Of a DNA stretch of 64,000 nucleotides, positions 1-64,000 are shown in pieces. The stretch covers positions 1-64,000 of the forward strand of contig NZ_JAIQZF010000001.1 of assembly GCF_020164585.1 (NCBI RefSeq). Reading direction: 5' to 3'. Under the pieces are notes generated by a model, which saw only the letters and a list, made by a program, of their open reading frames with translations, was not told where the DNA came from and did not search any database. Both the position numbers and the translations under genes were made by a program. Each line of letters starts with the position of its first letter. The stretch's first letter is position 1. This DNA comes from Psychroflexus curvus (GTDB lineage Bacteria > Bacteroidota > Bacteroidia > Flavobacteriales > Flavobacteriaceae).

Positions 1-156
1 TTAATCTGCGATAAAAATTCTCTTCGGGGATGCGTTCACTCAATAAGAATCGAGTGAACAATTTCTCTTGATAAGTCTTTTTTCCTTGCATTACTAAAGA
101 TAATCAATTCCAAACTTTTCAATGCCAATCAATTCTATATATTTGCAAGAAATTGA

Positions 157-293
157 GTTGTGCAACAGGCACACAGGCTATAATTCATTGCGGTTGAATT
201 CCTTGGCGGAATTCAAAGCTATTTTACTATCTTTCGGCTACAACGGAAAGAATCCTGCGGATTTTTCCGCAACGAAATCATAGCCAGAAACGT
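157..293. repeat. nested palindromic (cloverleaf-like) intergenic element
   Basis: Between GTTG...CAAC at 157-166 and AACGTT at 289-294 the sequence can fold repeatedly on itself. The outer arms GGCTAT (176-181) and ATAGCC (280-285) pair, extended by TTGCG (188-192) against CGCAA (268-272). Inside are TTGAATTCC/GGAATTCAA (194-202, 208-216), CTTTC/GAAAG (231-235, 246-250) and TGCGGA/TCCGCA (256-261, 266-271). Its right end touches the TGA stop (294-296) of the minus-strand methyltransferase-HIT gene. The form recalls an integron attC-like or REP-like folded site, but the terminal boxes do not match the attC consensus well and no integrase is present. It could also act as a terminator. Only the folding potential is directly seen. 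Confidence 0.5.
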
Positions 294-1154
294 TCAATAC
301 TCCTTTTTCCCGGGAATCACGCCTCTCACCCCGCCACGCGGATGTTTCACATCGCCTGTATAGCGAGGAATGATGTGGATATGGACATGGGGAATGCTTT
401 GCCCGCCTGCCTCGCCGATGTTGATACCAATGTTAAAACCATCAGGATTGAATCGGTCTTGTAAGTCAGCTTTAATCAGGTTAATCAAAAACCAACAAGC
501 AGATTGCTCTCTAAAACTGAGTTCGAAATAGTCAGACACCTTTCTTTTAGGAATGACTAAGGTGTGTCCTTCAGAAACAGGAAACTTATCCCGAAAGGCA
601 AAGCAGCTGGCCAGTTCACCCACCTGCTCCTTGGGTTCCAGGCGTTCAAAAAACGGACTCACTTCCGGTTTGTTTTGGTTTAGATAGCAGTAATGCTGGT
701 ATTCGTAGATTTCTAGGTTATCGTTTTTAAAAATGCTTTCAAAAGGTAAGATGACATTGGTTTGGTAAGTCTGTACCTTATGGACAAAGTGCGTTCTAAA
801 ACCAGCTTTTGTAATCTCTCGCCTCACACTGAAGTAGGCTTTACCACCAAACTTTAAAAGCTTTGAGATCTGATAAAGCACTCTGGCTTGCTCCTGACTT
901 TGAAGGACGTTCAAAACATAATGGCACAGAATGGTATCGAAAGTTTTGTCGGGATAGTCCGGAAAATAATGTGGATCATAGCCTGTGATGTCCATGCCTT
1001 TGGCCTTGAGTTCTTCCACATCCTTTCCTAAACCACAACCAAAATCAAGGCTTTTGCCACGTATCAGCTTCTTTTCGAGTAAAAGCCGGGTCGGGTAGGA
1101 CATCTTTTCCCGTTCCTTGGCGGTGCGGTGTGAGTTAATGTTTTTTGTAGTCAT
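294..1154 (-). CDS. fusion of SAM-dependent methyltransferase and HIT-family nucleotide hydrolase
   Basis: The 286-residue protein has two parts. Residues about 1-165 form a class I methyltransferase core with the SAM-binding motif LDFGCGLG (36-43) and the acidic strand end GYDP. Residues about 180-286 form a HIT domain ending in the histidine triad HVHIHIIP (256-263), the signature of nucleotide hydrolases and transferases acting on alpha-phosphate. Single HIT proteins are usually 110-150 residues, so this is a true fusion. It lies 5 bp downstream of an HNH nuclease gene on the same strand and is probably co-transcribed with it. The methyl acceptor and the nucleotide substrate cannot be read from sequence; nucleic-acid or nucleotide metabolism, possibly defence-related, is inferred. 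Its stop codon touches the folded element at 157-293. Confidence 0.85.
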   Translation of the reverse strand: MTTKNINSHRTAKEREKMSYPTRLLLEKKLIRGKSLDFGCGLGKDVEELKAKGMDITGYDPHYFPDYPDKTFDTILCHYVLNVLQSQEQARVLYQISKLLKFGGKAYFSVRREITKAGFRTHFVHKVQTYQTNVILPFESIFKNDNLEIYEYQHYCYLNQNKPEVSPFFERLEPKEQVGELASCFAFRDKFPVSEGHTLVIPKRKVSDYFELSFREQSACWFLINLIKADLQDRFNPDGFNIGINIGEAGGQSIPHVHIHIIPRYTGDVKHPRGGVRGVIPGKKEY

Positions 1155-1159
1155 GGTAT

Positions 1160-2206
1160 CTATTCTAAAAATTCAAAACCATTGTTATGAGCTACTGTTA
1201 TTAATGGACTTATCACATCTTTAAAATTATCAAATCTAATATTTTGATTTTCTGTAAACCTTGGAAAAACTGACAAGTATTCTTCTTTATATTTTTTGGG
1301 CATTGATTTGCCAAAAAACTTTATTGCGTCTGATTGTATATTGTAAAAAGAATTAAAATAAGAATCGAATCTCGGAACTTTATTATTCTTAGTTTTATTA
1401 AAACTTGAATTAATTGGAATTAAATTCCAAATTAAATCATGTGAAACAAAGGAGTAGGGCACAAAATGATCTACGTCGTAATTATTAATATCTATTTTTT
1501 CATTAGTAAATATGCATTTTGTATATGGTCTTTCCGTTAAGTAAATGTTCCAAAATTCTCTACGCTGTTTTGTTAATGTATTTCTTTTAGCAGGCTTTAT
1601 AAGTTTACTAATTATATCTGGAGTACTTGGATTTCTCTTTTGAATGAATAATGCTAAATTCCAATAAATAAAGTCTTTGATAATTTTTGCATTCAATCTG
1701 ATGTAATCGTACCAATTGTCATTTACTATGATTTTATCTTGATATAGACGATACAATGTATCCATGAAATCTTTCTGGGATTCCTCATATACATTTTTAC
1801 CATTGGTGCTTTTTGTTTTAAACCAGGGACTCAAAAACCTGTACGGAACTAAATTATCAAGATGATAAAGGTTTTTTGTTAGATCGTCATTTTTGTTTTT
1901 TAATAACCCATTTACTATTTTTTTCTTGTCACTACTTTTAGATAAAGAAGTGGAATCGTATAAATCATTTATAATACTCGCTAGTTTATCCTGCACACCA
2001 AAAGATAATTTAAAGTACATGACTGGATACCATGCATTAGCAACCATTCTTGCAAAAACTTTTTCTTTTTGAATTTCTTTAGAACCTAATTCAATTTCTT
2101 CAATTATTCCTATAAACCAATAGAACTTATAAGTTGCTGAGGTGTGATTAAAAATACTGGCTAAAGCATTATTATTAATATCAGGAGAGAAGGGAAGTTG
2201 GTTCAT
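1160..2206 (-). CDS. HNH endonuclease domain protein
   Basis: The 348-residue protein carries an HNH nuclease module in its C-terminal half: a treble-clef-like lead (CIFTNEKIDI, 231-240), the DVDH core (244-247) and downstream asparagines in NLIPINSSFN (261-270), followed by a basic stretch. The first ~200 residues match no family I can name and may be a recognition or regulatory region. The gene is clearly more AT-rich than the flanking methyltransferase genes, which fits horizontal transfer. It is the first gene of a two-gene minus-strand unit with the methyltransferase-HIT fusion, with a 5-bp gap. Nuclease activity follows from the motif; a role in defence or in a mobile cassette is an inference from the pairing. 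Confidence 0.75.
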   Translation of the reverse strand: MNQLPFSPDINNNALASIFNHTSATYKFYWFIGIIEEIELGSKEIQKEKVFARMVANAWYPVMYFKLSFGVQDKLASIINDLYDSTSLSKSSDKKKIVNGLLKNKNDDLTKNLYHLDNLVPYRFLSPWFKTKSTNGKNVYEESQKDFMDTLYRLYQDKIIVNDNWYDYIRLNAKIIKDFIYWNLALFIQKRNPSTPDIISKLIKPAKRNTLTKQRREFWNIYLTERPYTKCIFTNEKIDINNYDVDHFVPYSFVSHDLIWNLIPINSSFNKTKNNKVPRFDSYFNSFYNIQSDAIKFFGKSMPKKYKEEYLSVFPRFTENQNIRFDNFKDVISPLITVAHNNGFEFLE

Positions 2207-2357
2207 GAAGTTTGGTTAAAATAGCATAGCTTTAAAACTAAACATTAAACAAACTCTAACAAAACATTTTTAGCTTATAATTCAACTCAAGAGTATTTAA
2301 TTTTTGATATTGCATTTAGAATAGTAGCCTTTTGCAACAATTCCAAATAGAACAAGC

Positions 2358-2978
2358 ATGTCAGAGTTCAACCGCAAGTCCCATTGGGACAAGATATACC
2401 AAACCAAAGCCCTTCAGGACGTCAGTTGGTTTCAGCCCACGCCCGAAACCTCTTTGAGTTTCTTTGAAGAATTTGAGGTGCCTAAAACAGCCAAAATTAT
2501 CGACATAGGGGGTGGCGACAGCCTGCTGGTTGATCACCTGCTGGAGCGTGGTTACAAGGATATCACGGTGCTGGATATCTCGGCAGAAGCCATTGAAAGA
2601 GCCAAGGAACGCCTGGGCAGCAAAGCGGAGCAGGTCCTCTGGATAGTGTCGGATGTGACGACCTTTGCGCCTGAACGCCTCTATGACGTCTGGCATGACC
2701 GGGCCGCCTTTCATTTTCTAACCCGGGAAGAGGAAATATCCGCCTACATTACTATTGCTCAAAAAGGGATTGCACCTAACGGCCTGCTGGTGATGGGTAC
2801 GTTTTCTGAGCAGGGCCCTACCAAATGCAGTGGCATAGAGATTCAGCAGTATTCTGAAACCAGCATGACCGACATCTTCAAACCTTATTTTGAAAAAGTT
2901 AGCTGCAGGACTGTAGATCACGAGACGCCTTCTGGAGCTATTCAAAACTTTGTCTTTTGCAGTTTTAAGAAGAACTAG
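2358..2978 (+). CDS. class I SAM-dependent methyltransferase
   Basis: A 206-residue cytosolic methyltransferase of the type 11/12 kind. The SAM-binding motif I is IIDIGGGDS near residues 47-55, followed by LDIS at the end of strand 2, and DVWHDRAAFHFL around residue 115, which resembles TehB/thiopurine-type small-molecule methyltransferases (WDR/DRAA motif). The N-terminal HWDKIYQTK and SWFQPTPE are typical of this uncharacterised group. It reads divergently from the HNH gene, with about 150 bp of AT-rich spacer between them, and is monocistronic: repeats begin directly after the stop. The acceptor is unknown; a metalloid, thiol or small carboxylate is possible. Confidence 0.85.
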   Translation: MSEFNRKSHWDKIYQTKALQDVSWFQPTPETSLSFFEEFEVPKTAKIIDIGGGDSLLVDHLLERGYKDITVLDISAEAIERAKERLGSKAEQVLWIVSDVTTFAPERLYDVWHDRAAFHFLTREEEISAYITIAQKGIAPNGLLVMGTFSEQGPTKCSGIEIQQYSETSMTDIFKPYFEKVSCRTVDHETPSGAIQNFVFCSFKKN

Positions 2979-2986
2979 GATTATTG

Positions 2987-3505
2987 TCAGTTCGAGCCCA
3001 TGTCAGTTCGAGTGATTTGTAAAGCGATAGCGTAGCAAATTGTATCGAGAACTCGACTCAACGAGAACAATTTTGAATTCATGCTTTGAGACAAAACCAC
3101 TTCTCGATATAATTTACTTGCTCTTGGCGAGCAACTAAATCACTCGAAGTGACAGCGCTTCTCGACTATTGTCAGTTCGAGTGTCCCGACAGGTTTTGTT
3201 GGGATGTATCGAGAACTCGACCTAACGTGAACAATTTTTTTTGATAGATATGATTTAAGAAAGCACTTCTCGATACAATTTTATTCCATTTCATTTCATA
3301 AAACCACTCGAAGTGACATTTCGAGAACTCGGCCTAACGGAAACATTTTTAGTGCTTTTAGAACGAACCACTTCTCGATACGATTTTATTTCGTTACACT
3401 CCATAAAATCACTCGAAGTGATAGCGCTTCTCGATCATTGTCAGTTCGAGTGTCCCGACAGGTTTTGTCGGGATGTATCGAGAACTTAGCCCAACGTCGT
3501 CATAA
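2987..3505. repeat. array of inverted-repeat (MITE/REP-like) units, left part
   Basis: Units begin with TGTCAGTTCGAGTG and end with CACTCGAAGTGACA, which are near-perfect inverted copies of each other. Complete units lie at 3001-3154 and 3170-3318, a 5'-truncated unit at about 3319-3423, and a 5' half unit from 3439. Inside each, ATCGAGAA and TTCTCGAT pair again, so a whole unit can fold into one long hairpin. Two inner variants exist: one with GATTTG...CAAAT and GCGATAGCG, and one with the hairpin TCCCGACA/TGTCGGGA (units at 3170 and 3439). A stub (TGTCAGTTCGAG) lies at 2985. No protein frame of interest runs through it. Confidence 0.85.
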
Positions 3506-3508
3506 ATT

Positions 3509-3805
3509 TCACTTAAATTTATTGCCAAACTTCTTTTTAGCGAGGTTAGGAAGTTTTTCATAATGACCATCAATTAAAGCTTGTTTTTTAGCTCTAGACC
3601 ATTTTTTAATTTGCTTCTCCGTAGAAATAGCTCTTTCAACTTCTGAGAATTCGGCGTAATACACTAATTCAACAGGTCTTCTATTGAACGTATAACTTCC
3701 AAAATGCTTCCCGCTTTGATGCTCATTTATACGTTTATCTAAATTTGATGTAATTCCAGTATAGAATGTTTTATCAGAACATAAAAGGATATAAACGCAA
3801 TACAT
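3509..3805 (-). CDS. small GIY-YIG nuclease domain protein (UPF0213/YhbQ-like)
   Basis: The 98-residue protein consists of a single GIY-YIG domain: VYIL at 4-7, YTG at 15-17, the catalytic-type arginine in NLDKRINEH (R25), and a C-terminal basic stretch after the conserved glutamate region (VERAISTEKQIKKW). This family contains stand-alone nucleases of DNA-repair or mobile-element type. The gene lies inside the inverted-repeat array: a half unit ends just before its stop and a complete unit starts 56 bp beyond its start codon. That arrangement suggests the nuclease and the repeats form one mobile or replicating unit, as RAYT transposases do with REP sequences, but this is inference. Confidence 0.85.
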   Translation of the reverse strand: MYCVYILLCSDKTFYTGITSNLDKRINEHQSGKHFGSYTFNRRPVELVYYAEFSEVERAISTEKQIKKWSRAKKQALIDGHYEKLPNLAKKKFGNKFK

Positions 3806-3860
3806 AAATTGAGATATTTAATTTTAAAATTAGGCAAAAATTGTTTATCACTCCAGCCCC

Positions 3861-4100
3861 TGTCAGTTCGAGTGATTTGTAAAGCGATAGCGGAACAAAT
3901 CGTATCGAGAACTCGACTCAACTTCATTATAAAATTACATCGTGAATTAAACTACACCTGTCTAACTTTTCGATACTTTTCGTTTGCTTTTAGGAAGCAA
4001 ACAAAACACTCAAAGTGACAGCGTTTCTCGATCACTGTCAGTTCGAGTGATTTGTGGAGCGATAGCGTAGCAAATCGTATCGAGAACTCGACTTCACCAA
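3861..4100. repeat. inverted-repeat units, right part of the GIY-YIG array
   Basis: A complete unit runs from 3861 to 4020 with the same ends as those left of the nuclease gene (TGTCAGTTCGAGTG and CACTCAAAGTGACA), and a 5' half unit runs from 4036 to about 4100. Both carry the inner variant with GATTTG and GCGATAGCG. Past 4100 the sequence becomes simple tandem repeats: ATTCTAA units at about 4106-4130 and CTCATTA units at about 4136-4165. Confidence 0.8.
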
Positions 4101-4219
4101 TTTTGAATTCTAAATTCTAAATTCTAAATTTTTAACTCATTACTCATTACTCATTACTCATTACTCAAAAACTCATCTCTTACCACTAAATTCCTCTTCA
4201 TTTTAACTTTCAACCCTTT

Positions 4220-4267
4220 CCAGAGTCTTAAAATTATGTAAATTCATCTCCAGAATCTTAAAATTAT
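4220..4267 (+). repeat. two direct 18-bp repeats just upstream of the M28 peptidase
   Basis: CCAGAGTCTTAAAATTAT at 4220-4237 is repeated with one change at 4250-4267, a 30-bp period, ending 6 bp before the peptidase start codon. It could be a regulator site or a duplicated leader segment. Nothing in the sequence decides between these. Confidence 0.5.
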
Positions 4268-4273
4268 CAAAGA

Positions 4274-6364
4274 ATGAAAGGTATTATCATTAGTTTCAGC
4301 TTGCTTGCAGGAATCGCATTACAAGCCCAGGATCTGACGGGTTATAGCCCGGAAGGCGCCAAAACACAAGTTCAACTTGAAGCTCAGTTTCGGGAAAGCA
4401 TAGACAAAACCCGCTTCAAATCCCATCTCAAAACCCTGACCGAAAACCCGCACATCGCCGGAACCCCAGCCAACGAAAAGGTGAAGGACTACATGGTTAA
4501 AAGTATGAGTGAGGCCGGTTTGGATGTAAAAACCTATCCCTACGACGTCTATATGAGCAGCGGTCCTGGTGAGTCTTTGGTAGAAGTCATTACGCCAGAA
4601 GCCATTGTTCTGGATCAGCAGGAAAATGCCCTGACCGATGATCCGTTTTCCAGCCATCCCGAACTGGTCAAAGGGTGGAATGCCTATTCCGGAAGTGGCG
4701 ATGTCACTGCTGAGGTAGTTTATGCCAACTACGCCACCAAAGCCGATTTTGAAAAGCTGGAAGAACTCGGGGTATCGGTGAAGGATAAAATCGTTATCGC
4801 CCGTTACGGGGGGAACTTCCGTGGCTATAAAGCCAAATTTGCCGAAGCTTACGGGGCTGCCGGACTTATTATTTATACCGACCCCAAAGATTCAGGTTTT
4901 ACGCGCGGACTGGTATTTCCGGAAGGCGTGTATTACAACGATAGTGGCATTCAACGCGGGTCCTTGCTCACTGCCGACTGGACCGGCGATCCCTTAACGC
5001 CTTACGAACCGGCTTTGCCACGGGATCATAAAGACTCACCGGAGCGACTCGATCCGACAGAAGCTGGTTTGCACACCATTCCGGTGACTCCCATTTCCTA
5101 CGGCGCAGCCGATAATATCTTTAAGCACATGACAGGCGATGCCGTTCCACACAACTGGCAGGGCGGATTGCCATACACCTACAGACTTCAGGGCGGCTCC
5201 GATTTGAAAGTCAGGCTAAAAGTGGAGCAGCCTAAAGAGTTTACCGAGGTTTACAATGTGGTGGGTACGCTAAAAGGCAAAACCCATCCCGACGAGTGGA
5301 TCATTCTGGGATGCCACTACGATGCCTGGGCCTTTGGCGCTACCGATCCCAACTCGGGCACTGCCATGCTGCTGAGCCTTTCCGAAACCTTGGGAGAGAT
5401 GGCCAAAAACGGTATGCGTCCGGAGCGTTCCATTCTCATTGCACACTGGGATGCCGAGGAGCACGGTGTGATTGGGTCCAGCGAGTGGGTAGAGCAGTTC
5501 AAAGACGAGCTCAAAGCCAAAGCCGTGGCCTATATCAATTTGGATGGCGCTGTGTCGGGTAAGAATTTCGGAGCAGCGGCCTCTCCAAGCCTTAAAACCG
5601 TCCTTGCTCAGGCGACCCAGAATGTAGATTATCCCTACACCGACGAAACGGTTTACGAGCACTGGTCCAAAGACAAGGAGTCCCCGAGCATCGGCAACCT
5701 GGGTGGTGGTTCAGATCACATCGCTTTCTATATGCATGCCGGTGTGCCCTCCCTCAGTGGGGGTGCCAGCGGCCCGACGCTTTACCATACCAACTACGAC
5801 GATTTCTTTTTTTACGAAAACTTCGTCGATCCCGAATTTCAAATGGGGCCTACCGTGGAAGCGGTCATGGGGACCCTCAGTTTGCGTCTGGCTAATGCCA
5901 CGCTGCTGCCTTACGATGTGGTGAAGTATGCGACTGATTTGGATGCCCACTTCAATCATGCCGAAGAGCAGGTGAGGGGTTTTTATTCTGATTTTGCCGG
6001 GTTCAAGGCTTCAACCGCTGCGATATCCAGCTTAGAAGCTACTGCTAACCTGGTGGCGAAAGCCTTTTCGGAACAGCTTGAAAGTCAAACGATAAGCAAA
6101 AAGGAAGCGAAAGCACTGAATGCGAAGCTGCTGGCTTTGGAAAAAAGCTTTTTATATCCCGAAGGCATGCCTTACGGCGACTGGTACAAATCCCTATACG
6201 CCTCCTCAGACCCGTTTAGCGGTTACGCTTCGTGGATTCTACCGGGCATACAGTACCAGATTGAATTGCAAAATCGAGACAAGCTTGCGCAATGGGATGA
6301 CATTTACGCCAAAGCCATCCGTGACCTGGATCAAAAGCTGGTGGATATCCTGGTGGAACTTTAA
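4274..6364 (+). CDS. exported M28 family zinc carboxypeptidase (glutamate carboxypeptidase II-like)
   Basis: The 696-residue protein starts with a Sec signal peptide (hydrophobic residues 3-17, cleavage near LQAQ). It has the architecture of the GCPII/PSMA group: a protease core interrupted by a PA domain (about 150-290) and a C-terminal transferrin-receptor-like dimerisation region (about 580-690). All zinc-site residues are present at the spacing known for PSMA: H348, D358, catalytic E395 with E396, D424 and H505. The expected activity is release of C-terminal residues, often glutamate, from small peptides outside the cytoplasm. The gene stands alone between repeat-rich spacers. Its base composition is higher in GC than the spacers and it shows no damage. 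Confidence 0.92.
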   Translation: MKGIIISFSLLAGIALQAQDLTGYSPEGAKTQVQLEAQFRESIDKTRFKSHLKTLTENPHIAGTPANEKVKDYMVKSMSEAGLDVKTYPYDVYMSSGPGESLVEVITPEAIVLDQQENALTDDPFSSHPELVKGWNAYSGSGDVTAEVVYANYATKADFEKLEELGVSVKDKIVIARYGGNFRGYKAKFAEAYGAAGLIIYTDPKDSGFTRGLVFPEGVYYNDSGIQRGSLLTADWTGDPLTPYEPALPRDHKDSPERLDPTEAGLHTIPVTPISYGAADNIFKHMTGDAVPHNWQGGLPYTYRLQGGSDLKVRLKVEQPKEFTEVYNVVGTLKGKTHPDEWIILGCHYDAWAFGATDPNSGTAMLLSLSETLGEMAKNGMRPERSILIAHWDAEEHGVIGSSEWVEQFKDELKAKAVAYINLDGAVSGKNFGAAASPSLKTVLAQATQNVDYPYTDETVYEHWSKDKESPSIGNLGGGSDHIAFYMHAGVPSLSGGASGPTLYHTNYDDFFFYENFVDPEFQMGPTVEAVMGTLSLRLANATLLPYDVVKYATDLDAHFNHAEEQVRGFYSDFAGFKASTAAISSLEATANLVAKAFSEQLESQTISKKEAKALNAKLLALEKSFLYPEGMPYGDWYKSLYASSDPFSGYASWILPGIQYQIELQNRDKLAQWDDIYAKAIRDLDQKLVDILVEL

Positions 6365-7271
6365 AACGGTGCAGTGGTGAAATAGTAATTTGGAGATGTG
6401 GTGGTATGGTCAGGTGATCAACTGGTCAACGGATTTAATTTAATCAGGCCATAAGAATGATGTATGCTTTTGCCTTTGGCCTTAAGCTTTTGGCTCGTTC
6501 AATGGTTGTTAGTTGCTAGTAAATCACACTTCCTAGTTCGTTATTCGTTTGTCGTGCCCGTGTCTTGAGATTCGTTCCTCGTTTGTCATGCCTCTTTGTT
6601 CAATTCTCTCTGTTCTTCTCTATATTTTTACTCACTACTCACTACTCACTACTCCTGTCGTGTCTTGTGATTTGCGAACAGTGGCTTCGATACATTTCGA
6701 CTCCGCTCAATGCAACGCAATTCTCCTATCGTCGAATCACCTGCCTGCGGTCCCCTTGGAAGGCAGGCTCAGGCAGCAGAGTTTGTCAAAAGTGAACGGT
6801 GAACAGTGAAGCCTGAACGGTCAACGCTATTTAGGGAAGGTCAAAAAACCTAATACCTAACACCTACTCCCTAACTGTCCTGTTTCCTGGTTCTTGTCTC
6901 GTAATTCGTGCACAGTGGCTTCGATACAATTCTCCTATCGTCTTCGTTTTGGTCTTCGTTCTTAAATCAACAATCAGCAATCTCCAATCCTCTTTGTTTT
7001 ATGTTCTTTTCTCTATTTTCATAAATCATAAATCAAAAATTAACAATCGGCAATCAACAATCAGCAATCTCCAATCCTCTTTGCTCTATGTTCTTTTCTC
7101 TATTTTCATAAATCTTAAATCAAAAATCAGCATTCAAAAATCTCCAATCCCCAATCTCCAATCTCCAATCCCACCTAAGTTATTCTGTTGATACATAGCT
7201 AATTTCAATACCAGAAACGCTAACTATCAGAAAGCCTTATGCTCTTATCAAAAACTATAATTTTCAAACGT
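6365..7271. other. repeat-rich non-coding spacer
   Basis: This 900-bp stretch holds no credible gene. It is pyrimidine-rich on the plus strand and made of recurring short words (ACTCACT units at about 6626-6655; TTCTTTTCTCTATTTT; CAATCTCCAATCC). A GC-rich palindromic scrap (CCTGCCTGCGG...GGCAGG) lies near 6750, and two fragments of a TTCGATACA repeat lie near 6688 and 6918. Two tandem copies of an 87-bp unit occupy about 6967-7140. Open frames in it read low-complexity peptides and are not taken as genes. Confidence 0.7.
6967..7140 (+). repeat. tandem duplication of an 87-bp unit
   Basis: The block beginning TCAACAATCAGCAATCTCC at 6967 recurs at 7054 with few changes, giving two head-to-tail 87-bp copies. 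Each copy contains TTCTTTTCTCTATTTT and ends in AAATCAAAAAT. The same words occur singly near 9765 and 10460. Confidence 0.7.
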
Positions 7272-7300
7272 TTGAGGAATGGATTTCGCGGCTAAATTTG
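7272..7300 (+). promoter_or_regulatory. candidate flavobacterial promoter of katG
   Basis: TTG at 7272-7274 and TAAATTTG at 7293-7300 are separated by 18 bp, matching the TTG / TAnnTTTG promoter pattern known for Bacteroidota. Transcription would begin near 7305, after an earlier in-frame ATG at 7279. This supports 7327 as the real start of katG. Confidence 0.6.
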
Positions 7301-7326
7301 TAGTTCAAATCAAATTATTTAGACCT

Positions 7327-9648
7327 ATGAAAAATTTTATAATTGCTGCATTCAGTTTGTTTACAGTCGCTGTGTTTGCCCAGCAGAGCGCTGAAGCTGA
7401 GTACAAGACCTGTCCTGTTACAGGAATCCGCATCAAGGTGAAAGACGGTGAAAATCCTCACGCCAAGATGCAGGCCAAAACAGCGGAGGTGGAAACCGAA
7501 ACTGCACCGACCAAAAGAACCGGTGGTAAAGACTGGTGGCCCAATAGCTTAGATTTAAGCGTCTTAAGACAGCATACGGCGAAGTCCAATCCGATGGACG
7601 AAGACTTCAACTACCGTGAAGCTTTTGCTGCTTTGGATTACGAGCAGCTTAAAGCCGATTTAGTTGAAGTGATGACCACGTCTCAGGACTGGTGGCCAGC
7701 CGATTACGGGCATTACGGGCCGTTTTTTATTCGGATGTCCTGGCACAGTGCCGGAACCTACCGGACTGCAGATGGCCGCGGGGGTTCACGGGATGGTCAG
7801 CAGAGGTTTGCACCCATCAACTCCTGGCCGGATAACGCGAATTTGGATAAAGCGCGACGATTACTTTGGCCGATCAAGCAGAAGTACGGCAGGAGTTTAT
7901 CCTGGGCAGACCTGATGATTTTGGCGGGAACGGTTGCTTATGAAGATATGGGACTGGAGATCACCGGATTCAGCGGGGGTCGTGAAGATACCTGGGAGCC
8001 TGCCAGCACTGTGTACTGGGGACCGGAAGATGAAATGCTGGCCAACGACAAACGCTACGATGTGGAAGGCAACCTGGAGCGTCCCCTGGCAGCGGTACAA
8101 ATGGGACTGATTTATGTGAATCCGGAAGGACCGGACGGAAAACCGGATCCGGCTCTGGCGGCAGCCGGTATTCGTGAAACCTTCGGCCGTATGGGAATGA
8201 ACGATAAGGAAACGGTAGCGCTCATCGCCGGAGGGCATACCATTGGCAAGTCACACGGAGCAGCTTCAGCCTCGCATGTGGGACCCGAACCTGAGGCAGC
8301 AGCCATTGAAAATCAGGGGTTAGGCTGGATGAGTTCATACGAATCTGGTAAGGCAGAACATACCATCACTTCCGGACTGGAAGTGATCTGGACTAAAACT
8401 CCGGCAGAATGGAGTCAGGGTTATTTTAAGTCGCTGTTTGAAAACGAATGGGAACTGACGAAAAGCCCGGCAGGAGGATACCAGTGGATCGCGAATGAGG
8501 CGGAAGCTAACTATCCCGATGCGCACATCGAAGGCAAGTTTCATAAGCCAACCATGTTTACGACCGACCTGACTATGATTAAGGATCCTGGATTTTTAAA
8601 GATTTCTAAATTCTTTTATGAAAATCCGGAAGAATTCAACAAGGCCTTTGCCGATGCCTGGTTTAAACTCACCCACAGAGATATGGGGCCTAAATCCACT
8701 TACATTGGACCAGAAGCACCTGCCAAAGATTACATCTGGCAGGACCCGATTCCGGAAGCGGATTACGACCAGATTACGGCAGCGGATATCGAGACGTTAA
8801 AGTCAGATATTTTAAACTCAGGTTTAACGACTTCTGAACTGGTGATTACCGCCTGGAATTCAGCCTCAACCTACAGAGATTCAGACCGCAGAGGAGGAGC
8901 TAATGGGGCCAGAATCCGATTGGAGCCTATGCGCAACTGGGAAGTCAATAATCCAAAGCAATTGGATAAAGTCTTGGCTAAATACGAGGCTATTCAGAAG
9001 GAATTCAATGAGAAGCATTCCAGCAAAAAAATATCTATTGCCGACCTGATTGTGCTTGGAGGTAATGCCGCAATTGAAGTTGCCGCTGAGAAAGCAGGAT
9101 ATACCGTAGCAGTTCCCTTCACCCCGGGAAGAACCGATGCTTTACAGGAACAAACCGATGTGGAATCTATGGAATTGCTCAAGCCTATGGCAGACGGATT
9201 TACCAACTACCAGGGCAAGCGTTACACGCTGACCACGGAAGAACTGCTGGTGGATAAAGCACAGTTACTGACGCTTACCGCTCCTGAAATGACCGTTTTG
9301 GTGGGAGGAATGCGAGCTTTAGGCGCTAATTATGACAATACGGAACACGGTATTTTCACCGAAAGAGCAGGGGAACTAACCAACGACTACTTTGTAAACT
9401 TACTGGACATCAACAACAAGTGGGAAGCCAAAGATGAGTTCAGACGGGTGTTTATTGGGAAAGACCGAGCAAGCAATGAGGTCAAATGGACGGCTACCCG
9501 CGCTGATTTAATATTCGGTTCCAACTCAGAGTTAAGAGCCATAGCGGAAGTCTATGCAACGGCAGATTCAAAAGAAAAATTCGTCAACGACTTTGTCAAG
9601 GCCTGGTCTAAAGTCATGGAGCTCGACCGTTTTGATGTGAAAATGTAA
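7327..9648 (+). CDS. katG: catalase-peroxidase KatG, apparently exported
   Basis: The 773-residue heme enzyme breaks down hydrogen peroxide by catalase and peroxidase activity. The distal site is R136-W139-H140 (RMSWHSAG). The covalent Trp-Tyr-Met adduct residues W139, Y263 (IYVNPEGP) and M289 (GRMGMN) are all present, as is the proximal heme ligand H304 ([10 protein letters not shown]). The degenerate C-terminal half is also complete. The start at 7327 gives a Sec signal peptide ([20 protein letters not shown]), so the protein should be periplasmic. Most KatG proteins are cytosolic; exported forms such as KatP exist. A promoter candidate lies just upstream and a strong terminator just downstream, so it is transcribed alone. 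Confidence 0.95.
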
Positions 9649-9675
9649 TGGATTGGTTTTTAATTTTTATTCAGG

Positions 9676-9705
9676 AAAAGCTCTGCAGTTGCAGGGCTTT
9701 TTTTA
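9676..9705 (+). terminator. rho-independent terminator of katG
   Basis: AAAGCTCTGCA and TGCAGGGCTTT pair around a GT loop with one mismatch and are followed by a T run at 9698-9704, 28 bp after the katG stop. Confidence 0.85.
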
Positions 9706-9800
9706 TTTCTTAAATGTTCGTCCTGGTTCTTGTCTTAGTCTAATCCTTCGTCTTAGTCTTCGTTCTTAAATCAACAATCTCCAATCCTACATCCTAAAAC

Positions 9801-10220
9801 CTAATTCAACTTTTTAGTTTTAACCAGCTTAATAATCGCGTACAGCAGAAAGCCCACCGGACCAAACATAAAGCAGAGCAGCAGGCAGGGAATAATCAGG
9901 TAGTGAGAAATCTCGTGTTTTCGCGACTGATTCAGAATCCAGTTACCTACGAGCAGGTCAAACACCAGATAATGCACCCAGCCGGTCAGTACAGCCTCAT
10001 CGGAGGTGAACATGGCTTTGATGCCTTCCAGTTCACTGAACGACTCCATATCAAAATTTCCCAGGCCCGTGATGACATAAACGAGGTAAACGACAGCCAT
10101 AGCTATGGAAAAGCCGTAAATCACAGGATTCCGCCAGGATTTGGAAGGGAAGAAAATGAGGATCAGCCAGGCTGGTAAGACGAAGGTGTTGACGATTTGA
10201 AAAACAACAGAAGCAGTCAT
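9801..10220 (-). CDS. ABA4-like (DUF4281) membrane protein
   Basis: A 139-residue integral membrane protein with four hydrophobic segments (about 5-24, 35-55, 80-100, 108-132). The signatures VHYLVFDLLVGNW and FGPVGFLLY are typical of the ABA4/DUF4281 family, whose plant member acts in neoxanthin formation; bacterial members are of unknown function, possibly linked to carotenoids. It reads convergently to katG and divergently from the geranylgeranyl-reductase-like gene, with about 500 bp of spacer in between. An isoprenoid or carotenoid connection would fit that neighbour but is only suggestive. Confidence 0.8.
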   Translation of the reverse strand: MTASVVFQIVNTFVLPAWLILIFFPSKSWRNPVIYGFSIAMAVVYLVYVITGLGNFDMESFSELEGIKAMFTSDEAVLTGWVHYLVFDLLVGNWILNQSRKHEISHYLIIPCLLLCFMFGPVGFLLYAIIKLVKTKKLN

Positions 10221-10725
10221 AGGTATAGGTTTTAAAACTTAAATGTACTGTTTTTTTGAAAATTTTAGTGAGGTGGTGAACTGGTGAGTTGGTGGACTGG
10301 TTCGTGATTGGTCATTAGTTATTAGTTTCTCGTGGTTAGTTCCTTGCCCGTCGTGTATCGTGGTTCTTTATTCCTTAATAGTTACCTGTTACTCTTTACT
10401 CTTTACTTAATTGTCCTGTCTCCTGCTTCGAAATTGGTTCATCGTTTCTCTTTTCTCTTTGTTCTTTTCTCTTTGCTCTTTTCTCTTTTTCCAGATTCTA
10501 TGTTCAAAAAATAATTATTTCTACTCACTACTCACTACTCACTATTCGCCCGTCGTGCCTCGTTTCTCCTAATTCGTGATTCGTTATTCCATCCTCCTTG
10601 TTCTTCTTTCCTTGCTCTTGTCTCTTTGCTCTTTTCTCTTTTTTCCTTGTTCTTTCCTCTATTTTCTTTTTCCTGATTCTATTTTCAAAAAATAATTTAT
10701 TTTCACCCTAGATATAAACCAATTT
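10221..10725. other. pyrimidine-rich non-coding spacer
   Basis: No gene is seen. The plus strand is dominated by C and T, with recurring words (TTTGCTCTTTTCTCTTTT, ACTCACT units at about 10524-10548, GTTCAAAAAATAATTATTT twice in variant form at 10502 and 10682). The same words occur near 6.6 kb and 20.5 kb. It must hold the promoter of the flavoprotein gene at 10726, but no convincing box could be placed. Confidence 0.6.
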
Positions 10726-11871
10726 ATGAAAACATACGATCTCGCCATTATTGGTAGCGGACCCTCAGGGGCCAGTGCTGCGTTTGAAGCTGCAAAAAAC
10801 GGTTTAAAAACAGTAATTATTGAAAAAGAGCTTTTGCCACGCTATAAAACCTGTGGAGGCGGATTTGTATTTAGAGGAAGAAAAAACATGCCTTTTGATA
10901 TAACTTCAGCAGTGGAACGTGAATTTTTTGATGTGGACATCAGGTTTGATGCCAAACAATTAGCACTCAATACGGTGCGAAAACATCCGATTATCAGCAT
11001 GGTCATGCGCGATGAATTTGATTTTTTGATGGTGCAGAAAGCTCAGGAGCTTGGAGTAGAACTTCTGCAAGGTGAAAAATTGACGGGATTAGATTTTCAG
11101 AATGAATACACGACTTTGACAACTTCTAACCAGAAGATTCAAGCTAAATTTATTATAGCTGCCGATGGAGCTTTGAGTCCAACGGCTAAGTTAGCGGGCT
11201 GGGAAGAATCCCGTAAGATGTGTCCGGCCCTGGAATATGAAATAAAAGTACCGGAGGAAGACTTTGAGCGTTTATCGACCTCGGCCCGATTTGATATGGA
11301 CGTGATTCCTTTTGGCTACGGCTGGAGTTTCCCGAAGAAAAACCACCTATCGGTTGGTGTAGTCAATTTCTTTAAAACAAAAAAAAGCATAGATTTAAAA
11401 ACTTACTACAGGGACTATTTGAAAATGCTCGGGATTACAGAAGTTTTAGAAGAACAGGCTCATGGCTTTATTATTCCAATAATACCCCGAAAGGATGGTT
11501 TTGTAAAACACAATGTGTTCTTAATCGGAGATGCAGCAGGCTTTGCAGACCCATTGACAGCAGAAGGCATTTCCAATGCGATTTACAGTGGAAAATTAGC
11601 TGTTAGAGCTATAGTAGAAAGCGAATTGGATTTGGAAAAAGCCATTCAGCTTTATGATGAAAAGTTGAATAAAAAACTACTGCCGGAACTTAGACTGGGT
11701 GTTAAACTCGCTGGTTTTTTCTATGAAAATAAAACCTTGTGCAATATACTTTTGAAAAAATACGGACAACGTGCATCTGAGTATATGACCGATATTTTTA
11801 TGGGAGACCAAACCTATCCGCACGACTTCAGAGAAAAGGTAAAGCAAAAATTGAAGCTGTCTTTGTTTTGA
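10726..11871 (+). CDS. geranylgeranyl reductase family FAD-dependent oxidoreductase
   Basis: The 381-residue flavoprotein has an N-terminal dinucleotide-binding fold (GSGPSGASAA, 10-19), the family motif around CGGGFVFRGR (about 43-52) and the second FAD motif FLIGDAAGFADPLTAEGI near residue 265. The family saturates isoprenoid chains (geranylgeranyl groups of lipids, quinones or pigments) or acts as a monooxygenase-like oxidoreductase. The protein has no signal peptide and should act in the cytosol or at the inner membrane. It is monocistronic and followed by an AT-rich gap with the alanine dehydrogenase control region. The substrate is not determined; respiratory menaquinone or carotenoid chains are plausible. 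Confidence 0.87.
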   Translation: MKTYDLAIIGSGPSGASAAFEAAKNGLKTVIIEKELLPRYKTCGGGFVFRGRKNMPFDITSAVEREFFDVDIRFDAKQLALNTVRKHPIISMVMRDEFDFLMVQKAQELGVELLQGEKLTGLDFQNEYTTLTTSNQKIQAKFIIAADGALSPTAKLAGWEESRKMCPALEYEIKVPEEDFERLSTSARFDMDVIPFGYGWSFPKKNHLSVGVVNFFKTKKSIDLKTYYRDYLKMLGITEVLEEQAHGFIIPIIPRKDGFVKHNVFLIGDAAGFADPLTAEGISNAIYSGKLAVRAIVESELDLEKAIQLYDEKLNKKLLPELRLGVKLAGFFYENKTLCNILLKKYGQRASEYMTDIFMGDQTYPHDFREKVKQKLKLSLF

Positions 11872-11946
11872 TACCGCAGAACCTCTTTTGTATAGCAAAG
11901 GCTTGAATTTTTTTTTAAAAAAATAAATGGATAAAAAAAAGGGGTC

Positions 11947-12000
11947 TTGTTATTTATTTAGACATAAATTTTATATTTACCCCTAAATTAATAGGGGGTA
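11947..12000 (+). promoter_or_regulatory. candidate promoter and operator palindrome of ald
   Basis: TTG at 11947-11949 and TATATTTA at 11972-11979 (22-bp spacing, one mismatch to TAnnTTTG) could form the promoter. An inverted repeat with arms TACCCC (11978-11983) and GGGGTA (11995-12000) overlaps the expected transcription start, a position typical of a repressor operator. Confidence 0.45.
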
Positions 12001-12018
12001 TATTAAAATAATGTCATT

Positions 12019-13104
12019 ATGAAAATAGGAGTGCCAATCGAAATCAAAAACAATGAAAGTCGGGTGTCCATTACACCAGCAGGTGTGTTTGAACTTTCCA
12101 AAAGCAAGCACCAGGTATATGTTCAATCTAAGGCAGGCTTAGCCAGTGGTTTTACAGATTTGGATTACAGAGAAGCCGGGGCAGAAATTCTACCTGACAT
12201 TCAATCGGTATATCAGGTAGCTGAAATGATTGTGAAAGTCAAAGAGCCCATCGAAGAAGAATACAGCTTAGCTAGAGAAGGTCAGATTATTTTTACCTAT
12301 TTTCATTTTGCTTCGAGCCAGACGCTCACTCAGGCCATGATAGACTCCAAAGCCGTGTGTATAGCCTATGAAACGGTTCAGGACGACGACGGGAGTTTGC
12401 CTTTACTCACGCCCATGTCTGAAGTTGCCGGTCGTATGGCTACACAACAGGGAGCCAAGTACCTCGAAAAGCCTATTCGAGGGAAGGGAATTCTCTTAGG
12501 CGGTGTGCCTGGTGTCACCCCGGGAAAAGTGCTGGTGCTGGGCGCAGGTGTGGTGGGGATACAGGCGGCCAAGATGGCCGCAGGTCTTGGTGCCCACGTC
12601 ATTATTTTTGATATCAGCATGAAACGGCTTCGCTATGTCAACGACATCATGCCTAGTCATGTCATTACTGCTTTTTCAAACGAATACAACATCAGAAAGC
12701 ACATCAAAACGGCCGACTTGATTATTGGGGCCGTACTGATAGCCGGAGCAAAAGCGCCTAAACTGATCACCAAAGACATGCTCAAAGACATGCAGCCCGG
12801 TACGGTGATGGTCGATGTGGCCGTAGACCAGGGTGGTTGTTTTGAAACTACCCGACCAACGACTCACGAAAACCCGACTTATATCGTAGACGATGTGGTG
12901 CATTACTGCGTCACCAACATGCCCGGAGCAGTGCCTTACACCTCCACTTTAGCCCTGACCAACGTGACCTTCCCGTATATTATGGAAATCGCAAATAAGG
13001 GATGGAAAGAAGCCTGTGCCTCCAATCCAGCCTTAGCTAAGGGATTGAGCTTAGAGGAAGGCAAAATTATTTGTAAGGAGATTTTAAAAGCAGAGTTGGT
13101 TTAA
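12019..13104 (+). CDS. ald: alanine dehydrogenase
   Basis: The 361-residue enzyme interconverts L-alanine with pyruvate and ammonia using NAD, linking amino-acid nitrogen to central carbon. The catalytic residues of the family are in place: R15 (NESRVS), K75 (KVKEP) and H96 (TYFHFASS). The NAD-binding Rossmann motif VLGAGVVGIQAA lies near 170-182. Length is close to the usual 370 residues. It is a single gene with about 120 bp before the next one. The palindrome TACCCC...GGGGTA, 18 bp before the start codon, probably binds its regulator. Confidence 0.95.
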   Translation: MKIGVPIEIKNNESRVSITPAGVFELSKSKHQVYVQSKAGLASGFTDLDYREAGAEILPDIQSVYQVAEMIVKVKEPIEEEYSLAREGQIIFTYFHFASSQTLTQAMIDSKAVCIAYETVQDDDGSLPLLTPMSEVAGRMATQQGAKYLEKPIRGKGILLGGVPGVTPGKVLVLGAGVVGIQAAKMAAGLGAHVIIFDISMKRLRYVNDIMPSHVITAFSNEYNIRKHIKTADLIIGAVLIAGAKAPKLITKDMLKDMQPGTVMVDVAVDQGGCFETTRPTTHENPTYIVDDVVHYCVTNMPGAVPYTSTLALTNVTFPYIMEIANKGWKEACASNPALAKGLSLEEGKIICKEILKAELV

Positions 13105-13224
13105 AGTAACCAAGTCCAATATCTTAAATCTGACATCTCATATCTAATTAAGATAAACATTTCATGATATAGATTTAACCTGAGATACATCCAAATTTGA
13201 GTGCTTTAAACAAAAATTTCTGTC

Positions 13225-14238
13225 ATGAAAAAAATAGTTGTAAGCCTCGTTCTGATCGTTATTGCTTTTCTTGGATTTTATATCTGGGCTTCTTCTGGTG
13301 AATTTAATACAGACACTGACAGGTACGCGATTTATAACAATTCAACTTCAGAAGCTTTAGAAAAGGACACCTTATCCATCATGACGTTCAATATTGGTTA
13401 TTTATCCGGCATGACCAACAACAAAGCTGTGGAAAGAACAAAAGCGCTCTTCGATGCTAATGCCAATAGCTTACTCCAGCTTTTAGATGAAAATTCAATA
13501 GAGATTCTGGCCTTGCAGGAAATTGATTTTGGAAGTTCCAGAAGTTTTGAAGTAAATCAACTTGAATTAATTCAGAAAAAAGGGAACTACAATTTTGCTG
13601 CTAAAGCCATAAACTGGGATAAAAACTATGTTCCCTTTCCTTACTGGCCAGTCCATCTTCAGTTCGGAAAAATCCAATCTGGTCAGGCTCTGGTAAGTCG
13701 ATATCCTATACTATCCAATACTGTTGAGGTTTTGGAGAAACCTGTGGATCGGCCTTTTTATTACAATGACTTTTACCTGGACAGACTGATTCAGACCTCA
13801 AAAATTTCGATCAATGGCAGAGAATTGTCTGTGATGAATATTCATCTTGAAGCGTTTAGTGAGAAAACCAGAGCTATTCATTTAGAGCATGTTTTTGATA
13901 CGTTTAAAGCCCTTGTTGCTAAAGGACCAGCCATATTGCTTGGTGATTTTAATGAATCTTTACTGCCTATGGAAGCTTCACTGATGCAGAAATTTTACAG
14001 TCAGCCTGGTTTCGGACATGCCATCTCAATAAGTCAGGTGACAAATTTTGGAGATGATAATTATACATTTAGCGCCGAAACCCCCAAAGTAAAAATAGAC
14101 TACATCTTTTATTCCTCAGATTTTATTGAAATGATTGACGCAAAAACCATATCGAACACCAACTTACTTTCAGATCATTTGCCAGTGATGATGCGATTTC
14201 AGTTGAAAGGTGTTAATGGAAATTTATCTCTACGTTAA
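13225..14238 (+). CDS. membrane-anchored or exported endonuclease/exonuclease/phosphatase family protein
   Basis: The 337-residue protein starts with an N-terminal hydrophobic segment (about 4-21) that is a signal anchor or signal peptide. The DNase-I-fold active site is complete: N56 (MTFNIG), E99 (LQEID), H207 (NIHLE), D241 and N243 (LGDFN), D292 (KIDYI) and the final D317-H318 (SDHLP). This superfamily covers nucleases, sphingomyelinases and inositol-phosphate phosphatases; all hydrolyse phosphodiester or phosphomonoester bonds with a divalent metal. The short length and export favour a lipid or small phosphodiester substrate, but the specificity cannot be read. It lies upstream of a TonB receptor, a hydrolase and a glycerophosphodiesterase, with a 96-bp gap to the longest receptor frame. 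Confidence 0.85.
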   Translation: MKKIVVSLVLIVIAFLGFYIWASSGEFNTDTDRYAIYNNSTSEALEKDTLSIMTFNIGYLSGMTNNKAVERTKALFDANANSLLQLLDENSIEILALQEIDFGSSRSFEVNQLELIQKKGNYNFAAKAINWDKNYVPFPYWPVHLQFGKIQSGQALVSRYPILSNTVEVLEKPVDRPFYYNDFYLDRLIQTSKISINGRELSVMNIHLEAFSEKTRAIHLEHVFDTFKALVAKGPAILLGDFNESLLPMEASLMQKFYSQPGFGHAISISQVTNFGDDNYTFSAETPKVKIDYIFYSSDFIEMIDAKTISNTNLLSDHLPVMMRFQLKGVNGNLSLR

Positions 14239-14376
14239 TGGCGTGTCAATTAAATAAGTCTTTATATAATCTGCTTAACATTTCTTTAATAATTTTCACT
14301 AGTCTGTTAACATTTTGATGCTTTTCTCTTAAAGTTGTCTCGGTTTTCTACGGCTACTTTTGGAAAAAAAACAACA

Positions 14377-16872
14377 ATGAGAAAGATTTATTTTTTGACA
14401 GTACTGCTAGGTTTAGTTAGCTTAACTAGTTTTTCACAATCGTATTCTATTTCAGGAGAAGTAAGAGATGCTGAAAGAAATTTAATTCCCGGTGCAAATG
14501 TGATGATTCCTGAACTCAATAAAGGGACGGTGACCAATTCTAAGGGAAAATATCAACTCAATACTATTCCAGAAGGCAGCTACACTTTGAAGGTGACGTA
14601 TTTGGGTTTTGAAACTATTGAAAAGCTTATCGAAGTTTCAGGAGATATGCAGCTGGATGTCACGCTTAATGAAGCTAATTATATGCTGGATGGCATTATG
14701 GTTTCCGCTTAGAAGCGAGAACAAATGAACAAGGAGGTACCAATAGCTATCACATCTTATGGTGGTAAATTTTTAGAGAGCACCAACACCTTTGAATACG
14801 ATGCGCTCTCAGAATTTGTACCCGGACTTCAGATTCAAATACAGAGTGTGAACAACCCTGGTATTGTGATTCGTGGAATTACATCAGATAGTGGAGATTC
14901 ACGAGTAGAGCCACGAGTTTCTGTCTTTCAGGATGGTGTTTCTATTAGTAAATCCAGAGGCTCTGTGGTTGAACTTTACGATATGGAACGTGTTGAAGTT
15001 TTAAAAGGACCTCAGGGTACTCTGTTTGGTCGTGGCGCTCAAATTGGTGCCATACATCTGATTCAGAATAAAGCTAAAAATGAAAAATCAGGCTTTCTTA
15101 AAGCGGCCTATGGAAATTATAATCAGCGTATTATTACTGGCCATGTCAATACACCAGTGGTGGAGGATAAACTCTTTGTGAGATTTTCAGGAATATATAA
15201 TGCACGCGATGGCTTTATAGACAATCTATCTGGTGGAGACCTCAACGGAAAAGAAACCCTGGCCTTTAGAACTTCCTTAAAATACCTCATGGGAGAACGC
15301 ACAACATTAGATGTCATTGCTAACTGGCAAAGCGATACTCCACCGGGAACTTCCTTTAAAAGTGGAACTTTTGCTCCACGTGGAGGGACTACAAACCCAA
15401 ATACATTCGCAGACCTCGAACGGGGTGAAGCCCTGGGACTGGATAGAGAGGTGTGGGGAATCACTGGAATTCTGAAACATGATTTTAATGAAAACTGGGA
15501 TCTTACATCGATTACGGCTTACCGTCAATTTGATTCCGATGAGGCTTTTGATGCAGATGGTACAGCTGCTCCCGTGTTATTTTTCAGAGAGCAATCTGAA
15601 GGTAAGCAATTCAGTCAGGAGTTGAGGTTTAATTTCGATACTCAAGACAAGTTCAGAGGTTTCTTCGGAGTTAATTTCTTTGCTGAAGATGGTTCGCAGT
15701 CGGTTCCTTTTGAAACCAATGAACAGAGTTTTGCACTTTTATTACTCAATATTGAAAACTTAGTGGTGAATGGTGTTCCTCAGTTTTTACCAACTATTCC
15801 CAACAACCCTGCTTTTGGACCTTTAGCGGGAGCCCCTTTACTAGAATTTAACAAGGAGAGGTCAACAAACTTCGGTGAAAACTATTCCGGAGATATATTT
15901 GTTGATGGTTCTTACGATATCACCACTAAATTGACCGCAACTCTTGGTTTAAGAGCGACCTGGGAAAACATCAACGCAGGGCTAGAGGTAGAAAATGCGG
16001 ATCAACCTGGCTTGCTTGGTAATTTTTTAGGCTCATTCCCCAATAACCTTTTTGCACCAACGAATGGGAGACGAAGCGCTAGTGAAAATTTCACCTCAGC
16101 TGTAGGGCGTTTTGCTTTGGATTATGATTTCAACGACGAAATTTCCGTCTTTGGAAACATCGCCAGAGGTCGAAGACCTAATGTCATAAACGTGACCGCA
16201 TCCGACGTCAACGTGTTATCTGATGAAACCGTATGGTCTTACGAATTAGGGTTTAAATCCCTATTTCTGAAAAACAGATTACAGTTTGATGCGAATGCCT
16301 TTTACTATGACTATCAAAACTTCCAAACAACTATAGCAAGACTGGATCCTGTTGATGGTTTGGTAATCATTCCAAACGATAGTGGGAGTGCAACATCCTA
16401 TGGATTCGAAACTTCTTTCCAATATGCTGTGAGTAAGGATATAAGCTTTTTTGCTAATTACGGCTACATAGATGCTACATTTGATGATGTTGATGAAGAC
16501 GGAAACGAGCAGGCTTTGGCAGGTAACCGCTTTAGGTTAACCCCGGAACATTCGTTTTCGCTTGGCGGTAATATCGGTTTTCCTTTATCTGACCGGTTAG
16601 AAGGTTTTTTCCTGCCTACGTATTCCTTCAAATCTGAAGTGTTCTTTGAAGAAACCAATTTACCCAACATTTCGCAAGAGGCTTATGGATTATTAAATTT
16701 AAGAGCAGGGCTTAGGTTGGATGATACCAAAGAATTGACGTTTTTCATGACCAATGCTCTGGATGAAGAATTTATTATCGACGCTGGGAATACTGGTGGA
16801 GCCTTTGGAATTCCAACCTTTATTGCTGGCCCGCCCAGATTTTTTGGAGCACAATTTTCAATTAGATTTTAA
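14377..16872 (+). pseudogene. TonB-dependent receptor interrupted by an in-frame TAG
   Basis: Two open frames in the same phase, 14377-14712 and 14725-16872, together make a normal outer-membrane receptor. First come a signal peptide (ending near SFSQ) and a CarboxypepD_reg-like domain (about 24-108); then, after the stop, a plug (VPIAITSYGG, VEVLKGPQGTLFGRGA) and a 22-strand-type barrel ending in QFSIRF. The stop is codon 112, at 14710-14712, between VSA and KREQ. In relatives this junction reads A-x-KREQ with a polar residue, so a CAG to TAG change is likely. Everything after it is intact over more than 2 kb. The damage is thus recent, suppressed, or a sequencing error. With the next two genes it probably formed one transcription unit. 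Confidence 0.85.
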
Positions 16873-16898
16873 TTAGTTTTATAACCTGAAGGATACTT

Positions 16899-17852
16899 AT
16901 GAAAAGCATTTTAAAATTGGTAGTCATGAGTTGGATGCTGTGGATTTCTCCACAGCTTTCCGCTCAGGCTATTTCAACCTATACCAATGAAACCATCGAC
17001 GAATGGATTCAGGAGCAGGAAGCTGAAGTTTCAGATTTGAAAAAAGACAACAATGCCATGATTTCCTGGGCAAATGACACAGAGTCTCCTACAGCCTTGG
17101 TTTTTGTATACCTACATGGATTTGGTGCCAGTCGAATGGAAGCAGAGCCAGTGGTTTCCAAATTGGCAGAAGAATTTGAAGCCAATGTGTTTTATGCCAG
17201 ACTCAAAGGACACGGCAGAAGTGGAGTGAAAGGCTTTGAGCAACTGACAAAAGAAAACTATTTACAATCCGCTGAAGAAGCTTTAGAAATTGGAAGACTA
17301 CTTGGAGATAAAGTGGTTTTGATAAGCACGTCAACAGGGGGGACCTTAAGTCTTTATTTAGCTTCGAAGCATGAAGATATCGCTGGATTGGTCCTGTATT
17401 CACCTTTTGTAGGACTTAAAAACCCCATGATGAGCCAGATTACGACTCCTCAAGGTCGGGAGATGTTCAAATCTATGATTGGAGGTGAAGTTCAGAAAAC
17501 GGACCGTCCAGAGCCAGAATCCAACTACTGGTCAACCGAATACCATATCAATGCCTACGTTGCACTCATCGGTATGCTTAAAGAAACCATGACTCCCGAC
17601 ACTTTTAATGCTGTGACAGCACCTGTTTTTATGGCGTATTACTATAAAAGCGAAGAAGAACAAGATCAGGTCGTCTCTGTTTCAGCTATGCTTGAAATGT
17701 ACGACCAATTAGGAACTCCAGAAGATCTAAAACAGAAACAAGCGTTTCCAGAAACCAGGAATCATGTCATCGCCAGTGAATTGAGATCCCAGGATTGGAA
17801 ATCAGTTTTAGAAGCCTCTCAAAATTTTATTCAGGAAAAAATCAAAAAGTAA
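16899..17852 (+). CDS. exported alpha/beta hydrolase (lysophospholipase/carboxylesterase-like)
   Basis: The 317-residue protein has a signal peptide (residues 1-24, ending SAQA). The alpha/beta hydrolase fold shows the oxyanion motif YLHGFG (71-76), the nucleophile elbow in the variant form STSTGG (143-148, S145 as nucleophile; the first glycine of GxSxG is serine) and a late histidine in RNHVIAS. Such enzymes cleave carboxylic esters, often of lipids. The gene starts 26 bp after the TonB receptor and its stop overlaps the start of the glycerophosphodiesterase (TAATG), so the three are one operon. A lipid deacylation step before diester cleavage is inferred from this order. Confidence 0.85.
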   Translation: MKSILKLVVMSWMLWISPQLSAQAISTYTNETIDEWIQEQEAEVSDLKKDNNAMISWANDTESPTALVFVYLHGFGASRMEAEPVVSKLAEEFEANVFYARLKGHGRSGVKGFEQLTKENYLQSAEEALEIGRLLGDKVVLISTSTGGTLSLYLASKHEDIAGLVLYSPFVGLKNPMMSQITTPQGREMFKSMIGGEVQKTDRPEPESNYWSTEYHINAYVALIGMLKETMTPDTFNAVTAPVFMAYYYKSEEEQDQVVSVSAMLEMYDQLGTPEDLKQKQAFPETRNHVIASELRSQDWKSVLEASQNFIQEKIKK

Positions 17853-18760
17853 TGAACTATCTATTTATGCTTTTACTCACCTTACCCTCGTTGCATGCTC
17901 AATCTCAAAAAGAGACCGCAATCTCAAAATCTACGACCTATGCATTCGATCTTCAGGGGCATCGTGGAGCCAGAGGACTCGCACCTGAAAACACACTGCA
18001 GGCCTTTCAAAAAGCCTTGGAGCTTGGGGTAAACACGCTTGAACTCGATGTGGTTGTTACCAAAGACAATCAGGTAGTCGTCTCTCATGAGCCCTGGATG
18101 AATGCAGATATCTGTCTAGACTCCGATGGCAACGCCATCAAAAAAGATGACGAAAAGGTCTTCAATATTTATCAACTGACTTATGAGGAAGTCAAAGCCT
18201 TTGACTGCGGAAGCAAGCTTAACCCTGCGTTTCCAGAGCAGGAACTAGAGTCGGCTTACAAACCTTTACTCAAAGAAGTCCTAAACATGGCGGATAGCCT
18301 GAGTAAAAATCACGGTAAGAAGATCAAGTACAATATTGAATTGAAAAGCCTTCCCGAGGGCGATGAGCTTTATCATCCAAAACCAGCGGATTTTGTTAAA
18401 CTCGTGATGGAGGTGCTTCAAAAAGAAACCAAATTGAAACGGGTGAATCTGCAAAGCTTTGATTTCAGAATATTACAGGAATTGCACAGGTCCTATCCAG
18501 AGGTAAGACTTGCCGCTTTAGTGTATAACACTGATTTTGAGACTGCATTAACGGAATTGGGTTTCGAACCTGAAATCTACAGCCCCTATTTTCCTTTGGT
18601 TACTAAAAAGCTGGTCAGTGAAGCCCATGACTTAGGAATGAAAGTCATTCCATGGACCGTCAATGAGACAGAGCAAATGAAGACCCTGCTTAAATTCGGC
18701 GTTGATGGTCTTATCACCGACTATCCAGACCGCGCATTGAAGCTGAGGAAGAAGAAGTAG
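17852..18760 (+). CDS. exported glycerophosphodiester phosphodiesterase
   Basis: The 302-residue protein is taken from the ATG at 17852, which overlaps the stop of the hydrolase gene (TAATG) and opens a clear signal peptide (MNYLFMLLLTLPSLHAQ). A longer upstream frame exists but lies wholly inside the hydrolase gene. The TIM-barrel GDPD active site is complete: H37-R38 (QGHRGARG), E46 (PENT), E64 and D66 (LELDV), H79 (SHEP). The enzyme hydrolyses deacylated phospholipid head-group diesters to glycerol-3-phosphate plus alcohol, here in the periplasm. The coupling with a lipid-esterase-like gene and an outer-membrane receptor points to phospholipid-derived carbon or phosphorus use. Confidence 0.92.
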   Translation: MNYLFMLLLTLPSLHAQSQKETAISKSTTYAFDLQGHRGARGLAPENTLQAFQKALELGVNTLELDVVVTKDNQVVVSHEPWMNADICLDSDGNAIKKDDEKVFNIYQLTYEEVKAFDCGSKLNPAFPEQELESAYKPLLKEVLNMADSLSKNHGKKIKYNIELKSLPEGDELYHPKPADFVKLVMEVLQKETKLKRVNLQSFDFRILQELHRSYPEVRLAALVYNTDFETALTELGFEPEIYSPYFPLVTKKLVSEAHDLGMKVIPWTVNETEQMKTLLKFGVDGLITDYPDRALKLRKKK

Positions 18761-18915
18761 TGGATAGACGTGAGTCTTTGAGTTGTTAGTTAACTAGTAA
18801 ACCGGTAGACTGGTCGACCAGTTCACTGGTATAATAACTACAGATAATTATTTAAACTTTTAATATACTTTTTTGATGTATTAAAAGAATATATATATGT
18901 AAAATAAATAAGCAT

Positions 18916-19147
18916 ATGAAAACCGTATCTTTAAAAATAGACGATTCAATTTTCGGTGAAACCGAAAAAAACCTTGGTAAAATCAAAAAAACCACGTAAC
19001 CGTTACATTAACGAGGCTTTAGATTTATATAACAAACTTCAACGTAAGTAAATCATCGAACAAAAACTAAAAAAGGAGTCAGAACTTGTTAAGGAAGATT
19101 CTATGGCTGTGCTTAAAGAATTTGAAAAAATCGAAGATGCAGATTAA
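18916..19147 (+). pseudogene. broken antitoxin gene of a MazEF-type pair
   Basis: A start at 18916 reads MKTVSLKIDDSIF and then stops after 27 codons. The run of seven A at 18985-18991 shifts the frame; with six A the protein continues KPRNRYINEALDLYNKL, a ribbon-helix-helix-like segment. A second defect follows: TAA at 19049-19051, where CAA would be natural. The frame then stays open to 19147, ending EKIEDAD, and overlaps the toxin start by the classic ATGCAGATTAA arrangement. The gene is thus an antitoxin with two independent lesions. Confidence 0.8.
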
Positions 19148-19484
19148 GCAATTTGAAATTTGGATTGCAGATTTAAATCCTCAAATTGGAACCGAACCCG
19201 GTAAGACCCGCCCCGTCTTGGTTATTCAGACCGATTTACTCAACAATGTATCTCATCCGTCAAATTTGGTTAGCTCTTTAACGACCAATGTTAAAAAAGA
19301 CTTAGAAATATTGAAGGTTCATGTTAGAGACGGAGTTGCAAACGTAAATCAGCCTTGTGATATTATGATGGATCAAATTCGTGCGATTGATAACAAAAGA
19401 CTCCTTAAACGAGTAGGTCTATTACCTGAAGAACTATCCAATGTAGTGAAAGAAAATATCAAAATCATAACGGATATCGACTAA
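19137..19484 (+). CDS. MazF/PemK-type mRNA interferase toxin
   Basis: The 115-residue start at 19137 is chosen because it overlaps the end of the antitoxin frame, as in intact pairs; an in-frame ATG upstream lies within antitoxin sequence. The fold signature is complete: FEIWIADLNPQIGTEPGK, then TRPVLVIQTD with the conserved arginine, LTTNV, and IMMDQIRAID. Such toxins cut mRNA at short sequence motifs and are normally held inactive by the cognate antitoxin. Here the antitoxin is broken while the toxin frame is whole, so either the toxin is inactive or unexpressed, or another antitoxin neutralises it. Confidence 0.88.
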   Translation: MQIKQFEIWIADLNPQIGTEPGKTRPVLVIQTDLLNNVSHPSNLVSSLTTNVKKDLEILKVHVRDGVANVNQPCDIMMDQIRAIDNKRLLKRVGLLPEELSNVVKENIKIITDID

Positions 19485-19551
19485 ATTAGCAAGTCAGCCA
19501 GTATATTATTCAATTAGTCAACCAGTTCAAACGCTCTAACCTGTGATTGAT

Positions 19552-20360
19552 TTTCTTCTATTGAAACCAATAGCTTTGGTGAGATTCATTATTGGTTAAT
19601 CCATTCTGAAGGGATGATATAGGTATAGATATTCAACCATGCTTCTATTCGACCCTGACAGGGTCGTATTAATTTCTAGCTTCATAAGCTATAATCATAT
19701 GAATCCTTCGGATTCTTTATTCTAGCAAGAGCATTTGAAGTAATCAAATAGTCTGTTTAAACCAGTCAACTAGTCCATTGTTTCTGACGCTAGTTTAAGC
19801 CTGTCTACTTAGCTTATAAAAATAAACGTTTTGCTCGGGTTAATTTCTTCTATTGAAACCAATAGCTTTGGTGAGATTCATTATTGGTTAATCCATCCTG
19901 AAGGGATGATATAGGTATAGATATTCAACCATGCTTCTATTCGACCCTGACAGGGTCGTATTAATTTCTAGCTTCATAAGCTATAATCATATGAATCCTT
20001 CGGATTCTTTATTCTAGCAAGAGCATTTGAAGTAATCAAATAGTTTGTTTAAACCAGTCAACAAGTCCATTGTTTCTGACGCTAGCCTAAGCCAGTCTTC
20101 TTAGCTTATAAAAATAAACGTCTTGCTCGGGTTAATTTCTTCTATTGAAACCAATAGCTTTGGTGAGATTCATTATTGGTTAATCCATCCTGAAGGGATG
20201 ATATAGGTATTAAACCATGCTTCTATTCGACCCTGACAGGGTCGTATTAATTTCTAGCTTCATAAGCTATAATCATATGAATCCTTAGGATTCTTTATTC
20301 TAGCTAGAGCATTTGAAGTAATCAAATAGTCCTGTTTAAACCAGTCAACTAGTCTCACTG
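19552..20360. repeat. three tandem copies of a 292-bp multi-hairpin element
   Basis: Copies begin at 19552, 19844 and 20136 (TTTCTTCTATTGAAACC), exactly 292 bp apart; the third lacks about 12 bp near 20210 and is worn at its end. Each copy holds a chain of short inverted repeats: AACCAATA/TATTGGTT, CATCC/GGATG, CGACCCTG/CAGGGTCG, TAGCTT/AAGCTA and GAATCC/GGATTC. No protein frame is conserved between copies. The copies differ at only a few positions, so the duplication is recent or the copies are homogenised. Confidence 0.9.
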
Positions 20361-20710
20361 CTAGCGCGAGCCTGCCTTTGTCGGCAGACAGGCATCTTGC
20401 TCCTGCAAGTACTGTCAGTCCTGTTTAGTATCTCGTGTTTCCTTACTGATTATTTGTTACTATTTACTTTCTACTTAATAGTCTTGTCTCGTGGTTCCTG
20501 TTTCCTGATTCGTTGCTAATTGGTCGTTGCTCTTTGCTCCTTGTTCTTTTTTCTATTTTTCTAACTACTCACTTGTCCTGTCTCGTGGTTCGTGTCTCCT
20601 GGTTCCTGGTTCCTGTTTCCTGTTTCCTGTTTCCTTACTTATTACTCTCTACTTACTACTATTTACTTACTACTCTTCACTTTCACAATCAAAACTCCAA
20701 TAATTAAACT
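20361..20710. other. repeat-rich spacer before the RNase P RNA gene
   Basis: It starts with a GC-rich palindromic scrap (GCCTGCCTTTGTCGGCAGACAGGC near 20371, split by a short loop) and then becomes pyrimidine-rich sequence made of repeated words (GTTTCCT three times at about 20613-20634, TTACT units around 20640-20670). No gene is seen. Confidence 0.6.
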
Positions 20711-20718
20711 TACTTTTG
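20711..20718 (+). promoter_or_regulatory. -7 box of the RNase P RNA promoter
   Basis: TACTTTTG fits TAnnTTTG exactly and lies 4-7 bp before the expected 5' end of the RNA. No clear TTG is found at -33. Confidence 0.5.
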
Positions 20719-20721
20719 CAG

Positions 20722-21048
20722 GGCAGGTCGCCCTATCGCTGCTCGTCATAGGCGAGGAGAGGAAAGTCCGGACACCATAGCACAACATAGCGGGTAACGC
20801 CCGTCGTCCCGTCCCGATAGTAATCGGGACGGGGAAGGACCAGTGCAACAGAAAGCAAGTACAGTTCGGCTGTAGTGAAATCGGTAAACTCTATGTGGTG
20901 AAATGTTATGTAAACCAAGGCTTGAGGGTTGTGCGCCCGATCTTGGAGGGTAAACAGATTGAGGTTTTTGGCAACAAAAATCCTAGATAAATGATAGGGT
21001 CCCAATCCCGATCGGGATCGGGAACAGAATCCGGCTTACAGACCTGCT
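20722..21048 (+). ncRNA. rnpB: RNase P RNA (bacterial type A)
   Basis: The catalytic RNA that trims the 5' leaders of tRNA precursors. The universal 5' core GAGGAAAGTCCGGAC lies at 20755-20769, the ACAGAAAGCAAG segment (CR-II/III region) at about 20848-20859, and the 3' core ACAGAATCCGGCTTACAGA at 21024-21042. Terminal segments GCAGGTCG and GACCTGC pair to close the molecule (P1), and a T run follows at 21048-21056 as terminator. Two short perfect palindromes sit in it: CCCGTCCCGAT/ATCGGGACGGG at 20808-20833 and ATCCCGATCGGGAT at 21005-21018. Length, about 327 nt, is normal. Confidence 0.93.
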
Positions 21049-21237
21049 TTTTTTTCTTTTTTTGATTTTGTGCAGAACACATTTTAAAAGGTCACGACAG
21101 TTGCTTCAACCCCCGTCCTTCCTGAAAGCGGATGTCTGGTGAGGAAGACGATTGAAAATTTTTTTAAATAAACTGGAGGCTTCAGGCAACACTAAAGGCT
21201 TTTTTGTCGTCTATATCTATAGACACACCATTCAACT

Positions 21238-21801
21238 GTGAAACTGATCAAACTACATAAAGACTTAGAGCAGATTATCCAAGATGCTCAGCGGCATAAC
21301 CAAAAGGCACAATACCGTCTTTACAGAAAGTTTGCTCCCAAAATGCTCTCGGCCTGCAGGCTTTACATTTCAGACCTTCATCATGCCCAAGAGGTGATGT
21401 CCACTGGCTTTGTGAAAGTCTTTAAAAACCTGCACCGCTTCGAAAACAAAGGCAGTTTTGAAGGCTGGGTCCGCCGCATCATGGTGACCACAGCGATCGA
21501 TTTTCTCAGACAGCAAAAGCACATCGAATTCTCTACCGATGTTATAGAACACTATGAAGTAATAGACATGCCAAGTCTAACCGAGTGGTCGGTGGAGGAA
21601 CTCCAGGAGATAATAGACGAATTGCCTGAAGGTTACAAGCTGGTGTTTACCATGCATGTGATCGAAGACTACACGCACAAAGCCATTGCAGAAACGCTCA
21701 ATATCACAGAAGCGACCTCCAGGTCGCAGCTGTTTAAAGCCAGGCGACTGCTCAAAACCAAATTAGAAACACATAGATCCTCCTCTCATGGACAAGTTTA
21801 A
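21238..21801 (+). CDS. ECF-type RNA polymerase sigma factor
   Basis: The 187-residue protein has region 2 (AQYRLYRKFAPKML ... GFVKVFKNLHRFENKGSFEGWVRRI, about 24-90) and region 4 with a helix-turn-helix (LPEGYKLVFTMHVIEDYTHKAIAE... about 125-175). No region 3 separates them, as in extracytoplasmic-function sigma factors. It starts with GTG at 21238. Its 3' end overlaps the next gene by 14 bp, so the two are translationally coupled. The partner carries a membrane segment and probably restrains it. The target promoters are unknown; the nearby barrel protein is the obvious candidate for shared control. Confidence 0.9.
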   Translation: MKLIKLHKDLEQIIQDAQRHNQKAQYRLYRKFAPKMLSACRLYISDLHHAQEVMSTGFVKVFKNLHRFENKGSFEGWVRRIMVTTAIDFLRQQKHIEFSTDVIEHYEVIDMPSLTEWSVEELQEIIDELPEGYKLVFTMHVIEDYTHKAIAETLNITEATSRSQLFKARRLLKTKLETHRSSSHGQV

Positions 21802-22450
21802 AGACGACATACAGCATAAATTTAACCAGCGCGACCTCCAGCCAACGGAGGAAGCCTGGGGGAAAATCACCGGAGAATTGGCCAGTTCCCGCACAATTAA
21901 AACGAAAGCTCTGTGGCTTTGGAGCGGCATTGCCGCCGGGTTTATCGGACTCTTGGTTTTACTGTCTCCAGCTTATTTTTCTGTTTCTGTAGATCAGGTG
22001 CCTGTGGCAAATTCAGAAGAAAAGCAAACTCAGGAAATGGAGGCTGAAAGACGCAATATCGTATCTGTCATTCAGCTTCAGCCAAAAGCGATAAAAGCTA
22101 CATTCGTTCAGCTTCCTAAATCAAAACTAAGGATCGAAGCTCCTAAATCTATTAGCACCAGTAACTTAAAGCCTAATCACTTAAAAGCTAAAACCTTACT
22201 GGCCGAGGTAGAGCAGGAGCTGGAAGAGGAGCGTTTCCGTCAGCAGAATGTAAGCGAAGTAGAGGTTTTATTAGCAGAGGCCAGAGCCGGCTTGTCCACT
22301 CCAAAGGATAAACAGATTTTCGATCAGCTCACGGCTAAACGCCTTTTGGCTGAGGTGGATTCAGAAAATCCGGACTCTTTTCAGGATAAAATTTGGAAGC
22401 TTATCGAAGTGAATTTCAATGAATTAAAATCCAGCCTTGGGGCTAGGTAA
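21788..22450 (+). CDS. single-pass membrane protein, probable anti-sigma factor
   Basis: A 220-residue protein of no recognised family. The first 35 residues are polar and cytosolic (MDKFKDDIQHKFNQRDLQPTEE... is typical of flavobacterial sigma partners). A membrane helix follows at about 42-64 (LWLWSGIAAGFIGLLVLLSP), then a long charged periplasmic tail rich in Glu, Lys and Ala with heptad-like stretches (about 145-200: LLAEVEQELEEERFRQQ, VEVLLAEARAGL). The overlap with the sigma gene and this topology are the basis for the anti-sigma call; no ZAS-type zinc motif is present. Confidence 0.7.
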   Translation: MDKFKDDIQHKFNQRDLQPTEEAWGKITGELASSRTIKTKALWLWSGIAAGFIGLLVLLSPAYFSVSVDQVPVANSEEKQTQEMEAERRNIVSVIQLQPKAIKATFVQLPKSKLRIEAPKSISTSNLKPNHLKAKTLLAEVEQELEEERFRQQNVSEVEVLLAEARAGLSTPKDKQIFDQLTAKRLLAEVDSENPDSFQDKIWKLIEVNFNELKSSLGAR

Positions 22451-22540
22451 TTTATACCAAAATACAGCTATGTTGGCGCCCAATTTAAAGACATACCTGT
22501 TTTTATTAATCTAATGTTCAACCTATAAAATTTTAAAATT

Positions 22541-23662
22541 ATGCCTGTTAAAATAACACTTATGGTCCTGTTTTTAGCCAGTATGTGCAGTACATCACTT
22601 CTGGCACAGAACAAAGATTTTTCGATCTTTTCTGAGAATGAAACTTTAGAGCTGGAACAGCTTATCAGCAGAATTGAAACTGAAGAAAAGCGCTTTTTGA
22701 GTACGAAAGTGAGTAAAATAAATTCCCAGCTGGAAAAGGGAGAGCTATCACCTGCTGAAGCTGAAGACCTCAAGATGGAGGCTGCGATAGACTCTGCTAC
22801 AAATATTGAAGAAGCACAGGAATTGGTCACTGACTGGGCTTCCTTTCAAAAAAGGAAATATGGCGAAGTAGACTTTGATCAGTTTGAAGACTATGATTCT
22901 TATTTGTCCATAATCGATGAACTGGGTCTAAGCCCATCAAGTTTCACCTTCGACCTGTTTGAAATTTCATCTAAAAAAGAAGTTTCACAGGATGGTTTAA
23001 AACACCGGGATCTTCCCTATTCATCCAGAACAAGCAGTGCAGTGTTCTCCAGTTTGTCTTTTAACAACGCGGTTTTGGATGGCGAAAGTATAGACGATAC
23101 CCCCTTCAAGTTTGGAGGGAGTCGCAGTTTTGAAATTGGTTATGAGTGGAGTACACGGGTGTTTAAAGAAACCAATTTTTTAAGATTGACCTACGGAATT
23201 TCTCTTCAGTTTAATGGTTTAAAACCAAAAAACAATTCCGTTTTTGTTCAGAATGGCGAACAGACCGAATTTCAAGAATTTGGATTTGATCTGGACAAAT
23301 CAAAATTCAGAATGGACAACTTAATCGTTCCAGTTCATCTTCAGTTTGGAAGTTCAAAGACCACGGTTCTGGATAATGGCAACAAGCGCTTTAGCGATCA
23401 TGATTTTAAAGTGGGTCTGGGTGGATTTGCAGGTATAAATTTACTGAATACTCAGAAGTTAAAGTACAATGACAGCCGAACCGATGTGAAGCTTCGTGAG
23501 CGGGATGACTTCAATACCAATGATCTGTTGTACGGCCTTAGTGCTTATATAGGCTGGGAAAACGTAGCGATCTTTGCTCAGTATAACCTTAATTCCATTT
23601 TCAGCGATAACCTCACCGACTTGAATAATTTCCAGATTGGTATCCGGACACACTGGGATTAA
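22541..23662 (+). CDS. probable outer-membrane beta-barrel protein with helical N-terminal region
   Basis: The 373-residue protein has a signal peptide (residues 1-22, ending LLAQ). Residues about 28-110 are helical and charged, perhaps a coiled coil (LELEQLISRIETEEKRFL). From about 155 to the end the sequence alternates polar and aromatic residues in strands and closes with an aromatic-rich strand, as in small barrels of the PorT/OmpW-like type. It follows the sigma/anti-sigma pair by 90 bp in the same direction and ends at a strong terminator, so the three genes form one unit. Function is unknown; an envelope-stress target or sensor is plausible. Confidence 0.65.
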   Translation: MPVKITLMVLFLASMCSTSLLAQNKDFSIFSENETLELEQLISRIETEEKRFLSTKVSKINSQLEKGELSPAEAEDLKMEAAIDSATNIEEAQELVTDWASFQKRKYGEVDFDQFEDYDSYLSIIDELGLSPSSFTFDLFEISSKKEVSQDGLKHRDLPYSSRTSSAVFSSLSFNNAVLDGESIDDTPFKFGGSRSFEIGYEWSTRVFKETNFLRLTYGISLQFNGLKPKNNSVFVQNGEQTEFQEFGFDLDKSKFRMDNLIVPVHLQFGSSKTTVLDNGNKRFSDHDFKVGLGGFAGINLLNTQKLKYNDSRTDVKLRERDDFNTNDLLYGLSAYIGWENVAIFAQYNLNSIFSDNLTDLNNFQIGIRTHWD

Positions 23663-23683
23663 GTCTATTAAATCAAAACTAAA

Positions 23684-23719
23684 AAGGCTCTTGTTGAACA
23701 ACAGGAGCCTGTTTTTTTT
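23684..23719 (+). terminator. rho-independent terminator of the sigma operon
   Basis: AGGCTC-TTGTTG and CAACAG-GAGCCT pair around an AA loop (one mismatch) and are followed by eight T at 23712-23719. Confidence 0.88.
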
Positions 23720-23779
23720 GTTAGTCTCGGCGAATGTGGCTGATGAGGAAGCTGTTTCAAATTTACCGATCGCTATCGT

Positions 23780-24215
23780 TTTGATGAAGTTTTTTGCTTG
23801 GATGAGCCTGCCGGCAAAGGCAGGGAATCTTTTATATCGAATCTTTAATGCTTTTCGATAGTAGAGATTCATCAGTCGACTGTAGTCTCCTTCTGAATGA
23901 CAGTGATGCTTGTCTTTCCGACGATAGGAGCCTGCCTGCGCCTGCCTGTCGTGCCTCTGGCAGGCAGGTTTCCTTGGCAAAGGCAGGGAATCTTTTATAT
24001 CGAATCCTTAATGCTTTTCGACAGTAGAGATTCATCAGTCGACTGTAGTCTCCTTCTGAATGACAGTGTTGAGTGTCATTCCGAGGGAAGAGAAACGACG
24101 AGCCTGCCAGCGCCTGCCTGTCGTGCCTCTGGCAGGCAGGTTTCCTTGGCAAAGGCAGGCCTGCCTGCCAGCAAAAGCAGGGACTCTTTTACTCCAAAGC
24201 AAGCAAAGATTATTC
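23780..24215. repeat. GC-rich palindromes and a 163-bp-period direct repeat
   Basis: The block CAGGGAATCTTTTATATCGA... ending CTTCTGAATGACAGTG occurs at 23821-23904 and again at 23984-24068. Around it are GC-rich inverted repeats of CCTGCCTG and CAGGCAGG, with GCCTCTGGCAGGCAGGTTTC twice (near 23953 and 24125). Open frames on either strand here translate only the repeats (peptides rich in Arg, Pro, Cys) and are not genes. Confidence 0.75.
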
Positions 24216-24322
24216 ACTCCGTTGCTCTAGGTTCTGCGCCATAGGCGGGACAATTCATCCAATACGTAAATGAGAACATAAAGTTAACGAATAAATTCCC
24301 CCTTTGGGGGCTAGGGGGGATT

Positions 24323-25786
24323 CTATCCTTTTACCGGTATCTGTTTCAGGACTTCCTGAGTCAGTTTCCAGAACTTTTGGGTGCTGGAAATGCTGGCGCG
24401 TTCGTCCGGCGAATGCGCTCCACGAATGGTTGGCCCAAAGGAAATCATATCCATGTCCGGATAATGACTGCCTAAAATCCCGCATTCCAAACCGGCATGG
24501 CAGGCAGCGACATGGGCTTTTTCATTGTTTTGTTCCTGGTAAATACGGTCGACCACTTTTAGAATATCTGAAGACGGATCGGGTGACCAGCCTGGATAGT
24601 CGCCAGATAAATTGACTTGAAATCCAGCCAAATCAAAGGCAGAGGATAAGGAATTGACCAAATTGTCTTTGGATGATGTCAGTGAGGATCTCGTCAGGCA
24701 TAAGACTTCAATCTTACCATCTCCCAGCGAGATTTTAGCGATATTGTTGGAGGTTTCTACCAAGCCTTCAATCTCAGGACTCATTCGGTACACCCCGTTA
24801 TGCGCAGCGTAAATGGATTTCAACACCGCATCCTGCACATCGCTGCTCATGATTTTCTTAGGCAGTTCGGTTTGCTGCAGGTCAAACTTCATCTCCGGCT
24901 CAAGGCTGGCAAATTCAGATTTGACTTCATGAAAAAGAGTATGGAGGGCGTCTTCAAATTTGTCTTTGTGTTCCTGATGCACGATGACCACGGCTTCGCT
25001 TTCACGGGGGATGGCGTTTCTAAGTCCTCCGCCTTCAATGCTTGCGACTCTGGAGTTAACTGTTGTGTAAGCCGTGTATAAAAGTCGGTTCATCAGGACA
25101 TTGGCATTGGCCAGGCCTTTGATGATGTCCATACCGGAATGTCCGCCCTGCAGGCCTTTAAGCTTGAGTTTGTAAGCCAGCGAATTTTCGGGAATCGATT
25201 CTTCGATATAAAAACGCGTAGCGGTCATATCAACGCCGCCGGCACAGCCAATCCCAATTTCATCATCTTCCTCGGTATCGAGGTTGAGCAAAATCTCACC
25301 TTCCAGAATACTGCCATCCAGCTCTTTGGCGCCGGTCATACCTGTTTCCTCGTCGATGGTAAACAAAGCTTCCAGGGCGGGATGTGGCATATCCTTACTC
25401 TCCAAAATCGCCATGATAGTCGCTACTCCAAGTCCGTTATCGGCTCCAAGCGTCGTTCCTTCCGCTTTTACCCAGTCTCCATCCACGTGCATGCGAATGC
25501 CTTCGGTGTTAAAATCGAAATCCGTGTCGTTATTTTTTTGGTGAACCATGTCCAGGTGTGACTGTAAAACCGTGGTTTTACGATCCTCCATGCCGGGAGT
25601 CGCCGGTTTTTTGATAATCACATTTCCAACTTTGTCCTGAAGGGTTTCGAGTCCCAAAGATTTCCCGAACTGCATCATGAATTCAATGACTTGTTCTTCT
25701 TTTTTGGAAGCTCTTGGCACGGCGTTGAGGTCTGAAAAGTGTTTCCAAATGACTTTAGGTTCAAGGTCTTTTATAGTGGTGCTCAT
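24323..25786 (-). CDS. pepD: aminoacyl-histidine (cytosol non-specific) dipeptidase
   Basis: The 487-residue M20C metallopeptidase hydrolyses dipeptides such as carnosine-like Xaa-His substrates in the cytosol. Metal ligands and catalytic residues are present in order: H in LQSHLDMV (about 80), D in GADNGLG (about 118), the DEETG pair (about 147) and D in LNLDTEEDD (about 170). The inserted lid domain with GGHSGMDI and the late ligand region ACHAGLECG complete the family. Length matches the E. coli enzyme (485). No signal peptide. It is transcribed alone; repeats lie downstream and a long non-coding region upstream. Confidence 0.94.
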   Translation of the reverse strand: MSTTIKDLEPKVIWKHFSDLNAVPRASKKEEQVIEFMMQFGKSLGLETLQDKVGNVIIKKPATPGMEDRKTTVLQSHLDMVHQKNNDTDFDFNTEGIRMHVDGDWVKAEGTTLGADNGLGVATIMAILESKDMPHPALEALFTIDEETGMTGAKELDGSILEGEILLNLDTEEDDEIGIGCAGGVDMTATRFYIEESIPENSLAYKLKLKGLQGGHSGMDIIKGLANANVLMNRLLYTAYTTVNSRVASIEGGGLRNAIPRESEAVVIVHQEHKDKFEDALHTLFHEVKSEFASLEPEMKFDLQQTELPKKIMSSDVQDAVLKSIYAAHNGVYRMSPEIEGLVETSNNIAKISLGDGKIEVLCLTRSSLTSSKDNLVNSLSSAFDLAGFQVNLSGDYPGWSPDPSSDILKVVDRIYQEQNNEKAHVAACHAGLECGILGSHYPDMDMISFGPTIRGAHSPDERASISSTQKFWKLTQEVLKQIPVKG

Positions 25787-26032
25787 ATTTTTGATTTTTC
25801 ACAAAGTTAAGACCCTAAGTACAATAGGATGGTAAGGAATTGATAAAATTATGTTGAGATTGATTGTTCTTTAATAGTATTTTCTGGTAGAATAACAAAG
25901 ACCGCTTCGCTTTAAGAGAGCAGACATAAGAGAGGATAAGGCTTTAATTTAATTTAGGAAGTTTTATGATCAAGGGAGCGTGTAATTTTTACTTCAATAA
26001 CTGCTTTTTGGTTCATCATCAAATAGCAAAAA

Positions 26033-26229
26033 AGATGTCAGGGCTATGCCCCTTTATGAACTGGGTTCACATCTTCTAAGAATATTACAGGGCTAACGCC
26101 CCTATTCTAAGCTGTGTTCTCAACAATATGTAAAACTAAAACGATTTTACTATTAAAGGGCAGCGCCCTTAAATCTTAATAAAAAAACATGACTTGAAAA
26201 CAAATCAAAGGGGCAGCGCCCTGACATCT
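26033..26229. repeat. nested inverted-repeat element (MITE-like)
   Basis: The outer arms AGATGTCAGGGC...GCCCCTTT (26033-26055) and AAAGGGGC...GCCCTGACATCT (26207-26229) are inverted copies. Each arm is itself a small palindrome (GGGCTATGCCC; AGGGGCAGCGCCCT). A second inner pair, CAGGGCTAACGCCCCT near 26092 and AAAGGGCAGCGCCCTT near 26156, repeats the design. Confidence 0.75.
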
Positions 26230-26579
26230 AAAACTATCTTTGCTTTATAGGCATTACAAAACCCCATGGTTTGTACCTACGGCAAAAGGCTTTTATATTG
26301 GTTTAGGTTTTACCGATGACAGTCCTTAGCGGGAGAGGATCCCGTTTCTTTATTTGGAACCGCCCTGGCATCTGAAACCCTCATTGATTTAGCGCATAGG
26401 CGCAGAGTTTGCTTTACTAACTAATTGTACCATTATAGACTTCAATTAAAACATATGTCCCTATTGAAAAAAAAATCAGGATTTGAAAGGCTTCAGATGA
26501 AAGCAAAAAACTAGTGTAAACCTGATTCCTTAATTTACCGTGAAGTTCGGTTCCCAGCATAAAGCTAGCTAGAAGTTGT

Positions 26580-26599
26580 AAGCTAGTGATATCGCCAAA
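26580..26599. repeat. 20-bp motif shared with 31735-31754
   Basis: AAGCTAGTGATATCGCCAAA is identical at both places. A second match, TAAAATCAAT, follows 19-20 bp later in each (26618-26627 and 31774-31783). Both copies lie in gaps between genes. Confidence 0.6.
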
Positions 26600-26628
26600 T
26601 CTGAAAGCCAGCAGGGGTAAAATCAATC

Positions 26629-27384
26629 TTAACTGGACTTGTTGATCATTCCGCTGCCAGCCTGGGCGGTGGGCATGACGACCAGATCGGCAATGTTGAC
26701 GTGGTAGGGACGGGTGACCGTGAAGTGAATGATGTCGGCGATGTCCTCGGGCTGCAGGGCTTTGTAACCTTTGTAAACCTGGTCGGCACGCTCCTCATCT
26801 CCTTTGAATCTGACTTTGCTGAATTCGGTTTCGACCATGCCAGGATTGATGGCGCCCACGCGTATGCCGTGTTCATACAAATCCATGCGCATCCCCTTGT
26901 TGATAGCATCTACGGCGTGTTTGCTGGCGCAGTACACATTGCCTTTGGGGTAAACTTCCTTACCCGCCGTAGAGCCGATATTGATGATGTGCCCTTCTTT
27001 ATTTTGAATCATCGTCTGGATGATAGGCTGAGAAACGTAGAGTAAGCCTTTTACATTGATGTCCAGCATAGCATCCCAGTCGGTGGAAGAGCCCTCCTGA
27101 ATGTAATCCAGACCGTGGGCGTTACCGGCATTGTTGATAAGAATTTGAATGGCTTTAAATTGAGTCGGAAGGGATTCCAGGGCTTCATTGACCGCTTGTT
27201 GATCCCTCACATCAAAATTGAGGGTGGTGACTTCCGTCTGTGGAGACAATTCTGATTTTAAGTCATCCAGACGCTCCTGCCGACGGCCACAGAGAATAAG
27301 TTTGAAGTGTTCTTTGGCAAATCGTCTGGCGGTGGCTAAACCAATTCCGCTGCTGGCTCCTGTAATGAGTGCTATTTTGGACAT
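26629..27384 (-). CDS. short-chain dehydrogenase/reductase (YdfG-like)
   Basis: The 251-residue oxidoreductase of the classical SDR family has the NAD(P)-binding motif GASSGIG (about 9-15), NNAGNA (about 89-94), the catalytic serine in NIGSTAG (about 138) and the YCASK motif (Y151-K155 region). The basic residues after strand 2 (CGRRQERL) favour NADPH. Its closest well-known group is NADP-dependent 3-hydroxy-acid / L-allo-threonine dehydrogenase (YdfG), but SDR substrates are not safely predicted. Start and length are normal. It is divergent from the DUF2891 gene, with about 80 bp between the start codons. Confidence 0.88.
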   Translation of the reverse strand: MSKIALITGASSGIGLATARRFAKEHFKLILCGRRQERLDDLKSELSPQTEVTTLNFDVRDQQAVNEALESLPTQFKAIQILINNAGNAHGLDYIQEGSSTDWDAMLDINVKGLLYVSQPIIQTMIQNKEGHIINIGSTAGKEVYPKGNVYCASKHAVDAINKGMRMDLYEHGIRVGAINPGMVETEFSKVRFKGDEERADQVYKGYKALQPEDIADIIHFTVTRPYHVNIADLVVMPTAQAGSGMINKSS

Positions 27385-27464
27385 AATTTTGTTTTTTAAT
27401 TTCTAGGTTTTAGGTGTTTTGGTTTAAAAAAACTATAAGTATATTCGTTAAAAACATAAAAGTA

Positions 27465-28571
27465 ATGAAGTTTTATTTAATTCTATGTGTTGCTATCATA
27501 ATCTCAGGCTGTCAAAAATCTGCGGAAACCAAAGGCGGAACAAAATCTCCATTTGAGAATAAATCTTTCCCTCAATTTGGGATAGAAGAAGCGGAACAGC
27601 TGGCTGAACTTCCTCTGGAGTGCATCACTCAGGAATTTCCGAATAAGCTGGGTCAGGTGCTGGGTTCGGAAGCGGATTTAGCCAGACCTAAAGCTCTGCG
27701 TCCTGCCTTTTACGGCTGTTTCGACTGGCATTCTGCAGTGCACAGTCAGTGGTCTTTGGTGAAGCTGCTCAAAGACTTTCCGGAACTTAAGCAGGCGGAT
27801 AGCCTCAGAAGTGCTTTATCGCAAAGGCTTACCGCAGAAAACATTCAAACCGAAATCGAGTTTTTTGAAACCGAACACAATACAAATTTTGAACGCACTT
27901 ACGGCTGGGCCTGGTTGTTTACCCTGGCCAGAGAGCTCAAAACCTGGGAGGATCCTCAGGCACAGGAATGGCTCACTAATCTGATGCCGCTTGTCGAGGT
28001 GCTGGAAGAAAAAATAATGACGTTTTTGCCTAAACTGGTCTATCCCATTCGGGTGGGTGAACATCCCAACACCGCCTTTGCCTTGTCTATGACTTTAGAT
28101 TATGCGAAGACCTTTGAAAAAGAAGCGCTCAGGGCACTCATCATCAAGCGCTCCAGAGATTTTTACCTTGGGGATAAAAATTGCCCGATCGGGTGGGAGC
28201 CAGGCGGCTATGATTTTCTATCGCCATGTCTGGAAGAAGTCTCTTTGATGGCCAAAGTGTTGCCTGAAAACGAATTTCAAGTCTGGGCCAAAGATTTTAT
28301 GCCGGGTTTATTTTCAAAATATTTTTCTTTGGAGGTTGCTGAAGTAAGCGACAGAAGCGATGGAAAGCTGGTGCATTTGGATGGTCTTAATTTCAGCAGA
28401 GCCTGGAACCTGTATGAACTGGCCGATACCTACGAAGCCTTTTACCATTTGAAAACCACAGCGGATCAGCATTTTGCCAAAGCCTATCCGAATTTATTTG
28501 GCGATACCTACGAGGGTTCGCACTGGCTGGGAACCTTTGCGCTTTATGCACTCGAAAAGCGTCCTGAATGA
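27465..28571 (+). CDS. DUF2891 lipoprotein
   Basis: The ATG at 27465 is preferred because it opens a lipoprotein signal (MKFYLILCVAIIISGC; lipobox ISGC), giving 368 residues; an upstream in-frame ATG at 27414 would bury it. The mature part is all-helical in character and carries the DUF2891 landmarks FYGCFDWHSAVHSQW, ERTYGWAWLF and REHPNTAFA-like VGEHPNTAFALS, and a late GSHWLGTFAL. The pattern of conserved His, Asp, Trp and Glu resembles an alpha/alpha-toroid enzyme, but no activity is established. Its stop overlaps the start of the Nramp-like transporter (ATGA at 28568-28571), so the two are translationally coupled and likely work together. Confidence 0.88.
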   Translation: MKFYLILCVAIIISGCQKSAETKGGTKSPFENKSFPQFGIEEAEQLAELPLECITQEFPNKLGQVLGSEADLARPKALRPAFYGCFDWHSAVHSQWSLVKLLKDFPELKQADSLRSALSQRLTAENIQTEIEFFETEHNTNFERTYGWAWLFTLARELKTWEDPQAQEWLTNLMPLVEVLEEKIMTFLPKLVYPIRVGEHPNTAFALSMTLDYAKTFEKEALRALIIKRSRDFYLGDKNCPIGWEPGGYDFLSPCLEEVSLMAKVLPENEFQVWAKDFMPGLFSKYFSLEVAEVSDRSDGKLVHLDGLNFSRAWNLYELADTYEAFYHLKTTADQHFAKAYPNLFGDTYEGSHWLGTFALYALEKRPE

Positions 28572-29791
28572 TTAAAAAACTCACGTCCTATTTCGGTCCG
28601 GGGACTTTCGTAGCGGCTGCGTTTATCGGTCCGGGTACCATTACCATTTGTTCTATCGCAGGCGTTAAGTTTGGAACAGATTTGATCTGGGCGCTGGTCT
28701 TATCGATTCTGGCTACTATCGTTTTGCAAAACATGTCCGCCAGAATTGGCCTGGTCACTCAAAAAGACCTGGGAACAGCGATGCGACATGTGGTCAAGCA
28801 TCCTTTACTGAAAAGCATTTTGATGTTTCTGGTGGTGGTTGCGATCGTGTTTGGAAATGCGGCTTACGAAGCAGGAAACATCAGTGGCGCTGTGATGGGC
28901 TTTTCGGTGATTTATGCAGACACTCTGGTCAGTATTGGTGGTTTCCAGCTGGATTATTTGCCCCTGCTCATCGGTGTGATTTGTTTCTTCATTCTGAATA
29001 TGAACAGCTATAAAAAAATTGAAAACGTATTGATCGTCCTGGTCGTCCTGATGAGTTTGTCGTTTTTGACCACAGCCATCATCACCCAACCGAGTTACAT
29101 GGCCTTATTACAGGGCGTTTTTCTTTTGAAAATGCCTTCTGACTCCTTAACCACCGTTCTGGCCATTGTCGGGACGACCATCGTGCCTTATAATTTGTTT
29201 TTACATTCCTCAATCGTTCAGGAGAAATGGAAAGATTTAAAAGGGTTGAAGTTTGCTAAATTAGATTCTGCTATTGCCATAGGCCTTGGAGGGATCGTTT
29301 CCATTGCCGTGGTGGTTGCGGCTTCCCGATTACCCAAAGACAAATTGCTTTCCATTTTAGACATGGCTGAAACCCTGGAACCTTTGTATGGGGTGTATGC
29401 CAAATATTTGCTGGGCTTTGGATTTTTTGCAGCTGGAATTACGTCAACACTCACGGCCGCTTTAGCCGCAGCCTATGTCCTGAAAGGCTGTCTGGGCTGG
29501 AAGATAGCTAAGTCGCACCCGAAATTCAAATGGACCTGGCGAGGTATTCTGTTCCTTGGGGTTTTCTTTTCTTCCTTAGGCATCAATCCGATTGAATTGA
29601 TTCAAATCGCTCAGGTGAGTAATGCACTATTATTGCCATTTATTGCCATTATACTTTTGGCAATCGTCTCTAACCAAAAGCTGATGGGTGAATTTAAAAA
29701 CACCTGGTTACAAAATGCCGTCGGAATTTTGATCGTGCTGTTTTGCCTGTTTTTGAGTTTAAAGAGTTTGTTTATGATGTACAGCGGTTAG
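28568..29791 (+). CDS. Nramp-like (SLC11 family) transporter with altered metal-site motifs
   Basis: A 407-residue inner-membrane protein with about 11 helices. The fold is clearly Nramp: two related N-terminal motifs (FGPGTFVAAAFIGPGT), GNAAYEAGNISGA in helix 3 and VPYNLFLHSSIVQ in helix 6. In Mn/Fe transporters helix 1 carries DPGN and helix 6 carries MPHN, whose Asp, Asn and Met bind the metal. Here they are GPGT (21-24) and VPYN, so three direct ligands are replaced. The substrate is therefore probably not Mn or Fe, or is bound differently; an Mg transporter-like or non-metal role is possible. The gene overlaps the DUF2891 lipoprotein gene by 4 bp. Confidence 0.87.
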   Translation: MIKKLTSYFGPGTFVAAAFIGPGTITICSIAGVKFGTDLIWALVLSILATIVLQNMSARIGLVTQKDLGTAMRHVVKHPLLKSILMFLVVVAIVFGNAAYEAGNISGAVMGFSVIYADTLVSIGGFQLDYLPLLIGVICFFILNMNSYKKIENVLIVLVVLMSLSFLTTAIITQPSYMALLQGVFLLKMPSDSLTTVLAIVGTTIVPYNLFLHSSIVQEKWKDLKGLKFAKLDSAIAIGLGGIVSIAVVVAASRLPKDKLLSILDMAETLEPLYGVYAKYLLGFGFFAAGITSTLTAALAAAYVLKGCLGWKIAKSHPKFKWTWRGILFLGVFFSSLGINPIELIQIAQVSNALLLPFIAIILLAIVSNQKLMGEFKNTWLQNAVGILIVLFCLFLSLKSLFMMYSG

Positions 29792-29894
29792 TAATGAGGC
29801 AATAGTCTGTTAGTTTTTGAATAAATAGATATTTAACTTTATAATACTTTTCAAGTCAAACATTTGATTTCTTAGTTTTTAAAACATACATCTT

Positions 29895-31628
29895 ATGAAT
29901 TCATATCTGAAGCATTTAAGCAGTTTATCAATAGGTTTGTTCATGACGGGCTTCACTTTTGCTCAGGCAGACAGAGAAGCCAACGGTCTTAATTTTGCTT
30001 CAAGATCTGAAGTCATAGGCCAACACGGGATGGTGGCCACCAGTCATCCCTTAGCCACTCAAATTGGACTGGATATCCTGAAGCAGGGCGGCAACGCCAT
30101 TGATGCAGCCATTGCCGCCAATGCGGCTACAGGGCTTATGGAACCCACCGGAAACGGAATTGGAGGAGATTTGTTTGCCATTATCTGGCATGAGAAAAGT
30201 CGGAAATTATACGCCATCAATGCCAGCGGGCGTTCGCCTCTGGGCTTGTCATACGAGGGTTTACTCGAGGAGTTAGATGCAATCGATCGCGAAAGTATAC
30301 CGCCTTATCATTTGCTTTCGGTCTCGGTACCTGGCGCAGTCGACGGTTGGTTTGAGTTGCATAAAAAATTCGGTTCCTTACCGATGAAGGACATCTTGAA
30401 ATCGCCAATCGACTATGCTGAAAACGGATTTCCAGTGACTGAAGCGATTTCTATGCGATGGAGAAATAGTGTGCCCTTTTTGAAATCGCAACCGGGTGCG
30501 TTTGAATCTACATTCACCATTGATGGTCGTGGTCCGCAAAAAGGTGAAATTTTCAAAAACCCTGAACTTGGCAACACCCTGCGCTTGCTGTCTGAAAAGG
30601 GCAGAGATGCGTTCTATGAAGGAGAAATCGCTCAAAAGATAGATAAATGGATGAAGGACAATGGCGGTTATTTACGCTATAAAGATTTTAAAAATCATCA
30701 TTCTGAATGGATCGAGCCTGTTAGCACCAATTACCGCGGTTATGATGTGTATCAGGTGGGAGGAAATGTTCAGGGCACAGCGGTTTTACAAATGCTGAAT
30801 ATTCTGGAAGGCTACGACCTGAAATCCATGGGGTATGGGACGGCAGAAACTTTACATGCCTTTATCGAAACCAAAAAGCTGGTTTACGAAGACCGAGCCA
30901 AACACTACGCCGATCCTGATTTTCAGGAGGTGCCTTATGACATTTTATTGTCCAAAGATTATGCAGCCGAGCGAAGACAGCTGATTGGTGAAACGGCGTT
31001 GAACGACGTGAGTACCGGGGTTGAGGTGATTGAAAATGGAGATACGGTCTATCTGACAACAGCAGACAGTGAAGGCAATATGGTGTCCTTGATTCAAAGC
31101 AATTTTAGAGGCATGGGCACTGGTTTTGTGGTGCCTGGACTTGGATTTAGTTTTCAAAACCGGGGGGAATTATTCTCTACAGACCCCAGACATCCCAATG
31201 TATTTCAGCCGGGTAAACGGCCTTTTCATACGATCATCCCGGGCTTTGTGATGAAAGACGGAAAGCCGTTTTTCAGCTACGGCAATATGGGAGGCGCTTA
31301 CCAGCCTATAGGTCATGTGAGTATTCTGACCAATATTATTGATTTTGGAATGAACGTTCAGGAAGCCGGAGATGCTTCCCGTTGGGACCATTCCGGCTCA
31401 TCGAAACCTACAGGCGCCGTAACCGATCGTCTCAAATCTACCGGTCAGGTGAATGTTGAATCTGGAATTCCGTACGAAGTGGTTCGCCAACTCCGTGCCA
31501 AAGGCCACAAAGTTGAGGTGGGCAATAGTTTTTTTGGAAGGTACCAGGGCATTATGAAGGACCACGAAAAAGGCGTGTATTACGGAGCTTCAGAATCCCG
31601 AGTCGACGGACAGGCTGCTGGGTATTAA
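29895..31628 (+). CDS. ggt: gamma-glutamyltranspeptidase (periplasmic)
   Basis: The 577-residue Ntn hydrolase starts with a signal peptide (ending FTFAQA). It hydrolyses or transfers the gamma-glutamyl group of glutathione and similar compounds after self-cleavage. The large-subunit part holds ATSHPLATQIGLDILKQGGNAIDAAIA and PTGNGIGGDLF. The autocleavage threonine is most likely T384 in GDTVYLTTAD, because it stands seven residues before the conserved Asp, as in the E. coli enzyme; the usual TTH is replaced by TVY. The later PGKRPFHTIIPG and YGNMGGAYQP fit the small subunit. The lack of the TTH triplet places it in the GGT-like branch, so glutathione may not be the main substrate. Confidence 0.88.
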   Translation: MNSYLKHLSSLSIGLFMTGFTFAQADREANGLNFASRSEVIGQHGMVATSHPLATQIGLDILKQGGNAIDAAIAANAATGLMEPTGNGIGGDLFAIIWHEKSRKLYAINASGRSPLGLSYEGLLEELDAIDRESIPPYHLLSVSVPGAVDGWFELHKKFGSLPMKDILKSPIDYAENGFPVTEAISMRWRNSVPFLKSQPGAFESTFTIDGRGPQKGEIFKNPELGNTLRLLSEKGRDAFYEGEIAQKIDKWMKDNGGYLRYKDFKNHHSEWIEPVSTNYRGYDVYQVGGNVQGTAVLQMLNILEGYDLKSMGYGTAETLHAFIETKKLVYEDRAKHYADPDFQEVPYDILLSKDYAAERRQLIGETALNDVSTGVEVIENGDTVYLTTADSEGNMVSLIQSNFRGMGTGFVVPGLGFSFQNRGELFSTDPRHPNVFQPGKRPFHTIIPGFVMKDGKPFFSYGNMGGAYQPIGHVSILTNIIDFGMNVQEAGDASRWDHSGSSKPTGAVTDRLKSTGQVNVESGIPYEVVRQLRAKGHKVEVGNSFFGRYQGIMKDHEKGVYYGASESRVDGQAAGY

Positions 31629-31734
31629 AATCATTTTCTGATGGACTTCAGGCGAACTTTAGGCTTGGATAATACATAAAAGGCTGAGTTTTATCTCAAA
31701 TCCGGATCTCAGCTTGAGTTTGACTTTATGTTTA

Positions 31735-31754
31735 AAGCTAGTGATATCGCCAAA
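31735..31754. repeat. 20-bp motif shared with 26580-26599
   Basis: Exact second copy of AAGCTAGTGATATCGCCAAA, in the gap between ggt and the convergent periplasmic-binding-like gene. Confidence 0.6.
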
Positions 31755-31803
31755 CATGACCTCTGATTCTACATAAAATCAATAGAATGAGATTAAAGTA
31801 TAT

Positions 31804-32706
31804 CTAGTTATTTATAGAGTTAAGGTCTGGTTGAAGGGTTTTAAAGGCTTCGGGAATAAATGGATTTTCTAGTTTGAGGATTTTACGCTGGTTCAGTTTC
31901 AAATCCTCAATCAGTGTTGCATAAAACGAGTTGAAAATCGAATCCAGTTTGCCGTTTTTTTGAATTCTTTCCATGCCAATTTCCAGGCGTTCGGCTAGCT
32001 TTTTTTGATGAGGGTGAACGTAAAAGACCATAGGAAATGGGTAATAGAACAGGATACCCTGAGCTATCTCTAAGTTTTCAAATTTGGAAGCTCTATGTTT
32101 AAAGACACTAAGGATTTCATTGGCACCAAATGCGCTGTAATCAAATTCATCCTTGGATAATCTTTCAAATAGATTGTCTAAACTGCCTTTTTCTAGGACT
32201 GAATACCCGTTTTCTTCAAATATTTCAACATCGCTCCAGGTTTCAGGAATGCCATGGACCAAGACTTTTAAGTCAGACGCCTTAGCTTCAGAATGAAATT
32301 GTTTTGAAACCTTTTCATTGACTATTGGTATCCTGTAGCCCAATAAATTTTTTGCTAAAGGCTCCTTTATCACATGAACTTCCTGGTTTTTAAACTTTTG
32401 GTTACCTGCAATAGTAACAAATAGGTCAAAGTTTTTTTCTGAAAATACTTTAGACTCGGTATCCCCGGGTAAATCGATTGCGGTTTCTTTTATTTTCCAT
32501 AGCCCAAAATCCTTTTCTGTTACCTCCAGAACGGCTTTCAGAACCAGTCTCTCGTAGTCCTGTCTGATTTGAGTGCGGTTGCCACTCCAAAATTTAATTT
32601 CTATAGAATCTTTTTTATCAGCCATATCTTTTTCATTTTGAGTTTTATTGAAATTACAGGAGATTAAACTTAGAGAGAGTAAAATCAGGGTAAAGAAATT
32701 TTTCAT
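31804..32706 (-). CDS. lipoprotein with periplasmic substrate-binding (SBP_bac_3-like) fold
   Basis: The 300-residue protein has a lipoprotein signal (FFTLILLSLSLISC). The rest resembles type 3 solute-binding proteins: a paired lobe structure with FDLFVTIAGNQ, KNLLGYRIPIV, and a C-terminal SIFNSFYA-like helix that is typical of the amino-acid binding family and of transporter-like sensors. No permease or ATPase genes adjoin it, so it may be a stand-alone receptor or may feed a distant system. The call is based on overall pattern rather than sharp motifs. It is convergent with ggt, and its start faces a 500-bp AT-rich region. Confidence 0.6.
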   Translation of the reverse strand: MKNFFTLILLSLSLISCNFNKTQNEKDMADKKDSIEIKFWSGNRTQIRQDYERLVLKAVLEVTEKDFGLWKIKETAIDLPGDTESKVFSEKNFDLFVTIAGNQKFKNQEVHVIKEPLAKNLLGYRIPIVNEKVSKQFHSEAKASDLKVLVHGIPETWSDVEIFEENGYSVLEKGSLDNLFERLSKDEFDYSAFGANEILSVFKHRASKFENLEIAQGILFYYPFPMVFYVHPHQKKLAERLEIGMERIQKNGKLDSIFNSFYATLIEDLKLNQRKILKLENPFIPEAFKTLQPDLNSINN

Positions 32707-33207
32707 AGAGCTTGTTTTTAAACCGAAAATAAAACATAAAACTGAATTCTAAGAGTAAAAGCTTATCTAAATCCAAGGCTAAGGTATATTTGGCTAAAGA
32801 AGAATTTTTTAAGTGTTGAAAAAATTCAAATGGTTGACTTAACCTCAGGTATCACTTATTTCTTATTAAAAAGTTTAACTTTTTTTAGTTAAATTATTTA
32901 ACAATATTTGTGGCGTCAAAAGTGTTAAAATTGATTTAGTATAACTAGAGTTCTCCAATTATAATTTATTGACTATAAGGAAGATGGTTTTTTAAATTTT
33001 TATTTTAATTCTTTTGCTTAACAAATTTATTAGCATAATTTTAGTAGTAAGCTCTTTTTATTACTGATTTGAGAAGGAAGATTCATTTTGATTGATAAAA
33101 TTTAATCGTATATTAAGAAGCACTGAAAGGGTATTGAGTTTGATTTATTTTATATGCCAAGCTTTCAGAAGACCAAAAATAAATACATATAATAATCTAA
33201 TTTTTTT
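32707..33207. other. AT-rich control region upstream of the aminotransferase operon
   Basis: No gene is seen. It separates divergent genes and so holds two promoters. A palindrome TTTAACT/AGTTAAA lies at 32874-32893. A promoter candidate for the operon is TTG at 33014-33016 with TAATTTTA at 33036-33043 (19-bp spacing, one mismatch to TAnnTTTG). That leaves a leader of about 160 nt before the aminotransferase start. Confidence 0.5.
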
Positions 33208-34530
33208 ATGATCCAAGAGCAAACAAAATCTCAGGAGCTCCTTGATAGGAGAAAAAACATTGTCGCCAATGGTGTTGGTGTTTTCAATACAGCCACTGTA
33301 GAAAAGGCTGAGGGTGCAATAATTACAGATGTAGATGGGAATGAATTGATAGATTTTGCTGGAGGTATTGGTGTTGTAAATGCAGGTCATTGTCCAGCAC
33401 CTGTCGTTAAGGCTATTCAGGAACAGGCAGAAAAATATATTCATACAAGTTTCAATGTGGTGACTTACGAACCCTACATTAAGCTTAGTGAGGAGCTTGC
33501 AAAAATTCTCCCACATGGTGAACATACCAAAGTCATGCTTATCAGCACTGGAGCCGAAGCAGTCGAAAATGCTATAAAAATAGCACGTCAGGCGACTAAA
33601 CGACCGGCAGTTATTTGCTTTACAGAAGCTTATCATGGTCGAACTTTGATGGGTATGAGTCTGACTAGTAAAGTGAACTATAAATTTTCTTCGGGTCCTT
33701 TCGCACCTGAAGTATATCGAATTCCTTTTCCTAATTTTTACAAGTATCGCGGTTCAAGGGATATGGAGGAATTTGTAGAAACAGAGCTTAAGCGACTTAA
33801 GGAAAGTGCTCATAGCATGGTAGATATCAATAGTGTCGCTGCCATCATAGTAGAGCCTATTCAAGGTGAAGGCGGTTTTAATCCTATTCCACAAAAATAT
33901 TTAGAAGGACTTCGTTCTTTTTGTGACGAACATGGAGTCATGCTGGTATTTGATGAAATCCAAAGTGGTTTCTGTCGAACTGGTCACTGGGCGAGCTGGC
34001 AGCACTATGGCGTTCAGCCAGATCTTAGTACGTATGCCAAATCCATGGGTTCTGGCCTTCCTATCGCTGCTGTTCTTGGTAGAGCAGAAGTCATGGATGC
34101 CGCAGAACCCGGAACTATAGGGGGTACTTATATAGGCAGTCCTATTTGCTGTGCTGCAGCGATAGCTACTATACAATTTATGAAAGATGAAAATCTTAAT
34201 GATCGAGCATTACATATTGGACATCTTATTACAGAACGCTTGCAGAATTTTAGGAAAGATTGCCCTGAAATTGGGGATGTAAGAGGCTTAGGCGCTATGA
34301 TTGGGATAGAGTTTGTGGAAAATAACGATCCTGGAAAACCGCTGACAGAATTATGCTCAAAAATTTTGAAAGGTTGTGCGGAAGAAGGATTGATTCTCAT
34401 CAGCGCGGGTACTTTTAAAAATGTTCTAAGGATTTTATGTCCACTTGTCATTACAGATGAACAGCTGAATAAGGGTTTGGATATTCTTGAAAACCAAATA
34501 AGAAAACATACTTCCATCTCAATCTATTAA
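33208..34530 (+). CDS. class III aminotransferase (4-aminobutyrate/omega-amine type)
   Basis: The 440-residue PLP enzyme moves an amino group from the terminal carbon of an amine such as GABA or 5-aminovalerate to 2-oxoglutarate, leaving a semialdehyde. The Schiff-base lysine is K278 (TYAKSMGSGLP). Upstream lie STGAEAVENAIKIAR, the cofactor aspartate in VFDEIQSG and EPIQGEGGF. It is the first gene of a seven-gene plus-strand cluster that ends with a succinate-semialdehyde-type dehydrogenase, the natural partner for GabT. The presence of a basic amino-acid decarboxylase in the cluster suggests diamine-derived substrates, so gabT is likely but not certain. The gap to the next gene is 129 bp. 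Confidence 0.9.
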   Translation: MIQEQTKSQELLDRRKNIVANGVGVFNTATVEKAEGAIITDVDGNELIDFAGGIGVVNAGHCPAPVVKAIQEQAEKYIHTSFNVVTYEPYIKLSEELAKILPHGEHTKVMLISTGAEAVENAIKIARQATKRPAVICFTEAYHGRTLMGMSLTSKVNYKFSSGPFAPEVYRIPFPNFYKYRGSRDMEEFVETELKRLKESAHSMVDINSVAAIIVEPIQGEGGFNPIPQKYLEGLRSFCDEHGVMLVFDEIQSGFCRTGHWASWQHYGVQPDLSTYAKSMGSGLPIAAVLGRAEVMDAAEPGTIGGTYIGSPICCAAAIATIQFMKDENLNDRALHIGHLITERLQNFRKDCPEIGDVRGLGAMIGIEFVENNDPGKPLTELCSKILKGCAEEGLILISAGTFKNVLRILCPLVITDEQLNKGLDILENQIRKHTSISIY

Positions 34531-34659
34531 AGTGATTTTTAGATGAACCTAATCCAACCTGGTGTGCGAAATTTTCAAATTTAAAAATTAAAATCAGACA
34601 ATTTACAGAACAAAAAAACTGGAGAAATAATTTTCCAAACAACAATTAATAAATAACAT

Positions 34660-35592
34660 ATGAATCCTTTTGCAATCGCTGGAATCCAAATGAAGACTTC
34701 AGCAGTCACTTCCAATGTGGAAATGATGAAATTAAAATTAGACATCACTATGAGTATTTACCCGTGGGTAGATATGGTGGTGTATAGTGAGCTTTGTGGT
34801 TACGGTCCCCTAACCCATAATGCGCAAGAAATACCGGGTGAATTCGAAAAAGAAATGCAGGCGATGGCCAAAAAACATGGGGTATGGTTATTACCAGGTT
34901 CTATTTTTGAAAAAAGTGAAGGCAAAATCTATAATACGGCGACAGTTATTAACCCTAAGGGTGAAATTGTAACACGTTACAGAAAGATGTTTCCATTTTA
35001 TCCATATGAAGTTGGAGTTACACCAGGTTCAGAATTTTGTGTGTTTGATGTACCAGGCGTTGCGAGATTTGGTTTATCCATCTGTTATGATATGTGGTTT
35101 CCAGAGACGGTACGAACTCTGGCTGTAATGGGCGCAGAAGTTATTTTACATCCAACAATGACAGGGACTATAGATAGAGATGTAGAATTATCTATCGTAA
35201 GAGCAATGGCAGCGGTTAACCAATGTTATTTCTTTGATGTTAACGGTCTTGAGTCCGGAGGTAGTGGAAGATCCTTGGTTTGTGGACCCGATGGCAGAGT
35301 TATTTATCAAGCCGAAGGTAATGAAGAAATTTTCCCGCTTGAACTCAATATCAATCGTGTTAAGAGAAGTCGAGAACTCGGTGTATTACGATTAGGGCAA
35401 CCTTTAAAAAGCTTTAGAGACCATATAGGTCAGTTCAATATTTATCAGCAGGGAGTTCAGCTACCTTATCTTAATTCACTGGGCCCGCTTATCAAGCCTA
35501 CTAAGTTAGATAATCTAGCAGAGTTAAAAATAAAAGAACATCAATATGAATCACCAAAAAATCCAACTGGATACAAAGGATTTAGTGGATAA
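34660..35592 (+). CDS. carbon-nitrogen hydrolase (nitrilase superfamily amidase)
   Basis: The 310-residue cytosolic enzyme has the full Glu-Lys-Cys triad of the superfamily: E44 (YSELCGYG), K109 (RYRKMFPF) and C142 (SICYDMWFPE). These enzymes hydrolyse amides, carbamoyl groups or, rarely, nitriles. N-carbamoylputrescine amidase and aliphatic amidases are members; the cluster context (decarboxylase, aminotransferase, dehydrogenase) makes an amide or carbamoyl amine a sensible substrate. The C-terminal 40 residues form an extra tail. It is followed by the VOC gene after 17 bp. Confidence 0.88.
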   Translation: MNPFAIAGIQMKTSAVTSNVEMMKLKLDITMSIYPWVDMVVYSELCGYGPLTHNAQEIPGEFEKEMQAMAKKHGVWLLPGSIFEKSEGKIYNTATVINPKGEIVTRYRKMFPFYPYEVGVTPGSEFCVFDVPGVARFGLSICYDMWFPETVRTLAVMGAEVILHPTMTGTIDRDVELSIVRAMAAVNQCYFFDVNGLESGGSGRSLVCGPDGRVIYQAEGNEEIFPLELNINRVKRSRELGVLRLGQPLKSFRDHIGQFNIYQQGVQLPYLNSLGPLIKPTKLDNLAELKIKEHQYESPKNPTGYKGFSG

Positions 35593-35609
35593 TTTTTAAA
35601 AATAAAAAT

Positions 35610-36008
35610 ATGGGAGGAACAACACCTAAAATTAAACGACAGCAAAAAGATTTTATAAGTTGGTTTGAAATTCCAGCACTAAATTTTCAGCAATCTGTCA
35701 ATTTTTATAATCAGATTTTTGGAATTGAAATGGAAACCAATTTAAATGATAATTATGCAATGGCCTTTTTTCCAGTTAGTAATGGTATAGGTGGATCAAT
35801 AGTAGCCGGCCCAGGTTCCACTCCCGGAGATTCCGGTCCTCTCATATATTTAAATGCTGGAAATGACCTTGACTTGGTTCTTGGAAATGTTGAAAACGCT
35901 GGCGGTAGAATAGTAATGCCGAAAACGCTTATTAGCGAAGAGTCTGGATATTTCGCTATTTTCATTGATCCAGAAGGAAACAAATTAGCACTTTACTCAA
36001 GCCAATAA
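35610..36008 (+). CDS. VOC-superfamily (glyoxalase-like) protein
   Basis: The 132-residue protein consists of the two beta-alpha-beta-beta-beta modules of the vicinal oxygen chelate fold: SWFEIPALNFQQSVNFYNQIFG at the N-terminus and AGGRIVMPKTLISEESGYFAIFIDPEGNKLALYS at the C-terminus. Members range from dioxygenases to lyases and binding proteins; reactivity cannot be assigned here. It lies between the amidase (17 bp) and the decarboxylase (5 bp), so it is co-transcribed and probably contributes to the same pathway. Confidence 0.85.
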   Translation: MGGTTPKIKRQQKDFISWFEIPALNFQQSVNFYNQIFGIEMETNLNDNYAMAFFPVSNGIGGSIVAGPGSTPGDSGPLIYLNAGNDLDLVLGNVENAGGRIVMPKTLISEESGYFAIFIDPEGNKLALYSSQ

Positions 36009-36013
36009 TAACT

Positions 36014-38758
36014 ATGATAAATTCAAAACTTCAAATTTCAAATTGTTATAATATTAATCAACTTCGACTCGAGTCCTGGAATTCTTTAAAACTGGAATCT
36101 TCTAAACTTGGTGAGAACTCTAAAGGTTCAGCAGAAGAAAAAAAACAGATTGAAACAGTTAAAAAAGATCTCAAAAAGTTAGAAAGCATTGAAAGTTATT
36201 TTGCTCTTCCAGGAATTCATAGACTGGAATTGTTATTTGAAATGATGGAGCGGCAAGAGTACACCGCTTTTGCTCATAAAATTTCTGAAATCACAAAACT
36301 TCTTGTGAGTGATAAATACAGAAGCAATCCCAATGTTCTAGAAGATGAAGACTTGAGTACAGATCAGCTTGAAGCAATTGACAAGTATGATGGGAAAGGT
36401 AAAAACTATTTTGAAGTTCTTTTTGTAGAGGATATTTCCCTACAGGAGGAGAATAAACTTCGCAGTGATTTGAAAGAGGTCTGCACCAGCAGTGATCAAT
36501 TCAATTATGGGGTGGTAGTCCAGAAAACTTTCGAGGATGCCATGATAGCTTTGAAATTCAATAGTAATATTCAGGCAGTGGTTATACGTTATGCACCTCC
36601 ATACAAATCCAAAAAAATCACTCCTGTATTGGAACCTTTTGTTCAAAGCATTCTCGATTTGGATATGAATTCAAAATCGGAAATTCGTTTAGGTCCTGTT
36701 CTAGGTCGATTGGTTAAGAAATTCAGACCTGAGATCGATACGTATTATGTTACAGACACATCTTTAGGAAATCTTAAAGACAGTACTTTAAAAACCTTTG
36801 ATCGAATTTTTTACCGGGCAGAAGACGTTCAAGAATTGCATCTCACAATTCTAAGAGGAATCTATAAACGTTATGAAACTCCGTTTTTTTCAGCTTTGAA
36901 AGAATACAGCAAAAAGCCAACGGGCGTATTTCATGCGATGCCTATATCTCGAGGGAATTCAGTTTTTAAATCCAGATGGATTAATGATTTTGGAAATTTC
37001 TACGGAAGAAATATGTTTTTAGCAGAAACGTCTTCAACCAAAGGTGGTTTAGATTCATTACTTCAGCCCACAGGAACTTTAAAGACCGCTCAAAAAATGG
37101 CTAGTAAAGCTTATGGCTCGCTCAACACCTTTTTTGTAACTAATGGAACTTCCACTTCCAATAAAATTGTGGTACAAGCTCTAGTGAAGCCTGGCGATGT
37201 AGTTTTGATTGATAGAGATTGTCATAAATCGCATCATTACGGATTAGTACTTGCTGGTGCCTATCCTGTGTATTTGGATTCCTATCCCATAGAAAAATAT
37301 TCCATGTACGGAGCTGTTCCTCTGCAACAAATCAAAGATAAATTGTTGCAATTGAAAGAGGCAGGAAGAATGCAGTTGGTCAAAATGGTACTACTTACCA
37401 ACTGTACATTTGACGGTTTTGTTTATAACGTAGAAAAAGTGATGGAGGAAATCCTGGCTATAAAACCAGATATGATTTTTCTATGGGATGAAGCTTGGTT
37501 TGCTTTTGCAGGATTCACCTACAATTACAAGCAGAGGACTGGAATGTATGTAGCTGATAAACTCAGCAAAAAATATAAAACTGATAAATACAGAATTGAA
37601 TACGAAGAACACATCAAAAGTCTGAAAAAAGGTGAAGTCCCAAGACTTCCAGATCCTGATAAGGTGCGCATAAGAGTTTACTCAACGCAGAGTACGCATA
37701 AAACCTTGAGTAGTTTTAGACAAGGTTCGATGATTCACATTTGGGATCAGGATTTCAGGAAAAAAACGCAAAACACCTTCATGGAAGCTTACATGACACA
37801 TACCTCTACGTCTCCGAATTATCAGATTCTTGCTTCTCTGGATGCAGGAAGACGTCAAGTACAATTTGAAGGTTATGAGCTTGTGGAAAAAAGTATAGAA
37901 TTAGCCATGGTTTTCAGGGCTAAAGTCAACGATCATCCGAGATTAAAAAAATACTTTGATATATTGACTATAGGTGATTTTATACCCAAGGAATATAGGT
38001 CGTCTGGTTTGTCGGAGTATTATAATCCAAAGTCAGGATGGAATCGAATGGATAAAGCCTGGAAAGAAGATGAGTTCGTTCTTGATCCAACTAAAATTAC
38101 TATTCATATAGGAAGAACAGGAGTGGATGGAGATACCTTTAAGAACAAATATTTGATGGATCAATTCAACATTCAAATCAATAAAACATCTCGTAATACA
38201 GTTTTACTGATGACCAATATTGGAACCACCAGAGGTAGTATTACTTATTTGACCAATGCATTGCTTAAAATTGCAGATGAATTGGACAGAGAGGAATTGT
38301 CTCTAACTAAAGAAGAGAATAAAATCCACCAAGCTAAAATCAGCTCTTTAACCCAAGATTTTCCTCCATTACCAGACTTTAGTTATTTTCATCACTCTTT
38401 TCAGGCGGTTCCTGGAGTGCCAGGTGGAAACATCAGGGAGGCTTTTACGCTTGCTTACAGTGAAGAAAATTACGAATACATACCATTATCAGAGTGCAGA
38501 TCAACTATAGAAGATGGGAGAACTCTGGTCGCCTCTTCATTCATAATCCCTTATCCTCCGGGATTTCCTGTTTTGGTTCCAGGGCAAGTGGTGAGCGAAG
38601 AAATCATTCATTTTTTAACTGTTTTAGATGTGACTGAAATCCACGGGTATTCACCCGAACTTGGACTGAGAGTATTTAAAGACAGTATTTTGAATAGGCA
38701 ACAAACAGTTACTTCGATGGGAAGTTACAAAAAGAAAAATTTAATCGATAAAAAATAA
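36014..38758 (+). CDS. PLP-dependent basic amino-acid (Orn/Lys/Arg) decarboxylase
   Basis: The 914-residue fold-type I decarboxylase forms a diamine or agmatine by removing CO2 from ornithine, lysine or arginine. The PLP lysine is K563 in QSTHKTLSSFRQG, with the substrate-side aspartate in FLWDEAWFAFAG. Residues about 130-300 resemble the N-terminal wing or receiver-like domain of inducible decarboxylases, preceded by about 120 extra residues. With 914 residues it is longer than the usual 715-755, the excess being N-terminal. Exact specificity is open. It starts 5 bp after the VOC gene and ends 4 bp before the ATP-grasp gene, showing tight coupling. Confidence 0.88.
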   Translation: MINSKLQISNCYNINQLRLESWNSLKLESSKLGENSKGSAEEKKQIETVKKDLKKLESIESYFALPGIHRLELLFEMMERQEYTAFAHKISEITKLLVSDKYRSNPNVLEDEDLSTDQLEAIDKYDGKGKNYFEVLFVEDISLQEENKLRSDLKEVCTSSDQFNYGVVVQKTFEDAMIALKFNSNIQAVVIRYAPPYKSKKITPVLEPFVQSILDLDMNSKSEIRLGPVLGRLVKKFRPEIDTYYVTDTSLGNLKDSTLKTFDRIFYRAEDVQELHLTILRGIYKRYETPFFSALKEYSKKPTGVFHAMPISRGNSVFKSRWINDFGNFYGRNMFLAETSSTKGGLDSLLQPTGTLKTAQKMASKAYGSLNTFFVTNGTSTSNKIVVQALVKPGDVVLIDRDCHKSHHYGLVLAGAYPVYLDSYPIEKYSMYGAVPLQQIKDKLLQLKEAGRMQLVKMVLLTNCTFDGFVYNVEKVMEEILAIKPDMIFLWDEAWFAFAGFTYNYKQRTGMYVADKLSKKYKTDKYRIEYEEHIKSLKKGEVPRLPDPDKVRIRVYSTQSTHKTLSSFRQGSMIHIWDQDFRKKTQNTFMEAYMTHTSTSPNYQILASLDAGRRQVQFEGYELVEKSIELAMVFRAKVNDHPRLKKYFDILTIGDFIPKEYRSSGLSEYYNPKSGWNRMDKAWKEDEFVLDPTKITIHIGRTGVDGDTFKNKYLMDQFNIQINKTSRNTVLLMTNIGTTRGSITYLTNALLKIADELDREELSLTKEENKIHQAKISSLTQDFPPLPDFSYFHHSFQAVPGVPGGNIREAFTLAYSEENYEYIPLSECRSTIEDGRTLVASSFIIPYPPGFPVLVPGQVVSEEIIHFLTVLDVTEIHGYSPELGLRVFKDSILNRQQTVTSMGSYKKKNLIDKK

Positions 38759-38762
38759 ACTT

Positions 38763-40430
38763 ATGGACTCAACAAAAAATAAAGATCAATCTCATTCTAA
38801 ACAGGCAACAATTACTGGAAAGGATGAAACCAAAATTCCAGTTCGCGGAGAACAAAAGTCAAAGACTAAGAAACAATCAACCTCAAGTAAATCCGGGTCT
38901 TCTTCCAAAGCTAAACCGGTTAAGAAAACGAGTAAAGCTTCGCCTGGGATTGTTCAAAAGAAACGAGGAAGACCGAAAAAAGTAGAATTGAATGGCATAT
39001 CTGACATCAGAAGAGCTTTTCACAAGAATGAAGAGCCTTTGTACTTCATAAGTGCAACCAACTTTAATCTTTTGGGGGCAGACGAATGGATAAAGGGATT
39101 CAGATTTATTACGTATATCGAATGTTTTGATGGTCAGCATCCAAATGTTTTTTCTCCTAAAAATGAAATTCCTCACGATGATTTTGAAGGTATAGAAGAT
39201 ATCAACAACTATTTGTTACAGCATCCAGAAGTACAAGACTATATAAAAACCAGAAGTGTTGACGGAAGAGCTGGGAAGGCGATGTTTCTAATGTTCAATG
39301 AAGAAACAGAAAGACTTGCAGAAAAGCTGGGCTTGGAAATTATGTTTCCTAAAGCTGAAATGAGAACCTTCCTGGATAACAAAGTTAATACCAATAGAAT
39401 TGCAGAAAAAGCTGGTGTAGCCTGTGTTCCTTATGTCCTCTCTAAAGTTAAAAATTACGATCACCTGTGTGAGGTTTCTAAGCATTTAGGCAATGAACTC
39501 GTTATACAGACCCCTTTTGGAGATTCAGGTCACACGACTTTCTTTATTTCTAATGAAGAAGAATACCTTGAATATGCAGATGAAATCGAAGATGAATCAG
39601 AGGTTAAAATCATGAAGCGTATTCGTTGTAGAGGAACAGCGATTGAAGCCTGTGTGACAAGACATGGTACCATTGTTGCACCACTTATGACAGAGTTAGT
39701 TGGTTTCAAACAATTAACGCCTTACGAAGGTGGTTGGTGTGGTAATGAAATTTATCCAGATGCGTTTACGCCAGAGTTAAGACAAAAAGCAGTGGATTAC
39801 ACGCAGCTTTTCGGAAATCAATTAAGAGAGGAAGGTTATAAAGGATATTTCGAATTGGATTTCCTTATAGATCAGGACAATGGCGAAATTTACTTAGGTG
39901 AGCTTAACCCTAGAGTTACGGGTGCTAGTTCAATTACAAACCATGCCGTTTTTGCCCTGGCAGATGCACCATTATTTGTTTTCCATATTTTAGAATGGAT
40001 GAATATCGATTATGCTCTGGATGTTGAAAAACTAAACAAGCGTTGGTCAAATCAGCAAAATATAGACAGCTGGAGTCAATTGATTGTAAAGCATACTGCG
40101 GATACCATTGAATACGTTACTGAATCTGCAAAATCTGGTATTTGGAAGATGTATGACACAGGTCATATCCAATTTGACAGGATGGACACGCACAGACGTG
40201 CTGTGCAAAATGAAAACGAAGCTTTCTTTATGAGAATTGCCAAAAATGGTGATTATCTCTATGAAGGTGCAGACATGGGGATTTTGGTGACCAGAGGTCG
40301 AATGATGACAGACGATTTTAAATTGAATGACAGAGCCAAAAGTTGGATTAAAGCTATTCGATCTAAGTTTTCTTCAGTTATAGTTGAAGATAAACGCAAA
40401 CCAAATTTGTCTGGATCTTTAACCAAATAA
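38763..40430 (+). CDS. ATP-grasp ligase with basic AT-hook-like N-terminal tail
   Basis: The 555-residue protein has two parts. Residues 1-75 are a low-complexity Lys/Ser/Thr tail ending in KKRGRPKK (66-73), which contains the AT-hook core RGRP. Residues about 110-430 form an ATP-grasp fold of the carboxylate-amine ligase type: KNVNTNRI-like DNKVNTNRIAEKAGV, the substrate loop LVIQTPFGDSGHTTFF and the metal-binding GYFELDFLIDQ...IYLGELNPRVTGAS. It probably joins a carboxylate to an amine using ATP. Automatic annotation often calls such proteins biotin carboxylase, which is not supported: no biotin-related neighbours exist. The tail may bind DNA, polyanions or the membrane. Confidence 0.82.
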   Translation: MDSTKNKDQSHSKQATITGKDETKIPVRGEQKSKTKKQSTSSKSGSSSKAKPVKKTSKASPGIVQKKRGRPKKVELNGISDIRRAFHKNEEPLYFISATNFNLLGADEWIKGFRFITYIECFDGQHPNVFSPKNEIPHDDFEGIEDINNYLLQHPEVQDYIKTRSVDGRAGKAMFLMFNEETERLAEKLGLEIMFPKAEMRTFLDNKVNTNRIAEKAGVACVPYVLSKVKNYDHLCEVSKHLGNELVIQTPFGDSGHTTFFISNEEEYLEYADEIEDESEVKIMKRIRCRGTAIEACVTRHGTIVAPLMTELVGFKQLTPYEGGWCGNEIYPDAFTPELRQKAVDYTQLFGNQLREEGYKGYFELDFLIDQDNGEIYLGELNPRVTGASSITNHAVFALADAPLFVFHILEWMNIDYALDVEKLNKRWSNQQNIDSWSQLIVKHTADTIEYVTESAKSGIWKMYDTGHIQFDRMDTHRRAVQNENEAFFMRIAKNGDYLYEGADMGILVTRGRMMTDDFKLNDRAKSWIKAIRSKFSSVIVEDKRKPNLSGSLTK

Positions 40431-40459
40431 TTTAATGAGTACTAACTATAAATCTCTAT

Positions 40460-41602
40460 ATGCAGATTAATTTTAAGACGATTTCAGAACCTGGTTTACC
40501 TGGCTCAAAATGGCAAAACATGTTCTTTACGCATTGGGAGGCTTATAAAAAATGGTTAATTGAAAATGAGAAGGAAGTTCCAACTGCAGATTTGGAAACT
40601 TCTCAATTAGCTCTTAAAACATACATGCCAGAATTATGGCCAACCTACGAACGACTTTGCTATCTCGTCAATGCAGATGAGTTGGGAGCTAAGTTTCTCA
40701 CTGGTTACCAGCCTCCATTTTATGTGAGCGGCTGCTCAAATGCTATTTTGGAAGGTGATGATTTTCAGCTTGTCCGTAACTACGACCATCATCCAGACCT
40801 ATTTGAAGGTATTCAGATACTCACCAAATGGAATCAAAAAAAAGTAATTGCTACAAGCGATTGCTTGATTGGTATTTTGGATGGAATAAATGAAGACGGT
40901 TTGGTAGTTTCATTAACCTTTGGAGGAAGAAAAATCACGGGTGAAGGTTTCGGAATTCCTTTTATTTTGAGATACGTTCTTGAATTTTGTTCCAATGTGG
41001 ATGAGGCAGTCGATGCTTTAATCAGAATCCCTTCTCATATGGCTTATAATGTAAGTGTTGCAGACAAGTCGGGCAGTTATAAAACCATAAGGGTTGCACC
41101 TGATGAAAAAGCTGTAATAACCAATTCAGCCTACACGACAAATCATCAAAAGAAGGTGGATTGGCCGGAGAATGCTAGATTTAATAAAACTGTTGAGCGT
41201 TCTTTATTTTTAAGTCATTTATTGGAGGAAAAGGATCTTTCATCAGAAGATTTAGTTTCCGCTTTTCTTAGAAAGCCTCTCTACAATGACCTATTCAAAG
41301 AAGGATTCGGCACTTTATTCACCGCAGCCTATTCTCCTAAATCAGGTCGAGTAGGTTTGCATTGGCCAGGTAAAAAAATAAGTCAAGGGTTTGATGATTT
41401 TGAGGAGAGAGAAGAAAGTATTCATTTGCATCAAAGAAGAAAAAAGCGATCAAAAAACAATCAGTTTGCAATGCCCTACAAGGGGTATGCGGCCAAAACT
41501 ATTACCTATTCCAATCCTCTTTTAAACAAAGCAACCTCCGAAAAATCTAAAGAAATTACTAAAGAGTTTTTGAAAGAAGTCTGGTCATCTACAAAATCGT
41601 GA
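40460..41602 (+). CDS. C45 family acyltransferase/amidohydrolase (IPN acyltransferase-like)
   Basis: The 380-residue Ntn-hydrolase-type protein belongs to the acyl-CoA:6-aminopenicillanate acyltransferase family (peptidase C45). The likely nucleophile is C92 in YVSGCSNA, next to the Gly-Cys self-cleavage point. NYDHHPD follows, as does the GLVVSLTFGGR region. No signal peptide is present. Members exchange or hydrolyse amide-bound acyl groups. In this cluster it may remove the acyl group added by the ATP-grasp ligase or transfer it to another amine. It lies 29 bp after the ligase gene. Confidence 0.82.
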   Translation: MQINFKTISEPGLPGSKWQNMFFTHWEAYKKWLIENEKEVPTADLETSQLALKTYMPELWPTYERLCYLVNADELGAKFLTGYQPPFYVSGCSNAILEGDDFQLVRNYDHHPDLFEGIQILTKWNQKKVIATSDCLIGILDGINEDGLVVSLTFGGRKITGEGFGIPFILRYVLEFCSNVDEAVDALIRIPSHMAYNVSVADKSGSYKTIRVAPDEKAVITNSAYTTNHQKKVDWPENARFNKTVERSLFLSHLLEEKDLSSEDLVSAFLRKPLYNDLFKEGFGTLFTAAYSPKSGRVGLHWPGKKISQGFDDFEEREESIHLHQRRKKRSKNNQFAMPYKGYAAKTITYSNPLLNKATSEKSKEITKEFLKEVWSSTKS

Positions 41603-41667
41603 TTTAAAATAACTAAAACATTTTATTCAATTTTTAATATTGATTAAGTTTTTAAATATAAAAACAA

Positions 41668-43026
41668 ATGAAATTTCAAAGTAAAAACCCCTTCAATGGG
41701 GACACTATTGCAGAATATACATCACTCACTTCTGAAGAACTCAATAGTAAACTTGAAGCTTCTTCTGAAGCATTTAAGCATTGGAGGAAAACACCTTTGA
41801 CAGAACGAACCGAACGTCTAAAGAAAGTAGGAGAGGTGTTAAGAGAAAATGTTGAAGACTATGCGAAAATGATCACGCTTGAAATGGGCAAGCCTATTTC
41901 TGAATCCAGAGCTGAAGTCAATAAATGTGCCTGGGTATGTGATTATTATGCTGAAAATGCTTCTGAATTTTTGGCTGAAGAAGTGATAAAAACCGATGCT
42001 AAGCACAGTTATGTGAGACATGATCCTATTGGAGCTGTTTTTGCAGTGATGCCCTGGAATTTCCCTTTCTGGCAGGTCTTTAGATTTGCAGCACCGACCC
42101 TTACTTCTGGAAATACAGCCTTACTAAAACACGCCCCCAATGTTTTTGGGTGTGCTATAAAAATTGAAGACATCTTTAAAAAAGCAGGTTATCCTGAAGG
42201 TGTTTTTCAAAATTTGATTGTTCATCATGATACATCTGAAACGATTATAGCGCATGATGCCGTTCAGGCGGTGACCTTAACAGGAAGTGGTGGAGCCGGA
42301 TCTGCAGTGGCTAAACTTGCCGGCGAATATTTAAAAAAGAGCTTGCTGGAGCTGGGAGGTAATAATTCCTTTATCGTTTGGGAAGATGCCGATATCGATC
42401 AGGCTGTTAAAACTGCAGTAACGGCTAGAATGCTAAACTGTGGACAAAGCTGTATCGCAGCAAAGCGTTTTATATTATTGGAAGGCGTTTATGACGAATT
42501 TGTGTCTAAATTTAAAACCGCAGTTAGCGGATTGAAAAGAGGTGATACTATGGACGATTTTACTCAGGTAGGTCCCTTAGCCAGAAAAGACCTGGCCGAC
42601 CAGCTGCATAGCCAGGTGGAAAGATCTGTTGAAAAGGGTGCCGAACTCATTCTTGGAGGCAAGCAGGATAACTGCTATCACGACCCAACTATACTTGGAA
42701 ATGTAAAACCAGGCATGCCAGCATTTGATGAAGAAACCTTTGGACCACTAGCAGCTATGATTAAAGCTAAGACTAGTGATGAAGCCTTTGAATTATCAGA
42801 ACTATCAAAATTTGGATTAGGAGTAACGGTCTTTACAAAAGACATTCAAAAAGCCATGGACATGGCCGAAAAAGTCAGCGATGGGGCTTACTTTATCAAT
42901 GAACTCGTCAAGTCTGATCCCCGACTTCCTTTTGGAGGAACCAAGAGATCTGGCTACGGAAGAGAACTGGCAAAAGAGGGCATGATGGAGTTTGTGAACA
43001 AGAAAACGGTCTATGTTAAGGCTTAA
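41668..43026 (+). CDS. gabD: NAD(P)-dependent succinate-semialdehyde-type dehydrogenase
   Basis: The 452-residue aldehyde dehydrogenase oxidises a semialdehyde to its carboxylate. The active site is complete: N131 (PWNFPFW), K154 (LLKHAPN), E229 (LELGGNN) and C262 (NCGQSCIA). The sequence is of the short SSADH group (YneI/Sad-like) that accepts succinate and glutarate semialdehydes. As the last gene of the cluster it would process the product of the class III aminotransferase. Its stop lies in a hairpin shared with the convergent DUF5916 gene. Confidence 0.9.
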   Translation: MKFQSKNPFNGDTIAEYTSLTSEELNSKLEASSEAFKHWRKTPLTERTERLKKVGEVLRENVEDYAKMITLEMGKPISESRAEVNKCAWVCDYYAENASEFLAEEVIKTDAKHSYVRHDPIGAVFAVMPWNFPFWQVFRFAAPTLTSGNTALLKHAPNVFGCAIKIEDIFKKAGYPEGVFQNLIVHHDTSETIIAHDAVQAVTLTGSGGAGSAVAKLAGEYLKKSLLELGGNNSFIVWEDADIDQAVKTAVTARMLNCGQSCIAAKRFILLEGVYDEFVSKFKTAVSGLKRGDTMDDFTQVGPLARKDLADQLHSQVERSVEKGAELILGGKQDNCYHDPTILGNVKPGMPAFDEETFGPLAAMIKAKTSDEAFELSELSKFGLGVTVFTKDIQKAMDMAEKVSDGAYFINELVKSDPRLPFGGTKRSGYGRELAKEGMMEFVNKKTVYVKA

Positions 43027-43055
43027 TGCATAAAGGCTTTACTAAATATTAAGCC
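43020..43055. terminator. hairpin between convergent genes
   Basis: GGCTTAAT (43020-43027) and ATTAAGCC (43048-43055) pair across a 20-nt loop. It covers the end of gabD and the last codons of the DUF5916 gene. T-runs are weak, so its efficiency is uncertain. Confidence 0.5.
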
Positions 43056-45255
43056 AGTACGAAAGTTTTAAATTGAGAGATCTAAATTTTGGCTCAATGG
43101 TATTCACAAAATAATTGTCATTGTAAACAATGAAAAGATCAGATAAGGGGGCAAATCGCCATTGTAATCTGGAGTTGATGCCTAAATTATCGCGTTGATT
43201 ACTGTATTGAAATACGCTTGACCAGAATATGGATTTGCTAAACGTAATCTCGATTCTGGGGCTTATTAACCATAAGTCCGCACTTGGATAAGGGTCTGGC
43301 AATTCAATTTTATCATAATTGATATTGAGGCTCAGTCTCACTTTTGGCTGTATTCTGAGCAAGGCTTCACCGCCTAAGGAGTAGCGTTTACCAGTATAGA
43401 ACTTTCCTAAACCAGCTCTGGTTCTGAAAGAAAATGTTTCAGCGCTATTGCTGTTATAAAAAACATTAACGGCATTAAAAGTATAAGCCTGATTAGCTGG
43501 GAGCTTCAAAGCGCCTTCTGTTCCGGTAGGGTCAAAAGGTAGAGCCAGAAATATGTAATTGTTGTTATAATTGGCTCCAAATTCTGTAAAATCTTTTAGA
43601 GTGACTCTATAACTGACACCGATTTCATGATCCGTTTTCTGATAATCAAGCGTAGGTCTCCAAATTAATGTTGGTGTAAACTCTATACTGTGGTTGTTGA
43701 CTTTCCCAGTTTTAGGCCAGAATAAACGTCTAACAGAAGAAGTTGATCTTATGATATCTTTCCGCCTAATAAATCCTAAATCTGACCGGAAATCATCATT
43801 GACATAAATAAGGTCTGTCGCAAAATTCCAAAATCTGGTATTTCTTCTCAATAAAGCTCCAGCAGAATAGCTGTCCTCCGAATCTCCTGGCTGAAAAGAT
43901 TTGTGCGTATAAAACTTACCCGACCATACATTATCCTCACTAGCCAGATTATAGTCAATCCCAACAACTCTATTGTAGGAATTTTCCGGTTCAAAGTAAT
44001 CCTCAGAACCAGTTCTTTGTTTGTTTATAAAAAATATGCCAATGTTGGATCTGCTAAACACCTTCTGTTGCAAAGCAAACATCAAATTATTATTAGACGC
44101 AATTTCCTGCTCTACATTTTTATCGGTTTGTATCGTTAAAAAACCAAGCCTTAGGGTTTTATTGAGTTTCCCACTAAGGCGAATACCCCCAAGAATATCA
44201 TTTTGAACAGTATTCCCAAGCCTGTCGGTTGCGATGCCTATTCTTCTCGAGAAAAAAGGACTAGCATCATCATTGTTACCAAATCCGCCAAATAAATCAT
44301 TATTATCTATAAAAAACTGTCGCCGTTCCGGTAAATTAACTTCAAAGCGCGTAAGATTTGTAAAGATTTCATCGACTTCAACATTTGAAAAATCTGGATT
44401 TAAAGTAATGTCTAGATTCATGCCATTACCAATAGCCAGTTTAGCATCTCCTCCCACTTTTAGCGAAGAGGTTGAGGAGTTTGTGGTAAATTCTTTATCT
44501 GTGATACCATTGATGTAAGGAATAATGGCTAAGGGTGTTCTGGATCGACCTAAGGGCTTTTCAAAGTACATATCGCCCATAAATGCCAGGTTGATTACAC
44601 TCTGATTTTGAGGTATTCTGTACCAATTACTGCGTTCGTTGGACTGCATATCAAATCTATAGCTCTGAAAACGCCATTTGGTTTCACCTTCGGCAAACTT
44701 GAAAGAGGTAAGTGGAATAGCCATTTCAGCTGTATAATAGTCATCATAAATTTTGCTTTCTCCCTTCCACTTGATGTCCCATGAGGTCGTAAACCCACTA
44801 AGGTCCTGACCCCCGCCGGAAATCAATACCTCTCTGCGTACCCCTAAGGGATTTATACCAAAAAGGAAAGCATTGTTGCCATCATTAAAAGTATCAAATA
44901 CCAAGCTGATGTTATCGTTGCCAGTTGCCCGGAAGTCGCGCTCCAGAGAAGATATGATATACTTATTTCCGGGCGTATTAACCTTTATACCAACATAAAG
45001 AATATCGTCATTTACCAGCATTTTTATATCCGTCTGGTATTCGGCAATAACATTGTCTGCAGGAAAATACTGTTGAAAATCCCCAATACTCTCAGCAGAT
45101 TCCCATGCAGCTTCGTCTAAAACTCCATCTACAGTTAGGTATTCAGTGATATGCTTAACGGTGAATTTTTTTTCCTGATGTTGTGCTGAGGTTAAAGTGA
45201 CCTGTAAGAGAATTTCAAGACCAATAATTAGTTTAAGGACGCTTACGTTTTTCAT
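43042..45255 (-). CDS. DUF5916 outer-membrane protein with N-terminal CBM9-like domain
   Basis: The 737-residue exported protein has a signal peptide ending TLTSAQ. Residues about 35-225 form a CBM9/DOMON-like beta-sandwich (VDGVLDEAAWESAESIGDFQQ, AEMAIPLTSFKF). Residues about 235-737 are DUF5916, a region of alternating strands predicted to be a beta-barrel, including the family core DITLNPDFSNVEVDEIFTNLTRFEVNLPERRQFFI. Such proteins are common in Bacteroidota and are of unknown function; sugar or heme contact through the first domain is possible. It is convergent with the aminotransferase cluster and reads as a single gene. Confidence 0.88.
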   Translation of the reverse strand: MKNVSVLKLIIGLEILLQVTLTSAQHQEKKFTVKHITEYLTVDGVLDEAAWESAESIGDFQQYFPADNVIAEYQTDIKMLVNDDILYVGIKVNTPGNKYIISSLERDFRATGNDNISLVFDTFNDGNNAFLFGINPLGVRREVLISGGGQDLSGFTTSWDIKWKGESKIYDDYYTAEMAIPLTSFKFAEGETKWRFQSYRFDMQSNERSNWYRIPQNQSVINLAFMGDMYFEKPLGRSRTPLAIIPYINGITDKEFTTNSSTSSLKVGGDAKLAIGNGMNLDITLNPDFSNVEVDEIFTNLTRFEVNLPERRQFFIDNNDLFGGFGNNDDASPFFSRRIGIATDRLGNTVQNDILGGIRLSGKLNKTLRLGFLTIQTDKNVEQEIASNNNLMFALQQKVFSRSNIGIFFINKQRTGSEDYFEPENSYNRVVGIDYNLASEDNVWSGKFYTHKSFQPGDSEDSYSAGALLRRNTRFWNFATDLIYVNDDFRSDLGFIRRKDIIRSTSSVRRLFWPKTGKVNNHSIEFTPTLIWRPTLDYQKTDHEIGVSYRVTLKDFTEFGANYNNNYIFLALPFDPTGTEGALKLPANQAYTFNAVNVFYNSNSAETFSFRTRAGLGKFYTGKRYSLGGEALLRIQPKVRLSLNINYDKIELPDPYPSADLWLISPRIEITFSKSIFWSSVFQYSNQRDNLGINSRLQWRFAPLSDLFIVYNDNYFVNTIEPKFRSLNLKLSYWLNI

Positions 45256-45522
45256 AAGTCATAAAGCTCTAATGCTTTTAGGATTTAAGATTTATACACT
45301 AATAATACTATAGACGAGATTTTCTATAAAAAGTAAAATTCAGGGCTTGAAAAATTTGAATCCCTTCTTATGCGATTGATAAGCGCGGGATTCAGATTTT
45401 TAGCGATCAAATACTTAAGTAAAACATAATTAATAGTCTCAATAAGGATTTAAAGTGGGTTAGAAATATTGACTAAAGCGAGTTTAAGCCTTTAAAAAAG
45501 GAGTAAAATCTTATTCTTGATA

Positions 45523-45957
45523 TTACCGCATCTTCTTGATTTCCTTGTTATACTCTTCAGCTAAGCTGACTTTTTGATTATCGGTCAGGGTCTTTCCTGC
45601 TATTTGAAAAACCTGATGCTCTTCTTCATCTAAGTGATGAAGAACTTTGTGTTCTAGGGCTTTGGCAATTTTCAACCAATTGGATGCATCCATTTCGGTA
45701 TCTTCTAGCTGTTCGATCAGTTCATCCATTTCATGGTGTTCAGCGACACTATGTCTGGCTTTTTCCTGAGTAAGGTCTTTCTTAATCAATGGGATATAGA
45801 AATGCCTTTCTTCCGCATCAGCATGAATTTTTAATTCGTGCTTTAACTGCTCAAATATTTTTTTTCGCTCTTCGGTATCCCCGTGGGTTTCCACCAATTT
45901 AGCAACGAGATGGCGCTGTATTTCGTGTTCTTGGCGTAAGGCTTCAAAAATAGTCAT
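45523..45957 (-). CDS. hemerythrin HHE-type cation-binding protein
   Basis: The 144-residue four-helix protein has the spaced His/Glu ligands of the HHE family: EHEIQRH near the start, HADAEERHF around 46, EHHEMDEL around 73 and HHLDEEEH around 112. Those residues bind a di-iron centre that senses or carries oxygen, or protects against nitrosative stress. No second domain is attached. It is a single gene with non-coding gaps of about 270 and 300 bp on its two sides; no regulatory box was placed. Confidence 0.87.
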   Translation of the reverse strand: MTIFEALRQEHEIQRHLVAKLVETHGDTEERKKIFEQLKHELKIHADAEERHFYIPLIKKDLTQEKARHSVAEHHEMDELIEQLEDTEMDASNWLKIAKALEHKVLHHLDEEEHQVFQIAGKTLTDNQKVSLAEEYNKEIKKMR

Positions 45958-46263
45958 GATATAAGATTATGATTCAAATCCTAAGTTAAAGATTAATAGG
46001 TTAAGTAAAACTCAATTTAAGAGTTAACCTGATAGTTTAAACCCGTTCTAAAGAAAACTTAGTTTGGCAACTTCATCTTTTTTTTAGGATGAATCTCCTT
46101 TCATAATCGATAATTTTGCTATGTTTAAAAGCTAAAGATGAATTGTCTTATACCACGAACTTTTGAAATCAAGAGTTTATATTTTAGATAATTAAGCATT
46201 TGGGAGGACAATTCTCCAAACTAAAAAATTAAATTTAGAATTGACATAGTCATAAACATAATC

Positions 46264-46791
46264 ATGAAAAAAGTAATTATTGCATCAAAAAATCCCGTAA
46301 AAATACAGGCCGCAAAAAATGGTTTGGAACAGATATTTCCCAATCATGAATTCGAATGTATAGGAGTGTCTGTTCTATCAGAGGTGTCTGACCAGCCTAT
46401 GAGTGATGAAGAAACCTTTCGCGGAGCCAAAAACAGAGCTGATAATGCTGCCAACACTCACAAAGACGCCGATTTTTATATCGGTATAGAAGGAGGAATA
46501 GAAGAGGTCGATAGTGAAATGCAGGCCTTTGCCTGGGTGTTTATCAAATCCAATGGGAAGTACGGTAAATCCAGAACGGGAACCTTTTTTCTCCCCAAAC
46601 AGGTGGTTGACCTGATCAAAGAAGGGAAGGAGCTTGGCGAAGCAGATGACATAGTTTTTAAACGCGATAATTCCAAACAAAAAAGCGGAGCAGTAGGTAT
46701 TTTAACAGGAGACCTCATAGACCGAACTTCCTATTATTCAGAGGCCGTTATTTTAGCTTTGATTCCTTTTAAAAATGAGGAGTTGTATTAA
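46264..46791 (+). CDS. yjjX: inosine/xanthosine triphosphatase (YjjX family)
   Basis: The 175-residue house-cleaning enzyme hydrolyses non-canonical ITP and XTP, keeping deaminated purines out of nucleic acids. The family marks are SKNPVKIQAAKNGLEQ at the N-terminus, QPMSDEETFRGAKNRA, the FYIGIEGGIE strand-turn and the late SGAVGILTGDLIDRTSYY. Length matches E. coli YjjX (170). It is a single gene with a strong hairpin terminator 30 bp after the stop. Confidence 0.93.
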   Translation: MKKVIIASKNPVKIQAAKNGLEQIFPNHEFECIGVSVLSEVSDQPMSDEETFRGAKNRADNAANTHKDADFYIGIEGGIEEVDSEMQAFAWVFIKSNGKYGKSRTGTFFLPKQVVDLIKEGKELGEADDIVFKRDNSKQKSGAVGILTGDLIDRTSYYSEAVILALIPFKNEELY

Positions 46792-46821
46792 CAGTGCAAC
46801 CTAAATTGTCACCTAAAAAAC

Positions 46822-46856
46822 AAAACCCCCATATACACTGGGTATATGGGGGTTTT
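46822..46856. terminator. perfect 15-bp-stem terminator after yjjX
   Basis: AAAACCCCCATATAC and GTATATGGGGGTTTT pair perfectly around the loop ACTGG. The flanking A and T runs make it effective in both directions. Confidence 0.85.
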
Positions 46857-46861
46857 CTGTG

Positions 46862-47140
46862 GAGTCGGGGAGACTCATCAAAGCGGATGTACTGATCCTC
46901 GATGACTTTGGCCTGCAGAGTTTTGATAATCACGCCAGGGAAACCCTTATGGATATAATAGATGACCGGTACAACAAAGCCTCCACAATTATATCATCAC
47001 AAATACCCGTATCGGCATGGTATGATATAATTGGGGAAGGAACTATAGCAGATGCTATTCTGGACAGGATCGTGAACTCCTCACATCGGATCGACCTCAA
47101 AGGAGAATCGTTAAGAAAAGGAGCATTAAAGAACGAGTAA
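46862..47140 (+). pseudogene. istB: C-terminal fragment of IstB, IS21-family transposition ATPase
   Basis: About 92 codons match the C-terminal half of IstB: the Walker B box DVLILDDFGL, then IIDDRYNKASTIISSQIPVSAWYDIIGEGTIADAILDRIVNSSHRI. Full-length IstB has about 245 residues and follows istA; the P-loop half and istA are missing. The fragment opens directly behind the yjjX terminator with no start of its own (only a chance GTG), so it is a deletion remnant. Confidence 0.9.
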
Positions 47141-47169
47141 TATTAATTTTTTATATAATTGCAGTATCT

Positions 47170-47215
47170 TTCAAAGTGGCACTGTTTGACCGAAACAGGT
47201 GGCACCATCACTCCG
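47170..47215. mobile_element. right end of an IS21-family element
   Basis: Just after the istB fragment lies a segment with repeated GTGGCAC (GTGGCACTGTTT at about 47176, GGTGGCACC at about 47199), the multiple-repeat type of terminus seen at IS21-family ends. The other end of the element is not found within the window. Confidence 0.55.
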
Positions 47216-47370
47216 AAATAGCCAGCCTTAAGAAATCTTATCAATCAATTCTCTACTTTTGTGAGACAACAATGTTTTAAATATATCTTTTAAGTGTTAA
47301 CTTTTTTTTTGTGTTGTGCTTAAAATATTGCTTTAACTTAGAAAGTGTTTTAAAATCCTAAGTGATTTAT

Positions 47371-50109
47371 ATGAATTACTATAAAATTATTTTTTTTCTA
47401 CTTGCTTTCCAAGCTTATAGCCTGTATTCTCAACAACTTGTTCCTCCTATTCACAATTACTATTCAACTGTTTATAATGCTGCAAGTCAAAACTGGGATA
47501 TTGATGTAGATAAAGATGGAGTGATTTACATTGCTAACAATCAAGGTTTATTAAGTTTTGATGGTCAATCTTGGGAATTATTTCCTTTGCCTGATGGTGG
47601 CATTATTCGTTCAGTTTTTGTCCATAAAAATAAAATTTTCACAGGTTCATATAAAGAATTTGGATATTGGAAAAAAGATAACACAGGAAAATATTTTTAC
47701 ACAACGCTTGTTCCACAATTCGAAAAATATGCTTTGCAAAGTGAAGAGTTTTGGGAAATTTTGGCTTTTGAGGGGGACATATATTTTAGATCTTTTGGAG
47801 CAATTTATAAATATGATTACAATACAATAACTCGAGTACAGAATGTAGTTAGTAATAAAATGATTGTATATCAGAACAAACTTTTAGTTACCGTAAAAAA
47901 AAATGGACTTTTTAATTTAAACAATAAAAATGAATTAGAAAAGCTTCCCAATCTTGAAATTTTGAATGGTGAAGTGGTTATTGATATGGCGATTCAGGGG
48001 AATGATCTTATAATGGGTACCCGAAAAAAAATTTTCATTTACGATGGGGAATCATCCAGATTATATGGCGATTCTAGATTACAAGAAGAGTTGAAGAGAT
48101 CTGATTTAAATAAAATATTGGCATTAGAAAATGAGAGATTATTATTTGGTACTGTTAATAATGGACTTATAAACTACAATAAAGAAAAAAAGTCTTATAC
48201 TATTTTTAACAGAAACAATGGTCTTCAGAATAATACTATATTAGATATTATTGAAAAAGATGGTAATGTCTGGTTAGGATTGGACAATGGAATAGATCGA
48301 ATAGAAATTGATTCTCCAATCAAATTTTATACAGATGATACAGGGGAATTAGGTGCTGTCTATGATCTAGAGTTTTATAAAAACAACATGTATCTTGCTA
48401 GTAATACTGGTGTTTACACTTTTGACAACAATCAGCTTAAAATTATTGATGGAGCTGAGGGGCATACATGGAATTTAAAAATATTGAAAGACACGCTGTT
48501 TGTAAATCATAATACAGGGAGTTATTACTTATTCAATGATAAATTGATACCGATAGAGACTACAACAGGAAGTTTCGAGATTTATGACATACCATCTGTT
48601 GCTAATGAATATTTAATAAGCAGTTATACTGGTATACGAAACTTTGATCGTAAACAAGATAGTGTCTACACTATTGAAAGTTTAAATTTTCCTGTTAAAA
48701 ACATTGTTTTTGAAAATGACCACACGTTTTGGGCAGTTCATCCTTATGAAGGTCTATATAGGGTAGGTATGAGTGAAAATTATAAAGAAACTAAGTTTAT
48801 TGACAGAATAAAAATCCCAGACGGAGGAAAAAGTATTAATACAGATATTTTTAAAATTAATAATAGGTTGGCTATTTTCAATGGTAAGCAGTGGTTTAAA
48901 TATAATCTTTTTAAAGATTCTGTTGAAATTTTTGAAGAGCTACAAGCTATGCAGAAGCATAAAATGTTGCTAAAATCAGATGATTCTTATTGGTTTAGTC
49001 ATACCGTAGATAACTCACTTAAATTTACTGATTTTGATAATCATAATATAGTTTTTTCTCTAAGCAATTTGAATAACCGTCTTGTGAAGAATTATGAAAA
49101 AATTTTAAAAAAGGATTCATTATTTTATATCGCGTTAAATAATGGTTTTGCGAGGGTGGACTTAGCCAAATTCATCAATAACTTAGCAGATGTTCAAATT
49201 AGTAAACCCACTGTTAATGGTTTTTTAGATTCAGAAGGGCGTTATCCACTTGTAAGGAAACCAGTGACTCCTTATAAGACTTCAAGAAATTTGAAAATTT
49301 TCACATCCCTTCCTGTTTCCGATGCTACTGGTTTACGATATCGATTAAAAGGGGAGGATACTTTAAGCGGTAAGGTCAACAATGGAGTAATTAATCTTAA
49401 GAATCTCAAGCATGGAGATTATGAGTTACAATTGCTAGCCATTGGTCCTCAAGCTAAAATTGCTAAGAAGAGTTTTTTTAATTTTAGTATAGCACCTCCT
49501 TGGTATTTATCATTTTTTATGAAACTGGTATATTTTTTAATCTTAATTTCTGTAGTAATTTTAGTTTATCGGTTCAATCAAATAAAGCTTAAAAAACAAC
49601 AGTTGTTTCTTGAAGAGAAATTTGAGAAGGAACATCAAGAGCGTGTTAACAATTTGGAAAAGGAAAATTTGGTAAATCAAATCAATTTAAAACGTAAAGA
49701 ATTGGCAAATACGACTATGATAGCAGCTAAAAAGAATGAGATGCTTATGGAGGTCCAAAATGAATTGAATAGAGAAGATACTAAGTTTGCAAATCAATAC
49801 AAGAAAAAACATTTACTAAAGAAAATCAATCAAGCCATTAAAAATAAAGAAGAATGGAAAGTCTTTGAAACAAATTTTAATGAACTCCATGAAGACTTCT
49901 TTAAAGATTTACTCGATAATTATCCTAAACTTTCAAATAAAGATTTAAAACTCTGTTCATATTTGAAGATGAATTTAGCTTCAAAAGAAATAGCACCATT
50001 AATGGGAATATCTCTTCGTGGAGTTGAAATACAGCGTTACCGATTGCGCAAAAAAATGGGTTTAGATAAAAGTACAAATCTTAATAATTTCTTTATTAAA
50101 AACTTTTAA
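47371..50109 (+). CDS. membrane-spanning beta-propeller sensor with LuxR-type HTH (PUL regulator)
   Basis: The 912-residue one-component regulator starts with a signal peptide (YYKIIFFLLAFQAYSLYSQ). Residues about 25-610 are periplasmic two-component-regulator propeller repeats (GVIYIANNQGLLSFDGQSWELF, NVWLGLDNGIDRI), followed by a Y_Y_Y-like Ig domain and a transmembrane helix (about 712-734). A cytosolic coiled coil (about 740-800) and a C-terminal GerE-like helix-turn-helix (LSNKDLKLCSYLKMNLASKEIAPLMGIS, RGVEIQRYRLRKKMG) complete it. No histidine kinase domain exists, unlike hybrid two-component sensors. It precedes susC and probably senses an oligosaccharide and drives this locus. The ATG at 47371 is preferred over a GTG nine bases earlier. 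Confidence 0.88.
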   Translation: MNYYKIIFFLLAFQAYSLYSQQLVPPIHNYYSTVYNAASQNWDIDVDKDGVIYIANNQGLLSFDGQSWELFPLPDGGIIRSVFVHKNKIFTGSYKEFGYWKKDNTGKYFYTTLVPQFEKYALQSEEFWEILAFEGDIYFRSFGAIYKYDYNTITRVQNVVSNKMIVYQNKLLVTVKKNGLFNLNNKNELEKLPNLEILNGEVVIDMAIQGNDLIMGTRKKIFIYDGESSRLYGDSRLQEELKRSDLNKILALENERLLFGTVNNGLINYNKEKKSYTIFNRNNGLQNNTILDIIEKDGNVWLGLDNGIDRIEIDSPIKFYTDDTGELGAVYDLEFYKNNMYLASNTGVYTFDNNQLKIIDGAEGHTWNLKILKDTLFVNHNTGSYYLFNDKLIPIETTTGSFEIYDIPSVANEYLISSYTGIRNFDRKQDSVYTIESLNFPVKNIVFENDHTFWAVHPYEGLYRVGMSENYKETKFIDRIKIPDGGKSINTDIFKINNRLAIFNGKQWFKYNLFKDSVEIFEELQAMQKHKMLLKSDDSYWFSHTVDNSLKFTDFDNHNIVFSLSNLNNRLVKNYEKILKKDSLFYIALNNGFARVDLAKFINNLADVQISKPTVNGFLDSEGRYPLVRKPVTPYKTSRNLKIFTSLPVSDATGLRYRLKGEDTLSGKVNNGVINLKNLKHGDYELQLLAIGPQAKIAKKSFFNFSIAPPWYLSFFMKLVYFLILISVVILVYRFNQIKLKKQQLFLEEKFEKEHQERVNNLEKENLVNQINLKRKELANTTMIAAKKNEMLMEVQNELNREDTKFANQYKKKHLLKKINQAIKNKEEWKVFETNFNELHEDFFKDLLDNYPKLSNKDLKLCSYLKMNLASKEIAPLMGISLRGVEIQRYRLRKKMGLDKSTNLNNFFIKNF

Positions 50110-50261
50110 TACTCTAATTTGATAAGCATTTGGCTACTTCATTACTACATCAATGCGTTTTATTTGTTTAAGAATCATACTACATTGTGGTTTTAAAATA
50201 TTAATAATCAGACATATAGTTACCTCATTTCATTTGAAGTAGTAGTAGTGTACTATAACGT

Positions 50262-50293
50262 TTGCGCTTACTTGGGGCTTATCTCTAATTTTA
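50262..50293 (+). promoter_or_regulatory. candidate promoter of the susC operon
   Basis: TTG at 50262-50264 and TAATTTTA at 50286-50293 (21-bp spacing, one mismatch to TAnnTTTG), 28 bp before the susC start. The direct repeat-like AGTAGTAGTAGTG at 50239 may be part of a regulator site. Confidence 0.45.
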
Positions 50294-50320
50294 CCTCAAT
50301 AATAAGTAAAAATAAACCCG

Positions 50321-53300
50321 ATGAAATTTAAACTATTTTCAATTTGCTTAGTTCTTATGTCAAGTTTTGGTTTTGCTCAGCAAACCAAAACCATTACAGG
50401 TACAATTACGGATCAAAATCAAATGCCTTTACCAGGTGCTGAAGTAAAGGTGCTTGATAAAGAAATTTTTGATGTTACCGATTTTGACGGAAATTTCACA
50501 TTAGAAGATGTAGAAGTTGGAGCCAAGATAAGAGTCACTTTCCTTGGTTTTTCTCCCCAAATGTTCACCGTAGATGAAAGTAAAGACTATTCCATTATGA
50601 TGCAGCCAGATACAGATCTATTGGATGAAATCATTGTAGTTGGTTTTGGTACTCAAAAAAAGAGGGATTTAACTGGAGCTATTAGTAGTCTTGACACTGA
50701 AGAAATTGAAAAAACACCTACTTCAAACGTTATGCAATCTTTGCAAGGTAAAGTGGCTGGAGTCCAAATTGTAAGTTCTGGTTCACCTGGAGGTTCTCCA
50801 ACAGTAAGGATTAGAGGTTTAGGAACATTTGGTAATGCAACAAATGTATTGTATGTAGTAGATGGTGCATTATATGATAATATTGATTTTTTAAATACCA
50901 ACGATATTAAATCTATAAATGTCCTAAAAGATGCTTCATCTTCAGCTATTTATGGAGTGAGAGCAGCTAATGGTGTTGTCATTATTGAAACCAAATCTGG
51001 AAGGAAAAATCAAAAACCACAATTTGAATACGATGGCTATACTGGATTCCAGAGAGCTCAGAATGTTGTGAAATTAGCTAATACAGAGCAGTTTGCTACT
51101 ATGGCTAGAGAGTCTGGATCATCGGCAGATGTTGAATTTATTAACAATGCAATTCAACGTTATGGACGCAGCCGAATAAATCCTAACGTACCTGCAGTTA
51201 ACACCGATTGGTACAAAGAAATATTAAGAGAAGGATTTATACAAAACCACAGTTTATCTGCATCAGGAGGTAGCGAAAATATCGTTTATGCTCTTGGTAC
51301 AAATTATTTCTCACAAGATGGTGTATTAGATATGAAAAATAATTATGAGCGTTTTAATATCCGTTCCAAAATTGATGTAGATTTAAGTGATCGTTTAAAA
51401 GTTGGAGTAAATTCAATATTTAGTAATGCTACCAAATATTATCCAGAGAACGGTGCTTGGTTTAGAGCTTATTTTGCAGTTCCTACAATGCCTGTTATAG
51501 ACGAGTTAAATACAGAGGCAAGTCCTATCCGTTATTCCAATGCTCAATTGTTGGGTTATAGAGGTACTCAAAATCCTTTTCAGGATCTTGCCTATAACGA
51601 AAATCGAAACAAAATTAGAAAACTACTTACGACGATGTTCGTTCAATATGATATTATAGAGGATAAGCTAGATATAAAATCCACTTATAGTCATAACTAC
51701 TCTTCTTTAGAAGAAAGAAATGTAAACCTTCCTTATACAATGGGCAATAATTTTGAACGAAGATCAAGTATTAGAAGGTCAAATAATAATTTTTCTAATC
51801 AATATTGGGATAATGTCCTAACTTATGACGATAATTTTGGTAATCACGACTTTACTGTGATGTTGGGAACGTCCTATAGAGACGAAGCTAGTAATACCTT
51901 TTCTGCTACTGGTGTTGATATTTCTGGAATAGAACTTGAATCAAGCAGGTTTTTGGATTTTGCAGATCCTGATTCTTTTAGCAACAATGTAAGTGAAAGA
52001 GGAAGAAGATTTTTTGGGTTATCCTACTTTGGTAGAGTAGCTTATAGTTTTAAAGATAAATACCTATTGTATGGAACGTTTAGAGCTGATGGTTCTTCTA
52101 AATTCACTAGAGATCCCTGGGGCTATTTCCCATCTGTTGGATTAGGTTGGGTAGTTTCAGAAGAAGATTTCCTAGCGGATAATGAATTATTAGATTTCTT
52201 TAAATTAAGAACAAGTTGGGGAAAATTGGGTAACGATAACGTTGCTGCAAGTGCAGGATCCAATACGATTAACGTTATTACAACTCCTATTGGAGACGAG
52301 CCGCGAAGTGGAATCACTTCTACAAGTGTATTTTCAAATAATACTTGGGAAGTTATTGAAGAATTCAATTTCGGTTTAAATCTTCAAGCTTTTGATAGGA
52401 GATTATCTATAGATGCTGATTATTATATACGTGATACTCATGACGCTATCATACCGGTTTTTATACCAATTGTTAATAGAAGCGTTAATAAAAATGCGGC
52501 AGTTATAAGAAATGAAGGATTAGAGCTCGTTGCAAGCTGGAACCAGCAAGTCTCCGAGGATTTTAGTTTTAGAGTGAGCGCAAACTTTACAACCCTTAAA
52601 AATGAAACACTTGAAATTGAAGATGAAAGAGGTTATATTGATTCTGGCTCTGCTGAATTTAGACAACGTACCACAATTGGTGGACCATTACTAGGTTTTT
52701 ATGGTTATGAAAGAATCGGGGTGTATCAAAATCAAGAGCAGATTGATGCAGATCCTGTAGCAGTTAACAATGGCTTAGTTCCTGGTGATTTAATTTATCG
52801 AGATCAAAATGGTGATGGTGTGATTGATGATTCTGATAGAAAAATAATAGGATCGTTTCTTCCAGAATTTACGTTCGGTGGTAACCTAGGAGTCTCATAC
52901 AAAGCCTTTGATTTTTCATTGGATTTTTATGGTCAAACCGGCAATAAAATCCTGAATAGAAAACGAGGTGAAATCATCTTTACTCAGGATACCAATATGG
53001 ATGCAGACCTTGCTATTAACAGATGGCATGGAGAGGGAACTAGTAATACTTACCCGTCATCAGAAGGCTTGCGTAAGGCTTGGAATCAGAAACTGAGTAA
53101 TTTCTGGGTAGAAGATGGAGATTTTTTCCGTATTCAAAATATTCAAGTAGCCTATAATTTTGAACCAGAAGGATTTCCAGAATCCCGAATTTATTTTACA
53201 GCAGAGAGACCATATACATCATTTAGTTATAATGGCTTCAATCCAGAAGTAGCTAATGGTGTAGATAGGCAAACCTATCCAGTTCCAGCAATTTATACAG

Positions 53301-53323
53301 TGGGAATTAATTTAAAATTTTAA
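50321..53323 (+). CDS. SusC/RagA-type TonB-linked outer-membrane transporter
   Basis: A 1000-residue outer-membrane channel that imports oligosaccharides together with its SusD partner, powered by TonB. A signal peptide (ending FGFAQ) is followed by the CarboxypepD_reg-like domain (about 24-100). Then come the TonB-box region DEIIVVGFGTQKKRDLTGAI, the plug with TVRIRGLGTFGNATNVLYVVDGALYD and the barrel that ends GINLKF. It lies 9 bp before susD. Together with the GH144 genes downstream it should carry beta-1,2-linked gluco-oligosaccharides, an inference from context. Confidence 0.95.
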   Translation: MKFKLFSICLVLMSSFGFAQQTKTITGTITDQNQMPLPGAEVKVLDKEIFDVTDFDGNFTLEDVEVGAKIRVTFLGFSPQMFTVDESKDYSIMMQPDTDLLDEIIVVGFGTQKKRDLTGAISSLDTEEIEKTPTSNVMQSLQGKVAGVQIVSSGSPGGSPTVRIRGLGTFGNATNVLYVVDGALYDNIDFLNTNDIKSINVLKDASSSAIYGVRAANGVVIIETKSGRKNQKPQFEYDGYTGFQRAQNVVKLANTEQFATMARESGSSADVEFINNAIQRYGRSRINPNVPAVNTDWYKEILREGFIQNHSLSASGGSENIVYALGTNYFSQDGVLDMKNNYERFNIRSKIDVDLSDRLKVGVNSIFSNATKYYPENGAWFRAYFAVPTMPVIDELNTEASPIRYSNAQLLGYRGTQNPFQDLAYNENRNKIRKLLTTMFVQYDIIEDKLDIKSTYSHNYSSLEERNVNLPYTMGNNFERRSSIRRSNNNFSNQYWDNVLTYDDNFGNHDFTVMLGTSYRDEASNTFSATGVDISGIELESSRFLDFADPDSFSNNVSERGRRFFGLSYFGRVAYSFKDKYLLYGTFRADGSSKFTRDPWGYFPSVGLGWVVSEEDFLADNELLDFFKLRTSWGKLGNDNVAASAGSNTINVITTPIGDEPRSGITSTSVFSNNTWEVIEEFNFGLNLQAFDRRLSIDADYYIRDTHDAIIPVFIPIVNRSVNKNAAVIRNEGLELVASWNQQVSEDFSFRVSANFTTLKNETLEIEDERGYIDSGSAEFRQRTTIGGPLLGFYGYERIGVYQNQEQIDADPVAVNNGLVPGDLIYRDQNGDGVIDDSDRKIIGSFLPEFTFGGNLGVSYKAFDFSLDFYGQTGNKILNRKRGEIIFTQDTNMDADLAINRWHGEGTSNTYPSSEGLRKAWNQKLSNFWVEDGDFFRIQNIQVAYNFEPEGFPESRIYFTAERPYTSFSYNGFNPEVANGVDRQTYPVPAIYTVGINLKF

Positions 53324-53332
53324 AAAAACGAA

Positions 53333-54856
53333 ATGATGAAAAAATATGATTTAACAAAAATTCTGCTTCTTTGCCTAGTTTTTGGTTTTGGAGCAAGCTC
53401 ATGCAGTGATAAGCTTGAAGAGCGCGAAGGTCAATTAAATACAGGGGATTTTGATTATACCGATACAAGTAATATGATACAACCTCTTATAGGTGCATAT
53501 TACGAATTTGCAACTCGAGGTTGGGAAGAACCCCTGCTTTTAGGAGTACGAGGAGATGATGTAAATGCTGGAGGTCTTGGAGATCAACAGCCATTTACTG
53601 ATACAGACTTATTTGATTATGATACTAATTATTGGATGTATAATTCTCTTTGGAATGTCCATTACAATGATATCGTTAATTTGAACAGTGCAATTTCACA
53701 AATACTGCGCTTTAAAGAATTTGCAGATGCTGAAGAAGCAGCTAGAGCAGATCAATATATTGCTGAGATAAAGGTGTTAAGGGCATACCTTCATTTAAAT
53801 CTGGCCAGAACTTGGGAAGATGTTTTTATTATTACTTCCAATCAGCCAGATGAAGAATTAAAGCAAGGGGTTTCTTCAAAAGCCCAAGTAATGCAATTTA
53901 TATCGGACGAAATGGATGCTGCTATAGAAATATTGCCAGATGCTCGCCCAAATGAACGTACCGATATCGAAGGTGGAGTCACAAAATATACAGCCTATGC
54001 TCTAAAAGCATTAGCGAACCAAGAGGTTGAAAATTATCAAGCTGTAGCTGATGCAGCAGGAGCGATTATAAGCTCAGGAAAATTTTCTCTTCACCCTGAT
54101 TTTTACCAACTGTTTAAAAAACCAGGAGAACTTAGTAATGAAAGCCTGCTTGAAATACAATTTTCTGATTATGGTAGTGAAACAGGAAATGCATTATATC
54201 ATTTATATGCTCCTTTTGGTCCACAAAACTGGACTCCTGCAAGAGAAAATGCGCGAAGTGGTTGGGGATTCTATGAGCCTAGTAATAAATTTATCAAGTT
54301 CATGATAGAACGTGAAGAAGAGATAAGGCTCCAAACAAGTGTTTTGTTTACAGATAGAGGAATTGCAGAACTTGAAGCAGAGGGTGTAGTTATCCCTGAT
54401 TTTGTTTCTAATACAACTCCATCTGGAGATATAATCAATGATTTTGCTCGAGGAAAATTTTCTAGTGGTAAGCATTATCTTCCGTCTATTCAGCTTACTG
54501 ATGGAAGAAATAGCTATGGAGCAGGTAAGAATTTCATTATTATTCGTTATGCAGAAATCCTGCTAATGTATGCAGAGGCTTTAACGCTAGGAGCAAGCGG
54601 TTCTGCGATTTCTGCAGATGAAGCTGTAAATTTAGTAAGAGAAAGGGCTGGGATGCAACCTTTAAGTGGTGTAACCCACGAGCAAGTTTTGGATGAAAAA
54701 TTTGCTGAATTAGCCATGGAATGGGGTATTAGATACTATGATATGATTCGTCACGATAAGTTTGATGAATTAAGCTATGACGGAAGAAATTTCTCAGCAA
54801 ACGATAAATATTTACCATACCCTCAGGCGCAACTCGATGCCTTACCAATAGATTAA
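53333..54856 (+). CDS. SusD/RagB-type surface glycan-binding lipoprotein
   Basis: The 507-residue lipoprotein (lipobox GASSC) closes the SusC channel like a lid and binds the glycan. The TPR-rich SusD fold shows ALKALANQEVENYQAVADAAGAIISSGKFSLHPDFYQLF, then NESLLEIQFSDYG and the typical C-terminal FIIIRYAEILLMYAEAL...RERAGM and ELAMEWGIRYYDMIRHDK. It is coupled to susC by a 9-bp gap. The glycan specificity is not readable from sequence. Confidence 0.95.
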   Translation: MMKKYDLTKILLLCLVFGFGASSCSDKLEEREGQLNTGDFDYTDTSNMIQPLIGAYYEFATRGWEEPLLLGVRGDDVNAGGLGDQQPFTDTDLFDYDTNYWMYNSLWNVHYNDIVNLNSAISQILRFKEFADAEEAARADQYIAEIKVLRAYLHLNLARTWEDVFIITSNQPDEELKQGVSSKAQVMQFISDEMDAAIEILPDARPNERTDIEGGVTKYTAYALKALANQEVENYQAVADAAGAIISSGKFSLHPDFYQLFKKPGELSNESLLEIQFSDYGSETGNALYHLYAPFGPQNWTPARENARSGWGFYEPSNKFIKFMIEREEEIRLQTSVLFTDRGIAELEAEGVVIPDFVSNTTPSGDIINDFARGKFSSGKHYLPSIQLTDGRNSYGAGKNFIIIRYAEILLMYAEALTLGASGSAISADEAVNLVRERAGMQPLSGVTHEQVLDEKFAELAMEWGIRYYDMIRHDKFDELSYDGRNFSANDKYLPYPQAQLDALPID

Positions 54857-54906
54857 AACTGACACAATTCTATTAATACTATTTAATCATTATTAAATAA
54901 AAAATT

Positions 54907-56622
54907 ATGAATACAATCAATAACTATCTTTTAGGACTGTTTGCCTGTATGTTTATGCTTATTTCTTGCGAATATGATGGAATAGATCCGCTTACTCAGG
55001 TTGATCCTGGAGCCGATGCTGGTAGTCCTGAAGTGACGATTAACTTCCCAAATGAGGGAAGCACAATTAAAGTGCCCGAAGCTGTAGCTGCAATCAATAT
55101 TAAGTTTGAAGTGGTAGATGATATAGAGGTTGATATGATTGAGGTTCTGGTAAATGGTAACCAGATTGCTACTTTTAATGATTTTCTTGATTACCGTATC
55201 GTAAAGAAGGAAGTTACTTTTGATAACGTGACCAATGGAGAGCATACCTTAACTATTAATGCTACAGATATTGCAGGAAATACTACTAGCAAAACAGTAA
55301 ACTTCAGTAAAGAACCACCTTATACTCCTAAATTTGCCGGAGAGTTTTTCTATATGCCTTTTGATGGCGATTTTACCGAACTAATAAATATTTATATGGG
55401 AGATGAAACCGGAACCCCAGCTATTTCCAATGATGCTTTTTTAGGAACAGGAACCTATGAAGGGAAAGCTGATTCTTATATAGATGTAAAGCTTGATCAG
55501 GAGGATCTTGGAAACGAATTTAGTGGTGCTTTCTGGTATAAGGTTAGTGCAGAAGCCGACCGTGCTGGTATTCTTGTAGCTGGAGCCAATGAGGAGCGCC
55601 AGCAAGGTTTCCGTTTATTCAGAGAAGGAACAGCAGAAGAACAAAGACTAAAATTAAACGTGGGAACTGGAACCGGAGAAAGCTGGAATGATGGAGGAGT
55701 TATAAATGTGGCAGAAGGTGAATGGGTGCATGTTGCTTTTAGTGTAAATCCATCAGAAACAGTTCTCTATTTTAACGGTATGCCAGTTAACACGGGAAGC
55801 ATGACAGGAGCTATAGATTGGACTGGAGTTGAAGATCTCACCATTGGTTCAGGAGGTGAGACATTTAGCTACTGGGGCCACAAAGCTGATATAAACAGTA
55901 ATATAGACGAACTGAGGCTGTTTAATAAAACATTAAGTCAGCAAGATATTCAGGAATTGATCAATGCTTCTTCAATCACTCTCGATATGCCTTTTAACGG
56001 TGATTATACTGATGTGGTAGCTAATCGTGAAGTCACAGAAGTAGGATCTCCTGGTTTTGCTGGTGAAAGTGTAGAAGGCAACAATGCCTATGCGGGAGCA
56101 GCTGATTCTTACTTATTATTACCATCAGAAGGTCTTCTAAGTGAAGAATTTAGTGCAACGTTTTGGTATAAAGTGAATGCTGATCCAGATAGAGCAGGAA
56201 TAATTACTATTGGTCCTGAAGATGAAGAGAACCCAGATGCACAAAACAATAGAACCAGTGGTTTCCGCCTTTTTAGAGAAGGAAATGCCGATGAACAACG
56301 CATTAAATTAAATGTTGGAACTGGTTCTTCTGATAGTTGGAATGATGGAGGTGTGATAGATGTAAACGTTGGAGAATGGGTACACGTCGCTTTTACTATT
56401 TCAAACTCTGAAAGTAAAATTTATTTGGACGGAGAGCTGATGAACACTGGGGCCGTTTCCGGTGGAGTAGATTGGACAGGAACCGACATTGTATCAATAA
56501 TGTCTGGTGCACCAAGGTTTACCGGTTGGAACCACCTGTCAGACAGAAGTTTTATGGACAATCTGCGTTTCTATAACAAAGCCTTAACTGCGGAAGATAT
56601 TCAGGCCGCAATGGGAAAATAG
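54907..56622 (+). CDS. surface lipoprotein with Ig-like and two LamG/concanavalin-type domains
   Basis: The 571-residue lipoprotein (lipobox LISC) is in the SusE/SusF position. Residues about 40-135 form an Ig-like domain (VTINFPNEGSTIKVPE). Two homologous domains follow at about 148-350 and 352-571. Each starts with MPFDGDF or MPFNGDY and contains SGAFWYKV/SATFWYKV, RAGI, GFRLFREG, KLNVGTG, SWNDGGVI and EGEWVHVAF/VGEWVHVAF, and ends in a helix. The duplicated design suggests two binding sites for a long or repeating glycan. It is followed by a strong terminator, separating it from the enzyme genes. Confidence 0.82.
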   Translation: MNTINNYLLGLFACMFMLISCEYDGIDPLTQVDPGADAGSPEVTINFPNEGSTIKVPEAVAAINIKFEVVDDIEVDMIEVLVNGNQIATFNDFLDYRIVKKEVTFDNVTNGEHTLTINATDIAGNTTSKTVNFSKEPPYTPKFAGEFFYMPFDGDFTELINIYMGDETGTPAISNDAFLGTGTYEGKADSYIDVKLDQEDLGNEFSGAFWYKVSAEADRAGILVAGANEERQQGFRLFREGTAEEQRLKLNVGTGTGESWNDGGVINVAEGEWVHVAFSVNPSETVLYFNGMPVNTGSMTGAIDWTGVEDLTIGSGGETFSYWGHKADINSNIDELRLFNKTLSQQDIQELINASSITLDMPFNGDYTDVVANREVTEVGSPGFAGESVEGNNAYAGAADSYLLLPSEGLLSEEFSATFWYKVNADPDRAGIITIGPEDEENPDAQNNRTSGFRLFREGNADEQRIKLNVGTGSSDSWNDGGVIDVNVGEWVHVAFTISNSESKIYLDGELMNTGAVSGGVDWTGTDIVSIMSGAPRFTGWNHLSDRSFMDNLRFYNKALTAEDIQAAMGK

Positions 56623-56634
56623 ATTTTAAAAATA

Positions 56635-56667
56635 ATTCCGGCTCTAACCAGAGCCGGAATCTTTTTG
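56635..56667 (+). terminator. strong terminator inside the locus, after the LamG gene
   Basis: ATTCCGGCTCT (56635-56645) and AGAGCCGGAAT (56650-56660) form a perfect 11-bp stem with loop AACC, followed by CTTTTTG. It would limit read-through from susC-susD-LamG into the hydrolase genes. Confidence 0.9.
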
Positions 56668-56757
56668 TCTTGCTAGATAGTTTAGTGAGAGTGGTCTATA
56701 TACTAAAAAAATATTCTGGATTCATTATTTATATTCTTCCTCAATTAAACTTTCAAG

Positions 56758-58089
56758 ATGACTAGATACTTATATTTTATTGGATTACTGTTAATTCTTT
56801 CGTCCTGCTCCAGTGATGAAGGTCCGGGATACCAGGAACCATACGATCCAAATTCAGAAATTGATGAAGAAGAACAATTAACTGATGAGGAGTTACTGGA
56901 AAAAGTTCAGAAGCAAACCTTTAAATACTTCTGGGAATTTGCAGGAACCAACTCTGGATTAGCCCGCGAACGTTCTCAAGCCGATGCTTATGGAGGACAG
57001 GGAAGAAATATAGTTACAATTGGAGGATCTGGTTTTGGTATTGCTGCTTTTCCTGTTGCCGTAGAAAGAGGTTGGATAAGTAGGGCAGAAGCTATTGGAA
57101 GGCTGGATAAAATTCTTGACTTCCTGGAAGAGGTTCCAACTTACCATGGTGCTTTCTCTCATTGGTATCTTGATGATTCAGCTCAAACACGACCTTTTAG
57201 TGAAAGGGATAACGGAGGAGATCTGGTAGAAACTGCTTTTTTAATCCAGGGGCTATTGATCGCCCGACAGTATTTTTCAGGAGAAACCGAAATCACAAAT
57301 CGAATTACCGCCCTTTGGGAAGCTGTAGAATGGGATTGGTACACCCAAGGTGAAAATGTGCTTTACTGGCACTGGTCTCCTAATTATGCATTTGATATAA
57401 ATCTGAGAATTCAGGGATGGAATGAATCGCTTATGGTTTATGTCCTTGCTTCCGCATCTCCAACTTATACTGTTGACCCAAAAGTCTACCATCAAGGTTG
57501 GGCTTCTAACGGAAATATGGTAAATAACCGGCAATATTACGGGATAGACCTCCCATTGGGACCTGCCTACGGAGGGCCGCTTTTTTTTGCGCATTACTCT
57601 TTTATAGGTTTAGATCCCCGAAATTTGAGTGATCAATATACCAATTACTGGGAACAAAATGTTGCGCATAGTCTTATTCATTATAATTATGCGATAGATA
57701 ACCCTAAAAATTTTGAAGGTTATGGTGAGAATAGTTGGGGTTTTACCGCTAGTGATAGTTATGAAGGATATTCGGCTCACAGCCCGGCTAACGATTTAGG
57801 TGTAATTACACCAACGGCCGCCTTATCTTCTTTTCCCTATACTCCCGAAGAATCTATGAAAGCCCTAAGGTACTTTTATGAGGAAAAAGGAAATGAGCTT
57901 TGGGGATCTTACGGTTTCTATGATGCTTTTTCGGAAGAAGAGAACTGGGTAGCGGATGGTTATCTGGCCATAGACCAAGGGCCAATAATTTCAATGATAG
58001 AAAATCACAGAACTGGTTTGATTTGGGATCTTTTTATGCAAGATGAAGAAATACAAGCTGGTTTGAATAAACTGGGCTTTAATTATTAA
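56758..58089 (+). CDS. GH144-type endo-beta-1,2-glucanase candidate (PF10091), lipoprotein
   Basis: The 443-residue protein has a lipoprotein signal (ILSSC) and the alpha/alpha-barrel landmarks of the glycoamylase-like family PF10091, which includes GH144 endo-beta-1,2-glucanases: KVQKQTFKYFWEFA, IGGSGFGIAAF, ERDNGGDLVETAFLIQGLL, LYWHWSP, and ENSWGFTASDS. It should cut beta-1,2-glucan on the cell surface or in the periplasm. It is about 65% like the next gene in its motifs, so the pair is probably a duplication with divided roles. Specificity is inferred from the family, not proven. Confidence 0.82.
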   Translation: MTRYLYFIGLLLILSSCSSDEGPGYQEPYDPNSEIDEEEQLTDEELLEKVQKQTFKYFWEFAGTNSGLARERSQADAYGGQGRNIVTIGGSGFGIAAFPVAVERGWISRAEAIGRLDKILDFLEEVPTYHGAFSHWYLDDSAQTRPFSERDNGGDLVETAFLIQGLLIARQYFSGETEITNRITALWEAVEWDWYTQGENVLYWHWSPNYAFDINLRIQGWNESLMVYVLASASPTYTVDPKVYHQGWASNGNMVNNRQYYGIDLPLGPAYGGPLFFAHYSFIGLDPRNLSDQYTNYWEQNVAHSLIHYNYAIDNPKNFEGYGENSWGFTASDSYEGYSAHSPANDLGVITPTAALSSFPYTPEESMKALRYFYEEKGNELWGSYGFYDAFSEEENWVADGYLAIDQGPIISMIENHRTGLIWDLFMQDEEIQAGLNKLGFNY

Positions 58090-58115
58090 TACCGAAAATT
58101 TAGAATTATATAACG

Positions 58116-59486
58116 ATGACTAACTATAAATCAATTTTAAGTTTTTTTATATTCAGCTTGTTACTTTTTAGTTGTAAGAATTTATCAGAAAAACAGGAAA
58201 TAGAAATAACAGAATATAAAACACTTTCAGAAGAAGCCCTGTTGGATACTGTTCAGAAGCAAACCCTTAAATATTTTTGGGATTATGCCGAGCCAAATTC
58301 TGGTATGGCTCGGGAACGCTATCATCCTGATGGTGAATACCCCAAAAACGATGCCCATGTAGTAACTACAGGAGGATCTGGGTTTGGTCTTATGGCAATT
58401 GTTGCTGGAATGGAACGGGAATTTATTCCTAGGGATTCTGCAGTAGTCCGTTTAGATAAGATCGCAAATTTTTTAGATAATGCTCCTAGATTTCATGGGG
58501 TTTGGGCGCACTGGTTAAACGGTAAAACCGGAGAAACCCAGTCCTTTAGTGATAAAGATAATGGAGGAGATCTTGTGGAAACTTCATTTTTAGCACAGGG
58601 GTTTATCGTGGTTCGTGAATACCTAAAAAATGGAAGCAAAAAAGAAAAAGCGGTTGCTGCTAAGTACGACAAACTTTGGAAAGGTATTGAATGGGAGTGG
58701 TACACAAATAATAAAGACGGACTTTACTGGCATTGGTCGCCAGATTATCAATGGGAAATGGATTTTATGATTGAAGGTTATAACGAGTGCTTGATCACTT
58801 ATGTAATGGCCGCTTCCTCCCCGGATCATGCAATTGAACCTGATGCCTACCACGATGGTTGGGCTCGTAGTGGAAATATTGTGAGCGATAAAGAAGCCTA
58901 CGGAATCCCATTAATTCTAAAACATAATACTCGAGGCGATAAAGCCGGTCCGCTTTTTTGGGCGCATTATTCTTATTTAGGATTGAATCCAAAAGGACTT
59001 GAAGATAGATATGCGAATTACTGGGATTTGAATGTGAACCACACTAAGATCAATTATGAATATACTCAGGAAAATCCGAATGATTTTGAAACTTATAATG
59101 AAAATTCCTGGGGCCTAACTGCAAGTTATACCCGTAATGAAGACGATGGAATAGGCTACACAGCACATTCTCCTGATACTGATCGTGGGGTGGTTTCACC
59201 AACCGCAGCGATTAGTTCTATACCTTATACTCCTGAACTTTCTTTGGGCGCTATGAGGTACTTCTTTGAAGATCAAAACGAGTTGCTTTGGGGACCAGCC
59301 GGATTTTACGATGCATTTAGTCTCGAAGTCGAAGATTGGGCAGCTCAAAGATATTTGGCCATAGATCAGGGGCCAATGGTAGTGATGATAGAAAATTACC
59401 GCTCTGGCCTTATTTGGGACTTGTTTATGGGAGCTCCGGAAGTGCAGGTGGGATTGGATAATCTAGGATTTAATGTTTCTAATTAA
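58116..59486 (+). CDS. second GH144-type endo-beta-1,2-glucanase candidate, lipoprotein
   Basis: The 456-residue lipoprotein (lipobox LFSC) repeats the family pattern: TVQKQTLKYFWDYAEPNSGMARE, TTGGSGFGLMAI, DKDNGGDLVETSFLAQGF, LYWHWSP, GYNECLITYVMAASSP and NENSWGLTASYT. It differs from the first copy in inserts (NTRGDKAG at about 268, EDDG near 345), so it may prefer another chain length or a cyclic substrate. It follows the first copy by 26 bp and precedes the phosphoesterase by 5 bp. Confidence 0.82.
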   Translation: MTNYKSILSFFIFSLLLFSCKNLSEKQEIEITEYKTLSEEALLDTVQKQTLKYFWDYAEPNSGMARERYHPDGEYPKNDAHVVTTGGSGFGLMAIVAGMEREFIPRDSAVVRLDKIANFLDNAPRFHGVWAHWLNGKTGETQSFSDKDNGGDLVETSFLAQGFIVVREYLKNGSKKEKAVAAKYDKLWKGIEWEWYTNNKDGLYWHWSPDYQWEMDFMIEGYNECLITYVMAASSPDHAIEPDAYHDGWARSGNIVSDKEAYGIPLILKHNTRGDKAGPLFWAHYSYLGLNPKGLEDRYANYWDLNVNHTKINYEYTQENPNDFETYNENSWGLTASYTRNEDDGIGYTAHSPDTDRGVVSPTAAISSIPYTPELSLGAMRYFFEDQNELLWGPAGFYDAFSLEVEDWAAQRYLAIDQGPMVVMIENYRSGLIWDLFMGAPEVQVGLDNLGFNVSN

Positions 59487-59491
59487 TTTAT

Positions 59492-60490
59492 ATGAATCGC
59501 TTTCCAACATATTTCAATAAAAAATGGAGTCTTGTTTTTTTACTCTTCGTATTTGCAAGTACGGGGTGTGTACGGGCACAAGAACATTTTTTTGAATTTG
59601 TAGTACTCCCAGATACCCAGACTTATGTTGAGGAATTTCCTGAAATTTATTTACACCAGATGCAGTGGTTAGCAAATAATAAAGATAGGTTTTCCTTTGT
59701 GCTTCACGTTGGCGATATCACCCAGAATAATAATGGAAAAGAATGGGACATCGCTAAAAAAGGTTTTAATACTATCGACGGGAAAGTACCTTATTCGTTT
59801 GCTTTAGGCAATCATGATATGGGAAGCGTAAGCGGGAAATTTGCTGATACCAGGAATACTTCTTTAGCTAATGCGTTCTTTTCGGTTAATGATTTCCCTA
59901 ATGTTATAACCTCTTTTCCTGAAGGCAAAGTTGATAATTTGTTAAGTGAATTTACCATAGGAAACCAAAAATGGATGGTGCTTTCACTAGAGTTTGGACC
60001 CCGAAATAAAACCATCGCTTGGGCCAATGAGATGGTCGCGAAATACCCCGAACATAATTTTATTTTAGTAACACACGCTCACATATATGAGGATAGTACG
60101 CTTCACGACGGAGAAGATTGGTGGCTTCCTGAAAACTATGGAATTGGTAAGGATACTGACGAAGAAGCTCCCAATAATGGAGGACAACTTTGGGAGAAAT
60201 TGATTAAAAAATACGATAATATTTCTATGGTGTTTTCAGGACACATCCTTAAAACCGGAGTAGGAACTTTGGTAAGCGAAGGAGAAAAAGGTAATAAGGT
60301 TTATCAAATGCTCGCCAATTATCAGAAAGGGGTAGAAGGTTCAGAGAACGGTGGTAATGGCTTTTTGCGGATAATAAAAGTTGATCCTGAAAATCAAAAA
60401 ATTGAAGTAAAAACCTATTCTCCCTGGCTTGATGAATTTATGGAGGAAAAGGAACATGATTTCACCTTCGAAAACATACAATTAAAATAA
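59492..60490 (+). CDS. exported calcineurin-like metallophosphoesterase
   Basis: The 332-residue exported protein (signal ending CVRAQ) has all metal-binding blocks of the family: D41 (LPDTQ), D75 (HVGDITQNN), N107-H108 (LGNHD), H195 and H197 (VTHAHIYED) and the late GHILKTG. It hydrolyses a phosphomonoester or diester with two metal ions. Inside a glucanase locus it might remove a phosphoglycerol, phosphoethanolamine or phosphocholine substituent from a glucan. That role is an inference. The next gene starts one base after its stop. Confidence 0.85.
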   Translation: MNRFPTYFNKKWSLVFLLFVFASTGCVRAQEHFFEFVVLPDTQTYVEEFPEIYLHQMQWLANNKDRFSFVLHVGDITQNNNGKEWDIAKKGFNTIDGKVPYSFALGNHDMGSVSGKFADTRNTSLANAFFSVNDFPNVITSFPEGKVDNLLSEFTIGNQKWMVLSLEFGPRNKTIAWANEMVAKYPEHNFILVTHAHIYEDSTLHDGEDWWLPENYGIGKDTDEEAPNNGGQLWEKLIKKYDNISMVFSGHILKTGVGTLVSEGEKGNKVYQMLANYQKGVEGSENGGNGFLRIIKVDPENQKIEVKTYSPWLDEFMEEKEHDFTFENIQLK

Positions 60491-61273
60491 ATGAAAAATA
60501 AATTTTTATACAGGTTAGTGATTTTTCTACTAATGGTGTCATTTTCAGTAATAGCTCAGGAGCAGGAAGCCTTTAAAAAGGAACATTTTATAAAAGATGC
60601 TGATACCTTGAATTACCGAATTTTATTTCCGAAGGATTTTTCTGAAGAAAAAGAATATCCGGTGGTTTTATTTTTACACGGTGCGGGGGAGAGAGGTAGT
60701 GACAATCAATCACAATTAACGCATGGCGGTGAATTATTTCTGAAGAATCAAGAGGAATTTCCAGCTATAGTTATTTTTCCGCAGGCACCAAAAGATGATT
60801 ATTGGGCAAAGGTTGAGGTGAATAGGGATACAGTTCCTTTTCAATTCGATTTTATGAATAAAAAGCCTGCTACTAAATCCTTGCAGCTGGTAATTGATTT
60901 AATGGATGTAATGACCTCGAAAAACTATGTAAATAAAGAACGAATTTACGTTGGCGGACTTTCTATGGGAGGAATGGGAACATTCGAATTGATTTACAAA
61001 AAGCCTGATATGTTTGCGGCAGCGTTTGCTATTTGTGGAGGTGCCAATCCTGAAATAACTAAAGATTACCCCAAGGGATTTAATATTTGGCTTTTTCACG
61101 GAAAAAAAGACGATGTGGTGCCCTCAAAACATTCTGAAGAAATGGCACGTGCTATTAATCATTATGGTGGAAATGCCAAACTTTCCTTATATCAAGAAGA
61201 CAATCATAATAGCTGGGATTCTGCTTTTGCAGAGCCTGACTTATTACCATGGCTATTTTCTAATTCAAAATAA
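60491..61273 (+). CDS. exported alpha/beta-hydrolase esterase (feruloyl esterase/PHB depolymerase-like)
   Basis: The 260-residue exported protein has a signal peptide (ending SVIAQ), an oxyanion motif FLHGAGERG (61-69), the nucleophile S158 in GGLSMGG, an aspartate in HGKKDDVVP (about 214) and a histidine in EDNHNSWD (about 242). It cleaves a carboxylic ester. In this locus it may remove a succinyl, acetyl or similar ester from a glucan. It starts immediately after the phosphoesterase stop and ends 6 bp before the GH3 gene. Confidence 0.85.
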   Translation: MKNKFLYRLVIFLLMVSFSVIAQEQEAFKKEHFIKDADTLNYRILFPKDFSEEKEYPVVLFLHGAGERGSDNQSQLTHGGELFLKNQEEFPAIVIFPQAPKDDYWAKVEVNRDTVPFQFDFMNKKPATKSLQLVIDLMDVMTSKNYVNKERIYVGGLSMGGMGTFELIYKKPDMFAAAFAICGGANPEITKDYPKGFNIWLFHGKKDDVVPSKHSEEMARAINHYGGNAKLSLYQEDNHNSWDSAFAEPDLLPWLFSNSK

Positions 61274-61279
61274 AAACAA

Positions 61280-63565
61280 ATGAAATATTTATTATTACGA
61301 GTGCTTGCATTAATTTTATTATTGAGCAGTTGTAGCAAAAATCAAAAAAATAATGCTTCATCTGATATCAATCGAAAAGTTGATTCTCTTCTCAATGAAA
61401 TGACTTTGCAGGAAAAAATTGGACAATTAAACCTTCCCTCAGCTGGTGATGTAAGTACTGGTATCAGCACAAACGCAGGCATAGCCAAAAGTATAAAAGA
61501 AGGAAAAGTAGGCGGTTTATTCAATATCACTGGAATTGATAAAATTAGGGCAGTTCAAAAAGTGGCTGTAGAGGAAAGCCGCTTAGGGATTCCTTTGATT
61601 ATAGCTAAAGATGTGATTCATGGTTATAAAACCACATTTCCTATTCCATTTGGGCTTTCCGCTAGTTGGGATATGGAGTTGATTCAACAATCTGCTAGAA
61701 TTGCTGCAGAAGAAGCATCTTCAGATGGTATAGCCTGGACATTTTCACCTATGACGGATATTTCAAGAGACCCACGTTGGGGAAGAGTTTCTGAAGGCGG
61801 CGGAGAAGACCCTTATTTAGGTGGTCAAATTGCAGCTGCTATGGTACGGGGCTATCAAGGCGATGATTTGTCAGCTGAAAACACCCTATTGGCATGTGTG
61901 AAACACTTTGCGCTTTATGGAGCCTCAGAAGCCGGTCGGGATTATAATACAGTGGACATGAGCCGATTGAGAATGTATAATGATTATTTTCCGCCCTATA
62001 AAGCAGCAGTTGACGCTGGGGTAGGAACTGTAATGGCTTCATTTAATGAAGTAGATGGTGTTCCTGCAACTGGTAATAAGTGGTTGATGACTAAAGTTTT
62101 ACGAGAAGAATGGGGTTTTGATGGCTTTGTGGTTAGTGATTATACTGGGGTGAGCGAAATGATCGCACACGGTATGGGTGATTTGCAGGATGTATCCGCT
62201 TTGGCTTTGAATGCAGGTGTTGAAATGGATATGGTAAGTGAGGGTTTTTTGACTACACTTAAAAAATCTGTGGAAGAAGGAAAGGTGTCAGAAGAGACCA
62301 TTAATAATGCCTGTAGGCTTATTTTAAAAGCAAAATATCAATTAGGCTTGTTTGATGATCCTTACAAATACATGGATGAAGAACGAGCTTCCAAAGAATT
62401 ATTTTCGGATGAAAATAGAGCGGTTGCCAGAAAAGCAGCTTCTGAATCGATGGTTTTGCTTAAAAATGATGGAGAGGCTTTGCCGGTTAATAAAAATGCT
62501 AAAATTGCTTTAATCGGACCTTTAGCAAACAATAAAGAAAATATGGTGGGCACTTGGAGTGTAAGTGCTGATATTATGAAATCAGTGTCCATTTATGAAG
62601 GTATAAAAGAAGTATCGGAAAACCCGGATAACATTCAGTATGCAAAAGGCTCCAACTTGGTAGAGGATGCGGATTTGGAAGAGCTAATTGGGATGCATGG
62701 CAAAAACACCTACCGAGATGACAGACCTGAAGCTGAAATGATCAATGAAGCAGTTGAGTTGGCGAATGAGTCTGATGTAGTTGTAGCCATACTGGGAGAG
62801 GCTTCCGAAAGTTCGGGTGAAAGTTCTAGTAGAACAGATATCAGCATTCCAGATAATCAAGTTCGCTTATTAAAAGCTTTAAAAGGAACAGGTAAAAAGG
62901 TAGTGGTAGTTTTATTGAGCGGTAGGCCTTTAGTTCTAGGAGAAATTCTTCCACATTCTGATGCTATTTTGAATGCATGGTTTCCGGGCTCTGAAGCTGG
63001 TCTGGCATTAGCTGATGTCTTGTATGGTGATGTAAATCCATCTGGTAAACTAACGATGACCTATCCGCAAAATGTTGGGCAAATTCCAATCTATTATAGC
63101 CATAAAAATACTGGAAGACCGCTGGAAGGTGAATGGTTTCAAAAGTTTAAATCCAATTATCTGGATGTGACCAATGAGCCGCAATTTCCTTTTGGTTTTG
63201 GTTTAAGTTACACGCAGTTTAAATACGATAATCTAAAACTCAGTTCTGACAGCTTAAGTGAAGACGGCACTATCAATGTAACAGTTGAAGTTTCAAATAT
63301 TGGAGAAAGAACAGGGAAAGAAGTGGTGCAATTATATATGAGAGATTTAGTTGCAACTATTACTCGCCCTGTTAAAGAACTGATAGGCTTTGAGAAAATA
63401 GAATTGAAAGCAGGAGAGACCAAAACAGTTGAATTTTCAATTAGTGAAAAAGACCTAGCATTTTACCATCAGGACATGAGTTTTTATGCAGAGCCAGGGG
63501 ATTTTAAAGTTTTTGTAGGTTCAAGTTCTGAAAAAGTGCTCGAATCCAATTTTGAATTAAAATGA
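61280..63565 (+). CDS. bglX: GH3 beta-glucosidase, lipoprotein
   Basis: The 761-residue exo-beta-glucosidase has a lipoprotein signal (LLLSSC). The (beta/alpha)8 domain ends with the nucleophile D287 in GFVVSDYTGV. GRVSEGGGEDPYLGG and KHFALYGASEAGRDYN are the canonical substrate-site loops. The second domain (about 400-600) contains IALIGPLANNKENM, and a fibronectin-III-like domain closes the protein (about 665-755). It removes glucose units from the ends of oligosaccharides. GH3 members in Bacteroidota act on beta-1,2-linked sophoro-oligosaccharides in GH144 loci, which fits this setting. Confidence 0.92.
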   Translation: MKYLLLRVLALILLLSSCSKNQKNNASSDINRKVDSLLNEMTLQEKIGQLNLPSAGDVSTGISTNAGIAKSIKEGKVGGLFNITGIDKIRAVQKVAVEESRLGIPLIIAKDVIHGYKTTFPIPFGLSASWDMELIQQSARIAAEEASSDGIAWTFSPMTDISRDPRWGRVSEGGGEDPYLGGQIAAAMVRGYQGDDLSAENTLLACVKHFALYGASEAGRDYNTVDMSRLRMYNDYFPPYKAAVDAGVGTVMASFNEVDGVPATGNKWLMTKVLREEWGFDGFVVSDYTGVSEMIAHGMGDLQDVSALALNAGVEMDMVSEGFLTTLKKSVEEGKVSEETINNACRLILKAKYQLGLFDDPYKYMDEERASKELFSDENRAVARKAASESMVLLKNDGEALPVNKNAKIALIGPLANNKENMVGTWSVSADIMKSVSIYEGIKEVSENPDNIQYAKGSNLVEDADLEELIGMHGKNTYRDDRPEAEMINEAVELANESDVVVAILGEASESSGESSSRTDISIPDNQVRLLKALKGTGKKVVVVLLSGRPLVLGEILPHSDAILNAWFPGSEAGLALADVLYGDVNPSGKLTMTYPQNVGQIPIYYSHKNTGRPLEGEWFQKFKSNYLDVTNEPQFPFGFGLSYTQFKYDNLKLSSDSLSEDGTINVTVEVSNIGERTGKEVVQLYMRDLVATITRPVKELIGFEKIELKAGETKTVEFSISEKDLAFYHQDMSFYAEPGDFKVFVGSSSEKVLESNFELK

Positions 63566-63574
63566 TGTAGTACT

Positions 63575-64000
63575 ATGCGATTATTTGCCACCTTATTTTT
63601 TCTAATAGCTTTTTCTTCATTTTCGCAAGATGAGGGAAGATCTATGAAAACGATCAATAGCAATTGGTCATTTAAATTAGGAAAAAAATCAGATAAGGTA
63701 GATTGGCAGAGAATCAATTTACCGCATTCCTGGAATAAAACAGATCCATTTGATGAGGAAAAAGACTATTATCGAGGCATAGGCAGGTACAAGCGAAAGT
63801 TGGAAATTGATAAATCCGACAACAGAAAGTGGTTCCTACATTTTGAAGGTGTAAATCAAATAGCGAAGTTTATGTAAATGGAGAATTTGCTGGAAAGCAT
63901 ATTGGAGGATATACCTGGAAAGTATTCAGACTGGAAAAAAGATATGTTTGGAAATCGTGAATATGAACCTTCTTATTTTAAAGATACTAACCGATTAAGC
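63575..64000 (+). pseudogene. disrupted GH2 beta-galactosidase/glucosidase-like gene, cut by the window edge
   Basis: A signal peptide (MRLFATLFFLIAFSSFSQ) and the start of a GH2 sugar-binding domain (WSFKLG, WQRINLPHSWN, YYRGIGRYKR, LHFEGVNQIA) read well to about residue 95, then stop at 63875-63877. One missing base near 63862 explains this: in the next frame the GH2 text continues EVYVNGEFAGKHIGGYT to about 63917. After that it no longer looks like GH2. Instead the original frame, from 63878, reads MENLLESILEDIPGKYSDW...YEPSYFKDTNRLS to the edge. So the gene carries a frameshift and possibly a junction with foreign sequence. Confidence 0.75.

Follow-up and report, generated by a model that had tools for sequence, protein, structure and literature searches.

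A cluster of nine intact genes, all on the + strand and found at positions 47371-63565 of the window (the whole stretch of 64,000 nucleotides of Psychroflexus curvus that was analyzed), constitutes a SusC/SusD polysaccharide utilization locus (PUL) that, on balance, would serve to capture and eat a substituted beta-1,2-glucan. This type of PUL is already known, and a decorated beta-1,2-glucan has been proposed before (PMC6499787). What appears to be new, being undescribed in the open literature searched, is a conserved cassette that joins GH144 and GH3 glycosidases to a phosphoesterase (MPE) and an esterase (EST), in the order GH144-MPE-EST-GH3, together with a clade of MPE proteins with an altered metal motif.

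Organization of the Locus

The window, from a marine-type bacterium, is the start of a 510-kb contig in a 3.0-Mb genome of the Flavobacteriaceae type. Using Pfam and NCBIfam profiles, the locus genes were identified with domain E-values far beyond chance, and adjacent susC and susD genes, a surface lipoprotein, CAZymes and a regulator are all present within one cluster. The features of the region are the following.

46862-47137, + strand: remnant of an IS21-family IstB, C-terminal part only (PF01695, E 3.7e-25, profile positions 150-232 of 238)
47371-50109, + strand: regulator with beta-propeller repeats, a membrane helix, a coiled coil and a LuxR-type HTH (weak matches: Reg_prop 0.0011, GerE 0.0059)
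50321-53323, + strand: SusC-type TonB-dependent transporter (TIGR04056, E 1.5e-237)
53333-54856, + strand: SusD-type surface lipoprotein (PF07980, E 1.6e-22; lipobox ASSC)
54907-56622, + strand: putative surface glycan-binding lipoprotein with a Big_7 domain and two concanavalin/LamG (Laminin_G_3) domains (PF13385, E 1.5e-43; PF17957)
56758-58089, + strand: GH144a, endo-beta-1,2-glucanase, lipoprotein (PF10091, 4e-77; 5gzh (CpSGL), E 1.1e-144)
58116-59486, + strand: GH144b, beta-1,2-glucanase, probable lipoprotein (PF10091, 3e-78; 5gzh, E 7e-168)
59492-60490, + strand: MPE, exported calcineurin-like phosphoesterase of a DxQ subfamily (PF00149 (Metallophos), 1e-7)
60491-61273, + strand: EST, exported alpha/beta-hydrolase esterase (PF02230, 1.9e-16; solved esterase 3doh, E 8e-36)
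61280-63565, + strand: GH3 beta-glucosidase lipoprotein (PF00933, 7e-76; PF01915, 4e-57; 5xxl, Lin1840)
63575-63939, + strand: decayed GH2 (tblastn with an intact Salegentibacter GH2, two frames)

The regulator, for which an upstream GTG at 47362 is a possible alternative start, contains no kinase domain that could be found, and its homologues stand at the head of most GH144 loci. The lipoprotein with two LamG domains is also widely kept (32 of 47 sampled GH144 loci). An earlier note on this DNA had listed two GH144 enzymes, a GH3, a phosphoesterase and an esterase, and the profile searches confirm that all five are present, intact and co-directional; it described the phosphoesterase and the esterase as exported proteins, and the enzymes of the locus show either signal peptides or lipobox-like sequences at their N-termini. 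Three features went unnoticed in the note: the decayed GH2 immediately after the locus, the IstB remnant immediately before it, and the loss at that latter place of a sulfatase carried by relatives. The same note gave gaps of 1-6 bp between these genes. The joining is indeed tight, although the measured range is 0-6 bp, with untranslated gaps of 5 bp between GH144b and MPE, 0 bp between MPE and EST and 6 bp between EST and GH3; GH144a and GH144b are separated by 26 bp.

The Glucan Backbone Enzymes

The genome contains exactly two copies of PF10091, GH144a and GH144b, which are about 50% identical to each other. Both show full-length homology (about 400-425 residues) to CpSGL from Chitinophaga pinensis, the founder of family GH144 (5GZH), and both conserve its essential acidic residues: the equivalents of CpSGL D135, D139, E142 and E211 are residues 151, 155, 158 and 223 in GH144a and residues 148, 152, 155 and 224 in GH144b, according to a mapping based on the chain offset in 5gzk. 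Mutation of D135, D139 or E142 in CpSGL causes a drastic drop in activity (PMC12102758), and E211 is a clan residue whose equivalent is found in both copies. The window differs from the C. pinensis system in having two predicted lipoprotein copies. In GH144a the lipobox is followed by CSSDEG, and this enzyme is probably located at the cell surface.

The GH3 enzyme, with its nucleophile motif VVSDY at D287, is very similar to the periplasmic beta-glucosidase 5xxl (E 4e-303) and to the sophorose enzyme Lin1840 (1e-177), both of them GH3 enzymes of solved structure associated with beta-1,2-glucan. We take 5xxl to be BT_3567 of the beta-1,2-glucan cluster of Bacteroides thetaiotaomicron. That SGL cluster shares with the window locus the combination of GH144 and a closely related GH3 (5xxl), but no substituent-removing enzymes have been described for it in the literature surveyed, whereas candidates for such enzymes are present here. 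As published work pairs GH144 with GH3 in the breakdown of this polymer, a beta-1,2-glucan backbone is close to certain, and we predict it as the backbone substrate of the locus with high confidence; the assignment to beta-1,2-glucan made in the earlier note is thus strongly supported.

Linkage of the Phosphoesterase and the Esterase to GH144

The distribution of MPE and EST was followed in a comparative sample of 301 Flavobacteriaceae genomes, drawn without selection for these genes, 75 of which carry GH144, mostly as a tandem pair. Members of the close MPE clade (matches above 55% identity) are present in seven of the 301 genomes, from seven different genera and including the window genome, and in all seven GH144 directly adjoins MPE; the other 68 genomes with GH144 lack MPE. 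A query with MPE only against about 85,000 species genomes returned eight named loci, all beside GH144, in Salegentibacter, Galbibacter and Flavobacterium daejeonense (the Salegentibacter sediminis locus belongs to the sampled seven as well). The nearest named relatives of the whole locus are Salegentibacter species. In all 14 GH144-linked MPE loci, MPE immediately follows a GH144 gene, and the pairwise identities of MPE and of its neighbouring GH144 across these 14 loci are correlated with r = 0.95, as expected under joint inheritance. More distant MPE homologues (below 50% identity) were rejected as GH144 partners, having no GH144 within about 10 kb.

EST is an alpha/beta-hydrolase with a serine nucleophile motif (GLSMG, at residue 156), as is typical of carbohydrate esterases. 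Among its best 41 family matches, 40 have GH144 at a distance of 8 kb or less, in comparison with one of the next 33, and genomes with this EST clade account for 41 of the 75 GH144 genomes. EST is, judging from this distribution, a common part of the GH144 type of PUL, and MPE a rarer but equally specific one. Such conserved linkage indicates that both proteins belong functionally to these loci, in agreement with the earlier proposal that the phosphoesterase and the esterase are part of the locus, which is now backed by conserved synteny. EST is proposed to remove acyl groups; its homology allows no assignment to acetyl or succinyl and does not point to succinate.

The linkage also bears on the possibility that MPE serves for phosphate scavenging, cleaving any phosphate-containing glycan or phosphodiester for its phosphorus in the manner of the SusCD-type Pus clusters. 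Phosphate-starvation SusCD clusters with PF00149 phosphodiesterases exist in Flavobacterium (PMC8115612), and SusCD loci with phosphodiesterase genes and without CAZymes are known (PMC6499787). The MPE clade, however, keeps company with genes for GH144, the esterase and GH3 and not with phosphate genes, and we consider scavenging very unlikely.

In two Salegentibacter loci (L006 and L007) the enzyme cassette is kept while SusC and SusD are distant (26-38% identity), which gives the impression of a swapped uptake system.

Fold and Metal Site of MPE

No characterized relative of MPE was found by sequence: a PDB sequence search with MPE alone gave no match, a profile of 24 sequences gave one short local match against the PDB (to a purple acid phosphatase), and there is no NCBIfam family for it. 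The AlphaFold model obtained from 24 homologues (pLDDT 83, pTM 0.83) has the calcineurin-like phosphoesterase fold, and Foldseek relates it to Lmo2642, GpdQ and Rv0805 (E 4e-10 to 1e-7, with modest TM-scores); the best solved-fold matches include purple acid phosphatase and the glycerophosphodiesterase GpdQ, and the sequence identity to class III/GpdQ-type folds in the fold alignments is about 10%.

Class III phosphodiesterases have DxH at the first metal site. Their motif is given as D..GD..GNH[E/D]..H..GHxH (PMC8366450). MPE, which resembles these enzymes in predicted fold and in most metal-site residues, retains D, GD, GNHD, H and GH from this motif, but its first site reads DxQ instead of DxH and its GHxH site has lost the second His; both differences extend to 24 of 24 aligned members. 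MPE is therefore short of two of the usual metal ligands, and its activity as a phosphodiesterase should not be taken for granted. On the other hand, D41, D75, N107, H108, H195 and H251 are invariant across the 24 homologues; because these remaining metal-site residues are conserved, catalysis has likely been kept. DxQ also occurs in CPPED1, a human enzyme of this superfamily that is active. An invariant N276-x-Q278 is located near the GHx motif of MPE.

The replacement of two canonical ligands (DxQ and GHx), with invariant N276 and Q278 nearby, would also be in line with a repurposed fold, in which MPE would not be a phosphoesterase at all but, for instance, would bind a ligand or hydrolyse some other bond or substituent in a glycan. 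This is quite unlikely, since the six invariant metal-site residues argue for retained catalysis and the solved folds that match best, GpdQ among them, belong to phosphoesterases. MPE is accordingly best described as a proposed phosphodiesterase acting on a substituted glucan.

A Proposed Degradation Pathway

In the pathway that we propose, the surface LamG protein, SusD and GH144a would bind the glucan chain and cut it to oligosaccharides, which SusC would import. In the periplasm, GH144b would shorten these oligosaccharides, EST would take off acyl esters and MPE a phosphate-linked substituent (most likely a phosphodiester such as phosphoglycerol), and GH3 would finally release glucose. We infer the placement of the locus proteins at the surface or in the periplasm from the lipobox flanks only. 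Gene content, family membership, the catalytic residues of GH144, the export signals and the linkage of EST and MPE to GH144 can be read from the sequences themselves. The removal of substituents by EST and MPE is somewhat favoured by the gene content and its conservation, and phosphoglycerol, phosphoethanolamine or succinyl are plausible as the groups removed; presumably one and the same glucan would be the substrate of both enzymes. Against this reading stand the altered metal motif of MPE, the decorations suggested by the genes of related loci (see below) and the 68 of 75 GH144 genomes that lack MPE.

Source of the Glucan

Cyclic beta-1,2-glucans and osmoregulated periplasmic glucans (OPG) carry phosphoglycerol, phosphoethanolamine and succinyl groups (PMC7569799; PMC3818809; PMC11842490), and the earlier note had suggested that this organism may eat these proteobacterial glucans. 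According to this explanation, MPE would free phosphoglycerol or phosphoethanolamine and EST would free succinyl groups. It agrees with the known OPG substituents and with the composition of the window locus, where all glycosidases are glucan-backbone enzymes accompanied by MPE and EST. Furthermore, MdoG is absent from the genome, so that OPG made through OpgG would be foreign to this organism. Nevertheless, the homology of EST is not toward succinate, and the beta-1,6 glucose branches of E. coli OPGs are matched by no dedicated debranching enzyme that could be identified here.

A different source is suggested by work on marine Bacteroidetes, in which the association of GH144 with a sulfatase led to the inference of an unknown decorated, sulfated marine beta-1,2-glucan (Lapebie et al. 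2019, PMC6499787). A sulfatase inside the GH144 locus is found in relatives of the window locus and not in the window locus itself. Whole-genome searches of the 301 genomes identified this locus sulfatase (of the CxPSR type) in 44, each of them a GH144 carrier, with matches 62-76% identical to the Galbibacter copy; it is present in six of the seven MPE genomes, that is, in all but the window genome (loci of fixed width undercount it, with three of seven MPE loci). The closest solved sulfatase is PDB entry 9s03. One such sulfatase (L010 14293-16071) has matches only in GH144-carrying genomes of the sample, and sulfatases of this type are a candidate for the first enzyme known to act on sulfated beta-1,2-glucan.

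In S. sediminis the sulfatase gene is divergent from the regulator and 168 bp away from it, and GH43, GH3 and GH2 genes follow EST. The window has, between an intact gene and the regulator, the IstB remnant at the place occupied in relatives by the divergent sulfatase. No GH144-locus sulfatase was found when the window genome was searched, and its only clear sulfatase gene (G000:C1:95084) is unrelated to the locus enzyme. The GH43 gene that stands between EST and GH3 in Salegentibacter is missing, and GH2, intact near the locus in relatives, is reduced to a stump with a frameshift near 63865, an ORF stop at 63877 and homology that ends near 63939. In the region continued in L003 3575-4294, the stump is followed by a 138-aa open frame without a Pfam match. 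With the sulfatase lost, GH43 absent and GH2 decayed, the window locus is most readily understood as a reduced version of a PUL whose counterparts in relatives would handle a more heavily decorated polymer.

Related GH144 loci contain a conserved sulfatase and GH43, GH2 or GH97 genes, an inventory suggestive of decorations that differ from the ones known in OPGs. No sulfate has been reported among OPG substituents in the literature surveyed and, since relatives have the sulfatase and often GH43 or GH2, the fit of a marine decorated beta-1,2-glucan is no worse than that of OPG. The corresponding explanation is that the target is a marine sulfated and acylated beta-1,2-glucan, as already proposed for marine GH144 PULs (PMC6499787), that the window copy of the PUL has been reduced by the loss of the sulfatase, GH43 and GH2, and that MPE removes another group of the same polymer. 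The strict co-occurrence of the sulfatase with GH144, its presence in most MPE genomes, the IS21 remnant at its place in the window and the loss or decay of GH43 and GH2 all speak for it. The window genome, however, lacks such a sulfatase and yet has the core glucan genes, EST and MPE intact, so that the present-day substrate need not be sulfated. This explanation is a tentative one. The sulfatase in six of the seven MPE genomes also counts against the action of MPE and EST on proteobacterial OPG or cyclic glucans, which seems rather unlikely; given the conserved sulfatase and the frequent GH43 or GH2 of relatives, it is doubtful that such glucans, put forward in the earlier note, are the main natural substrate.

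Relation to Known Systems

The marine GH144 PULs (PMC6499787; Maribacter/Zobellia, PMC8072126) belong to the same bacterial family and share with the window locus SusCD, two GH144 genes, a GH3 and an accessory gene for substituent removal, which in them is a sulfatase, whereas the window locus has a phosphoesterase and an esterase and no sulfatase. The link to a phosphoesterase and an esterase is not mentioned for marine GH144 PULs in the accessible parts of either source. The novelty that the earlier note saw in its substrate assignment is accordingly reduced, as a decorated, sulfated beta-1,2-glucan had been put forward for marine GH144 PULs in PMC6499787.

The recycling of anionic, substituted beta-1,2-glucans is little studied, and an open-literature search gave no report of an enzyme removing phosphoglycerol from them during degradation. 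The GH144-MPE-EST-GH3 cassette supplies two enzyme candidates and several related loci, and the modular way in which a sulfatase, an esterase or a phosphoesterase is added to a single set of backbone enzymes makes the proposed marine decorated beta-1,2-glucan directly testable.

An MPE Relative in a D-Arabinan-like Locus

The nearest MPE outside GH144 loci (48% identity) is found in locus L121 (8199-12879, genome G555), where it is flanked by two DUF2961/GH172 genes and accompanied by SusCD, GH43/GH32-like and L-fucose isomerase genes. Dysgonomonas gadei eats mycobacterial D-arabinan with GH172 enzymes and a fucose isomerase (PMC10115798). L121 thus has the appearance of a locus for D-arabinan utilization that includes a phosphoesterase of its own, and its resemblance to the D. 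gadei PUL hints weakly, as a second indication, at an association of the MPE group with bacterial envelope glycans. It can be speculated, as a rather unlikely possibility, that MPE is the first of a novel group of phosphodiesterases, marked by a DxQ/GHx metal site, that strip phosphoglycerol or phosphoethanolamine from bacterial envelope glycans; some Flavobacteriaceae would then eat the substituted envelope glucans of other bacteria. L121 is alike to PUL42 of D. gadei (PMC10115798) in its GH172-type genes and L-fucose isomerase, whereas the window locus differs from PUL42 in backbone and in GH families.
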